From Alphaproteobacteria bacterium (GTDB lineage: Bacteria; Pseudomonadota; Alphaproteobacteria; UBA6615): 64,000 nt of DNA. The translations under genes were made by a program, and so were the position numbers. Positions 1 to 64,000 of the stretch are shown one piece after another. The notes beneath the pieces are model-generated. The model was given only the letters and a program-made list of their open reading frames with translations. It was not told the DNA's origin and searched no databases. The first letter of the stretch is position 1. The number at the start of each line of letters is the position of its first letter. Location: NCBI GenBank assembly GCA_002727315.1, contig PBWR01000011.1:1-64000 (forward strand), read 5' to 3'.

Positions 1-239
1 CAGCTCGTATAGACCTCGCAGCCCTCGAGGTTGAACGTACCCAGTCGCGAACAGGCTTCGCGGATCGCGACCACCTCGGCATGGGCCGTCGGGTCGTTGC
101 TGCTCGTCACCTGGTTCGTGCCCTCACCGATGATCTCGCCGTCGCGCACGATCACCGCGCCGAAGGGGCCGCCGGTCCCGTTCGCCACATTCTTCTCGGC
201 CAGCGCGGCGGCCGCCCGCATGAATTTTTCGTCTGCCAT
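1..239 (-). CDS. Nucleoside/guanine deaminase (CDA superfamily), C-terminus outside window
   Basis: Reverse-strand translation from ATG at 239: MADEKFMRAAAALAEKNVANGTGGPFGAVIVRDGEIIGEGTNQVTSSNDPTAHAEVVAIREACSRLGTFNLEGCEVYTSC; HAE zinc motif and PFGAV typical of GuaD-like deaminases; divergent from xdhAB. Confidence 0.85.
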   Translation of the reverse strand, partial: MADEKFMRAAAALAEKNVANGTGGPFGAVIVRDGEIIGEGTNQVTSSNDPTAHAEVVAIREACSRLGTFNLEGCEVYTS

Positions 240-398
240 CTTGGATCGATCCTTCGTCGGCTGCGCGCAATCGTATCACGCGCCGTCGGCCAGGTTTAGA
301 GGTCGCGGGCAGGCTCGCCAACGGTTCGCGGGCACGATATTCTAGGGTGTTGGGACCGCGCGTTTCGGGCGCGGGTATTGGGAGGCGTGATTTCGGAC

Positions 399-1802
399 AT
401 GGCAATCAACTTTGTCCTGAACGGTGAGACACGCTCGGAGGAAACGGTTTCGCCGACGCGCACCGTGCTTGAGTATCTGCGCGAGGATGCGCGCCTGACC
501 GGGACCAAGGAGGGCTGCGCGGAAGGTGACTGCGGCGCGTGTACCGTCGTCATGGTGCGCAACGGGACCGATGAAACGGTGGCGGTGAATTCCTGCCTGC
601 TGACCATGGGCCAGCTGGATGGCGCCGATCTCGTTACCGTCGAGGGACTGTCGGAAGAAGATGGAACGCTTGAAGCGGTCCAGCAGGCCGTCGTCGATGA
701 AGACGGCACCCAGTGCGGGTTCTGCACGCCGGGTTTCGTGATGGCGCTGCACGCTCTGCGCCGAAGCGACGAAACGGTAACAGAAGACGTCATTCACGAT
801 GCGTTGGCCGGAAACCTCTGTCGGTGCACGGGGTATCGCTCGATCGTTGCGGCGGCGCGCGCCGCTTGCGCCCAACCGGTTGGCGACGATGCGTTGGATG
901 TTTCGGACATCACGGCCAGTGAACACGTGTCGGTGGATGACCAGCTGTTCCTGGCGCCGGCAAACCTCGCAGATCTGGTTGCCAGCCGCGTGGCGCATCC
1001 CGACGCGCCGCTGCTATCGGGTGGAACCGATCTGGGGCTGCGGTTCAGCAAGGAACGCGAGAGCTACCCGGTCGTGATTTTCACCCAGAATGTGGCCGAG
1101 CTGAAACAGGTCGCGGAAGATGATGCGGCGCTCACTATCGGGGCGGCGGTGACCTACACCGAGGTGCTGGCCCGGATCGAAGATCTGTACCCGTCCTTCG
1201 CCACGCTGATCCACCGGATCGGATCGCGGCAAATCAGGAATGTGGGCACCATCGGCGGCAATATCGGAAATGCGTCTCCTATCGGGGACACGCCGCCGTG
1301 TCTGATTGCGCTCGATGCGACGCTCGTCCTTCACGGGTCGAAGGGTGGACGTGAAATCCCGCTCGAATCCTACTTCCTGGACTACCGCAAGACGGATCTG
1401 GCCGGGTACGAAGTGATTGCGTCGGTGCGGGTCCCCAAGCTCACCGACGGTCAGGTCTTCCGCTCCTACAAGATTTCCAAGCGTTACGATCAAGACATCT
1501 CGGCCGTTGTCGGCGCATTCCGCCTAACCATCGAAGACGGTGTCGTGACCGACGCGCGGATCGCGTTCGGCGGGATGGCCGCCATCCCCAAACGCGCTGC
1601 GGCATGTGAAGCGGCATTGGTCGGCCAGACCTGGTCGGAGGAGGCCGCGCGCCAGGCCGGTGCGGCGGTAGGCGAGGATTTTGCGCCGATCGACGATCAT
1701 CGCGCGAGCGCCGACTACCGGTTGCGGGTCGCGTCCAATCTGTTCGTGCGCCTGTATCGTGATCTCGACGGCGCCAGCGATGTAGAGGTGATGGCGCTAT
1801 GA
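399..1802 (+). CDS. xdhA: Xanthine dehydrogenase small subunit (2Fe-2S/FAD)
   Basis: CAEGDCGACTVV and CGFCTPGFVMAL...NLCRCTGYRSI iron-sulfur motifs followed by FAD domain; likely start ATG 399 within ORF 378..1802. Confidence 0.93.
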   Translation: MAINFVLNGETRSEETVSPTRTVLEYLREDARLTGTKEGCAEGDCGACTVVMVRNGTDETVAVNSCLLTMGQLDGADLVTVEGLSEEDGTLEAVQQAVVDEDGTQCGFCTPGFVMALHALRRSDETVTEDVIHDALAGNLCRCTGYRSIVAAARAACAQPVGDDALDVSDITASEHVSVDDQLFLAPANLADLVASRVAHPDAPLLSGGTDLGLRFSKERESYPVVIFTQNVAELKQVAEDDAALTIGAAVTYTEVLARIEDLYPSFATLIHRIGSRQIRNVGTIGGNIGNASPIGDTPPCLIALDATLVLHGSKGGREIPLESYFLDYRKTDLAGYEVIASVRVPKLTDGQVFRSYKISKRYDQDISAVVGAFRLTIEDGVVTDARIAFGGMAAIPKRAAACEAALVGQTWSEEAARQAGAAVGEDFAPIDDHRASADYRLRVASNLFVRLYRDLDGASDVEVMAL

Positions 1803-4117
1803 GCACGGATACGGATATTCGCGGCGCGGTTCACACCAATGTCCGCCACGATAGCGGCCACGGCCATGTCACCGGCAAGGCTCGCTATATCGACGATATG
1901 CCCGTGCTGCCGGGTACGGTTGAGATCGTCCTGGTCACGAGCCCCCATGCGCATGCGGCGATCAAGTCGATCGATGTGGCGGCCGCACTTGCCGCCGACG
2001 GGGTGCGCGGTGTGCTGACCGCAGACGATATTCCCGGACACAATGACATCGGGCCCATCTTCGAAGGTGAGCCGGTGCTGGCGGCGGGGGTTGCCGATTA
2101 TGCCGGCGCGCCGATTGTCGCGGTGGCAGCCGACAGTTTTGATCAGGCATTCGCGGCCGCCGGGCAGGTCGAGATCGAGTACGAAGTGCTGCCGGCGGTG
2201 CTCGAGATCGAGGACGCGCTCGAGCAGGAGCTCTACACCTATCCACCCCAGATCATGACCTATGGTGACCCCGACAGCGCTCTCGACGGGGCGGCACGCC
2301 GGATCAAGGGCGAGCTGCGCTGCGGCGGTCAAGATCACTTCTATCTTGAGAGCAACATCGCCCTGGCCGTGCCGCGCGACGATGGCGATCTCGACGTCCA
2401 CAGCTCCACCCAGCATCCCAGCGAGGTGCAGCACGGTGTCGCCCACGTCCTCGGCATGCCGACGAACGCCATCACCGTCGAGGTGCGGCGCATGGGCGGC
2501 GGGTTTGGCGGCAAGGAGAGCCAGCCCACCATTATAGCCGCGATCGCCGGCCTGGTGGCCAATCACACGGGCCTGCCGGCTAAGCTGCGCCTGCGCCGCG
2601 ACGACGACATGATCGTGACGGGCAAGCGGCACGATTTCCTGTTTCGCTATGACGTCGGGTTCGATGATGACGGCCGTATCTCCGGTGTCGATATCCTGAT
2701 GGGCATGCGCTCGGGCAATGTCGCGGATCTGAGCCCCGGCGTGCTCGCCCGTGCGCTGTGCCATGCCGACAACTGCTACTACCTGCCGAATGCTCGGTTG
2801 AGCGGTTATCCGTGCAAGACGAACACCGTATCCAATACGGCGTTTCGTGGCTTCGGCGGCCCCCAGGGCATGATCGTGATCGAGGCGATCCTGGAACATA
2901 TCGCCCGGGAAAACGGACAGACGTTGGACCATGTGCGGGCGGTCAACTACTACGGCACCGAGGACCGCAACGTGACGCCGTATGAGCAGACGGTAAAAGA
3001 CAACATCATCGTTCCGCTGGTCGAGCGCCTGCAGTCCGAGGTCGATTTCGATGGCATGTCCAGGGCCGCGGATGAATTCAACGCATCCCATGAGACCCTG
3101 AAGAAGGGCGTGGCGCTGATGCCGGTGAAGTTCGGCATTTCGTTCAACACGCCGAAGCTCAACCAGGCCGGGGCGCTCGTCCATGTCTATGCCGATGGCA
3201 GCGTTCATCTCAACCACGGCGGTACGGAGATGGGACAGGGGCTCTTCACCAAGGTTGCCCAGGTCGTGGCCTCGGTGTTTCAGATCGATCTCGACAACAT
3301 CAAGATTTCCGCTACCCGCACCGACAAAGTTCCCAACACATCGGCGACCGCGGCTTCGTCCGGTTCCGATCTGAACGGCATGGCGGCCTTCAATGCCGCC
3401 ACCGCGATCAAGGGCCGGATGGCACAGGTCGCCGCCGATCATTTCGACACGGATGTCGACGCAATCGAATTCCGCCAGAACCGGGTCTATGCCGGCAATG
3501 AAAGTCTGTCGTTTTCCGAACTGGCCGAAGAAACCTACAACCAGCGCGTTCAGCTGTCCGAGGCCGGCTTCTATTCCACCCCGGGCCTGCACTGGAATGC
3601 CAAGAAGCTCGTTGGCAATCCGTTTTACTATTTCACCTACGGCGCCGCGATCGCGGAGGTTCTGATCGACACGCTGACCGGCGAGAGTCGGGTGCTGCGC
3701 GCCGATATCCTGCAGGACTGCGGCAGTTCCCTGAACCCGGCGATCGACATTGGGCAGATCGAAGGCGCCTTCGTGCAGGGGCAGGGTTGGCTGACGTCGG
3801 AAGAGCTGGTCTGGAATGACCGGGGACAACTCCTGACCCACGGGCCGTCGACCTACAAGATACCCGGCAGTCGGGATGTGCCCCCGGTGTTCAATGTTCA
3901 CCTGTTGGAAGATGCGCCCAACCGGGTCCCGACCGTGTTCCACTCCAAGGCCGTGGGAGAACCGCCACTGATGCTGGCGATTTCGGTCTGGCTGGCGATC
4001 CGCGATGCGGTCTCGCGTATTGGTGACAACCGGCTGGTGCCGAAATTAGATGCGCCGGCGACCCCGGAAGCAATCCTGGCCGCGGTCGAGGATATTCAGG
4101 CGCGGAGCGGGGCCTGA
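1799..4117 (+). CDS. xdhB: Xanthine dehydrogenase molybdopterin-binding subunit
   Basis: 772 aa; GKARYIDD, RRMGGGFGGKE, TAFRGFGGPQG, GGTEMGQGL motifs; 4-nt overlap with xdhA. Confidence 0.95.
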   Translation: MSTDTDIRGAVHTNVRHDSGHGHVTGKARYIDDMPVLPGTVEIVLVTSPHAHAAIKSIDVAAALAADGVRGVLTADDIPGHNDIGPIFEGEPVLAAGVADYAGAPIVAVAADSFDQAFAAAGQVEIEYEVLPAVLEIEDALEQELYTYPPQIMTYGDPDSALDGAARRIKGELRCGGQDHFYLESNIALAVPRDDGDLDVHSSTQHPSEVQHGVAHVLGMPTNAITVEVRRMGGGFGGKESQPTIIAAIAGLVANHTGLPAKLRLRRDDDMIVTGKRHDFLFRYDVGFDDDGRISGVDILMGMRSGNVADLSPGVLARALCHADNCYYLPNARLSGYPCKTNTVSNTAFRGFGGPQGMIVIEAILEHIARENGQTLDHVRAVNYYGTEDRNVTPYEQTVKDNIIVPLVERLQSEVDFDGMSRAADEFNASHETLKKGVALMPVKFGISFNTPKLNQAGALVHVYADGSVHLNHGGTEMGQGLFTKVAQVVASVFQIDLDNIKISATRTDKVPNTSATAASSGSDLNGMAAFNAATAIKGRMAQVAADHFDTDVDAIEFRQNRVYAGNESLSFSELAEETYNQRVQLSEAGFYSTPGLHWNAKKLVGNPFYYFTYGAAIAEVLIDTLTGESRVLRADILQDCGSSLNPAIDIGQIEGAFVQGQGWLTSEELVWNDRGQLLTHGPSTYKIPGSRDVPPVFNVHLLEDAPNRVPTVFHSKAVGEPPLMLAISVWLAIRDAVSRIGDNRLVPKLDAPATPEAILAAVEDIQARSGA

Positions 4118-4153
4118 TCGGCGCCCGATTCCGGGAAAACCTCTCTTTACCCA

Positions 4154-5146
4154 ATGATGTTTGGGACGAATGCACCGGTGCACCGTGTGCCGGTGAATTT
4201 CCAAATGGGGGTAGAGATGATTAACAGAACCATTTTCGCAATTTTGTTTGCGGTCGCAGTTCTGTTCGACGGCAGCGAATCGTCGGCGCAAATCATCGAA
4301 GTCGAAGACGATTTCGGCAATCGACGCGCCTATTTCGGCATGACAACCAGAGATACCGGGCTGATGTAGCTGATCAGTAACGATAACCGATCGGCAACGG
4401 TAAAACTGTCGGACGATGAAGACGGCGGATATCTGAGTCTTCGTACGCTTCGCAGTGAGTCGTCGGCGGTTTTGGCCACCAATGATACTGGTGGCGGCCT
4501 GTTTCTCTTCGATACGGCCGGTCAGGAGCGGGCCTCTATCGGTGTCTCGAACGACGGCGCCGATATCATCGAACTCTTCGACAGCAACGGTCGGGACTCG
4601 GTCGAACTCAATGCTGGCGAAAGCGGCGGCGCCATGTTCGTCCGCTCCCCGAAAGGGAATATCGCGGCGGGATTGACGGTTGACGAGGATGGCGGGTTCT
4701 TCACCATCTGCGACAATGCCGGTGATGCGAAGGTCGGGCTGTTTATCGACCGTTCCGGCAACGGGGTCATCGAGTTGAATGGCAACTCCATCGGCGATGG
4801 CGCCGAAGTCTTCCCGTTGCATACACGCGGCAATCTCGTCCCCAGGACGGTCGTGTCCATGCATGGGAGCGGCGCGGGATTGCAGCCGACATCCGGTGCC
4901 TACCACCCCTCCGTTGTTGGGGTCATCAGTGGCGCCAACGAGCTGAAGGCGGCCATGACAATCGGTTCGCGCGTGGACGGTTCGAACGATCTGCCCGCGG
5001 CCATGACGGGTCGGGCTTATGTATGTGTTAGCGCGGACGATCGGCTGCGTGCCCTGGGTGGCGTGGTCGGCAAGGCGCTGGAGAACTACATCCCGGCCGA
5101 TGCGGACGACGAGGCGCTGGTCCTGATGCTCGTCATGCGCCTCTAG
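4154..5146 (+). pseudogene. Secreted beta-repeat/tail-fibre-like protein interrupted by an in-frame TAG
   Basis: ORFs 4154..4369 and 4472..5146 are in the same frame; apart from TAG at 4367-4369 the frame is open (LISNDNRSATVKLSDDEDGGYLSLRTLRSESSAVLATNDTGGGLF...). Signal peptide MINRTIFAILFAVAVLFDGSESSAQ; C-terminal VVGVISG...AMTGRAYVCVS...LGGVVGKALE...ALVLMLVMRL resembles fibre/stalk C-terminal domains. Confidence 0.7.
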
Positions 5147-5277
5147 GCTAGCGACCATACCTCCCCCTGGGTGTAGCCGCATTGACGTGGTTGCATCCGG
5201 ACTCGTCCGTCTCTTCGCAGTTGCAGCAAAGTTTCTCGCCTCGGTTCGAAATCTGTGTTACCGAGCGCGCGCGTTCG

Positions 5278-5306
5278 GGCCGCCGGCGTTGGCGGCCGTT
5301 TTTTTT
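5278..5306 (+). terminator. Intrinsic-terminator-like hairpin immediately upstream of typA ATG
   Basis: GGCCGCC-GGCGTT-GGCGGCC stem-loop followed by G and a run of about 8 T, ending about 14 nt before the likely typA start at 5320. Confidence 0.65.
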
Positions 5307-5319
5307 GGATCCCTGTTTG

Positions 5320-7149
5320 ATGACCGATTCCGCCGAGAACCTTCGCAACATCGCGATTGTCGCCCATGTCGATCACGGCAAGACGACGCTGGTCGACCAG
5401 CTGCTGCGTCAGTCCGGCACGCTGGCGACCCACGGTGATGTGGCCGCGCGTGAGCGCGTGATGGATTCAAACGATCTCGAACGTGAACGAGGCATCACGA
5501 TCCTGTCGAAGAACACCGCGCTCGAGTGGCAGGGTTGGCGGATCAACATCGTCGACACACCCGGCCATGCCGATTTCGGCGGCGAGGTCGAGCGGGTGCT
5601 CTCGATGGTGGATTCCGTTCTGCTGCTGGTCGATGCGGTCGAAGGACCCATGCCCCAGACCGCGTTCGTCACCCGCAAGGCGCTCGAGGCGGGATTGAAG
5701 CCGGTCGTGGTGGTCAACAAGGTGGACCGCGCCGGCGCGCGTCCGGATTGGGTCGTCGATCAGACCTTCGATCTATTTGATCGTCTGGGTGCGAGTGACG
5801 AGCAGCTTGATTTCACCACAGTGTTCGCCTCGGCGATCCAGGGCTGGGCGTCGGAGGCCTCGGATGTTGGTGGCGAGAACATGGATATCCTGTTCCAGAC
5901 CATCGTCGACCAGGTCGACCCGCCCGCCGTCGACCGTGACGGCTCGTTCCAGATGCAGGTCTCGGCCCTCGACTATTCCTCTTATGTGGGTGTCATCGGA
6001 ATCGGCCGGATTGCGCGCGGGTCCGTTCGCCGCAATGAAGTGGTCTCAGTCGTCGGTGCCGACGGGGCGCAACGCCAGGGCCGTCTGCTTCAGGTGCTCG
6101 GCTTTCATGGGCTGGACCGGGTGGAACGGGAAGAGGCGGCCGCCGGAGACATTATCGCGTTCTCCGGGCTCGACCAGCTGAACATCTCCGACACCCTGTG
6201 CGATCCCGAAAAGGTTGAAGCGCTGCCGGCATTGAGTGTCGATCAGCCGACCATCTCGATGACCTTCCAGGTCAACGATTCTCCCTTCGCGGGCAAGGAT
6301 GGCAAGTACGTCACCAGCCGCAACCTGCGCGACCGGTTGCAGGAAGAACTGCTGCACAATGTGGCGCTGCGTGTGGAGGAGACGGATTCCGCCGACCGCT
6401 TCAAAGTCTCGGGCCGCGGCGAACTGCATCTGTCGATCCTGATCGAGAATATGCGACGCGAAGGTTACGAGCTCGCCATCTCGCGGCCCGAGGTGATTAC
6501 CCGCGAGGTCGATGGCGTATTGCACGAGCCGTGGGAGACGCTGACGGTCGATATCGAGGAAGAACATCAGGGCGCGGTGATGGAACTGCTCGGCACCCGC
6601 AAGGCCGAACTGAAGAACATGGCGCCGGACGGCAATGGGCGCGTACGCATCGACTATCTGGTCCCGACCCGGGGCCTGATCGGCATTCGCTCGACCTTCC
6701 TGACCCAGACCTCGGGCAGCGGGTTGATGTACCACGCCTTCGATCACTACGGCCCCCGCGTGGCGGGCGAGCTCGCCCAGCGGATTCGCGGAGTCCTGGT
6801 CTCGACCGATACCGGCATGGCGCGCGCTTATGCCCTGTTCAATCTGCAGGAACGCGGGCAGCTGATGATCGGCCATGGTGCCGAGGTCTATGAGGGGATG
6901 GTCATCGGCATCAACAGTCGGGCCAACGATCTGATGGTGAACCCGCTGAAGGCCAAGCAACTGACCAATATTCGTGCGGCCGGCACGGACGAGAACCTGG
7001 TGCTGACCACGCCGGTGAAGGTCACCCTGGAATATGCGCTGGAGTTCATCGACGACGATGAGCTGGTCGAGGTGACGCCGGAATCGATGCGCATTCGCAA
7101 GAAGTTCCTCAAGGAACACGAGCGCAAGAAGGCCAGCCGCGCGGCCTGA
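5320..7149 (+). CDS. typA: Translational GTPase TypA/BipA
   Basis: [35 protein letters not shown]-domain motifs and BipA C-terminus; ORF 5182..7149 extends upstream without a better start. Confidence 0.95.
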
Positions 7150-7448
7150 ACACACGCGATGCTGTCGGCGTAGAGGTTCAAACCGGCGTAGTTTCCGTCA
7201 TACACCGGTATTGGAAAGGGTTAATTTGATGCGGTAATCCGGGATTCCACTAAGAGAAACAAGAGATTGCTTGCCATCGGGTCCGTTCAGGCCCATCTTC
7301 GCGCTAATGACATCCGCTCACGGCTTTCGAGCGCGCCGAATTCCGCAATGAAACTTGCGGCGATACGCCCCTCCGGAAAACGAAGTGAAGCTGATTTCGT
7401 CACGCAGACATGGTGTCCGTGTGAATTACGACGATTGGAAAAGTATAA

Positions 7449-7652
7449 ATGCCTACTGGTACCGTAAAGTTCTTCAACACCACCCGTGGTTTCGGTTTCA
7501 TTGCGCCTGACGATGGCGGCAAGGACGTGTTCGTTCACGTGACGGCCGTTGAGCAGGCTGGAATGAGCACCCTGACCGAAGGTCAGAAGGTCAACTTCCA
7601 GGTTCAGGACGATCAACGCGGCCCGAAGGCCGTCGATCTCTCGGCCGCTTAA
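7449..7652 (+). CDS. Cold-shock protein (CspA family)
   Basis: 67 aa; GTVKFFNTTRGFGFIAPDDGGKDVFVHVTAVE (RNP1/RNP2). Confidence 0.95.
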   Translation: MPTGTVKFFNTTRGFGFIAPDDGGKDVFVHVTAVEQAGMSTLTEGQKVNFQVQDDQRGPKAVDLSAA

Positions 7653-7674
7653 GTAGCCTTTAATTCCGGAGGTG

Positions 7675-7691
7675 CCGGGCGGCATGCCCGG
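7675..7691 (+). terminator. Possible hairpin terminator of csp
   Basis: CCGGGC-GGCAT-GCCCGG inverted repeat after the csp stop, followed by pyrimidine-rich tcctctctcc; no clear T-run. Confidence 0.35.
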
Positions 7692-7976
7692 TCCTCTCTC
7701 CGCTCCATTTAGGTGCCTTGCACCTGGTGGACCAGCAGCATGGAGCCGCTGCGATCACGCCGACAGGGCGGAGCATCGCAGGCGGGCTGCATGCTGTTTT
7801 TCGTTTGAACGGCATCGCAGCGGCGATAATCGGTTTTCCCATGTCATGGCCGTTCAAATCTTTGTAGGGGAGCCTTGTCTGCGGCCGCGGACGGACTAAG
7901 CTATCCGCAGCGAAGTAACAACGAACCGGAAGGGGCCTACTGGGCCGAAGTCCGGGACTTTCGAGGGGACGAAGAG

Positions 7977-9062
7977 ATGTCGGATTACAGCAATCTTTTT
8001 CAGGGCTACGAGATGCGTGGCCTGTCGCTACCGCACCGGGTTGTGATGTCGCCGATGACGCGCTCGCGCGCGGGCGAGGGCGATGTGCAGGGCGAGATGA
8101 ACGCGGAGTATTACCGCCAGCGCGCGAGCGCGTCGTTCATCGTGACGGAAGGCGTCCAGCCGAGCCTGGACGGCAAGGGTTATTGCCGCACGCCGGGCCT
8201 CCACACTGACGAGCAGGTGGCGGGCTGGAAGCTGGTGACGGATGCGGTGCATGCGGAAGGTGGCCGGATCTTCTGTCAGCTAATGCATGCGGGCCGTATT
8301 GCGCACCCACTGAACAAGAGCGGCGGACGGATCGTGTCGGCGTCTGCAGTGCAGGCGGCGGGCCAGATGTTCACGGTGCAGGAGGGCCCGCAGGACCATC
8401 TGGTGCCCGAGGCCCTGACGACGGAAGAGGTGAAGGCGACGATTGCGGACTTCCGGCATGCCGGTGAGTGCGCCAAGCGTGCGGGTTTCGACGGGATCGA
8501 GCTGCATGCAGGGCAGGGATATCTGCCGATGCAGTTCCTGTCTCCGAATGTGAACCAGCGCGATGATGAGTATGGCGGCTCGGCGGCCAACCGGGCACGG
8601 TTTTCGATCGAGATCATGGAGCAGCTGTCCGATGTGATGGGTGCGGACCGTGTGGGTATCCGGATTGCGCCGGGTAACACATTCAACGATGTGAAGGACG
8701 AGGACCCGGTGGAGACCTATACGGCGCTGCTGCAGGGGCTACGCTCGCTGAACCCGGTCTATCTGCATGTGGTCACACCGTTCCCGCATATGAGCCACAA
8801 GGTGCCGGAGGATGTGACGGAGCTTTGCCGGAGCAACTTCGAGGGCACGTTGATCCGCAATGGCGGTTACACGCCGGAGAGCGCGGATGCGGCGATTGCG
8901 TCGGGCGAGGCGGACCTGGTGGCGTTTGGGAAGATGTTCCTTGCCAACCCGGACCTGCCGAAGCGGTTCGAGACGGGTGCCGAACTCAACGAGTGGAATA
9001 TGGATACGTTCTACACGCCGGGACCCGGAGGCTATATCGACTATCCCGCACTCGATGGCTAG
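7977..9062 (+). CDS. Old yellow enzyme family NADH:flavin oxidoreductase (alkene reductase)
   Basis: MSPMTRSRAGEGD, CQLMHAGRIAHP, FDGIELHAGQGYLPMQFLSPNVNQRDDEYGGS, IRNGGYT motifs; likely start ATG 7977. Confidence 0.93.
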   Translation: MSDYSNLFQGYEMRGLSLPHRVVMSPMTRSRAGEGDVQGEMNAEYYRQRASASFIVTEGVQPSLDGKGYCRTPGLHTDEQVAGWKLVTDAVHAEGGRIFCQLMHAGRIAHPLNKSGGRIVSASAVQAAGQMFTVQEGPQDHLVPEALTTEEVKATIADFRHAGECAKRAGFDGIELHAGQGYLPMQFLSPNVNQRDDEYGGSAANRARFSIEIMEQLSDVMGADRVGIRIAPGNTFNDVKDEDPVETYTALLQGLRSLNPVYLHVVTPFPHMSHKVPEDVTELCRSNFEGTLIRNGGYTPESADAAIASGEADLVAFGKMFLANPDLPKRFETGAELNEWNMDTFYTPGPGGYIDYPALDG

Positions 9063-9127
9063 CCCGGCTTGCGCGTGTTTCCCGGCAGCGCCTAAGGAGC
9101 CGGGATACTGAAGGCAGGGAGCTCGTC

Positions 9128-9946
9128 ATGTCAGTGTCGACGGAAACGATCGAGGCCCCGATCGGTTATCTGGTGAACACCGGAGAGCTTCCGGTGTTCT
9201 ATCAGTCGAACGTGCCGGGCGAGCGGACGAATTTCGAAGGCGAGCGCGAATTTCAGAAGGTGACCGTGAGCAATGCGCGGCTGCTTCCGAACGATTTCTC
9301 ACTCGACCGGGAAGGGTTCGCCTTTGTGGCGCACACGACGGCGGTGACGGATTTCCAGGACGATGCCCAGCTTGAGGGCGTCTACAACGCCAAAGCTGAG
9401 GCGCTGGTCCGCGAGGCGACCGGGGCCAGCCGCGCCCTGGTGTTCGACAACACACGGAGATCTTCATCCCAGAGCCTGCGCGAGGCACACAATGCGCGTG
9501 ATCCCGCCAACGCTGCCCACACCGACTACACTGACTGGTCTGCCCGCAAGCGGGTGGAAGACGTCATGGGCGACGAGGCGGAAGCGCTGTTGGCCAAGCG
9601 GTTTGCCATCGTCAATGTCTGGCGCTCGCGCGCCGGGGTGATCGAAGAGTGGCCTCTGGCCCTGTGTACCTGGGACAGCGTCGATGATGCGCACCTGCAC
9701 ACCGTGGAACGACGCGCCTACAACCGTGTCGGGCAGACCCGCCATGCGTCTTATGACAACAAGAATGACTGGTACTATTTCCCGCGCATGACGCCCGACG
9801 AGGCCATCCTGATCAAGAACTACGACACCGAGACCGACGGCCGGGCGCGCTACGCCCTGCACACGTCCTTCGATGATCCGACGGCACCGGCGAATGCCGC
9901 GCCGCGTGAGAGCCTCGAGACCAGGGTGTTTGCGTTCTTCGACTGA
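9128..9946 (+). CDS. CmcJ/NvfI (AsaB-like) family oxidoreductase
   Basis: AHTDYTDWSARKRV, RFAIVNVWRSRAGVIEEWPLALC, YYFPRMTPDEAILIKNYDTETDGRARYALHTSFDDPTAP...PRESLETRVFAFF match this Fe/2OG-like family. Confidence 0.85.
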   Translation: MSVSTETIEAPIGYLVNTGELPVFYQSNVPGERTNFEGEREFQKVTVSNARLLPNDFSLDREGFAFVAHTTAVTDFQDDAQLEGVYNAKAEALVREATGASRALVFDNTRRSSSQSLREAHNARDPANAAHTDYTDWSARKRVEDVMGDEAEALLAKRFAIVNVWRSRAGVIEEWPLALCTWDSVDDAHLHTVERRAYNRVGQTRHASYDNKNDWYYFPRMTPDEAILIKNYDTETDGRARYALHTSFDDPTAPANAAPRESLETRVFAFFD

Positions 9947-9967
9947 CCGACGGGCGGGGAGACGACG

Positions 9968-10237
9968 ATGGAACACGATGATGTCCTTGCGTTGCCGCCG
10001 CGCCGGCGCGCACAAGGCCGGGCGCTTTTCCTGTATGCCTACGCGGCAGGCGATGCCTTCGCCTACACGCCCCATCCCGATCCGTCACCCCGCGTCTATG
10101 TGGTCGTGCGCGGTGAACGGGCGCACTGGGCGTGGAATGATCCGCGCCCGTGTCAGATCCCGCCCGACTGGTCTGGCGGCTACACCTCGATCTTCGCGGC
10201 GCAGACCGGTGAGGGTTTGGCAGACGCGGCGGAGTAG
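9968..10237 (+). CDS. Hypothetical protein (89 aa)
   Basis: Short ORF closely following the CmcJ-like gene; no recognised domain. Confidence 0.5.
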   Translation: MEHDDVLALPPRRRAQGRALFLYAYAAGDAFAYTPHPDPSPRVYVVVRGERAHWAWNDPRPCQIPPDWSGGYTSIFAAQTGEGLADAAE

Positions 10238-10247
10238 GGCGCCGGGC

Positions 10248-11174
10248 TTAATCCTTCGCGAAGCAGCCCCTGAGTGCATCGGCGACCTGTGCAACCGCGA
10301 CATTGCCCTGATCGCAGAAGCCACCCATGTTGAAGAAGCCGTGCACGACCCCGTCATACAGGTGGTACCGGACCGGGACCCCTGCATTGCGGAGTTTCGA
10401 GGCATATGCCTTGCCTTCGTCGCGGAGCGGATCAATCTGGGCCGCGATCACGACCGCCGGGGCCAGGTCCGCGACGTCCGGCTCCAGGATGGGGGACGCC
10501 CGCGGGTCAAGCCGATTGTCGCCCACATGCATGCCGATCACCCATTGCAGGGTTCGGTCATCGAGGAACATGGTCTCCTCGATCCGGCTCGGCGGCAAGC
10601 CGCCCATATCGGTCATCGGGTAGATCAGGACTTGCAAGAGCGGTTGGGCTGCGCCGTTGCGCTTGGCTTCCTGGGCGACGGTCGCGGTTAGATATCCGCC
10701 GCCACTGTCCCCGGCGATCGCGATCCGGGCGGGGTCGCCGCCGATGTCGCCGGCATTGGCCTGCAGCCAGGTGTAGGTCGCGAAGCAATCTTCCAGCGGG
10801 GCGGGAAAGGGATTTTCGGGTGCGCGCCGATAGGCGGGAACGACGACGATACAGCCGGCATCCTCGGCCAGGGCCGTGTTGGTCCCGTCATAATCCTCCG
10901 GCGCCATCATGCAGCAGCCGCCCCCGTGAAAATATGCCAATACCGGGAAGGGGCCGTCGCCATTGGGTGTGTAGACCTTGGCGCGGATGTCGCCGGCCGG
11001 GCCAGGGATCTGAATATCCTCGATCTTCGCGAGTTCGCGCGACGGTGGGTTGACCTGCTGCCACATCTGGCTGAAGCCATCGCGGGTCGCCTCAAGGCCG
11101 AGTTCGACCGGGTGCGGCATGTCCAGTTTGACCAAGCCGTCGATGAATGTCTTGATCTGCGGATCGATATACAT
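10248..11174 (-). CDS. Alpha/beta hydrolase (HSL/acetyl-hydrolase family)
   Basis: FHGGGCCM and GDSGGGYL motifs; catalytic D/H region DPLRDEG...HGF. Confidence 0.93.
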   Translation of the reverse strand: MYIDPQIKTFIDGLVKLDMPHPVELGLEATRDGFSQMWQQVNPPSRELAKIEDIQIPGPAGDIRAKVYTPNGDGPFPVLAYFHGGGCCMMAPEDYDGTNTALAEDAGCIVVVPAYRRAPENPFPAPLEDCFATYTWLQANAGDIGGDPARIAIAGDSGGGYLTATVAQEAKRNGAAQPLLQVLIYPMTDMGGLPPSRIEETMFLDDRTLQWVIGMHVGDNRLDPRASPILEPDVADLAPAVVIAAQIDPLRDEGKAYASKLRNAGVPVRYHLYDGVVHGFFNMGGFCDQGNVAVAQVADALRGCFAKD

Positions 11175-11321
11175 GGCTCTTCTACCCCTTTGTTTCCCAC
11201 ATTGAAGGCGAGACCGGACACACGCGTCAATGGAAACCCGGCCCGGGTCGGGTCTCTGGTCCGCACCTTGAGGCGGTGCTACGCTTTTCGGCAGGGAGCG
11301 CGGCCTGCCGCGATAACGCTC

Positions 11322-12395
11322 ATGTCCGACAATCTCAACTTCGGTTTCGTCGTCGCAACGGTAGGTGGAGACGATCTCGACGATGCCGCCCTGTACCAGG
11401 AAGTGATTGCGGATTGCCGGCTCGGTCAGTCATTGGGCTATGACAGCGCCTGGATGCTTGAGCATCATTTTTCGGACTATTTCCCGACGCCGAGCCCGCT
11501 GGTCTTCATGTCCCATGTCGCGGCCTACTGTCCCGGACTGAGCCTTGGCAGCTCGGTCCTGGTGGCGCCCTGGTATCAGCCGCTGCGTCTGCTCGGTGAA
11601 ATCTCCATGCTCAGCAACCTGGTCGACGGCGACCTGTTCATCGGGGTCGGCCGGGGTACGGCGAAGATGGAATATGACGCCTTTGACGTGAACATGGAGG
11701 ACGCGCGGGGCCGGTTGCGTGAATGCCTGGAGATTATAGATCTCGGACTGTCGGGAGAGCCGTTCACCTATGACGGTGAGCATTTCAAGATCGGCCGTAC
11801 CATCCAGATTCGGCCGGTGCCGCAACCCGACCGGGTTCACCTGTTCGGCGCCATCGGCAGCCCAGAAAGCGCGCGCCTGACCGGCGAGATGAAGGTGGCG
11901 CCGCTGAATATCTGCCAGTTCCCGTTCCACATTCTCGAGAAGATGTATGCGAGCTGGAACGAAGGGGCCGCGAATGTCGGTTTTGCCGATGGGGGTCGCC
12001 GGCCCGTCGTCGCGCACTGTCTGATGGCCGATACCGACGAGGAAGCCCTTGCCATGGCGCGGACGCACCTGTCCCGGTTCTTCCGGTTGCAGAGCGTTCA
12101 CTACGAGGCGGACAGCGAACCGTGGACCGACATCAAGGGCTACGAGCAGTTCAACCGGTATTTCGGGAATCTGCTCGCCCTGTCGCAGCCGGAGAATATC
12201 GACAAGTTTTCGGCCCACAATTTCGTGGGCAGTGCGAAGACCGTTGCAGGCCAGGTCGAGCGCCTGCACGACATCGGCTTCAACCACATCATAGTGCACC
12301 CGGCGACGGTGGGCGTGCCGCGCGAGATCCGGCACGACACGCTGCGCCGTTTCGCTACAAGCGTCGCACCGGGCTTCTCAGGCGCCTTCGCTTGA
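11322..12395 (+). CDS. LLM class flavin-dependent oxidoreductase (bacterial luciferase-like)
   Basis: MSDNLNFGFVVATV...YDSAWMLEHHFSDYFPTPSPLVFMSHVA...GVGRGTAKMEYDAFDV; luciferase-like TIM-barrel signatures. Confidence 0.9.
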   Translation: MSDNLNFGFVVATVGGDDLDDAALYQEVIADCRLGQSLGYDSAWMLEHHFSDYFPTPSPLVFMSHVAAYCPGLSLGSSVLVAPWYQPLRLLGEISMLSNLVDGDLFIGVGRGTAKMEYDAFDVNMEDARGRLRECLEIIDLGLSGEPFTYDGEHFKIGRTIQIRPVPQPDRVHLFGAIGSPESARLTGEMKVAPLNICQFPFHILEKMYASWNEGAANVGFADGGRRPVVAHCLMADTDEEALAMARTHLSRFFRLQSVHYEADSEPWTDIKGYEQFNRYFGNLLALSQPENIDKFSAHNFVGSAKTVAGQVERLHDIGFNHIIVHPATVGVPREIRHDTLRRFATSVAPGFSGAFA

Positions 12396-12407
12396 TCCGG
12401 GCCGATA

Positions 12408-13646
12408 TCAGTAGGGCGTGGCCTCGACCTGGCCCAGGGAATTGATCAGCACGGATTCGCTCGGTGCGGGCTTGTCGTTGACCCGGTCCAGGCACCAGTC
12501 GGCCAGCATCGTGTACCAGTTTTCCCCCAGATAGGCTGCCGATCCGCCGCCGATCGCGTGGCGCTCGCCTTCGTACATGACGAGCTTCTTCGGCACCGAA
12601 AGCTTGTTCACGAAGTCCTCGGAACATTCAATCGGACTGAGCTCCTCGTCCTGTCCGGCCTGGACGAGGATGGGACATTTAATCTGGTCGACGATCGGGT
12701 CGAGTGAGAACTCGCTGATGAAGTTGTCGAACTCGGCCTCGTCGTCATAGTCGGCCATGAACATGAACCGGAGCTTGAAGGTCGGCGCAGCCATGTTGAA
12801 GATCGTGTAGCAGCCCGGTTCGTGACACACGAAGGACAGGGCTGCCCCTTTCACCTTGTCTCCCAGCTGGGCGGCGGCCTGTGCACCGAAGAACGATCCG
12901 AAGCTGATCCCGAAGATGACCAGGCGGTCTTTGTCGATATTCGGGTGCTGGATCAGCCAGTCGTAGACGGCCTGGGCCGCCTCCATATGATTGTCCTTGG
13001 TGACATAAACGCCGTTGACCGGGCATTCACCCTGGCCGGGCCCGTCATAGACGAAACTCGCCATGCCGCGTTCGAGCATCTTGTCGCCGTACATGGAGCA
13101 CATGATCTCCTTCGATCCGTCCATGCCGTCGATCCCGATGGCGCAGGGGAACTTCTCGCCATCCTTCGGTTCGTGGGGCAGTGCCAGGAAACCCGGCAGG
13201 ACACCATCGCCAAAGGGGATTTCGACGCGTTCGATCGGGCGCGGCGCAAACTCGATATACTTGTCGTAGCAATCGACCATGCGCTGGTTGTAGTCCTTGT
13301 GCAGATCGTTGGCCTCGAAGATCGGCCAGCGAGCGGCCGAATAGAGCAGTGACGCGATGAAGTAGCTCTCGCGGGCGGACACCAGACGATCCTCGGCCTC
13401 GAAGGCCTTTGCCTTGATTTCGCGCCGCCGGGCCGCGCCGGCAAACTCGCGGTGCATGTCTGCGAACTTCTTGGTGCGCATGCCCACCGTGCGGAAATCA
13501 CCAACGGCGTCGGGCCCACACGGAAACATGGTGTAGCCAAGCCGCGGCTGATCCCACTCCATCCCGACAGACGAGATGATTGCATCTAGGATCCAGCGCT
13601 GTTCGGCAAAGCGCTTCATTTTCTGTTCGGTGAAAGCCCGCATCAT
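12408..13646 (-). CDS. Alpha/beta hydrolase similar to 2,6-dihydroxypseudooxynicotine hydrolase/FrsA-like C-C hydrolases
   Basis: N-terminal helical cap region, AIGIDGMDGSKE, FVYDGPGQGE, IFGISFGSFF nucleophile elbow. Confidence 0.8.
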   Translation of the reverse strand: MMRAFTEQKMKRFAEQRWILDAIISSVGMEWDQPRLGYTMFPCGPDAVGDFRTVGMRTKKFADMHREFAGAARRREIKAKAFEAEDRLVSARESYFIASLLYSAARWPIFEANDLHKDYNQRMVDCYDKYIEFAPRPIERVEIPFGDGVLPGFLALPHEPKDGEKFPCAIGIDGMDGSKEIMCSMYGDKMLERGMASFVYDGPGQGECPVNGVYVTKDNHMEAAQAVYDWLIQHPNIDKDRLVIFGISFGSFFGAQAAAQLGDKVKGAALSFVCHEPGCYTIFNMAAPTFKLRFMFMADYDDEAEFDNFISEFSLDPIVDQIKCPILVQAGQDEELSPIECSEDFVNKLSVPKKLVMYEGERHAIGGGSAAYLGENWYTMLADWCLDRVNDKPAPSESVLINSLGQVEATPY

Positions 13647-13737
13647 GGTTCGTCTCCCCAAGAATCCATTTTTTGATTATCAGAGAATTATCTCACCACA
13701 CTGGGCGCGCATTGTCTCGGCGAATTGCGCCGATTGA

Positions 13738-14322
13738 TTATTGGCGAAAGCGTTGCATCAATAATCCGGACATGGCGTCGGCTGACGGCCTGCAAGCATT
13801 GTTGGGCACCCCGAGATTCTGTCCGACAGCGAAACCATCGAACGCCATGAAGGCGATATGCGCGAGGCTGCGGATATCGCCTTGTTCGTGCTCGGGTATC
13901 TCGAGTGCTTCACCGAGAATCTCCGCAAGCCGCTCTTCACACCATCCGAGCAGTTCCCGGCTGTATCCGTCGCTTTCGGATGTGGTGGACAGTGCCTGCA
14001 TCATGTTGTTCGCGAACCCGTTTCGCTCGGCAGGAAGTTCGCACCACAGGAAACGGAAGATCATCCGCACGCGCTCCTCGACTTCGGGTATCGAGTGCGC
14101 ATCGGCTTCCAGGGCATCGAAACGCTGGAGGAGCCATGGGTTGGAGATGGCCCAAAGAATTTCGAGCTTGGAGGAAAAGTAGACATAGATGTTTGATTTC
14201 GAGACACCCGATGCCGCCGCGATGGCCGCCATTGTCGTGCCGACATATCCGTTGTCGGCGAAAAGACTTTCTGCGCCCTTCAGAATGTGATCGCGGACTT
14301 CTTGTTTCTTAACCTGGGCCAT
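13738..14322 (-). CDS. TetR/AcrR family transcriptional regulator
   Basis: HILKGAESLFADNGYVGTTMAAIAAASGVSKSNIYVYFSSKLEIL HTH. Confidence 0.93.
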   Translation of the reverse strand: MAQVKKQEVRDHILKGAESLFADNGYVGTTMAAIAAASGVSKSNIYVYFSSKLEILWAISNPWLLQRFDALEADAHSIPEVEERVRMIFRFLWCELPAERNGFANNMMQALSTTSESDGYSRELLGWCEERLAEILGEALEIPEHEQGDIRSLAHIAFMAFDGFAVGQNLGVPNNACRPSADAMSGLLMQRFRQ

Positions 14323-14414
14323 AAAACCGAACTATATTCGTTATTGACTTGCCGACCATATCGACTAGCATTACCGCCTACAAACGAAATCCGACATGAT
14401 CGGGAGTGAAGAGC

Positions 14415-15497
14415 ATGCGAATTCCAGGCGGGATGCGATTTCAGGAGACCAATCCGGGCAAGCTGACAGGCTTGTTCATGAAACAGTTCCTTATGTCCAG
14501 GGTGACGAAAGGGGAGACCATGGTCCTTCTGTCGGACCTGACGTCGCGTCCGGAATATGTCCAGGCTGGTTTTGCGGCCGCCGAGGAACTCGGGGCTGAT
14601 GCCTACGAGATGCGGGTCAACATGGTGCCGTCGTGGACAAAGGTCGGTGTCGATACGATTGGCAAAACCAATGGCCTGATGGACGCGATGAAGGCGGCCG
14701 ATATTGTCGTGGCGCTTCATATTCCGTTGTTCACGAGCTGGCTGCGCGAGGTGATGGCAACCGGCACCCGGTTCCTGATGATCATCGATGCCCCGGACGA
14801 CCTGGAGACGCTGCTCGCACCCAAGGGCCTGAAGGAGGCGGTAAAGTACGCAGAGAGCCGCTACCAACAGACCAAGGAAGTGCGCGTCCTGAGCGATGCC
14901 GGCACGGACCTGACCTATTCATGCGGCGAGTATCCGGTGATGAGCCAGTGGGGCTACGCCGACGAACCGGGACATTTCGACCAATGGGGTGTTGGCCACA
15001 TCCATACCTTCCCGAACGAAGGCTCAGCCAACGGCACGGTTGTGATGGCGCCAGGCGATATCATTATTCTGCCCTACTGCCGGTACGTGCATGACGAGGT
15101 TCGGCTCGAGATTCGCGACGGGTTTATCCGGAAGGTCGAGGGAGGCCTCGATGCCAAGCTCATGCAGGACTGGCTCGATGACAACAAGGTCGCGGATGAC
15201 GATCTCGATCCGTATGCGGTATCGCATCTGGGCTGGGGGCTGAACCCGCAGGCCCGCTGGTACAACATCGCGCTCAACGGTGACGATCCGGAGCGTTCGC
15301 ACGCGGCCGCGCGGGTCTTCCCGGGCAATTTCCTGTTCTCGACGGGCCCCAACACCCAGGGTGGTGGAAGCCGCAACACGAAGGGACACTGCGATGTGCC
15401 GATGCGCGATTGCACCGTCATCCTCGACAATGAGGTGGTGATCGAGCGGGGTAAGTTCGTCGACGAGAAGATGATCGTCGAGCGGGAGATGCGCTGA
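14415..15497 (+). CDS. 2,5-dihydroxypyridine 5,6-dioxygenase-like protein (NicX family)
   Basis: Full-length similarity by pattern to NicX/M29-like dioxygenases: LSDLTSRPEYVQAGFAAAEELGADAYEMRV, SHLGWGLNPQARW, NTKGHCDVPMRDCTVILDN (H...HxD metal ligands). Confidence 0.82.
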   Translation: MRIPGGMRFQETNPGKLTGLFMKQFLMSRVTKGETMVLLSDLTSRPEYVQAGFAAAEELGADAYEMRVNMVPSWTKVGVDTIGKTNGLMDAMKAADIVVALHIPLFTSWLREVMATGTRFLMIIDAPDDLETLLAPKGLKEAVKYAESRYQQTKEVRVLSDAGTDLTYSCGEYPVMSQWGYADEPGHFDQWGVGHIHTFPNEGSANGTVVMAPGDIIILPYCRYVHDEVRLEIRDGFIRKVEGGLDAKLMQDWLDDNKVADDDLDPYAVSHLGWGLNPQARWYNIALNGDDPERSHAAARVFPGNFLFSTGPNTQGGGSRNTKGHCDVPMRDCTVILDNEVVIERGKFVDEKMIVEREMR

Positions 15498-16333
15498 TGG
15501 CCCTGCGCGACCTTGCAGCATATCCGAAACAGGAGCCGTTCTCCGAGATCGGCGCAAAATATCACGTCCGTGTGCAGGAGCTGGGCGCCGGAGTAACCGG
15601 ACAGTCCTTTGCGTATGGTGACGATCCGTACCAGCAAGTTGCGGTGTTTCCGGCAGCCGAGCCAAACGCGACCGTGGTTGCATTCATGCATGGCGGCGGC
15701 TGGACCAACGGCTACAAGGAGTGGATGGCGTTCATGGCGCCACCGCTGACCGCGGCAGGTATTACCTTCGTCAGTATCGGCTACAGGTTGGCGCCCAGTG
15801 TCAGCTGGCCGACGGGCATTCAGGATGCGGCCCGGGCCGTGCAGTGGATACACGCCAACATTGCCGAGCATGGCGGCGACCCGGACCGGATTGTCATTGG
15901 CGGCCATTCGGCAGGTGGTCACTATGCTGCCTGGCTGGCGGTACGGTCAGATTGGCAAAGCCCGCTGGGCCTGCCGGACGATGTGATCAAGGGCGCATTG
16001 CCCGTGTCCGGGGTGTTCGACTTCACTGAGGGCAACGGAATGCCCATGCGACCCCGGTTTCTGGGCGAAGATCCCGACAACGACCGGGATGCCAGCCCGA
16101 TTCACACGATTTCCCGCACCCCGCCATTCTACCTCTCCTGGGGTGATGCGGACTTTCCCCATCTCATCACCCAGGCCGAACAGATGGCGCGAGCGTTGTA
16201 TAATGCCGGTGGCGACGTCGAAACCCTGGTTTTGGCGGGCTGCGACCATCTGGGCGCGTCCTACGCCTGCGGCGAGAACGGGGGTGTGTGGATCAGTGGT
16301 TTAACCAGCTGGCTGAACAACCACTTTAGATAG
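15497..16333 (+). CDS. Alpha/beta hydrolase, arylformamidase (kynurenine formamidase)-like
   Basis: MHGGGWTNGYKEW, SIGYRLAP, IGGHSAGGHYAAWLA; start codon overlaps the NicX-like stop (TGATG). Confidence 0.85.
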   Translation: MALRDLAAYPKQEPFSEIGAKYHVRVQELGAGVTGQSFAYGDDPYQQVAVFPAAEPNATVVAFMHGGGWTNGYKEWMAFMAPPLTAAGITFVSIGYRLAPSVSWPTGIQDAARAVQWIHANIAEHGGDPDRIVIGGHSAGGHYAAWLAVRSDWQSPLGLPDDVIKGALPVSGVFDFTEGNGMPMRPRFLGEDPDNDRDASPIHTISRTPPFYLSWGDADFPHLITQAEQMARALYNAGGDVETLVLAGCDHLGASYACGENGGVWISGLTSWLNNHFR

Positions 16334-16492
16334 ATTGCGGAAATCGCAGGAAAGTACCCGGATACCGAACGCCGGGGCATTTCGTTAAGCCTTTTTTAGA
16401 CCGTCCCTCATAACGTTAACCCTACCTTCCGAGCAATTGGCACCAGTTGTTGCCGATATTTCGGAAGGGGCAAACGTGGCTCGTTCAATGTT

Positions 16493-17110
16493 GCGAGCGG
16501 TGCAGGAATGGACGGCCTCGAAGCCACGCGCCGCATTCGCAAACTTGAAGACCCCGATCAGTCGAACATCTACATCATCGCGATGACGGCGAATGCACTG
16601 ATCGGAGATCGGGAGACGTGTATTTCAGTGGGAATGAACGACTAACTTCCGAAGCCGATCGACCAGAACAAACTGCTCGCGGCGCTGGCAAAGGCGGGCG
16701 CTGTCGCGCCGACGGTCGCAGAAGACGAGGCCGATATCGTTGAAGACGGTGGGCCGGAATGTTTGGACCGCATGGTTCTCGACCAGCTCGAGGAGACGAT
16801 CGGACAGGAAGCCCTCAACGGTATGCTGGCAATGACAGTCGCCGAGGCGCCGGCGACAGTGGCGCTGATTTCGGCCGTCAACGCGGACGGTGATCTGGAA
16901 ATGATGCGGCGCGAAGTGCATGACATGAGAAGCAATTTCGGAAGCTACGGTGCCATGCGGCTGTGCGAACATGCGCGAGCCATCGAAAAAGCCTGCCGTA
17001 AGGACAATGCCCGCGAGGCATCCGAACTGGCCGACAGGCTGCCGTAGATCGTGGATCAGACCCTCGACCTTCTTAAACAACGCCTGCCAGAACTCAAGAT
17101 CGCCAGCTAA
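16493..17110 (+). pseudogene. Degraded receiver (REC) - Hpt phosphorelay protein remnant
   Basis: Single frame reads ...[64 protein letters not shown]...HDMRSNFGSYGAMRLCEHARAIEKACRKDNAREASELADRLP*IVDQTLDLLKQRLPELKIAS*; stops at 16643-16645 and 17045-17047; N-terminal receiver half absent. Confidence 0.8.
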
Positions 17111-17123
17111 CCCGGGTATACGC

Positions 17124-17840
17124 TCACGTTGCCAGCAGTTCGGGCATCACGTCCTCGACGGCGTCGCGCACAATGCCTGCCGCCGTCTCTGCCAGAAATC
17201 GAATGTCGTCCCTGTCGCTTGCTAGGCTGGACAGCCAGTGCAGGTGGGCAAGGGCATATCCCTCTCCGACATTGGCCCATATGTCGTCCGGCTCCAGGTC
17301 CTCGTCGTTCAGGTCACACACGCGCATGGCGAAAGGTGGCGGGCCGAGATGGACGACCCAGGGAACATCGTCGATCGCACCTGTTTCCGAATCATGGAGC
17401 GCGCCCACCACGAATCCGACGGGGACGTCTTCGGGCTGAAGTTCGGCCGATGACGGCGAGAAAGGCCGGTTCGTCAAGGCGAGACGCTGTTTGAGGTCGT
17501 CGTCGTGAACGCAATTGATGGCCAGCGCGACGAGCTGTGCGACTTCGCGAGGGTCGACCGGCCGTGGTTCCATGAAAATCAGATTGCCGACGGCGAAGCG
17601 CCCATCGTCTTCGAGCGGAAAGTACAGATCCGTCAATTCCCCGGTGGGGATCAGGTCCTCCGGGCGATGGATCACGCGGAGGAAAAACGTGGGCTCCTCG
17701 ATGTGAACCAGCCAGACATCATCGCCATCTTCGGCGAACTCCGGCCAACCGAACAATCGTCCTGCAATAAACCGCGCCATTCTGTCTGGGTGCCAGATGG
17801 CAGGATGAGACGCAAGCGAAACAGGGCTTGCGTCATTCAT
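17124..17840 (-). CDS. Hypothetical protein (238 aa), no recognised domain
   Basis: Long acidic ORF filling the interval between flanking genes. Confidence 0.65.
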   Translation of the reverse strand: MNDASPVSLASHPAIWHPDRMARFIAGRLFGWPEFAEDGDDVWLVHIEEPTFFLRVIHRPEDLIPTGELTDLYFPLEDDGRFAVGNLIFMEPRPVDPREVAQLVALAINCVHDDDLKQRLALTNRPFSPSSAELQPEDVPVGFVVGALHDSETGAIDDVPWVVHLGPPPFAMRVCDLNDEDLEPDDIWANVGEGYALAHLHWLSSLASDRDDIRFLAETAAGIVRDAVEDVMPELLAT

Positions 17841-17890
17841 GCGGATTCGATACCCGCGTAGACAACAAGCAAAAAGGGGGAGAGACAGTC

Positions 17891-18928
17891 ATGAAAGCGC
17901 AAGTTCTGCACAAGGCGGGTGAACCGTTCTCGTACGAAGATGTTCCCGACCCGAAGCCGGGCCCCGGTGAGGCCGTTGCACGTGTGCTGGCTTGCGGTTC
18001 GGGCCTGACGATCCACCATGTGCGCGCGGGGCGTGCGGCGGCGGAATTCCCGATCATTATCGGACACGAAATCACCGGCGAGATCGTCGAGGTGGGATCC
18101 GGTGGTGAGACCGGCGGCCTGCAAGTCGGCGATCCAGTGACATCCTACTTCTATCTGACCGACGGCGAGGACAAGTGGACCCGGCTTGGCCACGATCCCG
18201 TTTCAGCCCACAACGCGGGCTATATCGGCCGACAGATGGATGGCGGCTACGCGGAATACATCAAGCTGCCGGTCCGCAACTTCATCAAGTTGCCCGAGGC
18301 GCTCGACTGGAAGGGCAAGCCGGCCGATGTGGGCGTGATCACGGATGCGATCGCCACGCCGTACAAGGTGTTGACGCGCGCGCGCGTCACTCCGACCGAC
18401 ACCGTTGCGGTGTTCGGTGCCGGCGGCGGGTTGGGCGTGCATCAGGTCATGATGGCGAAATGGGCTCACGCCCGCGTCATCGCCGTCGACGTGATGGCCG
18501 ATAAGCTCAAGGTTTGCCAGGACCTGGGTGCGGACATGGTCGTCGACGCTTCGAACGACCGCGTCGTTGAGGAGATTATGGATTTGACCGATGGGGCCGG
18601 GGTCGATGTGGCGGTCGATTATGTCTCGACCCAGTCAACCCAGGAGCAGGCAGTCGGAAGCCTCGGGGTCCATGGGCGGTTCGTCACGCTCGGCGGCGCC
18701 TGCCAGCCCTTCATGGCGCCGGCGCCCCACATGCTGGCCAAGGAGCTTGAACTGCTGGGCAGCCGCTATTGCACGCGCCAACAAGTCGTTGAATCGCTTG
18801 AGTTGTGCGCACGCGGCGAGGTCTGGCCTTTGGTGACCGAGACCTACAAGCTGGAAGACGCCGAGACCGCACACACCCGGCTCGACCAGGGGCTGGTCAC
18901 CGGGCGCGCCGCACTCGTCATGGACTAG
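17891..18928 (+). CDS. Zinc-type alcohol dehydrogenase (MDR) family
   Basis: GHEITGEIVEVG, VAVFGAGGGLGVHQVMMAKWAHARVIAVD Rossmann motif. Confidence 0.9.
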   Translation: MKAQVLHKAGEPFSYEDVPDPKPGPGEAVARVLACGSGLTIHHVRAGRAAAEFPIIIGHEITGEIVEVGSGGETGGLQVGDPVTSYFYLTDGEDKWTRLGHDPVSAHNAGYIGRQMDGGYAEYIKLPVRNFIKLPEALDWKGKPADVGVITDAIATPYKVLTRARVTPTDTVAVFGAGGGLGVHQVMMAKWAHARVIAVDVMADKLKVCQDLGADMVVDASNDRVVEEIMDLTDGAGVDVAVDYVSTQSTQEQAVGSLGVHGRFVTLGGACQPFMAPAPHMLAKELELLGSRYCTRQQVVESLELCARGEVWPLVTETYKLEDAETAHTRLDQGLVTGRAALVMD

Positions 18929-19803
18929 CCGACCTCGACCGGGTTCGTCAGCACACCGACGTTCGAGACCTCGACCTCGATCGTGTCACCGGCCTTCATC
19001 CACAGTGGTGGGGTCCGGCCAAGGCCGGCACCGCTCGGCGTGCCGGTGGCGATCACGTCGCCGGGCACAAGTTCGGTGAATTTCGAAATATAGGCAATCA
19101 ACTCAGGGATCGAGAAGATCAGGTCGTTGATGCCCGTATGCTGAACGACCTCGCCGTTCAGGCGGGTCTCCAGGGTGAGGGCGGCCGGGTCGGGAATTTC
19201 ATCGTCGGTGACCATGCACGGTCCGAATGCGCCGGACTGGTAGAAGTTCTTACCCGGCATGTACTGGGATGAGTGACGCTGATAGTCGCGCAGCGTGGCG
19301 TCGTTGTAGATGGAGTAACCGCCCACATAGCTCAACGCATCGGCCTCCGACACGCGCCGCGCCGGTTTCCCGATGATCGCGGCCAGTTCGCCTTCATAGT
19401 CGAACATTTCGGATTCGGCTGGCGCCAGGATCGGATGTTTGTGGGGCACATGGCTGTTTGCCCAGCGGGCAAACAATGTCGGGTGATCGGGTAACTCGAT
19501 TCCAGCTTCCTTGGCGTGCTCGCGATAGTTCCAGCCGACACAGATAATCTTTGCCGGGTCGCGGATCGGTTCCAGCAACGTGATGCCGCTGGCCGGAAAA
19601 TCCGAAGCCTTGCCCGAATTGTCGCCGAAACCGGTACCCAAATATTCTGCCACCTTTGCCTTGGCCGTATCGTCAGCGGCCAGATAGTCGCGCAAGGTCG
19701 GAATCGATGTGCCGAATTCGGCACCGAGATCGATGATGCCGCCATCGGGTGCGTAGGTGCCCCAGGATTCGCGATTGACCACTTTAAAACTGATGAGTTT
19801 CAC
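18925..19803 (-). CDS. Fumarylacetoacetate hydrolase (FAH) family protein
   Basis: ICVGWNYREHAKEAG, DYEGELAAIIGK, GYSIYNDATLRDYQ, PGDVIATGTPSGAG. Confidence 0.93.
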   Translation of the reverse strand: MKLISFKVVNRESWGTYAPDGGIIDLGAEFGTSIPTLRDYLAADDTAKAKVAEYLGTGFGDNSGKASDFPASGITLLEPIRDPAKIICVGWNYREHAKEAGIELPDHPTLFARWANSHVPHKHPILAPAESEMFDYEGELAAIIGKPARRVSEADALSYVGGYSIYNDATLRDYQRHSSQYMPGKNFYQSGAFGPCMVTDDEIPDPAALTLETRLNGEVVQHTGINDLIFSIPELIAYISKFTELVPGDVIATGTPSGAGLGRTPPLWMKAGDTIEVEVSNVGVLTNPVEVG

Positions 19804-19834
19804 AATTACCCCCGGTTGGATTCGTTATGATTGA

Positions 19835-20992
19835 TCAGCCGTTTGCGGCATCGCGCAGCATGTTCCGCGCAATGACGATCTGCTGGATCTGTGATGTTCC
19901 TTCGTAGATGCGCAGTAACCGGACGTCACGGTAGAAACGCTCGATGGGATATTCGGCCATGTAGCCGGCACCGCCGAAAATTTGAACCGCGCGATCGGCC
20001 ACTCGGCCGACCATTTCGGTGCAATAGAGTTTGCAGCATGCCGCCTCGATGGCGATGTTCTCACCACCGTCGAACCGACGCGCGGCGTCTAGGACCATGG
20101 TGCGACCGGCATAGGCTTCTGTCCGGCTGTCGGCGAGCATGGCCTGGATCAGCTGAAATTCGCCGATGGGCTTCCCGAACTGCTGCCGTTCGCTGGCGTA
20201 GCGTACGCTTTCGTCGATCAATCTTTCCGCCATGCCGGTTGCGATGGCGCCCATGTGAATCCGACCGCGGTCGAGCACCTTCATGGCCGTCTTGAAGCCC
20301 TGTCCCTCCACGCCGCCGATCAGGTTCTCGGCCGGAACGCGACAATCCTCGAAAATCACGTCGGCGGTATGGGCACCCTGCTGGCCCATCTTCTTGTCCG
20401 GCGTCCCGACCGACAGCCCCGGAGAATCACGCTCAACAATGAAGGCGGAAACGCCACGCGCGCCGGGCGTCTCCGGGTCGGTACGCGCCATGACCGTGAA
20501 AATGCCGGCATGGGGTGCATTTGTGATGTAGCGCTTCGAGCCGTTGAGCACATAGTGATCTCCGTCGCGGATCGCCGTTGTCCGCAACGAGCCGGCGTCG
20601 GAACCCGCCTCGGGTTCGGTCAGCGCGAAAGAGGCAATGATCTCGCCGCTCGCAAGCCGGGGTAGCCATGATTGTTTTTGCTCGTCCGTGCCGTCGATGA
20701 CGATACCTTGGGAGCCGATCCCCACATTGGTGCCAAACACCGAACGGAAGGCCGGCGACGTCCAGCCCAGTTCGAGAACGGCGAGGACCTCCTCGGTCAT
20801 GGACAGGCCGATCCCGCCATATTCTTCGGGAATGGAAAGGCCAAAGAATCCGAGCTCGCGCATTTCCGCGATCACGTCTGCCGGGACTGCGTCATTTGCG
20901 GACACCTCGGCCTCAAGCGGGACCAGCCGGTCGCGCACTAAGCGACGGATCGTGTCGAGGAGTTGTTCCAGTGTGTCGGAATCCAGTGCCAT
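19835..20992 (-). CDS. Acyl-CoA dehydrogenase
   Basis: FALTEPEAGSD, QIFGGAGYMAEYPIERFYRDVRLLRIYEGTSQIQQIVIARNML. Confidence 0.95.
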   Translation of the reverse strand: MALDSDTLEQLLDTIRRLVRDRLVPLEAEVSANDAVPADVIAEMRELGFFGLSIPEEYGGIGLSMTEEVLAVLELGWTSPAFRSVFGTNVGIGSQGIVIDGTDEQKQSWLPRLASGEIIASFALTEPEAGSDAGSLRTTAIRDGDHYVLNGSKRYITNAPHAGIFTVMARTDPETPGARGVSAFIVERDSPGLSVGTPDKKMGQQGAHTADVIFEDCRVPAENLIGGVEGQGFKTAMKVLDRGRIHMGAIATGMAERLIDESVRYASERQQFGKPIGEFQLIQAMLADSRTEAYAGRTMVLDAARRFDGGENIAIEAACCKLYCTEMVGRVADRAVQIFGGAGYMAEYPIERFYRDVRLLRIYEGTSQIQQIVIARNMLRDAANG

Positions 20993-21122
20993 AGCGAGCC
21001 GGTTATATCCGGATCGCCCCCTTGGTTCCATGCAGGAATGGATTATCTACTGATCAGCCCAAACCTGTGAAACCGGCGTGTGTCTGCTATTCTGCGCGCC
21101 AGTTCGATCCGCCAGAGGAGGG

Positions 21123-21689
21123 ATGCCGATGTCCGAAGCGTTTGCACATGTGCCGGAACCCAACAATGTGCCTAGTCCGGCCTATTTGGCGCATATCGTG
21201 CTCTACACGAAGCAGCGCGCAACGATGACCGACTGGTATTGCAAGGTGCTGGGCGCACAGGTCATGGGCGATTCCGAGGGGATTTCGTTCTTGACGTTTG
21301 ACGACGAACATCACCGGGTGGCGATCATCGAGCGTGACGGTATTGGCGACAAAGTGCCCGATACGGTCGGGTTGGCACATTTTGCCTATTCCTATTCCTC
21401 GCTGACGGACTTGGTGACCGTTTTCGAGCGGCTCAACGACTTCGATATCGCCCCCTATCGGCAGATCAATCACGGTCCGACGACGTCGCTCTATTATCGC
21501 GATCCGGACGGAAACGCCGTTGAGCTGCAGACCGACAATTTCGAGTCCATCGCCGCGCTCAACGAGTGGTTCGCGACCGGGGCCTTCGACCGGGAACCGA
21601 TCGGTGTGGAGATCGATATGAAAGAGGTCGCCGCCAAGCTTCACGCCGGCGTGCCGGAAAGCGAACTGAAGAAACCTTTGCAGACATGA
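21123..21689 (+). CDS. VOC-family (glyoxalase/extradiol ring-cleavage dioxygenase-like) protein
   Basis: LAHIVLYTKQRATMTDWYCKVLGA, GLAHFAYSY, LYYRDPDGNAVELQTDN; single VOC module with H...H...E pattern. Confidence 0.85.
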   Translation: MPMSEAFAHVPEPNNVPSPAYLAHIVLYTKQRATMTDWYCKVLGAQVMGDSEGISFLTFDDEHHRVAIIERDGIGDKVPDTVGLAHFAYSYSSLTDLVTVFERLNDFDIAPYRQINHGPTTSLYYRDPDGNAVELQTDNFESIAALNEWFATGAFDREPIGVEIDMKEVAAKLHAGVPESELKKPLQT

Positions 21690-21725
21690 ACCGCGCCCGA
21701 ACCGGGCACGGGAAAGGAAGATTCG

Positions 21726-22736
21726 ATGGGAATGTTGGTCGACGGATCGTGGATCGAGAACGATGCCACGGCGCGCGAAGTCGCCAAGGACGGCAAGTTC
21801 GAGCGCAAGGAAAGCCAGTTTCGCAGCTGGGTGACGGCGGATGGCAGTGCGGGCCCGTCCGGTGAGGGCGGTTTCCAGGCCGAGCCGGGGCGCTATCACC
21901 TCTACCTCGCACACACCTGTCCCTGGGCGCATCGGGCGCTGATTTTCCGGACGATCAAGGGGCTGGACAGTGCGATCTCGGTCTCACTAGCGCAGCCGGG
22001 ACGGCATGATCAGGGCTGGACCTACGCCGACAATCCCGACAATCCCGACTGCGTGCCAGACCATGTAAATGGGTTCGAGCATCTGCATCAGGCCTATTCG
22101 GCATCGAAGGCCGACTACACCGGCAAGGTCACGGTTCCGACCCTTTGGGACAAGCAGACCGGCCAGGTGGTGAACAATGAATCGTCGGAAATCATCCGGA
22201 TGTTCAATACGGCCTTCGAGGCGTTCACCAACGCCACCGAAGACTACTACCCGGAAGACCTCCGGGCCGAGATCGATGAGATCAATGAAATCGTCTATCA
22301 CACCCTGAACAACGGCGTGTATCGCGCCGGTTTCGCTTCGTCCCAGGAAGCCTACGAAGAAGCCGTGATCGCGCTGTTCGACACCCTCGACAATCTCGAG
22401 GAACGCCTTGGCCGCCAGCGCTATCTCGTCGGCGACCGGCTGACCGAAGCCGACTGGCGCCTGTGGGTCACGCTGATCCGATTCGACGCGTGCTATGTCG
22501 GTGCGTTCAAGTGCAACATCCGGCGCATCGCGGACTATCCGAACCTGCTGAACTACACCCGCGAGCTCTACCAGATCCCCAGAATCGCCGAGACCTTCAG
22601 TTTCGATTTCGCAAAAAAGAACTATTACGGCATCGAGCGGATCAATCCGAACGGGATCGTGCCGATCGGGCCGGAAGATCCCGTGGCTGTCTACAGGGCG
22701 CCGCACGACCGCGAGCGGTTTCCGGCCGAGAGTTGA
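21726..22736 (+). CDS. Glutathionyl-hydroquinone reductase (Xi-class GST)
   Basis: RYHLYLAHTCPWAHRALIFRTIKGL, VPTLWDKQTGQVVNNESSEIIRMFN, LVGDRLTEADWRLWVTLIRFD. Confidence 0.93.
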   Translation: MGMLVDGSWIENDATAREVAKDGKFERKESQFRSWVTADGSAGPSGEGGFQAEPGRYHLYLAHTCPWAHRALIFRTIKGLDSAISVSLAQPGRHDQGWTYADNPDNPDCVPDHVNGFEHLHQAYSASKADYTGKVTVPTLWDKQTGQVVNNESSEIIRMFNTAFEAFTNATEDYYPEDLRAEIDEINEIVYHTLNNGVYRAGFASSQEAYEEAVIALFDTLDNLEERLGRQRYLVGDRLTEADWRLWVTLIRFDACYVGAFKCNIRRIADYPNLLNYTRELYQIPRIAETFSFDFAKKNYYGIERINPNGIVPIGPEDPVAVYRAPHDRERFPAES

Positions 22737-22751
22737 GAGAGCGGGGGTATC

Positions 22752-23144
22752 ATGATCGACAAGGAACTTTACAAAACCGGCGAACGTATCCGCCGCGAAG
22801 TGATGGGGGACGCACGTGTCGATGCTTCGATGGCCAACCTCGATGATTTCAACCGCGATTTCATGGAGCAGTTCATCACTGAGCTGGGCTGGGGTTCGGT
22901 GTGGGGACGCGACGGCCTGACCCGAAAGCAGCGCAGCCTGTTGAACTTGGGCATGCTTGCCGCACTGGGCCGGATGCACGAGTTCGAAGGCCATGTGCGT
23001 GGTGCGATCAACAACGGCCTCACGCGCGAAGAGGTTCGCGAGGCGCTTTTGCAGGTCACCATGTATTGCGGAGCGCCGGCCGGTATGGAGGCGTTCCGTT
23101 CCGCGACCAAGGTTTTGAAAGAGATGGATGATGAGGCGGGCTGA
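22752..23144 (+). CDS. Carboxymuconolactone decarboxylase family protein
   Basis: DGLTRKQRSLLNLGMLAALGRMHEFEGHVRGAINNGLTREEVREALLQVTMYCGAPAGMEAF. Confidence 0.93.
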   Translation: MIDKELYKTGERIRREVMGDARVDASMANLDDFNRDFMEQFITELGWGSVWGRDGLTRKQRSLLNLGMLAALGRMHEFEGHVRGAINNGLTREEVREALLQVTMYCGAPAGMEAFRSATKVLKEMDDEAG

Positions 23145-23254
23145 CCCCCGTCGCCTAGCTGTCCCTTCTACGGTCTCCTTCCAAGGCCTGATTTCGTCAA
23201 TCCCTGAAACACGCTACAACCGGTTTCACAACCGTTGCATGCGAGGGAAGAGAC

Positions 23255-24205
23255 ATGGCGAAGGCGTTTGCGAGTGCGGCCGATCTGGCACCGAAGAAGA
23301 TCACGTTCGAAAAGCTCGACAAGGGCGTCTACGCCTACACTGCAGAGGGGGATCCCAACTCCTGCGTGATCGTGGGCGACGACGGTGTCCTGGTCTTGGA
23401 CGCGCAGGCAACCCCCGTTATGGCGAAACGGGTGGTGAAGGAAATCCGCAAGGTCACGAAGAAACCCATCAAGTATGTACTGCTCAGCCATTACCACGCG
23501 GTCCGGACCCTGGGTGCGAGCGGTTTCGGTGCAGCCGAAATCGTGATGAGCGAGGCGACACGAGATCTCGTGGCCGAGCGGGGAATGCAGGACTACAAGT
23601 CGGAGGCCGATAGGTTCCCCCGCCTGTTCGAGGCAATCGAGACGGTTCCGGGGTTAACCTGGCCGACGCTGACCTTCGAGAATGAGATGACTTTGTGGAT
23701 GGGTGACCGCGAGGTCCGGATCATTCACGCCGGACGCGGACACACCAAGGGCGACACGATCGTGTGGTTGCCGAAAGAGCGTATCCTGTTCGCCGGCGAT
23801 CTGGTGGAGGCCCATGCCGCGCTTTACTGCGGCGATGCCTATCTCACCGATTGGCCGGGTACGCTGAAGAAACTTCGCGCCCTCAAACCGCGTAAACTCG
23901 TACCCGGTCGCGGCCCTGCGGCGACCACGCCGCGGCAATGCGAAAAGGCCTTCGATCAGACAGAGGGGTTTGTCCGCGACCTGCTCCGGGGTGCCAGGCA
24001 TGGCGTGAAACGTGGATGGTCACTCAAGGAAACCTTCGACCACACCTACAAGAAGATGACGCCGAAATACGGCGACTGGGCCATCTACGAGCACTGCATT
24101 CCGTTCAATGTCGGCCGCGCCTATGACGAAGCAGGCGGCCTCGAGCATCCGCGGGTCTGGACGGCCCGGCGCGACAAGATCCTCTGGAAGGAATTGCAGG
24201 CCTGA
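23255..24205 (+). CDS. MBL-fold metallo-hydrolase-like protein with altered metal motif
   Basis: MBL fold order (DDGVLVLDAQ, SHYHAVRTLGAS, GRGHTKGD, LFAGDLVE, VPGRGPA); HxHxDH replaced by HYHAVR. Confidence 0.88.
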   Translation: MAKAFASAADLAPKKITFEKLDKGVYAYTAEGDPNSCVIVGDDGVLVLDAQATPVMAKRVVKEIRKVTKKPIKYVLLSHYHAVRTLGASGFGAAEIVMSEATRDLVAERGMQDYKSEADRFPRLFEAIETVPGLTWPTLTFENEMTLWMGDREVRIIHAGRGHTKGDTIVWLPKERILFAGDLVEAHAALYCGDAYLTDWPGTLKKLRALKPRKLVPGRGPAATTPRQCEKAFDQTEGFVRDLLRGARHGVKRGWSLKETFDHTYKKMTPKYGDWAIYEHCIPFNVGRAYDEAGGLEHPRVWTARRDKILWKELQA

Positions 24206-24209
24206 CGGA

Positions 24210-24413
24210 TCAGCTTCGGTCCGCAGCCTTGGCTGCGGCAATCGCCTGATCCAGGATTGCGCGTTCGCCGACGTGGTTGGCGAGAAGCAGGATGAGCCGG
24301 GCGTTCAGGCGCATGCTTTCGTCTTCGCTCAAACCGGCATGGGCTTCGATCAACGCCTCGTAGAAATCGTCGGGCGCATCTATTCCAAGGCGGGTACGCA
24401 GTTCGCCGGTCAT
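24210..24413 (-). CDS. DUF2783-like small protein
   Basis: 67 aa, DAPDDFYEALIEAHAGLSEDESMRLNARLILLLANHVGERAILDQAIAAAK; adjacent to FAD monooxygenase. Confidence 0.75.
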   Translation of the reverse strand: MTGELRTRLGIDAPDDFYEALIEAHAGLSEDESMRLNARLILLLANHVGERAILDQAIAAAKAADRS

Positions 24414-24437
24414 TCTGATCTCCCAGTCATGTTGTCG

Positions 24438-26006
24438 TCACAGTCGGGCACAGGCGCGGTTCCAGGCCTCCGTGACGGCATCGGCATTGAAGTGACGCCA
24501 CCGCGCCGCCACATGCTGATCGGGGCGGAACAGGTAACAGGTCCCGGGTCGGGCGTCGTAGCGATCGGAGGCCAGGCCGGTGGCATCGATCAGGACCAAA
24601 TTTAGGCCGTCAATTGAAGGTGCATCGGTGCCGAAATGAACAAGGGTGAAAGCGTTGTCCGCGAGATGATCGATCAACCAGTCGCCGGCGTTGCTTTGCA
24701 GCGGAGCATCGATGGCCGGTGCGCCCGGTGGCGGGCCGTCCTTGAACGTGTCGGCGTCGGGTGTGTTCAATGGCGAATCGCTGTAACGGGCAGGGACGGA
24801 CAAGCGCCCGCTATTGACCAGCCGGCGCGCGAACTCGTGGTCACGCGCCAGGTCGAGAACGGCATCGCGAAACGCGCCGCTGACTTTTGATTTCGGTGTC
24901 ATGAAATCTGTGCTGCGTGTCGAGTTGAGCAGGTTCTCGTCCGTTGCCGGAATGCGTTCGGCGTCATAACTGTCCAGCAGGCGCTCGGGGGCATCGCCCC
25001 GGATGACCGATGCCAGTTTCCAGGCCAGATTGTCGGTGTCCTGCAGTCCGCTGTTTCCGCCGCGTGCGCCGAAGGGGGACACGACATGGGCGCTGTCGCC
25101 GGCAAAAAACACACAGCCATGCCGTAACCTGGCCAAACGCCGGCAGGTGAAGGTGTAGACCGATGTCCAGACGATCTCGAAATCACCGTGCCCGAGCATG
25201 CGTTCGATACGCGGGATCACGCGCTCAGCCTTGCGTTCTTCGTCGGGGTCGGCATCCCAGCCGAGCTGGAAGTCTATGCGCCAGACATCGTCGGCCTGCT
25301 TGTGCATCAGGGTCGATTGTCCGTCGAAGAATGTCGGTGAGAACCAGAACCGCCGGATGGCGGGAAAATCCTCCTTCATCCTAATATCGGCAATCAGGAA
25401 CCGGTCCTGGAAGACGCGGCCTTCGAAATCCAGACCCAGGCTTTCGCGTGTCTGGCTGCGCACGCCGTCACACGCAATTAGCCAGTCACCTTCGAGCGTA
25501 TAGGGGCCATCCGGCGTGTCGACCTGGATTTCCACATGGTCATCGAATGACCGGACATCGCGGGCCGAATGCTGCCAGCGCAGGTCGATGGCCGCCAGTT
25601 CCGTGGCGCGCGCCACCATCTGCTGCTCGAAAAAGAACTGCTGCAGATTGATGAACGCCGGACGCTTGTGGTCTGGCTCGGGCAGCAGGTTGAAGCTGTA
25701 GATCAGCTCGTCGCCGACAAAAATCTCGCCTTCGTTCCACGTCACGCCCTTTTCGACAAGTGCGTCGCCCGTGCCCAGGCGGTCACAAATCTCCAGGCTT
25801 CGCTTGGCCCAGCAAATCGCCCGGCTGCCTTCGCTTACATCGCTGCGGGAATCGATCACCACGCAGGAAATGTCATGCAGCGCGAGATCGACGGCGGCGG
25901 CCAGTCCAACGGGGCCGGCGCCGAGAACAATAACGGGATGTCGCGTGGTCTGGCCGTCGAGCTCAGGGCTGCGGCGAAACACGAATGTCGGCTGTGATTG
26001 CGACAT
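24438..26006 (-). CDS. FAD-dependent aromatic monooxygenase (MhpA/PheA-type)
   Basis: VLGAGPVGLAAAVDLALHDISCVVID (GxGxxG), FFAGDSAHVVSPFGARGGNSGLQDTDNLAWKLA. Confidence 0.93.
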   Translation of the reverse strand: MSQSQPTFVFRRSPELDGQTTRHPVIVLGAGPVGLAAAVDLALHDISCVVIDSRSDVSEGSRAICWAKRSLEICDRLGTGDALVEKGVTWNEGEIFVGDELIYSFNLLPEPDHKRPAFINLQQFFFEQQMVARATELAAIDLRWQHSARDVRSFDDHVEIQVDTPDGPYTLEGDWLIACDGVRSQTRESLGLDFEGRVFQDRFLIADIRMKEDFPAIRRFWFSPTFFDGQSTLMHKQADDVWRIDFQLGWDADPDEERKAERVIPRIERMLGHGDFEIVWTSVYTFTCRRLARLRHGCVFFAGDSAHVVSPFGARGGNSGLQDTDNLAWKLASVIRGDAPERLLDSYDAERIPATDENLLNSTRSTDFMTPKSKVSGAFRDAVLDLARDHEFARRLVNSGRLSVPARYSDSPLNTPDADTFKDGPPPGAPAIDAPLQSNAGDWLIDHLADNAFTLVHFGTDAPSIDGLNLVLIDATGLASDRYDARPGTCYLFRPDQHVAARWRHFNADAVTEAWNRACARL

Positions 26007-26033
26007 GGGCGCCCGCTCCGTGGTGCGGCAGCG

Positions 26034-26276
26034 TCAGCCGAACGCCTTGAACGTGATCGTGGTGAACGTGTCGGAAACCCCGGCCAGGGTCTGGATGTTG
26101 TTTGTCACGAAGTGACCGATATCGGTGTCGTCTGCGAGGTAGCACTTCATCAGCAGATCGAACTGTCCCGACGTTGAATAGACCTCGGACACCTGGTCGA
26201 TGTTGAGCGCGGCCTCGTCAGCCACCTCGTAAGCCTTGCCGAGTTCGCATTTCACCTGCACGAAAATCGTCTGCAT
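26034..26276 (-). CDS. Stand-alone Lrp/AsnC ligand-binding (RAM) domain protein
   Basis: 80 aa FVQVKCELGKAYEVADEAALNIDQVSEVYSTSGQFDLLMKCYLADDTDIGHFVTNNIQTLAGVSDTFTTITFKAF. Confidence 0.88.
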   Translation of the reverse strand: MQTIFVQVKCELGKAYEVADEAALNIDQVSEVYSTSGQFDLLMKCYLADDTDIGHFVTNNIQTLAGVSDTFTTITFKAFG

Positions 26277-26311
26277 CGCTTTATCGTCCGTTGTCTGACG
26301 CGGCGAAAAGT

Positions 26312-27772
26312 CTAACGCAAAAGAAAGGCCGGCGTGTGCTCATCTTTGCCGAATGCAGAATCGCCGTCATCATCATCGCTCTTGGGCTTGCCTGATCGGC
26401 TCTCATCCTTCGGCCTGGGCGTTCGGACCGGCTTGCATTGTTCGCGGACTTCTTTCTTCTTTGCGTCGGGTTTGCTGTTGGATTCCTTTGAAGATTCCGA
26501 TTTGCGGCGGCCGCGCCGGCGCCGGCGCGGGGCGTCGTCTTTGTCCTTGGTCTCGCGCTCTTCGCTCGCCTCTGTGACCGCGTCCTCCTGAACGTCTGCA
26601 GCGGCGGCATCGTTGTCAGGGGTTTCGGTGTCTTCGTCGGTGCGCACGGCTTCCGGAGATCCGATCGGCGGTATCGACTTGCCCAGCATCCGCTCGATCG
26701 CGCCGAGGAACTTGGCGTGGTCGCGGGTGCACAAGGTATAGGCATGGCCTTCCTTGCCCGCGCGGCCGGTGCGGCCGATCCGGTGAATATAGTCTTCCGC
26801 GTGCATCGGCACATCGAAGTTGAAGACATGGCTCATGTTGGCGATATCCAGGCCGCGCGCGGCGACATCGCTGGCCACCAGCAGCTCGATCTCACCATCG
26901 CGGAACTTGGCCAGCGTTTCCATGCGCGCCGTCTGATGCATGTCGCCGTGCAGACCCGCCGCATTGAAGCCGTGCGACTTGAGGGATTTCTCCAGCGTCG
27001 CGACATCGCGCTTGCGGTTGCAGAAGACGATCGCGTTCTTGACGTCGCTGTTGCGGATCAACTTGCGCAGTGCGGCGCGTTTTTCCCGGAAGCCGCCACT
27101 GACACGCAGAAGGCCCTGGGTCACGGTTTCTGCCGCAGAGGCCTGTGGCGCCACCTGCACCGTTCGAGGGTTCATCATGTAGGCGTCGGTCAGACGCTTG
27201 ATTTCCGCTGGCATGGTAGCCGAGAACATTGCGGTCTGACGAATGGCCGGAAGCAGCTTGATGATGCGTTCGACATCCGGGATGAAACCCATATCGAGCA
27301 TCCGGTCTGCTTCGTCGACCACCAGGACCTTGATGTCCGCGAGCAGCACCTTGCCGCGCTCGAAATGATCCAGCAGGCGCCCGGGCGTGGCGATCAGGAC
27401 GTCGACCCCGCGGTCGAGTTTCTCCTCCTGATCCGCAAAGGACACACCGCCGATCAGCAGTGCTTTGCTGAGTTTGTGGTTCTTACCGTAGATCTCAAAG
27501 TTTTCGGCCACCTGTGCCGCCAGTTCGCGGGTCGGTTCCAGGATCAGGGAGCGGGGCATCCGCGCCCTTGCACGGCCGGTAGAAAGAATCTCGATCATCG
27601 GCAGCGTGAAGCTGGCCGTTTTGCCGGTGCCCGTCTGGGCAATGCCGATGATATCGCGAGCCATCAGAAGGTGCGGGATAGCCTCAGCCTGAATGGGTGT
27701 CGGGGTCTCGTACCCCGCCTCGCCAATGGCGTTCAATAACGGGTCGCTCAGACCCAGGTCCTCAAATCGCAT
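26312..27772 (-). CDS. DEAD-box RNA helicase (RhlE-like)
   Basis: AQTGTGKTASF, VDEADRMLDMGF, FSATMPAEI, HRIGRTGRAG; basic C-terminal tail RRRRRGRRKSE; likely start at 27772 (MRFEDLGLSD). Confidence 0.95.
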   Translation of the reverse strand: MRFEDLGLSDPLLNAIGEAGYETPTPIQAEAIPHLLMARDIIGIAQTGTGKTASFTLPMIEILSTGRARARMPRSLILEPTRELAAQVAENFEIYGKNHKLSKALLIGGVSFADQEEKLDRGVDVLIATPGRLLDHFERGKVLLADIKVLVVDEADRMLDMGFIPDVERIIKLLPAIRQTAMFSATMPAEIKRLTDAYMMNPRTVQVAPQASAAETVTQGLLRVSGGFREKRAALRKLIRNSDVKNAIVFCNRKRDVATLEKSLKSHGFNAAGLHGDMHQTARMETLAKFRDGEIELLVASDVAARGLDIANMSHVFNFDVPMHAEDYIHRIGRTGRAGKEGHAYTLCTRDHAKFLGAIERMLGKSIPPIGSPEAVRTDEDTETPDNDAAAADVQEDAVTEASEERETKDKDDAPRRRRRGRRKSESSKESNSKPDAKKKEVREQCKPVRTPRPKDESRSGKPKSDDDDGDSAFGKDEHTPAFLLR

Positions 27773-27897
27773 ATTGCTCGTCTGCGTAGAAATCACACTT
27801 GATCGCGTGTTGTGCGGAAAATGAGGGTGGCGGCGCGGAAAGTCCAGCGATTCCATATGCTATTGCATGGTCAATTGGTTTCTGGAAGAAAGCTGGA

Positions 27898-29922
27898 ATG
27901 GTTGAAAATTCGAGTGAACTCGACGCGATCGTCGCGGATGCGCGCCAAAAACACCGCGACGGCGCGCTGGCCGATGCGGCTTCGTTGTACGACACGGTGC
28001 TGGCGGAAGACCCCGACCATGTCGAGGCGCTGCACCTGAAAGGGATATTGTCCGCCCAGAAGGGGAATGTCGCCGAAGGGCTCGAACTGCTCGAACGCGC
28101 GGTGTTGCAGGCGCCGACCGACGCACGTGTGCGCGCCAATTACGCCAAGCTTCGCCTGGATACTGGCGATATTGCCGGTGCCGTCGAACAGTATCAGGCG
28201 GCACTGACGCATGCACCGGACGATGCCAACCTGCTGTACAACACGGCCGGTGCCCTGGTTAGCGCTGCGCGGGTTGGGGACGCCATCGATCATCTTGAAC
28301 GCGCCCGCACGATTTCGCCGGATCATGGCCGCGCGCTCGCCAACCTTGGAAACCTCTATCGGCAGGTGGGGCAACTGTCGGACTCCCGCGCCGTTCTGGA
28401 GCAGGCGGTCGCGGCAGCGCCCAATGAGGCCGAGGTGCAACACAGTCTCGGCGTCACGTTGGCGGCGCTGCTCGACTACAAGGCAGCGGCAGACCGGTTT
28501 AGGGAAGCGCTGGCCTGCGATCCTGGCTTTGTGCGCGCAGCGACACAGCTGTTCTACGTCAATCTCTATGCCTGCGACTGGGCGGACCGGGACAAGCTGA
28601 TTTCCAATTTTGTCCGGCTGGTTGAAAACGGCGGTGAGCTGATCGCTGAACTTTCTCCGATGGTCTCGCTGTTCCTGCCGTTCGAACAGCCGGGGCTCAA
28701 CGCCGTGGCCGCTGCACGGGCCGCCAGCTTGCGGCATCGCCAGCCCTCCATCCGTCCCGTCGTTGCCCCCGCGGCCCGCGATCGACTGCATGTCGGCTAC
28801 CTGTCGCCAGATCTGGGGCGGCACCCGGTGGGGCACTTGCTCGCGGATATACTGCCGCGCCATGACCGAGAACGGTTCGAGGTCTCGGCCTTTGCGTTGA
28901 AGCCGGCCGATGGCAGCGACGTTCAGAAAGCGATCTATGGGGGCATGGGACGGGTCGAGGATATATCTCAGGCCACCATGGAGGATGCGGTGGGCCGCAT
29001 CGTGGATGCAGGCGTCGATATCTTGGTCGATCTGAGTGGCTTCACCCGGGGTGGCAGACCGGAGATTCTCGCCGCCCGGTCAGCACCTCTGCAGATCGGC
29101 TGGCTTGGATACTGTGGCTCATCGGGCGGATTGAACGATGTTCTGCTCGCCGACGAAACGCTGGTGCATGCGGGTGAGGTTTCGCGCTTTTCGGACGCGG
29201 TGGCCCATATGCCCGGCACGTTCATGCCGCTCAACCGGTTCGACACCGCCGACACCGATGCCGGCGCGCGCTCCGACCACGGTTTACCCGACGACGGGTT
29301 CGTGTACTGCGCCTTCAACACCCCCACGAAGATCGACCCTGTCACGTTCGGCGCCTGGATGGATATTCTCGGGCGCGTCGATAACGCCGTTCTTTGGCTG
29401 CGCGATCATGCGGATGTGACGCGCCGAAACCTGACGGAAGCGGCGCGGCAGGCAGGCATCGATCCGGACCGGCTGGTATTCGCGCCCTTGCTCGATGAGA
29501 TGTCCGCCCACCTGGCGCGCCACGCGCACGCCGATCTGTTCCTCGACAGTTTTGTCTACGGCGCCCATTCGACGGCGGCTGATGCCATTGCCCAAGGCTT
29601 GCCGGTGTTGACCCTTGCCGGAGATGCAATGCCTTCGCGCGTCGGCGCCAGCCTCTGCCGGGCTCACCGGCTGGGTGATCTGGTTGCGGACAGCCCGGGT
29701 GCCTATGTGACAAAAGCCGTTTCGTTGGCCGAAGACGAAGCCGAACTCAAGGAAATGAAGAAGCGCGTCCGGCTGGCCGTGGAATCCGATGATTCCAGCG
29801 AACGGTTTGTTCGCAAGCTGGAGGGGGCTTATCAGCTTCTGTGGAACGTGGCCTGCGCCGGACAGCTTGAGCCGGGCGCGCTGGTGCGGATTGAGGCGGC
29901 ACCAGCCGGTGGCGGAGCGTGA
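27898..29922 (+). CDS. TPR-repeat protein with SPINDLY/OGT-type glycosyltransferase C-terminal domain
   Basis: N-terminal TPRs (ALHLKGILSAQKGNVAEGLELLERAV...) then LHVGYLSPDLGRHPVGHLLADILPRHDRERFEV, DILVDLSGFTRGGRPEILAARSAPLQIGWLGYCGSSG, FLDSFVYGAHSTAADAIAQGLPVLTLAG. Confidence 0.92.
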   Translation: MVENSSELDAIVADARQKHRDGALADAASLYDTVLAEDPDHVEALHLKGILSAQKGNVAEGLELLERAVLQAPTDARVRANYAKLRLDTGDIAGAVEQYQAALTHAPDDANLLYNTAGALVSAARVGDAIDHLERARTISPDHGRALANLGNLYRQVGQLSDSRAVLEQAVAAAPNEAEVQHSLGVTLAALLDYKAAADRFREALACDPGFVRAATQLFYVNLYACDWADRDKLISNFVRLVENGGELIAELSPMVSLFLPFEQPGLNAVAAARAASLRHRQPSIRPVVAPAARDRLHVGYLSPDLGRHPVGHLLADILPRHDRERFEVSAFALKPADGSDVQKAIYGGMGRVEDISQATMEDAVGRIVDAGVDILVDLSGFTRGGRPEILAARSAPLQIGWLGYCGSSGGLNDVLLADETLVHAGEVSRFSDAVAHMPGTFMPLNRFDTADTDAGARSDHGLPDDGFVYCAFNTPTKIDPVTFGAWMDILGRVDNAVLWLRDHADVTRRNLTEAARQAGIDPDRLVFAPLLDEMSAHLARHAHADLFLDSFVYGAHSTAADAIAQGLPVLTLAGDAMPSRVGASLCRAHRLGDLVADSPGAYVTKAVSLAEDEAELKEMKKRVRLAVESDDSSERFVRKLEGAYQLLWNVACAGQLEPGALVRIEAAPAGGGA

Positions 29923-30053
29923 GCAATCTTGTCCTGATTCTCGGACTGCTCTGCAACGCCGATCTCTGGGCGCACCAGGTCGAGCATCTGTCCGATCTTG
30001 CAGTCTGCACAGTCGCGGACATCACCGGTGCGGGTTTTCGTCCGGGAACATAG
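29919..30053 (+). pseudogene. N-terminal stump of an alpha/beta-hydrolase gene
   Basis: GTG at 29919 overlapping the upstream stop encodes VSNLVLILGLLCNADLWAHQVEHLSDLAVCTVADITGAGFRPGT*; LVLxxGLLCxAxLWxxQ...VADxT is a typical alpha/beta-hydrolase N-terminus, then similarity stops. Confidence 0.65.
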
Positions 30054-30585
30054 CCAGAGTGAGCTGGATCATCAAGGCATCGAGTTTCTCCGACGCGGTC
30101 CCGTCTATGTCGCTTGCCCGTGCGATGGCATGTGACACTGAACTGTCCGACGAACAGAAGGCGCTCATCAACGGGACGGTGCCCGACGCGGGCGCGGCCA
30201 GTGCGATATCCTCGCCGGCGGTACAGAGTTTCGCGGGATCGCGGATCGCCTCGGGAGTGAAGGTGACGACCACGCGAAAACGAGCGGCTTGGGTCCGGGT
30301 TTTGGGGTTGGCCGCGAAATTGATGGGTATGCCCGACGTGCTGCCCTGCATGCTGTCGATGACTGCCGCTTCCAGAGTCGCGTGCGGTGCATCGAACGGG
30401 TTGCCGAGAACGGTCACCTTCATCTGATGATCGCCACCGCCCGCAGCCCTTGCTTCGGCAGGCTCATACTGGGTTGCGTAGTCGACCCGGGTGACGACGA
30501 TACCCAGTTGCGCGCAGGCCGTGAGTGCGACGAGCCCGCCGATGGCGAGGGTCGAGCGTAGCGGAAAACCGGAGTTCCTGTGCAT
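30022..30585 (-). CDS. Putative lipoprotein (187 aa)
   Basis: Signal sequence with lipobox GGLVALTAC. Confidence 0.75.
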   Translation of the reverse strand: MHRNSGFPLRSTLAIGGLVALTACAQLGIVVTRVDYATQYEPAEARAAGGGDHQMKVTVLGNPFDAPHATLEAAVIDSMQGSTSGIPINFAANPKTRTQAARFRVVVTFTPEAIRDPAKLCTAGEDIALAAPASGTVPLMSAFCSSDSSVSHAIARASDIDGTASEKLDALMIQLTLAMFPDENPHR

Positions 30586-30728
30586 TTTGAAGTCCCGAGT
30601 GGATGTTGGGCCAATTCAGGTCGCAAAATGCCGGGCAAGCGGCGGTCCCGGCAGATACCGGTTCCATAAAGATAGTGTGTGGTCGGGTTTCGGCCAAATC
30701 CTGGCCGGGCAACTCTTCGTGATCGGCT

Positions 30729-32747
30729 CTAAATATCGATCTCGTCGACGAACTTGGCGTTGTCCTGGATGAAGCGGAACCGCAACTCCGCCTTCCGGCC
30801 CATCAGTTGCTCGACCAGCTGGGCCGTGGCCTTGGCCTCGCGCGCGTGCGCCTTGTCCGTATCGGTCGCACTGGGCAGTGCGACCTGGATCAGCTGCCGT
30901 TTCTCCGGATCCATTGTCGTTTCGCGCAGCTGGGCAGGTGGCATCTCGCCCAGGCCCTTGAAGCGGCTGATCTCGACCTTGCCGGACCCCGAGAAATGCT
31001 CGTCCATCAGGCGTTCCCGGTCGGCGTCGTCCAGCGCGTAGACCACATCGCCACCACGCGCCAGGCGATACAGCGGCGGGACGGCGAGGAACAGGTGCTC
31101 CTGGGTCACCAGCTCCGGCATCTCGCGATAGAAAAAGGTCATCAGCAGCGAGGCGATATGCGCCCCGTCAACATCGGCGTCAGTCATGATGACCACGCGT
31201 TCGTAGCGCAGCTTGTCGAGGTCGAAGGTCTTGCCCGATCCGCATCCCAGCGCCTGGATCAGGTCGCTCAGTTCCTGGTTCCCGCGCAGCTTGTCCGCCG
31301 AGGCGCTGGCCACGTTCAGGATCTTGCCGCGCAATGGCAGGATCGCCTGGGTTTCGCGGTGGCGTGCCTGCTTGGCAGAGCCGCCGGCGCTGTCGCCCTC
31401 GACGAGGAAGATTTCCGTCCCCTCGGCGCTGCCGCGCGTGCAGTCGGCGAGTTTTCCGGGCAGGCGTGACTTGCGGCCGGCGGTCTTGCGCTTGAAGGCT
31501 CGGTCCTCGCGTCGCCGTTTGCGTTCTTCCGCCCGTTCAATGGCCCATTCCAGCAGGGAATCCGCGTTCTGGCGGTCATTCGACAGATGGTGGTCGAAAT
31601 GGTCCTTGATCTGGGCCTCGACAAAGCGGGCCGCGTCGGGCATCGAAAGTTTTTCCTTCGTCTGCCCCTGGAACTGGGGTTCCGAGATGAACAGGGACAG
31701 GACAATGGCCGCGCCGTCGGCGATGTCGTCGGCCGTCAGCTGTGTCGCCTTGCGGTTGTTGGTCAGCTCGCCATAACCCTTCAGGCCGCGGGTCAGTGCG
31801 CCGCGAATGCCGGCCACATGGCTGCCGCCTTCCGGCGTCGGCACGGTGTTGCAGTAGGAACTGACGAAGCCTTCACCGTCTGCCGGCCAGCACACCGCCC
31901 ATTCGACCCGGCCCTTGCTGCCGTTCAGGTCGGCGCGTCCCGCGAAAATGTCAGCGCCCACAAGCGGCCGTTCGCCGACGGTCGAGCGCAGATAGTCGAG
32001 GATGCCGTCGGCGAACTGGAAGGCCTCGCTGTCGGGAAGCTCGGCGGCAGCCGCGATCTTGCTGTCGCACGACCAGCGAATCTCCACGCCAGGGAACAGG
32101 TAGGCCTTGGATTTGGCCATGTCGTACAGACGTTCCGCCCGGAATACCGCTTTCTCACCGAAGATGTCCGGGTCGGGCAGGAACGAGATCGTGGTGCCGC
32201 GCCGGTTCTGCACGGCCTTGAGTTTCTTCAGTTTGCCCTTCGACTTGCCGCGCGCGTAATCCTGCGCCCACAGCTGTTTGTCGCGTGCGACCTCAACGCG
32301 TAGGTTGGCCGCCAATGCGTTGACGACACTTAGTCCCACACCGTGCAGGCCGCCGGACGTCTGGTACACCTTGCCGTCGAATTTGCCGCCCGAATGGAGC
32401 GTCGTCAGGATCACTTCCAGTGCCGACTTGCTCTTGAACTTCGGATGCGGATCGACCGGAATTCCCCGACCATTGTCCGAAATCGAGAGCACGCCGTCGC
32501 CGTCGAGATCCATCTCGATCCTGTCGGCATGCCCGGCGACGGCTTCGTCCATCGCATTGTCGAGTATCTCGGCCGCCAGGTGGTGTAGTGCGCGTTCGTC
32601 GGTGCCGCCGATATACATTCCCGGGCGCCGCCGGACCGGCTCCAGGCCCTCGAGAACCTCGATATCCTGTGCGGTGTAGTCGCCGCCCGCGCCTGCTGCG
32701 TCGTCAAACAGGCCGGGATCTTCGACTTTTCGTTTTGCTCGCGCCAC
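30729..32747 (-). CDS. parE: DNA topoisomerase IV subunit B
   Basis: GLEPVRRRPGMYIGGTDERALHHLAAEILDNAMDEAVAG, GLHGVGLSVVNAL, EGDSAGGSAKQARHRETQAILPLRGKILNV; GTG start near 32747 assumed. Confidence 0.95.
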   Translation of the reverse strand: MARAKRKVEDPGLFDDAAGAGGDYTAQDIEVLEGLEPVRRRPGMYIGGTDERALHHLAAEILDNAMDEAVAGHADRIEMDLDGDGVLSISDNGRGIPVDPHPKFKSKSALEVILTTLHSGGKFDGKVYQTSGGLHGVGLSVVNALAANLRVEVARDKQLWAQDYARGKSKGKLKKLKAVQNRRGTTISFLPDPDIFGEKAVFRAERLYDMAKSKAYLFPGVEIRWSCDSKIAAAAELPDSEAFQFADGILDYLRSTVGERPLVGADIFAGRADLNGSKGRVEWAVCWPADGEGFVSSYCNTVPTPEGGSHVAGIRGALTRGLKGYGELTNNRKATQLTADDIADGAAIVLSLFISEPQFQGQTKEKLSMPDAARFVEAQIKDHFDHHLSNDRQNADSLLEWAIERAEERKRRREDRAFKRKTAGRKSRLPGKLADCTRGSAEGTEIFLVEGDSAGGSAKQARHRETQAILPLRGKILNVASASADKLRGNQELSDLIQALGCGSGKTFDLDKLRYERVVIMTDADVDGAHIASLLMTFFYREMPELVTQEHLFLAVPPLYRLARGGDVVYALDDADRERLMDEHFSGSGKVEISRFKGLGEMPPAQLRETTMDPEKRQLIQVALPSATDTDKAHAREAKATAQLVEQLMGRKAELRFRFIQDNAKFVDEIDI

Positions 32748-32874
32748 GCTGGCCTCGCCAGAAAATAGACCTAACTTCGACCACACCATCACGGCCTGAA
32801 CCGTCGCGCACCGGCGGGTTCCACTCTGGTGATGATCGTGCTCAATATGTGTGATTCGCGCATGAGGTGACACT

Positions 32875-33276
32875 ATGAACGGAGACACGGAATCGCCGCA
32901 CGGCGAATTGTTTATCCAGACCGCTGCCATGCCGGCCGACACCAACGCCAATGGCGACATTTTCGGCGGCTGGCTGTTGTCCCAGATGGATATCGCCGGC
33001 GGTATTGCCGCACGCAACTATTCGGCCGGTCGGACGGTCACCATCGCGATCGAATCCATGACGTTCCGGAAGCCGGTCAAGGTCGGCGATGTCGTATCGT
33101 GCTACGCCGCGCTGGAGCGGGTCGGGAACACCTCGATGACCTGGCGGATCGAGGCCTGGTCCCTGCGCAGCGCCAGTTTCGTGCGCGAAAAAGTGACCGA
33201 AGGGGTGTTCACCTATGTGGCAATAGGAGCGGACGGGAAACCGCGACAGATTTCGCAGGAGACGCAGGATAAATGA
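32875..33276 (+). CDS. Acyl-CoA thioesterase (YciA-like hotdog)
   Basis: NANGDIFGGWLLSQMDIAGGIAARNYSAGRTVTIAIESMTFRKPVKVGDVVSCYA. Confidence 0.92.
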   Translation: MNGDTESPHGELFIQTAAMPADTNANGDIFGGWLLSQMDIAGGIAARNYSAGRTVTIAIESMTFRKPVKVGDVVSCYAALERVGNTSMTWRIEAWSLRSASFVREKVTEGVFTYVAIGADGKPRQISQETQDK

Positions 33277-33614
33277 AACGCGCATTTGCGATCATGGCCG
33301 TCGGTATGGGGCTGTTGGCGGCCCCGGCGGCAGGGCAGGCGGGGGAGGCGGATGTGACCGCCGTCGCCGTTCGGACCGGCAGCACCTACACGTTCAATGT
33401 CACGGTGCGCCACGCCGACGAGGGCTGGGACCACTACGCCAACTCGGACAAGGCGTGGTTCACCGACCTCGACAACGTGGAGTGGGAGACCTTCTTCACC
33501 TTCGGTGCGTCGGACGCCTATCACGGCGATGACGATTCCGAGCGTGATTTGCGCATGTCGATCATCACCCACAAGGATGCCGCCGTCTGCTGCGACGGCG
33601 GCTGGCGCGTCTGA
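33273..33614 (+). CDS. Hypothetical exported protein
   Basis: Signal peptide MKRAFAIMAVGMGLLAAPAAGQA, then FNVTVRHADEGWDHYAN; 4-nt overlap with upstream thioesterase. Confidence 0.6.
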   Translation: MKRAFAIMAVGMGLLAAPAAGQAGEADVTAVAVRTGSTYTFNVTVRHADEGWDHYANSDKAWFTDLDNVEWETFFTFGASDAYHGDDDSERDLRMSIITHKDAAVCCDGGWRV

Positions 33615-33629
33615 CCAACAGACAGAAAA

Positions 33630-33655
33630 AAGGCCCCGCCGGCTGGCGGGGCCTT
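33630..33655. terminator. Bidirectional intrinsic terminator between convergent genes
   Basis: AAGGCCCCGCC-GGCT-GGCGGGGCCTT perfect 11-bp stem, A-tract upstream and T-rich downstream. Confidence 0.9.
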
Positions 33656-33679
33656 CTTCATTGGAAGGGTCCAGGTGGA

Positions 33680-35089
33680 CTAGGACGAGAAGTACATCTG
33701 GAACTCGATCGGATGCGGCGCCTCGAGAAACGCCGTGACCTCTTCCTGCTTCAGCTCGATATAGGCATCGATCTGATCGTCGGAGAAGACATCACCTTTC
33801 TTCAGGAAATCCCGGTCCGCATCGAGAGCAGCGATCGCCTCACCCAGGGATTCCGACACGGTCGGCACGCCCTCCAGCTCCTCGGCGGGCAGATCGTACA
33901 GGTCCTTGTCCATCGGGTCGCCCGGGTGGATCTTGTTCTCGATACCGTCGAGGCCGGCCATCAGCATGGCCGAGAACGCCAGATAGGGGTTCGCGGTGGC
34001 ATCAGGGAAACGCACCTCGACACGCTTGGCCTTCGGGTTGGTGGCAAACGGGATGCGGCAGGAGGCCGAGCGGTTGCGCGAGGAATAGGCGAGCAGCACG
34101 GGTGCTTCGAAGCCCGGGACGAGGCGCTTATAGCTGTTCGTCGTCGGGTTCGAGAAGGCGTTGATGGCCTTCGCATGCTTGATGATGCCGCCGATATAGT
34201 AGAGGCAGGTGTCCGACAGGTCGGCATAGCCCGAGCCGGCGAACAGCGGCTTGCTGTCCTTCCAGATCGACTGATGCACATGCATGCCCGAGCCGTTGTC
34301 GCCTGCGATGGGCTTCGGCATGAAGGTTGCCGTCTTGCCGTATTGGGCGGCGACGTTGTGCACGACATACTTGTAGATCTGCATCTGGTCGGCGGTCGCC
34401 AGCAGCGTGTCAAACTTTTGACCCAGCTCGTTCTGGCTCGGCGCCACCTCGTGATGGTGCTTCTCCATATCTATGCCCATCTGGATCGCGGTGGTTACCA
34501 TCTCGGCGCGTAGGTCGGTCATGGAGTCGACCGGCGGGACGGGGAAGTAGCCACCTTTGATACCCGGGCGATGGCCAAAGTTGCCTTCCGGAAAATCGGT
34601 GCCAGAATTGTAAGGGCCCTCGTCGCTGTCCACTTCGTAGAAGCTGCGCGACATGGAGACTTCGTAACGCACATCGTCGAACACGAAGAACTCGGCCTCC
34701 GGCCCGAAGAATGCGGTGTCGCCGACGCCACTGGACTCCATATAGGCCAGCGCCAGTCGGGCCGTGCTGCGCGGGTCGCGTGCGTAGGGCTCACCGGTCG
34801 ACGGCTCGAGGACGTCGCAGAACAGGATCAGCTGGGGCTGTGCCGTGAACGGGTCCATCACGGCCGTGCTCAGGTCCGGCATGAGGGTCATGTCGGATTC
34901 GTTGATGGCCTTCCAGCCGGCGATCGACGATCCGTCGAACATGATGCCGTCGGTCAGCAGGTCCTCATCGACGGTCGATACATGCTGCGCGGTGTGCTGC
35001 CACTTGCCGCGCGGGTCCGTGAACCGGAAGTCCACAAACTCGACGTCGTTCTCTTTGATCATGTCTAGGACTGTTTTTGTGTCCGACAT
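33680..35089 (-). CDS. glnA: Glutamine synthetase type I
   Basis: [69 protein letters not shown] adenylylation region. Confidence 0.97.
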
Positions 35090-35158
35090 TTCTAGGCTCT
35101 CCTGTTCGTTCGGAAAAATTCTTTGCTTGGTTGCTGGTGGTGTTCGATTTCCGGGCCG

Positions 35159-35500
<342 letters not shown>

Positions 35501-35570
35501 TCACTGTCCTGCCTTCACCGCGTTGTTCATTCTACGCGCAGGCGACGGGCTGCGCCTACGCACTGGGCAT

Positions 35571-35586
35571 AGCATAACGCGTGCCA
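35571..35586 (-). promoter_or_regulatory. Candidate sigma-54 (RpoN) promoter for glnB-glnA
   Basis: Minus strand reads TGGCACG-CGTT-ATGCT, close to consensus TGGCACG-N4-TTGCW, about 75-90 nt upstream of glnB. Confidence 0.65.
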
Positions 35587-35697
35587 GATGAGGGGCCCGC
35601 GCAATCCCCCGGATTTAGGGGAGTTTTCGTCGTGATACCAGCATTGATCCGGCGCAAAATGCACAATAATTAGGCACGACGCTCAATAAGTAGGCGC

Positions 35698-36876
35698 CTA
35701 ATTGTATATCTCGCGCACACGCCCCATTGCGGCCTGAATGTTCTCCACAGAATTCGCATAGGAGAACCGAACATAATTCTCTCCCAGATGTCCGAAACTG
35801 GTGCCCGCGACGGTTGCAACATGGGCCTCCGTCAGCAGTCGGTCCTGCACCTCCCGGGCGGATGCTCCGGTCCCGGATATGTTGGGAAATGCATAGAAGG
35901 CGCCGACCGGCGTGCGGCAGGAGAAGCCGCCGATGCCGTTCAACTCGTCGACGATCACCTTGCGGCGCTGGTCGAAGGCACGAACCATTTCGTGGACGGA
36001 ATCCTGGGGCCCTTCGAGGGCCGCGATGCCGGCGAACTGGGTGCCGGCATTCACGCAGGAATGGCAATTGATGGCCAGGCGTGTCGCGGATTCGACGAGG
36101 CTGTCGGGCCAGAGCGCATAGCCCAGCCGCCACCCGGTCATCGCATAGGTCTTGGACCAGCCGTCGAGCAGGATCAGCCGGTCGCGCAGATGCTCGTAGG
36201 AAAGCAGGCTGACATGCTCGTGGCCGTCATAGGTCATCTGGCCATAAATCTCGTCCGACAGGATGGCGACATGGGGGTGCGCCTCGAGCCCGGCGGCCAG
36301 CTTGTCCATCTCCGCGCGCGGGACGGCGCCGCCGGTGGGATTGGCCGGCGTGTTGATGATGATCAGGCGCGTCGCGGGTGTGATCAGGGACAGGACTTCC
36401 TCGGCGTCGAACGAGAAGTCTTTTTCTTCCAGCAGCGGGATCGGCACGGCTGTCGCACCGGAATAGTTGATCGCGGATTCGTAAATCGGGAAACCTGGGT
36501 TCGGGTACATGATTTCCGCGCCGGCCTCGCCGAACATCATGATGGCGAAGAACATGGTGACCTTGCCGCCGGGCACACACACGATGTTGCCAGGATCGAC
36601 CTCCACCGCGCGCAGGCGATGAATGTCCGCCGCCACGGCCTCGCGCAGCGCCACGATGCCCGGCGCCGGTGTATACCCATGATGGCCGTCGCGCAGGGCC
36701 TTCACCGCGGCTTCGACGATGTGCTCGGGTGTTTGAAAATCGGGCTGCCCGATGCCGAGATTGATCACATCGTGTCCCTCGGCTTTGAGGGCTTCGGCGC
36801 GGGCCAGAACCTCGAATGCGGATTCGGTGCCGAGGCGCGAGAGGTTCTCGGCCATGTGCAATTGTGCGCTGGTCAT
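35698..36876 (-). CDS. Class I/II PLP-dependent aminotransferase
   Basis: NLGIGQPDFQTPEHIVEAA, NTPANPTGG, DGWSKTYAMTGWRLGY (PLP lysine). Confidence 0.95.
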   Translation of the reverse strand: MTSAQLHMAENLSRLGTESAFEVLARAEALKAEGHDVINLGIGQPDFQTPEHIVEAAVKALRDGHHGYTPAPGIVALREAVAADIHRLRAVEVDPGNIVCVPGGKVTMFFAIMMFGEAGAEIMYPNPGFPIYESAINYSGATAVPIPLLEEKDFSFDAEEVLSLITPATRLIIINTPANPTGGAVPRAEMDKLAAGLEAHPHVAILSDEIYGQMTYDGHEHVSLLSYEHLRDRLILLDGWSKTYAMTGWRLGYALWPDSLVESATRLAINCHSCVNAGTQFAGIAALEGPQDSVHEMVRAFDQRRKVIVDELNGIGGFSCRTPVGAFYAFPNISGTGASAREVQDRLLTEAHVATVAGTSFGHLGENYVRFSYANSVENIQAAMGRVREIYN

Positions 36877-37054
36877 GTGCGTCGTCTCTGATGTCCCCAC
36901 GAAAGAGCGCACTATAGGCGGTCGGAGAACGGCTGAGCAAAACCTTTGGGGCGTACAGCCCGCAGGCCCGATGCTGTTTGGTCGCGGCTGTACCCCGGCC
37001 CGCGAACCGGCAACAATATGTCTGCAATGCGTAGACACACAGAAGGGTGCGGCC

Positions 37055-38125
37055 ATGTCCGATGATCAGTCCCGTCCGCTTGATGATGAGGAAGTACTCC
37101 GATACTGGATCCCGCGGCTGGTCGCCGATGGCGGCGACCCGAACGATGCGCTCGCGGTGCGCAATCGTGCGGCGACCTGGGATGCATGGCCGGATGCCTG
37201 GGCCGAGCTCGGTGACGGCTATATCGCGATGGGGCAGGATCGCCTGGCGCTCGGTCACCAGGCAAGCGCGGCCGCCGCCTATGTGCGGGCTGCCATTTGC
37301 TATCACTTCGCCCAGGTGGTCGCGTTTCACCTGCCGGAGTTAAAGACCGAGCTGCAAGGCCGCAAGGTTGCGGCCTTTCGGGAGGCGGCTCCATTGATGT
37401 CGCCGCCGGCAGAACGCCTCGACATTCCCTTCGGCGATGCGAACCTGCCCGGATATCTTCGCCTGCCGGCGGGAAGGGACGGACCGGTTCCCTGCATCCT
37501 TCTGGTGCCGGGGCTGGATTCCACGAAAGAGGACTTCGCCACCATTATGGAGATGGCGGTGCAGCGGGGGCTTGCGGCGTTTGCGTTCGATGGTCCGGGT
37601 CAGGGCGAGGTGCATCCGCGAATTCTGCTCGGCCAGAATTACGAGGCATGCATTGTCGCAGCTCATGAGGCCATGGCCGCGCGGCCGGAAATCGATGCCG
37701 AACGGATCGGTACGCTCGGGCGCAGCCTTGGCGGAATCTATGTGGTCAAGGCGGCGGCGGTCGAACCACGTATTAAGGCGACCGTCGTCTTTGGTGGCGC
37801 GTGGGACCTCGGCGACTGGCCGGCGATGCCGCCGCTGATCCGCGACGGGTTCGTCTATGCCACGGGTGCCGATGACGAAGACGATGCCCTGGCGCGCTTG
37901 TCCGATGTCACGCTCGACGGATGCATATCCGCGGTTACTTCGCCGGTGCTGGTCGTGCATGGGCGGAACGATGCCATCTTCAAGGCCCACCAGGCCGAGC
38001 GGATCGCCGCGGCCTTGCCGGGCAACGCGACTTTGTGGATGGATGAAGACGGGGTTCACTGCTGTCACAACCATGCATTCGAGTACCGGACCGGCATGGT
38101 GGACTGGCTCGACCGTACATTGTGA
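37055..38125 (+). CDS. Alpha/beta hydrolase, 2,6-dihydroxypseudooxynicotine hydrolase/FrsA-like
   Basis: N-terminal helical region, LLVPGLDSTKEDF, FAFDGPGQGEVHP, TLGRSLGGIYVVKAA; same layout as 12408..13646. Confidence 0.82.
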   Translation: MSDDQSRPLDDEEVLRYWIPRLVADGGDPNDALAVRNRAATWDAWPDAWAELGDGYIAMGQDRLALGHQASAAAAYVRAAICYHFAQVVAFHLPELKTELQGRKVAAFREAAPLMSPPAERLDIPFGDANLPGYLRLPAGRDGPVPCILLVPGLDSTKEDFATIMEMAVQRGLAAFAFDGPGQGEVHPRILLGQNYEACIVAAHEAMAARPEIDAERIGTLGRSLGGIYVVKAAAVEPRIKATVVFGGAWDLGDWPAMPPLIRDGFVYATGADDEDDALARLSDVTLDGCISAVTSPVLVVHGRNDAIFKAHQAERIAAALPGNATLWMDEDGVHCCHNHAFEYRTGMVDWLDRTL

Positions 38126-38303
38126 GGGTCGTTAACGGCCCCTCAGGGCGCCTGCGGGCAGTACCAACATCGATGCGTTGGTTGCGACCGTTTCGAAGGC
38201 GGGTACACCGAAGAAGAAACAGCGGCGCAAGGCTGCGACCTGAACGAAACTTGTTCGCGTCCGCTTGACGCCATCGGGTCCTATGATTACACAAACGCCG
38301 GTT

Positions 38304-38384
38304 TGTGGTGGCTGTAGCTCAGTTGGTTAGAGCGCCTGGTTGTGGTCCAGGAGGTCGTGGGTTCAAATCCCATCAGCCACCCCA
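38304..38384 (+). repeat. 81-bp perfect direct repeat, copy 1 (contains complete tRNA-His)
   Basis: tgtggtggctgtagctcagttggttagagcgcctggttgtggtccaggaggtcgtgggttcaaatcccatcagccacccca; identical to 39460..39540, flanking bases differ. Confidence 0.95.
38308..38384 (+). tRNA. tRNA-His (GTG)
   Basis: Acceptor GTGGCTG/CAGCCAC, G-1 (38307) opposite C73, anticodon loop TTGTGGT, encoded CCA. Confidence 0.96.
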
Positions 38385-38398
38385 ATATTTTCAATGAC

Positions 38399-38740
38399 TT
38401 AGCTGTTACTCGTATTTGGCGCTTTGCCAATTTCCGCGACTCTTGTCGCGCATTTGTGCAGTTGGTCCATCACATCCAGCTTTTTCTGCGTAGCGTGTTT
38501 GGCGTATCGCAAAGTGCTTTCGATCGTAGCGTGGGCCAGATAGTCCTGGGCGGCCTTCAGGTCGCCCGTAAGGACAAGTATGCGCGGGCCAGTGGTGTGT
38601 CATCGATACGAAAGCCTGCACGGCGGCAGGCGGCCTTAAAGATCGTGCGTTTGGCTGTGATTGGTTTGCCGGGATCTCGTTTGCAGTAAGGGCAGGCATA
38701 GAGGTCGGGGTAGTATGGGAATGCCTGACCTGATTTTTCG
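38399..38740 (-). pseudogene. Frameshifted tyrosine recombinase/integrase fragment
   Basis: Minus-strand frame ending at 38399 reads ...LVLTGDLKAAQDYLAHATIESTLRYAKHATQKKLDVMDQLHKCATRVAEIGKAPNTSNS* (LxH...T..YAK catalytic C-terminus); upstream part GKPITAKRTIFKAACRRAGFRIDDT lies in another frame (38557..38856); HxLRH arginine box not found. Confidence 0.75.
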
Positions 38741-38797
38741 TATTCATGCGCGTCATTTATCAGTGAAGCCCCTTGTTTCCTGGCCAGCCGATGATTT

Positions 38798-39205
38798 TTA
38801 AAAGTGGTCCCTTCTAAACTTTCCAGCATCGTCCTTGGTTCTCTGTTTAAGTTCAAACCAAACCATCAATGCCAGAAAAGCGACAACCAGAAGATGTTGC
38901 ATATCTTTCAGTTCTACGTTGTCCCGATAACCAAACAAGAGACCGCCAATCAGGTAAAACACTCCGAAGTTAAGAACGATCGCAAGTGATGGTGCGGCCT
39001 TAAATGAAAAGAGGTATCTGTAAACTGCATAAGCTAGTAAGCAACCTGCCGCAAAACGGATCGTCTTATACCGATAAATTTGCTGACTTTCATCGATTTT
39101 TAAATCGAAAGGGAAAAATAAATCGGTACCGGCTAAAGTCATTATTATCGATACGATGAACCATACGAATAAAATCCAAATCAAAATTTTTCTAAAGGCT
39201 TTCAT
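38798..39205 (-). CDS. Small membrane protein (135 aa), island cargo
   Basis: About 4 hydrophobic segments (ILIWILFVWFIVSIIMTLAG; FAAGCLLAYAVYRYLF; SLAIVLNFGVFYLIGGLLFG; LLVVAFLALMVWF); AT-rich coding sequence. Confidence 0.65.
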   Translation of the reverse strand: MKAFRKILIWILFVWFIVSIIMTLAGTDLFFPFDLKIDESQQIYRYKTIRFAAGCLLAYAVYRYLFSFKAAPSLAIVLNFGVFYLIGGLLFGYRDNVELKDMQHLLVVAFLALMVWFELKQRTKDDAGKFRRDHF

Positions 39206-39459
39206 GACTGAATTCGTTCTCTTTTTTGAACTGTTTAAAGATTAACGTTAAAACGTCATTTAAAAATAAAACTGCATTCTTCTTTGGATTTAGCGTGGTG
39301 CTAAGTTCTTGACCTAGAAGTTGGGAAAAATACGGACAGTTGAAAAATAGTCTGAAATTTAGTGTGATTTATGTTCCACTTTTATCGCATATTCTCCACT
39401 ATTTTCTACTTTCGCCTTGACGGGAAAATTAAAAAACCCCAGAAAACTGCGGGATTTCG

Positions 39460-39540
39460 TGTGGTGGCTGTAGCTCAGTTGGTTAGAGCGCCTGGTTGTG
39501 GTCCAGGAGGTCGTGGGTTCAAATCCCATCAGCCACCCCA
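39460..39540 (+). repeat. 81-bp perfect direct repeat, copy 2 (contains complete tRNA-His)
   Basis: Identical to 38304..38384. Confidence 0.95.
39464..39540 (+). tRNA. tRNA-His (GTG), second identical copy
   Basis: Same 77-nt sequence as 38308..38384. Confidence 0.96.
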
Positions 39541-39629
39541 TTTCCTCCGCCGACTGACCTAGCGCAAAACCGTGCCGACCGGAGTGCGGCTAGAATAGCA
39601 GCGTTGATATTTGGGGAGTTTGCGGCCGC

Positions 39630-41147
39630 ATGGCGACGCGCTGGATCGATAAAGAACCGGAATTGTTGAGCGTCCAGCAGATGTACCGCGCCGACCAGGC
39701 GGCGGTAGATTCCGGTGTTCCCGGCATCGACTTGATGGAAGCGGCCGGAATTGCGGTGGCCGATGCGCTCGAGGACAGATGGCCAACAGGGCGTGTGCTC
39801 GTCTTGTGCGGTCCGGGCAATAATGGTGGTGACGGGTTTGTGGCCGGCCGGATTCTGGCCGAGCGCGGCCGTGAGGTGACAATGGCGCTGCTGGGGTCGC
39901 GCGACAAACTGTCCGGCGACGCTGCGATCAACGCCAGGCGCTGGCAGGGTCCGGTCGAAGCCGTGTTTGCTGATCTGGTTGGAAATGCCGACATTGTCAT
40001 CGATGCCCTGTTCGGGGCCGGGTTGAGCCGTGCTCTGGACGGGGTTGCCCGAGAGACCGTAGACAGCATGAACGCCCACGCCGTGCCCTGCCTCGCGGTC
40101 GATGTGCCCAGCGGTGTCCATGGCGACTCGGGTGCGGTGCTCGGTGCCGCGACGGCTTCGGACGTCACGGTGACGTTCTTTCGACGCAAACCGGGGCATC
40201 TGCTGTTTCCGGCGCGCGGCTTGTGCGGGGATGTGCGGGTCGCCGATATCGGTATTCCGGACGCCGTGCTCGACGACATCGGTGCGAACCAGTGGCGGAA
40301 CGCGGTTTCGCTGTGGCGCAGCCGATACCCGACGCTGACACCGGATGGGCACAAATACGGCCGCGGGCATGTGGTCGTGGCGGGTGGGGCCGAGCTGACG
40401 GGCGCGGCGCGCCTTGCGGCGTATGCCGCGCTCAGGGTCGGTGCCGGGCTGGCCTCGATCGCGAGCCCGACGGAAGCCGTTCCGGTTTACCGGGCCGGCC
40501 GTCCGTCGATCATGGTCCGCGAAGTTGCCGACCGAGACGGGTTTGCCGCGATGCTCGAGGACTCCCGGATTCGCGCTGTGCTCGTTGGCCCCGGCAACGG
40601 GGTGAGCAGCGAGACATGCGAACGGGTGGCAACAGCGCTGGCCAGTGAGCGCGACTGTGTCGTCGATGCCGATGGCATTTCGGCGTTTGCCGATGATCCC
40701 GGTGAACTGTTCGGCCGGGTTCGCGAGCACTCCGGGGATGTGGTGTTCACCCCCCATGATGGCGAGTTCGCACGACTTTTTGCCAGCACGCTCGATGATG
40801 GCGGTTTCGGACGGCTGGGCCGGGCCCGGGCGGCGGCGGCATTGTCCGGCGCCGTCATTTTGCTCAAGGGTGCCGACACGGTCGTTGCGGCACCCGACGG
40901 GCACGCGACGATCAACGACAACGCCCCGCCCGACCTGGCGACCGCGGGAAGCGGCGATGTGCTGGCCGGTCTTATCGTCGGATTGATGGCCCAGGGAATG
41001 GGTGGCTTCGACGCTGCATCTGCGGCGGTGTGGTTGCATGGTGCAGCGGCGGCGGCGTTTGGCCCGGGACTGATCGCAGATGATATTGTAGATGCACTGC
41101 CGGGGGTGCTCGCAACGCTGCGCGAGGAACAGCGGGCAACGCCATGA
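39630..41147 (+). CDS. Bifunctional NAD(P)H-hydrate epimerase/dehydratase
   Basis: CGPGNNGGDGFVAGRIL, FGAGLSR, HKYGRGHVVVAGG, ATAGSGDVLAGLIVGLMAQG. Confidence 0.95.
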   Translation: MATRWIDKEPELLSVQQMYRADQAAVDSGVPGIDLMEAAGIAVADALEDRWPTGRVLVLCGPGNNGGDGFVAGRILAERGREVTMALLGSRDKLSGDAAINARRWQGPVEAVFADLVGNADIVIDALFGAGLSRALDGVARETVDSMNAHAVPCLAVDVPSGVHGDSGAVLGAATASDVTVTFFRRKPGHLLFPARGLCGDVRVADIGIPDAVLDDIGANQWRNAVSLWRSRYPTLTPDGHKYGRGHVVVAGGAELTGAARLAAYAALRVGAGLASIASPTEAVPVYRAGRPSIMVREVADRDGFAAMLEDSRIRAVLVGPGNGVSSETCERVATALASERDCVVDADGISAFADDPGELFGRVREHSGDVVFTPHDGEFARLFASTLDDGGFGRLGRARAAAALSGAVILLKGADTVVAAPDGHATINDNAPPDLATAGSGDVLAGLIVGLMAQGMGGFDAASAAVWLHGAAAAAFGPGLIADDIVDALPGVLATLREEQRATP

Positions 41148-41268
41148 TAGGGATTTCTGGTCAGCCGTTTACTCGGCTGACGTGATGGTATAGGACATCC
41201 GCCGTTCGGCGGGATTGCCCGTTGGAACGCGCGTGGCGTGCGATCCCGGCATGTTTACAAGTGCGTGC

Positions 41269-41355
41269 GCGGGCGTGGCGAAATTGGTAGACGCGCCAGG
41301 TTTAGGTCCTGGTGACTGAAAAGTCGTGGGGGTTCGAGTCCCTTCGCCCGCACCA
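41269..41355 (+). tRNA. tRNA-Leu (TAG)
   Basis: GCGGGCG...CGCCCGC-A-CCA, anticodon stem CCAGG-TTTAGGT-CCTGG, long variable arm. Confidence 0.95.
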
Positions 41356-41465
41356 CTTGTTCCGGCGTGTCGAGTACTGACGAGACGGCCAGTTGGCCGC
41401 ATTTGGGCGGTCGGGAATGGAACCCGGCAGCATGTTATCTAGGAAGCAGAAAATCGGACCTGGTC

Positions 41466-42884
41466 ATGGAAGTCGTCGAAACAAACACCGAGGGTCTGCT
41501 GCGTGATTTCAAGATCGTAATTGCAGCAGATGACATTCAGCAACGCGTCGATGCGCGCCTGACGGAGGTCGGTCGCGATATGCGCATTCCCGGCTTCCGG
41601 CCGGGAAAGGCGCCGTTGAACATTCTCAAGCAGCGTTTCGGCAGTGCCGTGATGGGAGAAGTTCTTGAGGCGGCCGTGCAGGACAGCTCGCAGGAAGTGC
41701 TGAGCGATCGTGGCTTGCGTCCCGCCGGGCAACCGAAGATCGAGGTCGTTTCCTTCGATGAGGGCAAGGATCTGGAGTACGACCTGTCGGTCGAGATTCT
41801 GCCGGAGATCGATGTCGTTGACCTGGCCACGATCGAGGTGGAGCGAGTGAAGGTCACCCCGACGGATTCCGAAATTACTGATGCGATTGGTCGCATTGCC
41901 CAGCAGAACCGTGAAACCAAGCCGATCGATACACCGCGCGCGGCCGAAAAGGGCGATGTCGTTGTCATCGATTTCGAAGGAAAGATCGACAATGAGCCGT
42001 TCGACGGCGGCAAGGGGACCGGTATCCGGCTTGAATTGGGCTCGGACCAGTTTATCCCCGGCTTCGAGGATCAGCTGGTCGGCGTCGAACCGGGCAAGCC
42101 GGTCGAGGTGAAGGTCGCTTTCCCCGACGATTACGGGGTCGATGACCTGGCGGGCAAGGATGCGGTGTTCGACTGCACCATCGAGGAAATTCACGAGGCC
42201 GCAGAGGTGACCATCGACGATGCGTTTGCCGAAGGCCTGGGCCTGGAAAATCTTGGCGCTCTGAAAGAGGCAATCAGCGAACAACTGGGACAGGAGTACA
42301 GTCGGCTGACCCGCGAGCGTACGAAACGCGATCTGCTCGACAAGCTGTCCGATACCCATGACTTCGAAGTGCCGCCGCGAATGGCTGACGAGGAATTCGA
42401 CCAGATTTGGCAGCAGATCGAGCAGGCCAAGGAGAACGACCAGCTCGACGAGGAAGATAAGGGGAAGTCCGACGACGAGTTGCGCGAGCAGTATCGCGAC
42501 ATCGCGCTGCGGCGTGTTCGCCTGGGTCTACTTCTGTCCCAGATCGGTGAGCAGAACGGATTATCGGTGTCCCAGGAAGAGGTCAATCGCGCGATCATGG
42601 AGCAGGCGCGCGAGCTGCCGGGGCAGGAACAGCAGGTGGTCGAGTTCTATCGCGACAACCCGCAAGCGACCGCGTCGTTGCAGGCGCCGATCTTCGAGGA
42701 CAAGGTCGTCGATTTCATCATCGAGATGGCGAATGTTTTGGAGCGCGAGCTGACGCCGGAAGAACTCAACGCCGAAGCGGAGGCCGAGGCGAATGCTGCG
42801 GCCGAGCCCGAAGAGAAAAAGCCGGCCAAGAAAAAGAGCACCAAAAAGGCCGACAAGAATGAAGAGGACAAGGACGACGCTTAG
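41466..42884 (+). CDS. tig: Trigger factor
   Basis: RIPGFRPGKAPLNILKQRFG, GDVVVIDFEGKIDNEPFDGGKGTGIRLELGSDQFIPGFEDQL. Confidence 0.96.
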   Translation: MEVVETNTEGLLRDFKIVIAADDIQQRVDARLTEVGRDMRIPGFRPGKAPLNILKQRFGSAVMGEVLEAAVQDSSQEVLSDRGLRPAGQPKIEVVSFDEGKDLEYDLSVEILPEIDVVDLATIEVERVKVTPTDSEITDAIGRIAQQNRETKPIDTPRAAEKGDVVVIDFEGKIDNEPFDGGKGTGIRLELGSDQFIPGFEDQLVGVEPGKPVEVKVAFPDDYGVDDLAGKDAVFDCTIEEIHEAAEVTIDDAFAEGLGLENLGALKEAISEQLGQEYSRLTRERTKRDLLDKLSDTHDFEVPPRMADEEFDQIWQQIEQAKENDQLDEEDKGKSDDELREQYRDIALRRVRLGLLLSQIGEQNGLSVSQEEVNRAIMEQARELPGQEQQVVEFYRDNPQATASLQAPIFEDKVVDFIIEMANVLERELTPEELNAEAEAEANAAAEPEEKKPAKKKSTKKADKNEEDKDDA

Positions 42885-42977
42885 GGTGCCGCGGGCAGCA
42901 GCCCCTTGCGGAGACTCGTCTCAAGCCTATTTTCTAAGCTTTGCCAGTCTGGCCCGAGTACGGAGCGACCGAACATC

Positions 42978-43616
42978 ATGCCGAACAACGACGCACCGCG
43001 TATGAACGCGCTCGTGCCCATGGTCGTCGAGCAGACGAACCGTGGTGAACGCGCCTACGACATTTATTCGCGTCTTCTCAAGGAGCGCATTATCTTCCTG
43101 ACAGGTCCTGTCGGCGATGAAGTGGCGAGCCTGATCTGCGCCCAGCTCTTGTTCCTGGAAGCAGAGAATCCGAACAAGGACATCAGCTTCTATATCAACT
43201 CGCCCGGCGGCATCGTGACGTCGGGCCTGTCGATCTACGACACGATGCAATACATCCGTCCCGACGTTGCGACCCTTTGCGTGGGGCAGGCGGCCTCGAT
43301 GGGCTCGTTGCTGCTGGCCGGCGGCGCCGAGGGCAAGCGTTACGCCTTGCCGAATGCACGCATCATGGTTCATCAGCCGTCCGGCGGTTTCCAGGGCCAG
43401 GCGACGGATATAGAAATCCACGCCCAGGAAATCTTAAAAATCCGCGAGCGTCTCAACGAGATTTACTCCGGACACACCGGCCAGTCGGTCGACAAGATTG
43501 CCGAAGCGCTGGAGCGTGACCGCTTCTACACCGCGGAGGAAGCACAGAAGTTCGGCCTGATCGACGAGGTTGTCGAGAGCCGGCCGGAGAGTGATGACGC
43601 CGGTGATGAGGACTAG
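42978..43616 (+). CDS. clpP: ATP-dependent Clp protease proteolytic subunit
   Basis: [32 protein letters not shown] (Ser), [20 protein letters not shown] (His). Confidence 0.96.
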
Positions 43617-43767
43617 GTTTCCGGAGCTTTTGGGCCGGATCCGCCAAGAGGGTTTAACTAATTATTGATCACTGACGTTTAGCTATTGTTCAATCGCTTC
43701 TGTTAGTGATTCGCTCCTGTCGGGGCAAATTGAAAGAACAACTGCCCCAGCACGGGACCACACTGGT

Positions 43768-45033
43768 ATGAGCAAGTCCGGTAACGGCGATTCGAAAAAC
43801 ACCCTCTACTGCTCCTTCTGCGGAAAGAGTCAGCACGAGGTCCGCAAGCTGATTGCGGGTCCGACCGTGTTCATCTGCGATGAATGCGTTGAATTGTGCA
43901 TGGACATTATCCGCGAGGAGCACAAGTCGACGCTGGTCAAATCCCGCGACGGGGTGCCGACGCCAAGAGAGATTTGCGAAGTCCTCGACGACTACGTGAT
44001 CGGTCAGGACCGCGCCAAGCGCGTGCTCTCGGTCGCGGTGCACAACCATTACAAGCGTCTCAGCAGCGGCCCCAAGGGCAACGAGGTTGAGATTGCCAAA
44101 TCCAACATCATGCTCATCGGCCCGACCGGTTGCGGCAAGACGCTGTTGGCCCAGACCCTGGCGCGCATCCTGGATGTTCCGTTCACGATGGCCGATGCGA
44201 CGACCCTCACCGAGGCGGGTTATGTGGGCGAGGATGTCGAGAACATCATCCTCAAGCTGCTGCAGTCGGCAGACTACAATGTCGAACGCGCCCAACGCGG
44301 GATCGTCTATATCGACGAGGTCGACAAGATCAGCCGCAAATCCGACAACCCGTCGATCACCCGCGACGTGTCGGGTGAGGGAGTCCAGCAGGCATTGCTG
44401 AAGATCATGGAAGGGACCGTTGCATCTGTGCCGCCCCAGGGTGGCCGCAAGCATCCGCAACAGGAGTTCCTGCAGGTCGACACGACCAACATCCTGTTCA
44501 TTGTCGGCGGCGCGTTCGCCGGCCTCGACAAGATTATCTCAGGCCGTGGCAAGGATACGGCGATCGGCTTCGGCGCCGATGTGCGTAGCCCTGATGACCG
44601 GCAGACCGGTGAAATCCTCAGCGAGGTCGAGCCGGAGGATTTGCTCAAGTTCGGGCTGATCCCCGAGTTCGTTGGTCGCCTGCCGGTGATCGCGACCCTG
44701 GGCGACCTGGACGAGGATGCCCTGATTCAGATTCTGACCCAGCCGAAGAATGCGCTGGTTAAGCAGTATCAGCGTCTGTTCGAGATGGAGGGCGTCGAGC
44801 TTTCCTTCGCGGAAGACTCCCTGAAGGCGATCGCCCTCAAGGCCATTGCCCGCAAGACCGGTGCGCGCGGCCTGCGTTCGATCATGGAGCTCATCCTCCT
44901 CGACACGATGTTCGACTTGCCGGGCATGGACGGTGTCGAAGAGGTCGTGATCAATGGCGAAGTGGTCGACGGAAACGCCGCACCGCTGCATATCTACGCA
45001 GACAAGCGCGAAGATTTGGGTACCAGCGCCTGA
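43768..45033 (+). CDS. clpX: ATP-dependent Clp protease ATP-binding subunit ClpX
   Basis: Zinc finger [41 protein letters not shown]. Confidence 0.97.
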
Positions 45034-45215
45034 GCAACCCACTAGGAATTGTGTTCACTTCTGGCCCGCTCCTCTTGATTGTGGGGGGGTGGTTGCCCAA
45101 ATATCCGTCTATGGCGCGACTCGCCCCACAGGCGTTCCCTAGCCTTTTGATGTAAACCCACCCGCAAGGTTTTCCGGCTAATCTGGAAAGCAATCCCGCG
45201 AATTCGGAACCTGAA

Positions 45216-47630
45216 ATGACTGATCTTTCCAAAGGTGCGTTGTTCCCCGTCCTGCCGTTGCGGGACATTGTTGTGTTTCCGCACATGATCGTGCCGCTGT
45301 TTGTCGGCCGTGAGAAGTCCGTTCGGGCGCTCGACGATGTCATGAAGGAGGACAAGCAAGTCCTGCTGGTCACCCAGAAGGATGCGGGCCAGGACGATCC
45401 GTCGCCTGCAGATCTGTTTACGGTCGGGACGATAGGCACAATTCTGCAATTGCTGAAACTTCCCGACGGCACCGTGAAGGTGCTGGTCGAGGGCAGCGAG
45501 CGGGCCGCGATCGCCGAGTTCACGGACAATGAGGAATTTTTCCAGGCTTTCGCCGAAGTTCTGCCGAAAGCCGAGTTGGACGAGGCGGAAACCGGAGCGC
45601 TGGCGCGCTCGGTCGTCAACCAGTTCGAGCAGTACATCAAGCTCAACCGCAAGGTGCCGCCCGAAGTCCTGGTCTCGATCAATCAGATCGAGGAGCCTAG
45701 CAAGCTCGCCGACACGATTGCCTCGCACCTGTCATTGAAGATCCCCGAGAAGCAGGAACTTCTTGAGGCCGAGACCGTTCAGAAGCGTCTCGAGAAGATC
45801 TACAGCTTCATGGAAGGCGAGATCGGCGTCCTGCAGGTCGAGAAGCGCATCCGCAGCCGGGTCAAGCGCCAGATGGAGAAGACCCAGCGCGAGTATTATT
45901 TGAACGAGCAGTTGAAGGCGATCCAGAAGGAACTCGGCGAGGCCGAGGACGGCCGCGACGAGCTTCAGGAGCTCGAGGACAATATCAAGAAGACCAAGCT
46001 GACCAAGGAAGCGCGCGAGAAGGCCAGCCAGGAGCTCAAGAAGCTGCGCAACATGAGCCCGATGTCCGCCGAAGCTACGGTGGTGCGCAACTACCTCGAT
46101 TGGATTCTGGCGATCCCGTGGAAGAAGCGTTCGCGGGTAAAGAAAGACATTATGGCGGCTCAGGAGGGTCTGGATCAGGACCATTACGGTCTCGACAAGG
46201 TCAAGGAACGCATCCTCGAGTATCTTGCGGTGCAACAGCGCATGTCGAAGCTCAAGGGACCGATCCTGTGCCTGGTGGGGCCGCCGGGTGTCGGCAAGAC
46301 CTCGCTTGGCAAGTCGGTCGCCCGTGCCACGGGCCGCAAGTTCGTGCGGATGTCGCTCGGCGGCGTGCGCGACGAGGCCGAAGTGCGCGGTCATCGCCGG
46401 ACCTATATCGGATCCATGCCGGGCAAGGTCATCCAGGGCATGAAGAAGGCCGGGACCTCGAACCCGCTATTCCTGCTCGATGAGATCGACAAGCTGGGTG
46501 CCGATTGGCGCGGCGATCCGTCGTCGGCCTTACTCGAGGTCCTCGATCCGGAGCAGAACCACACATTCCAGGATCATTATCTTGAGGTCGACTATGACCT
46601 TTCCGATGTGATGTTCGTCTGCACTGCCAACACGATGCGCATGCCCCAGCCGCTGATGGACCGCATGGAGATCATCCGGATCCCGGGCTACACCGAGGAC
46701 GAGAAGGTCGAAATCGCGAAGCGCCACCTGATTTCCAAGCAGGTGACCGAGAACGGCCTGAAGGACGATGAGTGGGCCATCTCCGATTCCGCGCTGCGCG
46801 ATCTGATCCGCTACTACACGCGGGAAGCCGGGGTGCGAAGCCTGGAACGGGAAATCGCCAACCTGGCGCGCAAGGCCGTCAAGGAAATAGCCGTCGACAA
46901 AGAGGTTTCCGCCGTCAAGGTCACGGTCAAGAACCTCGACAAGTATGCCGGCGTCCGCAAGTTCCGCTTCGGTGAGACAGAGGCCGACGATCTGGTCGGT
47001 GTCGTGACCGGTCTGGCCTGGACCGAGGTCGGCGGCGAGTTGCTGACGGTTGAATCCATCATGGTGTCGGGCAAGGGCAAGATCACGGTGACCGGCAAGC
47101 TTGGCGATGTGATGCAGGAATCAGTGCAGGCGGCCAATGCCTATGTCCGTGCCCGTGCGGTCGGGTTCGGTATCGAGCCGCCGCTGTTCGAACGCCGCGA
47201 TATTCACGTTCACGTCCCCGAAGGCGCGGTGCCGAAGGACGGTCCGTCCGCCGGCGTCGCGATGATCACCTCGATGGTGTCCGTCCTGACCCAGAATCCG
47301 ATTCGCAAGGATGTAGCCATGACGGGTGAAATCACCCTTCGCGGCCGCGTGCTGCCGATCGGCGGGTTGAAGGAAAAGCTCCTCGCGGCGCTTCGTGGCG
47401 GCGTGAAGACAGTTATCATTCCGAAGGATAATGAGAAGGATCTGGCGGAGATTCCGGACAACGTGAAGAAGGGCCTCGAGATCATCCCGGCGACGAGTGT
47501 CGACGAGGTGCTTGAGCACGCTCTGACCCAGCCGCTGGTCCCGATCGAATGGGACGAATCGGAGCACGAATCGAGCTCGGTTCCGGCCTCGGATGACGAT
47601 TCCGAGATCTCCGGCGTGGTGCGTCATTAG
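45216..47630 (+). CDS. lon: Endopeptidase La
   Basis: [33 protein letters not shown] catalytic Ser motif. Confidence 0.97.
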
Positions 47631-47679
47631 GGTTGACGCAAGTAGAAGCCCGAGTCGGACCCAAATTTTCGCAAAAAAC

Positions 47680-47693
47680 CCCGGAATTCCGGG
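47680..47693. terminator. Possible terminator palindrome downstream of lon
   Basis: CCCGGAATTCCGGG palindrome between lon and hup, preceded by A-tract and followed by ccgtttc. Confidence 0.35.
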
Positions 47694-47806
47694 CCGTTTC
47701 GATTGACGGCTCGGAATCCCGGCTTTTAGACTTCCCGGACTGTTTGGATTTGGGCTTCACGCTCCAGACATCGATCCACTGAACAAACCCAAAAGGGGGT
47801 CAAACT

Positions 47807-48079
47807 GTGAACAAGAACGATCTCGTCGCATCTGTTGCTGACTCATCTGGTCTCTCGAAGGCCGACGCCGGCAAGGCGGTTGATAGTGTCCTCGACAACA
47901 TTACTGGTGCGCTCCAGGGCGGTAACGAAGTCCGGCTCGTCGGTTTCGGTACCTTCTCCGTTGCGCAGCGCAAGGCCACGACCGGTCGCAATCCGCAGAC
48001 CGGCGCGACCATCCAGATCCCGGCCTCGAAGCAGCCCAAGTTCAAAGCGGGCAAGGCTCTCAAGGAAGCTGTGAACTAA
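47807..48079 (+). CDS. hup: DNA-binding protein HU
   Basis: MNKNDLVASVADSSGLSKADAGKAVDSVLDNITGALQGGNEVRLVGFGTFSVAQRKATTGRNPQTGATIQIPASKQPKFKAGKALKEAVN. Confidence 0.97.
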   Translation: MNKNDLVASVADSSGLSKADAGKAVDSVLDNITGALQGGNEVRLVGFGTFSVAQRKATTGRNPQTGATIQIPASKQPKFKAGKALKEAVN

Positions 48080-48103
48080 ATCAACATCTGATTACGTTTC
48101 GCG

Positions 48104-48135
48104 CGGGCCGGTCGCACAGGGTTGCGGCCGGCCCG
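48104..48135 (+). terminator. Hairpin downstream of hup
   Basis: CGGGCCGG...CCGGCCCG inverted repeat followed by ttgcgtttcc. Confidence 0.5.
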
Positions 48136-48200
48136 TTGCGTTTCCGGTGTGCGCACGGGACTGGCCGGCAGACCGGGATTTGGGATAGAACCCGAACACC

Positions 48201-48276
48201 GGGCGGTTAGCTCAGCTGGAAGAGCACCTCGTTTACACCGAGGGGGTCGGCGGTTCGATCCCGTCACCGCCCACCA
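48201..48276 (+). tRNA. tRNA-Val (TAC)
   Basis: GGGCGGT...ACCGCCC-A-CCA, anticodon stem CCTCG-TTTACAC-CGAGG. Confidence 0.96.
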
Positions 48277-48300
48277 TTATCTCTGACGGAGTTGATCTGC

Positions 48301-49362
48301 ATGAGCGGTCCGGAAACCATGCGCGGCGTGTATCTCGACGGCCATGAGGGCCTGTCCTCCGTCGTCGTCGGGGATCGCCCCAAACCCCCGTTGGGCGCGC
48401 GCGACGTGCTGATCAGGGTTGCCGCGGCCGGTATCAACCGGGTCGACCTCTACATGGCCTATGACGGCAGCGGGTTCCGCCATGAACTGCCGCTGATCAT
48501 GGGGGTCGATGGGGCCGGGGTGATCGAGGCGGTCGGGCACGGGGTCACGACCCGCAAGCCCGGCGAGCGTGTGGTAATCTATCCGGCCAAGTTTGGCGAG
48601 GATGAATTCAGCCGTCGCGGCGACCAGATGCTGTCGTTTCAGCGCTCGATCCCGGGCGAGAATTTCGACGGTACCTTCGCCGAGTACATCGTCATGCCAG
48701 CGGAATGTGCATTCCCCATCGCCGATACTCTGAGCTTCCGCGATGCGGCCGTGCTGCCGACTGCGTACCTGACGGCGTGGCGCATGGTGACCACGGCCGG
48801 TCGGGTCACCCAGAAAGATTGGGTGCTGATCCACGGGATTGGCGGCGGTGCTTCGCTGGCCGCCCTGCAATTCTGCAAGATGCGCAACGCGCGGACGATC
48901 GTCACCTCATCGTCTGACGAGAAAAACGCCGTGGCGAAGGGCTATGGGGCCGATGTGCTCGTGAACTATCGCGATCAGGATGTCCTGGAAGAGGTTCGCC
49001 GCGCCACCGGCAAACGCGGCGTCGATGTCGTCATCGAGAATGTCGGCGAGGCGACCTGGGAAACCTCCATGCGCGCAGCCGTCGGGGGTGGCCGGATCGT
49101 GGTCTGCGGGGCGACCTCGGGACCGAACCCGAAGGCCGATCTGCAGCGTCTGTTCATTCGCCAGCTGCAGGTGATCGGTGTCACGATTGGTAACTTCGAT
49201 GAGTTTCGGACCCTGATCGATGCCGCCGAACGCAAGCTGTTCGTGCCTCACTTCGACAGCGTCTACGGGCTTGAGGAAGTGCCGGCGGCGCTTCGAAAGC
49301 TCGATGCGGGCGACCATGTGGGCAAGATCGGTGTGACGGTCGACGCCAGTCTCGGCGAGTAG
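48301..49362 (+). CDS. MDR-family zinc-binding dehydrogenase/quinone oxidoreductase-like
   Basis: GVDGAGVIEAVGHG, VLIHGIGGGASLAALQFCKMRNARTIVTSSSDEK. Confidence 0.9.
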   Translation: MSGPETMRGVYLDGHEGLSSVVVGDRPKPPLGARDVLIRVAAAGINRVDLYMAYDGSGFRHELPLIMGVDGAGVIEAVGHGVTTRKPGERVVIYPAKFGEDEFSRRGDQMLSFQRSIPGENFDGTFAEYIVMPAECAFPIADTLSFRDAAVLPTAYLTAWRMVTTAGRVTQKDWVLIHGIGGGASLAALQFCKMRNARTIVTSSSDEKNAVAKGYGADVLVNYRDQDVLEEVRRATGKRGVDVVIENVGEATWETSMRAAVGGGRIVVCGATSGPNPKADLQRLFIRQLQVIGVTIGNFDEFRTLIDAAERKLFVPHFDSVYGLEEVPAALRKLDAGDHVGKIGVTVDASLGE

Positions 49363-49370
49363 GAGGAACC

Positions 49371-50132
49371 ATGCGCGGCCTGAACGGGAAAACGGTCATC
49401 GTGACAGGTGGCGCCGGCGGTATCGGCCGCGTGACCTGCCGGCGTTTCGCCGAGGAAGGCGCGCGGGTTGCCGTTCTCGATATCGACGGGGACAGCGCCG
49501 CGGCCGTTGCAGCCGGCATTGTAGGCGACGGGGCCATGTCCGTCGCGGTCGATCTGACGGATCATCGTGCGGTCGCAGACGCTGTCGCGGCCGTTGAATC
49601 GCAGCTCGGCCCGATCGAGGTGCTGGTCAACAATGCCGGCTGGGACAGGTTCACGCCGTTTCTGAAGTCAGAGCCGGAGTACTGGTCGAAGATCATCGAC
49701 ATCAATCTGAAGAGCGCACTGAACATATTGCACGCGGTCATGCCGGGAATGGTGGATCGTCAAGCCGGACGGGTGGTGACGGTCTCTTCGGATGCCGGCC
49801 GGGTGGGCTCGTCGGGAGAATCCGTCTATTCGGCCTGCAAGGCCGGGCTCATCGCATTGTCCAAGACCCTGGCGCGCGAACATTCCCGCGAAAACCTGAC
49901 CTTCAACGTGGTTTGTCCCGGGCTGACAGACACCGCCATGTTCCAGTCCTTCATGGAAGGCGCGGGCGATCCGGAACGCCTGCGCGAGGTCTATCGCAAG
50001 GCCATTCCCATGGGGCGCATCGGCGAGCCCGAGGATCTGTCGGGTATCATTACATTCCTCGCCAGCGATGATGCGGCCTTCATCACCGGGCAGGTGATCA
50101 GTGTCTCGGGCGGCCTGACGATGCACGGATAG
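49371..50132 (+). CDS. SDR-family oxidoreductase
   Basis: TVIVTGGAGGIGRVTCRRFAEEG, NNAGWDRF, YSACKAGLIALSKTLA. Confidence 0.95.
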   Translation: MRGLNGKTVIVTGGAGGIGRVTCRRFAEEGARVAVLDIDGDSAAAVAAGIVGDGAMSVAVDLTDHRAVADAVAAVESQLGPIEVLVNNAGWDRFTPFLKSEPEYWSKIIDINLKSALNILHAVMPGMVDRQAGRVVTVSSDAGRVGSSGESVYSACKAGLIALSKTLAREHSRENLTFNVVCPGLTDTAMFQSFMEGAGDPERLREVYRKAIPMGRIGEPEDLSGIITFLASDDAAFITGQVISVSGGLTMHG

Positions 50133-50142
50133 GAGCACGGAG

Positions 50143-50904
50143 ATGGGACAACTCGATGGCAAGGTTGCAGTCGTGACCGGCGGTGGCCGGGGCCTCGGAC
50201 GGGCATACTGCGAAGCGCTTGCGGCCGAAGGCGCGGCGGTTGTGGCCGGGGATATCCGCGATATGGCCGACACCGTCTCATCGGTTGAGTCCGCCGGCGG
50301 CGCGATTGTCGGCGTTTCGCTCGACGTGGCCGACAAGGAAAGCTGTGAGGCTTTGGCCGCTGCCGCGCAATCAGCGTTCGGGCAGGTAGATATCCTGGTC
50401 AACAATGCGGCCCTGTACGGCGATATTTCTGGCGGCCGCTTCGACGAGATATCCGACGACCAGTGGGACCGTGTCATGGCGGTGAACGTCAAGGGCATAT
50501 GGCAGTGCTGCCGGGCCTGCGTGCCTGCCATGCGGGAAAAAGGCGGCGGCTCCATCATCAATATCGCCTCGCTCGCCGCGACCTACGGCATGCCCTATGC
50601 GATCGACTACGCGACGTCGAAGGCCGCGGTGATCGGCCTCACGCGTTCGCTGGCCCGCGAACTGGGCCGGGACCGGATTAGGGTCAACGCCGTCGCGCCG
50701 AGCGCGGTCCTGACCGAGGGCACCGACGAGTTTATGGGCGAGAAGCGCGATCACACACTCTACGTGATCTCCCAGGGGCAAAGCCTGAAGGGCAATCTGG
50801 AGACCGGGGATATGACGGGGACGATCGTCTACCTGGCGTCCGATGCGAGCAACTTCGTGACGGGCCAGACGATCATGGTCGATGGCGGCACGGTGATGCT
50901 TTAG
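50143..50904 (+). CDS. SDR-family oxidoreductase
   Basis: VAVVTGGGRGLGRAYCEALAAEG, NNAALYG, YATSKAAVIGLTRSLA. Confidence 0.95.
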   Translation: MGQLDGKVAVVTGGGRGLGRAYCEALAAEGAAVVAGDIRDMADTVSSVESAGGAIVGVSLDVADKESCEALAAAAQSAFGQVDILVNNAALYGDISGGRFDEISDDQWDRVMAVNVKGIWQCCRACVPAMREKGGGSIINIASLAATYGMPYAIDYATSKAAVIGLTRSLARELGRDRIRVNAVAPSAVLTEGTDEFMGEKRDHTLYVISQGQSLKGNLETGDMTGTIVYLASDASNFVTGQTIMVDGGTVML

Positions 50905-50993
50905 CGACGGACTTGCCGTGGCCGCTGGCGAAACATATGTACTGGCCCAATCGATAAGCGACACGCCGTCGCGAGCAAACCAAAGGCACGATG

Positions 50994-52187
50994 ATGACCA
51001 AGACACCCCTCGAGGAAATGGGTGAGCCCCTCTACTACATAGCCAGTAATGCAGAAGAGGCCGGTTTCCCCACGCCGCCCAATCCCCACGGTCAGTCTCT
51101 GCGCACCTGGGTCCGTTCCCTCGGCGGGATGCAGAAGGAAGCGCTTGTGGTCAACGCGGCCACGGGCACCGCATGGCGGTTTACCTGCGACGAAGGTGAA
51201 CATCTGGGCGGTCACAACAAGGCACCGAACCCGCTGACCTATCTCAGTACCGGCATGATCGCGTCCTACATGAACGAGATCACGGCACTTGCCGAGCAGC
51301 GGCAGATCGAACTGCGCGACCTGGAGCTTGTGCTGGAGAATTATTACTGGCGCGAGGGCGACTTCCGGAAGGGAACTATGAACAGCGGTGCCCTGGCGCC
51401 GGAACTGACCGTCAGCTGCGACGCCGATTGTGACGATGCGACCTTGCAGACCCTGCTTTATGAAGCCGTTGCGGCCTCGCCCCTGAACGGCCTGGCGCGC
51501 GGCGAGCATCCGAGCCTGTTCAACCTGGTCCACAATGGGGTGGAGCAGACGCCTGAGGCGGTGCTGCCGCTGGCGGCCGATCCGTTCCCCAATCCCGGCG
51601 ACAATTTTCCTAACCTGGTGCGCGATGCCGACAGCCCTGCGGTGCCGGACCTGATCCAGATGATGGTGGAAGAGGGAGCCGCGTATGAGGCGTTCCTCAA
51701 GACCCGGCCTGTCTCGCCCGATCTCGGTGAGGGCAAGCAACTGTTGCATATGCACAGCTGTTGCACGCTGCGCCCCGACGGGGTCAAGGAAATCTACAAG
51801 GAGCAGTACGGCACGCCTGCGCCGAGCTGGCAGTTCCTGTCATCGGAAGATGGCCGCGCGCCGGATGCTGGCTCGCTGATCTCGGCCGGCATCGGTCTCT
51901 GCTTCATGACTCAGATGGGCCGGTTCTCGAAAATGGCGAAGCTGCCGCTGACTGGTTACTCGATCATTCAGGACACCCACTTCTCCCTCGGCGGTGCGTC
52001 GGGCGGAACCGGTCAGTCCGGCGTCGCCCAGCCGGTCGAGACCCATGTTTATCTGGACACCGATGCTGATGACGCCGCGGCGCAGCAGATCCTTGGGGTC
52101 GGCGAGCGGACCTGCTTCCTGCACGCGTTCGCCCGCGACGATCTGAAGCCGAAGGTGCGTGCGGCGAAGACGTCCCGCGCGGCTTAG
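50994..52187 (+). CDS. Tandem OsmC-like domain protein (398 aa)
   Basis: Domain 1: WRFTCDEGEHLGGHNKAPNPLTYLSTGMIASYMNEI; domain 2: SWQFLSSEDGRAPDAGSLISAGIGLCFMTQMGRFSKMAK...VGERTCFLHAF; overall OsmC/Ohr pattern repeated twice. Confidence 0.75.
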   Translation: MTKTPLEEMGEPLYYIASNAEEAGFPTPPNPHGQSLRTWVRSLGGMQKEALVVNAATGTAWRFTCDEGEHLGGHNKAPNPLTYLSTGMIASYMNEITALAEQRQIELRDLELVLENYYWREGDFRKGTMNSGALAPELTVSCDADCDDATLQTLLYEAVAASPLNGLARGEHPSLFNLVHNGVEQTPEAVLPLAADPFPNPGDNFPNLVRDADSPAVPDLIQMMVEEGAAYEAFLKTRPVSPDLGEGKQLLHMHSCCTLRPDGVKEIYKEQYGTPAPSWQFLSSEDGRAPDAGSLISAGIGLCFMTQMGRFSKMAKLPLTGYSIIQDTHFSLGGASGGTGQSGVAQPVETHVYLDTDADDAAAQQILGVGERTCFLHAFARDDLKPKVRAAKTSRAA

Positions 52188-52202
52188 TTTGGGAGGAGGA
52201 GG

Positions 52203-53438
52203 CTACTCCGCGGCAACGGCGTAGTTCGGAACCTCGAGTTCCGGCACCACCTTCTCCATGAACAGGCGCATTTCTTCGAGCAGCTCGTCCTTGGGCTGCT
52301 GGGCCCAGTGCCAGATCAGAGTGATGTGCTCGCACGGGATGCGAGAATAGATCTCCTGCCAGTCGGCGATCGCGTCATCGACGGTGCCGCCGAGCACGAA
52401 TTTGTGCTCCTTCATGGCCCGGAACGCTGCCTCGGCGTCGTGGTTCACCGGGTCCACATTATGGTTGCCGAAGACCGAGTAGAAGTTCTTGAAAATGTCG
52501 AGATCGTAGGACCGAAGCTTGCGGTCGAAATCGTCGGCTGATTTTCCGATGCGGGTATGGCGCACGATGTTCTGCATCTGGCCGTACTGCAGCTGCCGGC
52601 CATGCTTGGCGGCTTCCTCCATATAGACCTGGGCAAGTTCCACGACCCCGTCGGTGGGATTGAAATAGCTCGGCCGGAACCCGTGTTTGGCGGCGAACTC
52701 GATCGTCTCGCGCGACCGGGCTACGGCGCAGAAGACCGGCGGGTGGGGCTTCTGCAAAGGGCTGGGGACGACGGAAATCCGGCGTAGCACGCCGTTTTCG
52801 TCGATCTCGCCAGGCGCACCGGCCTCCCTGGCGATTTCATAGCCCGGGTAATCCTCGATGCCGGTCTCGATCGGGTAGGGAGCCTGATAGTATTTCCCGT
52901 CGAGTGCGACCGAATCCTGGGTCCAGCAGTCGAGCACCATCTCGACACGTTCCTCGAAAATCTCGCGATTGAGCTTGTCGCCCGAGCTGCCGTCCGAGAC
53001 GGTTGCAACCGCCCCGGTCGACTGCCCAAGTACGTTCGTCCAGCGCGACTGGTAGCCGCGCGCGAAGCCGACGAAATACTTGCCCTTCGTCAGATGGTCG
53101 ATCATCGCCGTTTCCTCGGCGACCCGGATCGGGTCCTGCGCCGACATCACGTAGCCGAAGGCGCCGACACGCAAATTCTCCACCTGGTTTGCCCAGTGGG
53201 CATTGAGGATGCCCGGGTTCGGGCCGACCTCGTAGCCTTCCGAATGGAAATGATGCTCGATGGTGGACATGCCCCAGAATCCCATCTCGTCGGCCGCCTT
53301 GAGGATGTCGGTCCACTCGTGGACGATCTCCTGGTAGAGGTCCGCATCCCGACCGATGGGGCGTTTTGCGCGGCGGTCGTGTTCGTCTTCGGCAGGGAAG
53401 ACGGGATATAGCTGAACGATGACTTTCGGCGAACCCAT
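52203..53438 (-). CDS. LLM class flavin-dependent oxidoreductase
   Basis: EMGFWGMSTIEHHFHSEGYEVGPNPGILNAHWANQ...KGKYFVGFARGYQSRW. Confidence 0.92.
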   Translation of the reverse strand: MGSPKVIVQLYPVFPAEDEHDRRAKRPIGRDADLYQEIVHEWTDILKAADEMGFWGMSTIEHHFHSEGYEVGPNPGILNAHWANQVENLRVGAFGYVMSAQDPIRVAEETAMIDHLTKGKYFVGFARGYQSRWTNVLGQSTGAVATVSDGSSGDKLNREIFEERVEMVLDCWTQDSVALDGKYYQAPYPIETGIEDYPGYEIAREAGAPGEIDENGVLRRISVVPSPLQKPHPPVFCAVARSRETIEFAAKHGFRPSYFNPTDGVVELAQVYMEEAAKHGRQLQYGQMQNIVRHTRIGKSADDFDRKLRSYDLDIFKNFYSVFGNHNVDPVNHDAEAAFRAMKEHKFVLGGTVDDAIADWQEIYSRIPCEHITLIWHWAQQPKDELLEEMRLFMEKVVPELEVPNYAVAAE

Positions 53439-53706
53439 TATGCGTTCCTCACAGATGTTGGCGGCGGTGTTTGTTGGACCCGATCATGCAAAGACTAGTC
53501 GGTCCCGCCAAATCGATTGCACAGAAATTTTTACTGAATGAAAATATCATTGGGCGTGCGCCAAGACCAGTTCCGGTGCGTCGGCTTCGCGGTTCCATTG
53601 CTGTCTGGTCGTGTGTCAAATAGATCCATGCAGGTACGACGATTTACGATTTGCGCTATCATCCGGTTCGCTGAAATTCCGTGTAACCGTTGTTTGAGAG
53701 ACAGAG

Positions 53707-54651
53707 ATGGCCCTCCATCCCCAAATCATAGAACTTATCCACCGTGCCGAGCAGGCTGGCGTCCGTCCGACGCACGAGATGACACCTCATGAGGCACGCC
53801 AGCAAATGGATGAAATGTCCCGTATACGTGACCAGGATCGAACTTCGGTTCGCATGGTCGCCGATACGGTGATCGACGGACCGGGCGGGAATCTGACCCT
53901 GCGTTTCTACTGGCCGGAGGTGGAGCGGACGGAACTGGCGCCGGCGATCATGTTCTTTCACGGTGGCGGGCATGTGATCGGCAGCCTGAATTCCCATGAC
54001 CTGGTGGCGCGCAATCTATGCGCCGATACTGGATATCTCGTGATCTCGGTCGATTATCGCCTGGCACCAGAGGCCAAGTTCCCGGCCGCCCCCAAGGATT
54101 GCTTTGCAGCCACTCAGTGGGTCGCGGCAAACACGCGCCAGCTGGGCGTCGATCCGGCCCGGATAGGGGTGGCTGGAGACAGTGCCGGGGCGAACCTGGC
54201 GGCGGTGGTCGCAATGATGGCGCGCGAGGCCGGCGGTCCGGACATTGCTTTCCAGCTTCTAATCTATCCGGTGGCGGATTTCGCGATGGACACCCCGTCC
54301 TACGAAACCTATGCCGAGGGAGCAGGGATTTTGACGGCGGCCGGTATGGCGTGGTTTCGGGAGCATTATCTGAATGGGCCGGAAGACCGCGCGGACTGGC
54401 GCGCGGCGCCTCTCCAGGCGGCGGATTTCACGAACCTGCCGCCAGCGCTGGTGATAACCGCAGAGTGCGATGTCCTCCACGATGAGGGGGTGGCGCTGGC
54501 GGCGGCGCTGGCCGATGCAGGGGGCACCGTGGAGCACCGCGAATACCCTGGCATGATGCATGGCTTCTATTCGTTCGCGCCGGTGGTCGATGACGGCCGG
54601 GCGGCACAGTTGTTCGCGGCCGAGGCATTGCGCGCGGCTCTTTCAACCTAA
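53707..54651 (+). CDS. Alpha/beta hydrolase (HSL family)
   Basis: MFFHGGGHVIGSLNSHD, SVDYRLAPEAKFPAA, GVAGDSAGANLAA. Confidence 0.95.
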   Translation: MALHPQIIELIHRAEQAGVRPTHEMTPHEARQQMDEMSRIRDQDRTSVRMVADTVIDGPGGNLTLRFYWPEVERTELAPAIMFFHGGGHVIGSLNSHDLVARNLCADTGYLVISVDYRLAPEAKFPAAPKDCFAATQWVAANTRQLGVDPARIGVAGDSAGANLAAVVAMMAREAGGPDIAFQLLIYPVADFAMDTPSYETYAEGAGILTAAGMAWFREHYLNGPEDRADWRAAPLQAADFTNLPPALVITAECDVLHDEGVALAAALADAGGTVEHREYPGMMHGFYSFAPVVDDGRAAQLFAAEALRAALST

Positions 54652-54716
54652 TCATAGGAATTGGGCCGGGTTTGCTTGACATGTCGGGGGTGCGGCAGTA
54701 CATCCCGGCGTCGGTT

Positions 54717-54794
<78 letters not shown>

Positions 54795-54822
54795 CCGACC
54801 CTTGATTTACAGTTGCAGCGAC

Positions 54823-54845
54823 GGTCCCGTCCAGGGGCCTTTTTC
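54823..54845 (+). terminator. Intrinsic terminator after tRNA-Asp
   Basis: GGTCCC-GTCCA-GGGGCC followed by TTTTT. Confidence 0.7.
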
Positions 54846-55055
54846 ATGTGCGAATCGCGGCCTGGCGCGGCTTCCCCAAAACAACCGAAAACGACGGCTA
54901 GACAATGTGTTGCGACCGAGTCTGGACGCCTTGCAAGGCTGGGTGCGCTGGTGTATCCCTGACCTCGCTTGATCCGCGGTTTTCAGGCGTGCAGGTCTGT
55001 TTCCGATAGACCTCAATTGCGCGTGGATTTGAAGACCGAAACCAGAGCTTTGCCG

Positions 55056-55421
55056 ATGGAAGAACTCCTCCTAGAGTACCTGCCAATTCTCATCTTCATT
55101 GGGCTTGCGGCCGGGCTCTCGATGATGATGGTGATCGCCTCGATGATCGCCGGCGCGCGCAAGCCCGATCCTGAAAAGAACTCGGCCTACGAATGCGGCT
55201 TCGATGCTTTCGACGATGCGCGCATGAAGTTCGATGTGCGGTTCTACCTGGTTGCGATCCTGTTCATCATTTTCGACCTCGAAGTTGCCTTCCTGTTTCC
55301 GTGGGCGATCACCTTGTCCGATATCGGCGAGTTCGGTTTCTGGTCGATGATCGTGTTCCTGGGAATTCTGACGGTCGGTTTTGTCTATGAATGGCGTAAG
55401 GGAGCGCTCGAATGGGAATAA
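55056..55421 (+). CDS. nuoA: NADH-quinone oxidoreductase subunit A
   Basis: [44 protein letters not shown]. Confidence 0.95.
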
Positions 55422-55960
55422 GCATTCATGACCCCGCCGAGGCGGTCTTTCGGCCCGGCCCCGATCAGGATGCAGCCATCCAGGCGGTCACGGCCGAGCT
55501 GACCGACAAGGGCTTCGTGCTGGCCAACATGGACAAGCTGGTCAACTGGGCGCGAACGGGCTCGCTCTGGCCGATGACGTTCGGGCTTGCCTGTTGTGCT
55601 GTCGAGATGATGCACACCGCGGCATCGCGATATGACATGGACCGGTTCGGGTTCCTATTCCGGCCGAGCCCGCGCCAATCCGACGTGATGATCGTGGCCG
55701 GCACCCTGACCAACAAAATGGCGCCCGCGCTCCGCAAGGTTTACGACCAGATGCCCGAGCCGCGTTGGGTGATCTCCATGGGCTCGTGTGCCAACGGCGG
55801 GGGCTACTACCACTATTCCTACTCGGTCGTGCGCGGCTGTGACCAGATCGTACCTGTCGATATTTACGTGCCCGGATGTCCGCCCACGGCGGAAGCGCTG
55901 CTTTACGGCATCATGCAGTTGCAGCGGAAGATCCGGCGCACCGGAACCATCGCACGCTAG
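55412..55960 (+). CDS. nuoB: NADH-quinone oxidoreductase subunit B
   Basis: [60 protein letters not shown]. Confidence 0.97.
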
Positions 55961-55995
55961 CGCGGACCCGGTAGAAGGCATCACGGAAACGGGGC

Positions 55996-56625
55996 ATGGA
56001 CGAAGCGCTCAAGGATCTCGGTGACTATATAGCCGCCGCGCTGCCGCAGGACGTAAACGGCATCCATACCGCCAATGGTCAGCTGGAAGTGTCGGTGCGC
56101 GCAGATGCGATCATCAAGGTGCTGACCTTCCTGCGCGACGACAGCAACTGCCTGTTCAAGGTCCTGATCGATATTTGCGGTGTCGACTATCCCGAGCGCG
56201 CGGAGCGGTTCGATGTTGTCTACGCGCTGCTGTCCATGAGCCAGAACCAGCGGGTGCGCGTGAAACTGAGTGTCGGGGAGGATGTCCCCGTGCCGACGGC
56301 GACAACCGTTTACAGCGCGGCCGGCTGGTTCGAGCGCGAAACCTGGGACATGTACGGCATCTATTTCGCCGACCATCCCGACCTGCGCCGCATCCTGACC
56401 GACTATGGATTCGAAGGGCATCCGATGCGAAAGGATTTCCCGCTCACTGGCCGTGTCGAGGTGCGTTACGACGAGACCCAGAAGCGTGTGGTCTACGACC
56501 CGGTGAAGCTGACCCAGGATTTCCGCAGTTTCGATTTCCTCAGCCCCTGGGAAGGCATGAACGAAATCCTGCCCGGCGACGAGAAGGCGAGCGCGGATGA
56601 GGAAGAGGGAGCCGAGGGCGCCTGA
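55996..56625 (+). CDS. nuoC: NADH-quinone oxidoreductase subunit C
   Basis: [40 protein letters not shown]. Confidence 0.96.
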
Positions 56626-57803
56626 TGTCTGAAGTCGCGATCAAGAACCTGACCCTCAACTTCGGGCCGCAGCATCCGGCGGCCCACGGGGTTCTGCGTC
56701 TGGTGCTCGAGATGGACGGCGAGGTTGTGGAGCGGGCCGACCCCCATATCGGCTTGCTGCACCGGGGCACCGAGAAGCTGATCGAGTACAAGACCTACCT
56801 GCAGGCCGTGCCGTATTTCGACCGTCTCGATTACGTCTCGCCCATGTGTCAGGAGCACGCATTTGCACTTGCGGTCGAGAAACTGCTCGAGATCGAGGTC
56901 CCGGAACGCGGCCAGTACATCCGGGTCTTGTTCTCCGAGATCACCCGCATCCTGAACCACATCATGAACCTGACGACCTATGCGCTGGATGTCGGGGCCA
57001 TGACGCCACTGCTCTGGGGTTTCGAAGAGCGTGAGCGGATGATGGAGTTCTACGAGCGGGTGTCGGGCGCGCGCTTGCATGCGGCCTATTTCCGCCCGGG
57101 CGGTGTGCACCAGGACCTGCCGGCGGGCCTGGCCGACGATATCTACGCGTTCTGCGAGAGCTATCCGAAATTCATCGACGACATGGAAAGCTTGCTGACG
57201 GAGAACCGCATCTTCAAGCAGCGCACCGTCGATATCGGCGTGTTTACGGCCGAGGAGGCCATGGACTGGGGCATGACCGGTTCGACGCTCAGGGCCAGCG
57301 GCGTGCCCTGGGATCTGCGCAAATCCCAGCCCTATGACGTCTATGACCGGATGGACTTCGACGTCCCGGTCGGAAAGACAGGCGACTGCTATGCGCGCTA
57401 TCTGGTCCGGGTAGAGGAGATGCGCCAGAGCCTGCGGATCATCAGGCAGTGCCTGGACGAAATGCCCGACGGCCCGGTGATCACCCAGAACCACAAACTG
57501 ACGCCGCCTCGCCGGGGTGAGATGAAGCACTCCATGGAAGCGCTGATCCATCACTTCAAGCTCTACACCGAGGGATATCACGTGCCCGCCGGCGAGACCT
57601 ATACGGCCGTCGAGGCGCCCAAGGGCGAATTTGGCGTGTACCTGGTTGCCGATGGGACCAACCGGCCCTATCGCTGTAAGATCCGGGCGCCGGGATTTGC
57701 CTTCATGCAGGCCGTCGAGGCGCTGACCAAGGGCCACATGCTGGCCGACGTTCCGGCCGTGATCGGCAGTCTGGATATTGTGTTCGGAGAGGTCGACCGA
57801 TGA
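56625..57803 (+). CDS. nuoD: NADH-quinone oxidoreductase subunit D
   Basis: [47 protein letters not shown]. Confidence 0.97.
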
Positions 57804-58378
57804 GCGACGCGTTTGCATTCGATGACGTCTGCAGGGCCCGGGCCGAGACGATCGTGGGGCGCTATCCCGAGGGCCGCCAGCAGAGCGCGGTGATCCCTCT
57901 GCTCGACCTGGCACAGCGCCAGGCCGGCGGCTGGCTGCCGACCGAGGCCATCGAGTATGTCGCCGGCTATCTGGATATGCCGAAGATCCGTGTCCTCGAG
58001 GTCGCGTCTTTCTATTCGATGTTCAACCTGGAGCCGGTCGGAAAGAATTTCGTGCAGCTCTGCCGGACCACCCCGTGTTGGCTACGCGGTTCCGACGATC
58101 TGCGCGCCGTGGCCAAGGATGTGACCGGATGCGGACTGGGCGAGACCAGCCCAGACGGCGCGTTCACGGTCGTCGAAGTGGAATGCCTGGGTGCGTGCTG
58201 CAACGCGCCGATGGTCCAGATCAACGACGAATATTACGAGGACCTCACGGCCGAGAGTTTCAAGGCCGTGCTCGAAGCGCTGAAACGCGGCGAGACCCCG
58301 GAGCCGGGCTCCCAGGCGGGACGAACCGGGTCTGAGCCAGTTGAGGGCCTGACCACGCTGACCGGGGAGGGCGCGTGA
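57800..58378 (+). CDS. nuoE: NADH-quinone oxidoreductase subunit E
   Basis: [35 protein letters not shown]...[17 protein letters not shown]. Confidence 0.96.
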
Positions 58379-59678
58379 TGCTGCGCGACGAAGACCGGAT
58401 CTTCCAGAATCTCTATGGCCAGGACGACTGGCGCCTCAAGGGCGCGCGGCGTCGCGGAATCTGGGACAACACCAAGGCGCTGCTCGAGATGGGCCGCGAG
58501 AAACTGGTCGAAGAAATCAAGGAATCGGGCCTACGCGGACGTGGCGGTGCCGGGTTCCGACCGGTGTGAAATGGTCCTTCATGCCGCCCGAAGAGCGCCG
58601 AGATGGGCGGCCGCACTATCTGGTGGTCAATGCGGACGAGTCCGAGCCGGGCACCTGCAAGGACCGGGAAATCATGCGTTACGACCCTCATGTTCTGGTC
58701 GAGGGTTGTCTGATTGCCGGCTTCGCGATGGGCGCCAACGCGGCCTACATCTATGTGCGCGGGGAGTTCTACGCCGAGGCCTCCCACATGCAGCAGGCGA
58801 TCGACGAGGCTTATGAGGCCGGTCTGATCGGCCCCAACGCTTGCAGGTCGGGCTGGGACATGGATGTCTACCTGCACCGCGGTGCGGGTGCCTATATCTG
58901 CGGTGAGGAAACCGCGCTTCTGGAAAGCCTCGAGGGCAAGAAGGGGCAGCCGCGACTGAAGCCGCCGTTCCCGGCAGCGTGCGGGCTCTATGGCTGTCCG
59001 ACGACGGTCAACAATGTCGAGACCATTGCCGTCACGCCGACAATCCTGCGTCGCGGATCGTCCTGGTTTGCGGGTTTCGGGCGTGAGAACAACACCGGCA
59101 CCAAGATTTTCTCCATCTCCGGCCACGTGAACAATCCGTGCAACGTGGAAGAGGAGATGAGCATCCCCCTGAAGGAGCTCATCGAGAAGCATGCCGGCGG
59201 CGTGCGCGGTGGCTGGGACAATCTTCAGGCCGTGATCCCGGGCGGGTCGTCGACGCCGTGCCTGTCCAAGTCGATCTGCGACAATATCCTGATGGATTTC
59301 GACTCTCTGCGGGATCACAGCACCGGGTTGGGAACCGCGGCGGTGATCGTGATCGACAAGTCGGCCGACATGATCGAGGCCATCGCGCGGCTCAGCCATT
59401 TCTACCGTCACGAAAGCTGCGGGCAGTGCACGCCGTGCCGTGAAGGCATGGGGTGGGTGTACCGGGTGATGAAGCGGCTCGTGACCGGGGACGCGGAGAT
59501 CGAGGAAATCGACATGCTCTGGGAAGTCACCAAGCAAATCGAGGGGCACACGATCTGTGCGCTCGCCGATGGCGGTGTCTGGCCCGTGCAGGGTCTGATC
59601 CGGCATTTCCGGCCTGAGATCGAGGAACGTATTCTCCAGCGCAAGAAGGGTTCCGCGCCCTCGCAGGCTGCGGAATAG
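58375..59678 (+). pseudogene. nuoF: NADH-quinone oxidoreductase subunit F, split by an apparent 1-nt deletion
   Basis: 58375..58569 ends ...[13 protein letters not shown]; 58566..59678 continues [42 protein letters not shown]. Restoring one C near 58556-58558 gives [15 protein letters not shown]. Confidence 0.93.
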
Positions 59679-59690
59679 GGGGCGAAGGGG

Positions 59691-61757
59691 ATGCCAAAGG
59701 TCACAGTTGATGGCGTCGAGATCGAAGTCCCGGACGGGGTGACGGCGCTCCAGGCGTGCGAGATGGCGGGCAAGGAAATTCCCCGCTTCTGTTACCACGA
59801 GCGCCTGTCGGTGGCCGGCAACTGCCGCATGTGCCTCGTCGAAGTCTCGCCGGGTCCGCCGAAGCCCGCGGCGTCCTGTGCGCTGCCGATCAATGAGGGC
59901 ATGGAAATCAAGACCGACACCGAGATGGTCCGCAACGCCCGCAACGGCGTCATGGAATTCCTGCTGATCAACCATCCGCTGGATTGTCCGATCTGCGACC
60001 AGGGCGGCGAGTGCGACCTGCAGGACCAGGCGATGGCCTATGGCCGCGACGGCTCGCGTTTTCATGAGCACAAGCGTGCGGTCAAGGACAAACATATGGG
60101 GCCGCTGGTCAAGACGATCATGACCCGCTGTATCCACTGCACCCGCTGCGTGCGCTTTGCGACCGAAATTGCCGGTGTGCCGGAACTCGGCTTGCTGGGC
60201 CGTGGCGAGCATGCGGAGATCACGACCTATCTCGAGAAGTCGCTCGATTCCGAGCTCAGCGCCAACGTCATCGACCTGTGTCCAGTCGGGGCGTTGACCT
60301 CGAAGCCATATGCATTCGTGTCACGCCCCTGGGAGCTCGAGAGGACCGAATCCATCGACGTGCTCGACGCAGTCGGGGCGGCGATCCGGGTCGATTCCCG
60401 TCAGACCGAAGTGCTGCGGGTGCTGCCCCGGCTGAACGAGGACGTGAATGAGGAATGGCTGGGCGACAAGTCACGTTATGCCTGCGATGCGCTCACGCGT
60501 CAGCGTCTCGACCGGCCCTATGTCCGCCGCGACGGCAAGCTGCAGGAAGCCAGCTGGGACGAGGCGTTTGCAGCCATCGCCGACAAGGTGAAGGCGAGCT
60601 CCGGTGACCGGATCGCGGCCATCGCCGGCGATCTGTGCGACACGGAATCGATGTTCGCCCTGAAGCAGCTGATGGGTGCGCTGGGGTCGTCGAACATCGA
60701 TTGCCGCCAGGACGGCGCGAAGCTGCCGGCTGGGTCGCGCGCGGCGTATTTAATGAATACGGGCATCGCCGGGCTGGAGGACACCGATGCGGTCCTGCTG
60801 GTCGGCACCAATCCGCGCTGGGAAGCACCGCTGGTCAACACGCGGCTGCGTAAGGCTTGGCTTCAGGGTGGCGCCATCATAGCCTCCGTCGGTCCGCAGA
60901 CAGACATGAGCTATCCGGTCGACAATCTGGGTGCCGGTCCGGACACGCTGAAATCTATCGCCGACGGTTTGCATCCGTTCGCCGAGACCCTGCGCAACGC
61001 CGAACGCCCCGCCGTGATCGTCGGGATGGGAGCGCTGGCGCGCGATGACGGCGCAGCCGTTCTGGCCGCCGTCCGGGCACTGGCCGATAGCTGCAATCTT
61101 GTGCGCGACGGGTGGAACGGCTTCAACGTGCTGCACACGGCGGCGGCGCGCGTGGGCGGTCTCGATATCGGTTTCGTGCCGGGTGAGGGAGGCCGCGACG
61201 TGGCGGGTATCGTCTCCGGTGCCGGGGCGGGCGAGATCGACATGGTCTTCCTATTGGGTGCGGACGAGATCGACATGTCCGGCCTCGGTGATGCGTTCGT
61301 TGTCTATCAGGGCCATCACGGCGATGCCGGGGCCCACCGCGCCGATGTCATTCTGCCGGGCGCGGCCTACACCGAGAAAAACGGCACCTACGTCAACACC
61401 GAGGGCCGGGTGCAGCTGGCGCGTCAGGCGGTGCAGCCACCCGGAGATGCGCGCGGGGACTGGGCGATTGTCCGCGCCCTCTCCGGTGTGCTCGGCGCCG
61501 GGCTTGACTATGTCGCCCTGGGTGACGTGCGCGCCGCGATGGTTGCCGCGAATCCCATCTTCGACAATGTAGATCAGGTCACGGCCGCCGACTGGGACGA
61601 CTTCGGTGAGCCGGGAGAGATGGGGACGGATTCGTTCGAGAGCCCCGTCGATAATTATTACATGACTGACCCGATCAGCCGGGCGTCCGAGACCATGGCC
61701 GAGTGCACGCGCGAGTTCGTGGCCGGCGACGGCGGAAGGGCCGGCACGGATGGTTGA
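59691..61757 (+). CDS. nuoG: NADH-quinone oxidoreductase subunit G
   Basis: 2Fe-2S/4Fe-4S N-terminus [48 protein letters not shown]. Confidence 0.96.
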
Positions 61758-62769
61758 GTTCTGGTGGTCATATGCCTGGCCGACGATCTGGATCGTTATC
61801 CAGATTCTGTTCATCGTCGTGCCGCTTTTGATCGTGGTTGCTTATCTGACCTATGCAGAACGCAAGGTAATCGGCCTCATGCAGCTGCGCATGGGTCCGA
61901 ACGTCGTCGGGCCGTTTGGGCTCTTCCAGCCCTTTGCCGACGCCCTCAAGCTGATGACCAAGGAATTGATCATCCCGACGGGGGCGAACCGGGTCGTGTT
62001 CCTGCTGGCGCCGATGCTGACGTTCATCCTGGCGATGGTCGGCTGGGCGGTCATCCCGGTGGATGAGGGATGGGTGCTCTCCGACATCAATGTCGGGGTG
62101 CTCTACCTCTTCGCGATCAGCTCGCTGGGCGTCTACGGCATCATCATGGCCGGCTGGGCCTCGAATTCGAAATACCCGTTCCTCGGCGCCCTGCGTTCTG
62201 CAGCGCAAATGGTGTCCTATGAGGTGTCGATCGGGTTCGTGATCATCACCGTTCTCCTGGCCGTCGGCTCGCTGAACCTGACGGATATTGTGCTGGCGCA
62301 GCAGGATGTCTGGTTCTTCATCCCACTATTGCCGATGTTCATTGTGTTCGTGATCTCGGCCCTGGCCGAAACCAACCGCGCCCCGTTTGATCTGCCGGAA
62401 GCCGAGGCGGAACTCGTCACCGGCTACAATGTCGAATACTCGGCGATGGCGTTCGCGCTCTTTTTTCTCGGCGAGTACGCCAACATGGTCCTGATGAGCG
62501 GGATGACCGTAATCCTGTTCCTTGGCGGCTGGTTGCCGCCCCTCGACATCGCCATCTTCAACTGGGTGCCGGGGATCATCTGGTTCGCGCTCAAGGTCTC
62601 GGCAATGTTGTTCGTGTTCCTGTGGGTGCGCGCCACATTGCCGCGTTATCGATACGATCAGCTCATGCGGCTGGGTTGGAAGGTCTTCCTGCCGGCCTCG
62701 CTTCTCTGGGTTGTCGTCACCGCTGGTGCCATCGTCGTGTTCGACTGGTACCCCGGCGTTGTGAACTAG
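61750..62769 (+). CDS. nuoH: NADH-quinone oxidoreductase subunit H
   Basis: [63 protein letters not shown]. Confidence 0.97.
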
Positions 62770-62782
62770 GGGAGGCGCAGAC

Positions 62783-63271
62783 ATGGCCATGCTCGACCGT
62801 AACGCCCGTTCGCTTCTCCTGTTGGAGATCGCCGCCGGCATGTGGCTGACCTTGAAGTATTTCTTCAAGCCCAAAGTCACGATCAACTATCCTTACGAGA
62901 AGGGCCCCATCAGCCCCCGTTTTCGTGGCGAGCACGCCCTGAGGCGATATCCCAATGGAGAGGAGCGCTGCATCGCTTGCAAGCTGTGCGAGGCGATCTG
63001 CCCGGCCCAGGCGATCACCATCGAGGCCGAGCCGCGCGACGATGGATCGCGCCGGACCACGCGCTACGACATCGACATGACGAAGTGCATTTATTGCGGC
63101 TTCTGCCAGGAGGCCTGCCCGGTCGACGCGATCGTCGAGGGGCCGAACTTCGAGTTCGCGACCGAGACCCGTGAGGAGCTGCTTTATGACAAGGAGAAGC
63201 TTCTGGTGAATGGCGACCGGTGGGAATCGGAAATTGCGGCGGGGCTCAGCGCCGATGCGCCGTACCGGTAG
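62783..63271 (+). CDS. nuoI: NADH-quinone oxidoreductase subunit I
   Basis: Two ferredoxin motifs [16 protein letters not shown] and [16 protein letters not shown]. Confidence 0.97.
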
Positions 63272-63286
63272 GCGGGGGACAGACAC

Positions 63287-63901
63287 GTGATCATCCAGGC
63301 ACTCGTTTTCTATCTCTTCGCCGCCGTTGTCGTCGCGTCGGGCGTGATGGTGATTTCCGCCCGCAACCCGGTGCACTCGGTGTTGTTTTTGATCCTCGCC
63401 TTCTTCAATTCCGCCGGCCTGTTTGTCCTGATCGGTGCCGAGTTCTTGGCGATGATCCTGGTGGTCGTCTATGTCGGCGCGGTCGCGGTGCTGTTCCTGT
63501 TCGTGGTCATGATGCTGGACATCAATTTCTCCGAGCTGCGCGAAGGCTTCCTGCAGTACCTGCCGATCGGTGCGCTTGTCGGGCTGATCCTGGCCGCGGA
63601 GCTGATCCTGATCTTCGGGACCTGGGCCGTCGCGCCCGAGGCGGGGCAGGCCCTGGCCGCCCCGGCGCTGCCGCCCGACCAGCTGACCAACACCCATGCG
63701 ATCGGGCAGATCATCTATACCGACTATATCTACCTGTTTCAGGCGGCCGGACTTGTGCTGTTGATCGCCATGATCGGGGCTATCGTCCTGACGCTGCGTC
63801 ACCGGCCCGGGGTGCGGCGCCAGAAGATCGCCGACCAGGTATCGCGGCGGCGCGAGGATGTGGTCGAGGTGCGTGACATCACTTCTGGGAGCGGCGTCTG
63901 A
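63287..63901 (+). CDS. nuoJ: NADH-quinone oxidoreductase subunit J
   Basis: [56 protein letters not shown]. Confidence 0.96.
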
Positions 63902-64000
63902 TGCTTGAAATCGGTCTTTCCCACTATCTGACGGTCGGCGCGATCCTGTTCACACTCGGCATTTTCGGCATCTTCATGAACCGGAAGAACGTGATCATCA
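63901..64000 (+). CDS. nuoK: NADH-quinone oxidoreductase subunit K (partial)
   Basis: [33 protein letters not shown]... runs off window. Confidence 0.93.

Follow-up and report, generated by a model that had tools for sequence, protein, structure and literature searches.

The closest known counterpart of the enzyme considered here is NicX of P. putida KT2440, which is reported to act on 2,5-dihydroxypyridine only and whose Fe(II) ligands (His265, Ser302, His318 and Asp320) and Arg293 are known from earlier work (PMC7910607). Two further residues, Glu177 and His189, bind the pyridine N1 and O1 of the substrate, and mutating them cuts the activity to 2.7% (E177A) or 6.9% (H189A), the two mutations together abolishing it (PMC7910607). 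No other member of this group with a solved structure was found in the analysis. The N-formylmaleamate deformylase, NicD or NdpF, is an alpha/beta hydrolase whose gene lies beside that of the NicX-type (or NdpE-type) dioxygenase. Another solution is offered by the 4-hydroxypyridine pathway of Arthrobacter IN13, in which KpiB, an alpha/beta hydrolase other than NicD, is the proposed deformylase after ring cleavage (PMC7356986); its partner dioxygenase KpiC belongs to the amidohydrolase superfamily.

The locus described here lies in a contig from a marine alphaproteobacterium; a stretch of 64,000 nucleotides was analysed (hereafter, the window). The sequence-only reading had proposed that a NicX-like dioxygenase and a formamidase-like hydrolase form a translationally coupled pair cleaving a pyridine ring. 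Both open reading frames are found where that reading placed them, next to a divergent TetR gene as it also had it (Table 1), and they share one base, such that the hydrolase start lies inside the dioxygenase stop (TGATG). The ATG of the dioxygenase is preceded by a good ribosome-binding site, an alternative GTG start at 14406 being possible. The reading of both genes is far above chance, since related genomes carry orthologues in the same order with identities of 77-86% for the dioxygenase and 61-74% for the hydrolase.

Table 1. Features of the dioxygenase-hydrolase locus in the window
Feature	Position	Strand	Evidence
FrsA-like alpha/beta hydrolase	12408..13646	-	Pfam FrsA-like; PDB matches 6e-13 to 2e-11
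TetR-family regulator, divergent	13738..14322	-	Pfam TetR_N 9.5e-15; similar TetR at other loci
Candidate TetR operator GAACTATATTC (GAA-N5-TTC)	14329..14339	.	inverted repeat common to divergent-TetR relatives
NicX-like non-heme Fe(II) dioxygenase, 360 aa	14415..15497	+	phmmer, AlphaFold2 model, Fe ligands
Serine alpha/beta hydrolase (Abhydrolase_3/BD-FAE), 278 aa, candidate deformylase	15497..16333	+	Pfam, triad, fold search, co-occurrence

No model in Pfam or NCBIfam matches the dioxygenase, which nevertheless matches NicX (7cn3) in length and is similar to it throughout (phmmer 2.7e-66 over 335 residues, 36-37% identity). An AlphaFold2 model built from 31 homologues (pLDDT 91.5) superimposes on the NicX crystal structure with a TM score of 0.90-0.93 and an rmsd of 1.9 A. 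The HxD motif recognised earlier aligns with His318-x-Asp320 of NicX, and all four Fe ligands are kept in every homologue examined, as is Arg293 with the single exception of Thioclava L054. The suggested NicX-like layout is thereby confirmed, and fold and metal site identify the protein as a NicX-fold Fe(II) enzyme of the extradiol type. It might be supposed that this is instead a peptidase of the M29 type, or a protein that has lost dioxygenase activity, because relatives are often annotated as leucyl aminopeptidase or peptidase M29 and the two folds are distantly related. Yet the TM score to the M29 aminopeptidases PepS, AmpT and AmpS is about 0.6 compared with 0.90 to NicX, a difference that rules out aminopeptidase identity and goes against the M29 clustering named beforehand as a refuting outcome for the proposal; with the iron ligands intact as well, we regard this alternative in either form as very improbable.

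The substrate pocket and the phylogeny give a different picture. The window protein has Gln at both 177 and 189, in place of the Glu and His that bind dihydroxypyridine in NicX. Gln177 is fixed across its clade apart from a Paraburkholderia-like offshoot with Tyr, position 189 alternates within the family between Gln, as in the subclade of the window, and His, as in many relatives, and Glu308 of NicX is mostly Gln as well; the change of His105 to Phe is uninformative because members of the canonical clade carry Phe too. Glu177, for its part, is shared by every row of the characterised clade but one, L054, which sits on a long branch. In a tree of 80 rows, in which the deeper joins are uncertain owing to long branches, the window protein falls on a long stem into a separate clade of 39 rows (support 100/100), distinct from the dihydroxypyridine clade holding NicX and NdpE (98/91). 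On this point the sequence-only reading is supported in part: the protein is no M29 aminopeptidase, but it stands outside the characterised NicX/NdpE clade. A third clade of NicX-related proteins, some annotated as peptidase M29, lies apart from that of the window; at two of its loci (L059, L062) the gene adjoins acyl-CoA-dehydrogenase-like, alpha/beta hydrolase, TetR and glutamine-synthetase-like genes.

The genetic surroundings also depart from the nic pattern. NicC, NicD, NicE and NicF are absent from loci of the window type, whereas Nic-type loci carry combinations of these genes instead. A search of the window's own genome, which is 87% complete, recovered no orthologue of NicD or NicE: the nearest matches to NicD are generic hydrolases (25-31% identity, best E 9e-9), NicE finds only a weak racemase-like match, and a NicF-like isochorismatase (41%) lies on another contig. 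Assignment of the enzyme as a genuine 2,5-dihydroxypyridine 5,6-dioxygenase, with the hydrolase deformylating N-formylmaleamate as a non-orthologous replacement of NicD, would accord with its identity to NicX, with the shared fold and metal site and with the retention of His189 in many relatives. Moreover, Rhodococcus L051 also has Gln177 at a locus with NicE- and NicF-like genes, so that Gln177 alone cannot fix a different substrate. Against it stand the separate clade on its long stem, the double Gln at positions where mutation of NicX is so costly, the lack of a NicE orthologue in the genome and of nic genes at the loci. We consider it unlikely, and the dihydroxypyridine or nicotinate-derived substrate suggested earlier is not borne out.

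The partner hydrolase conforms to the Abhydrolase_3/BD-FAE type, with an HGGGW oxyanion motif, a GxSxG nucleophile and the Asp and His of a complete triad (Ser138-Asp219-His251) that is invariant among orthologues. The HGGGW and GHSAGGH motifs, rightly singled out in the sequence-only reading, vary little or not at all among 16 orthologues. Equally sound was the view that this is not a classical NicD: NicD-type proteins belong to Abhydrolase_6/1 and do not align with the hydrolase, and the different Pfam families together with a non-significant BLASTP value (E 0.08) rule out orthology. What is common to the two is the alpha/beta hydrolase fold and a gene beside that of a NicX-type enzyme. KpiB, an alpha/beta hydrolase proposed to act after pyridine ring cleavage, provides a further parallel by description, its partner KpiC being unlike the NicX-like enzyme of the window.

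Searches with a structure model of the hydrolase (pLDDT 90.9) return many esterases in a tie with kynurenine formamidase (4e15 and relatives), showing no clear preference, and it is therefore from context that deformylation is proposed. The Drosophila kynurenine formamidase (4e11/4e14/4e15) is of the same family type, with a TM score of 0.72-0.75, but has only 18-20% identity and ranks among many esterases. Alternatively, the ring might be cleaved while the hydrolase, working before or after that step, is an esterase or lactonase that attacks an ester, a lactone or an acyl side chain. The top structural and sequence matches are indeed feruloyl and carboxyl esterases, two more alpha/beta hydrolases are encoded nearby, and paralogues of 44-47% identity stand alone elsewhere in the genomes (the neighbours of a stand-alone paralogue gave no clue to function). 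Such a role accounts less readily for tight pairing, in three arrangements, with an enzyme of the NicX type, known for yielding an N-formyl amide; we rate it as a little less likely even than the dihydroxypyridine assignment, and regard the hydrolase as plausibly a deformylase by analogy with the nic pathway.

This pairing is a persistent trait. Of 95 genomes, 21 hold the NicX-like clade, and these 21 and no others hold the hydrolase (at a cut-off of at least 50% identity); one dioxygenase is truncated by the end of a contig. Because these genomes are akin to one another, the 21 do not count as independent events. The overlap, or a spacing of 0-2 bases, persists in about 16 members of the family, while in a second arrangement hydroxylase genes separate the two and in a third they lie about 0.6-1.2 kb apart (0.6 kb in L050, 1.2 kb in L025). 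The intervening genes, found in a sister clade (L011-L015, L017, L020, L027, L093, L094), are in most loci coxG (not seen at L093) and the FAD, 2Fe-2S and Mo subunits of a xanthine-oxidase-type hydroxylase. The position of this hydroxylase between the two genes makes an N-heterocycle pathway likely. Nicotinate dehydrogenase, quinoline 2-oxidoreductase and 6-hydroxypseudooxynicotine dehydrogenase are among the relatives of its Mo subunit, but the top PDB match, 4-hydroxybenzoyl-CoA reductase, speaks against such a pathway. In gammaproteobacterial MAGs a molybdenum hydroxylase is encoded after the dioxygenase gene, with a PhzS/NicC-like FAD monooxygenase upstream in three (directly so in two); no such partner hydrolase is found near the gene in the gammaproteobacterial members L018, L021 and L023. 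It also counts against the pathway that no molybdenum hydroxylase adjoins the pair in the window. The large subunit has nine matches in the window's own genome and up to 21 in relatives (about 9-21 per genome). The FrsA-like gene, a remote relative of 2,6-dihydroxypseudooxynicotine hydrolase (2jbw) and Ayg1 with orthologues of 87-97%, is linked in most of the window's family but not throughout it; some genomes having the pair lack it, which rules it out as an obligatory partner.

Taken together, we favour, with modest confidence, the view that the two proteins perform consecutive steps of aerobic N-heterocycle breakdown, ring cleavage followed by deformylation, on a substrate probably other than 2,5-dihydroxypyridine. 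The ring-cleavage proposal is supported by the NicX fold, the non-NicD hydrolase, the conserved pairing and the molybdenum hydroxylase of the sister clade, and loses its nicotinate-derived substrate. The dioxygenase would open a hydroxylated pyridine-like ring, made in the sister clades by the molybdenum hydroxylase, cleaving next to the ring nitrogen to give, by the chemistry of NicX, an N-formyl amide from which the hydrolase, in the place of NicD, would remove the formyl group. The substrate is probably a ring related to 2,5-dihydroxypyridine, with Gln rather than Glu177 recognising its nitrogen or oxygen side. One could speculate, though we think it doubtful, that it is an N-alkylated pyridone derived from a marine betaine, homarine or trigonelline for example, and degraded by an undescribed ring-cleavage route set in marine and sponge-associated proteobacteria. 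An N-alkylated ring nitrogen has no hydrogen for Glu177, which would fit the change to Gln, and the tertiary N-formyl product would call for some other hydrolase in place of NicD. In one clade a PhzS-like monooxygenase, a relative of an enzyme whose substrate is an N-methyl heterocyclic carboxylate, is encoded upstream of the NicX-like gene; our search of the literature on homarine and trigonelline degradation found no paper with matching genes. A large clade with the same iron site, a changed pocket and ties to a different hydrolase, occurring in marine genomes that abound in molybdenum hydroxylases, is a sign of N-ring breakdown so far unrecognised, and its two small proteins are open to direct testing.

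The unit would be controlled by a TetR repressor binding GAA-N5-TTC. A TetR protein of 40-59% similarity adjoins the NicX-like gene at other loci, and the repeat precedes the dioxygenase gene in the window and at seven further loci that likewise have a divergent TetR gene alongside (four lineages in all), against a chance expectation of 0.06 per 240 bp, for a motif picked after the sequences had been seen and hence termed a candidate operator. Two further divergent-TetR loci have a degenerate form, and at loci lacking TetR the repeat is absent upstream of the NicX-like gene. In the window it lies just upstream of a promoter-like TTGACT-N16-TAGCAT at 14344-14371.

Several minor observations concern the wider window and its relatives. 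Downstream of the pair, 16508-17098 preserves in decayed form (67% identity, interrupted by two in-frame stops) the C-terminal part of a hybrid sensor kinase; at the same place in L024 (12044-17245) this kinase is an intact ORF of 1733 aa. At 378-4117 there is an xdhA/xdhB-type molybdenum hydroxylase pair. In one genome of the same family, two NicX-like genes with 50-52% identity to that of the window lie close together (L092, 7559-13674), and the cluster of L017, on a contig labelled Verrucomicrobiales, is nearly identical to that of the alphaproteobacterial L014, probably through a binning error. Finally, a conserved block at 17894-26006, encoding ADH, an FAH-family hydrolase, acyl-CoA dehydrogenase, VOC, GST, CMD and MBL proteins and a FAD monooxygenase, possibly serves further ring-compound catabolism.
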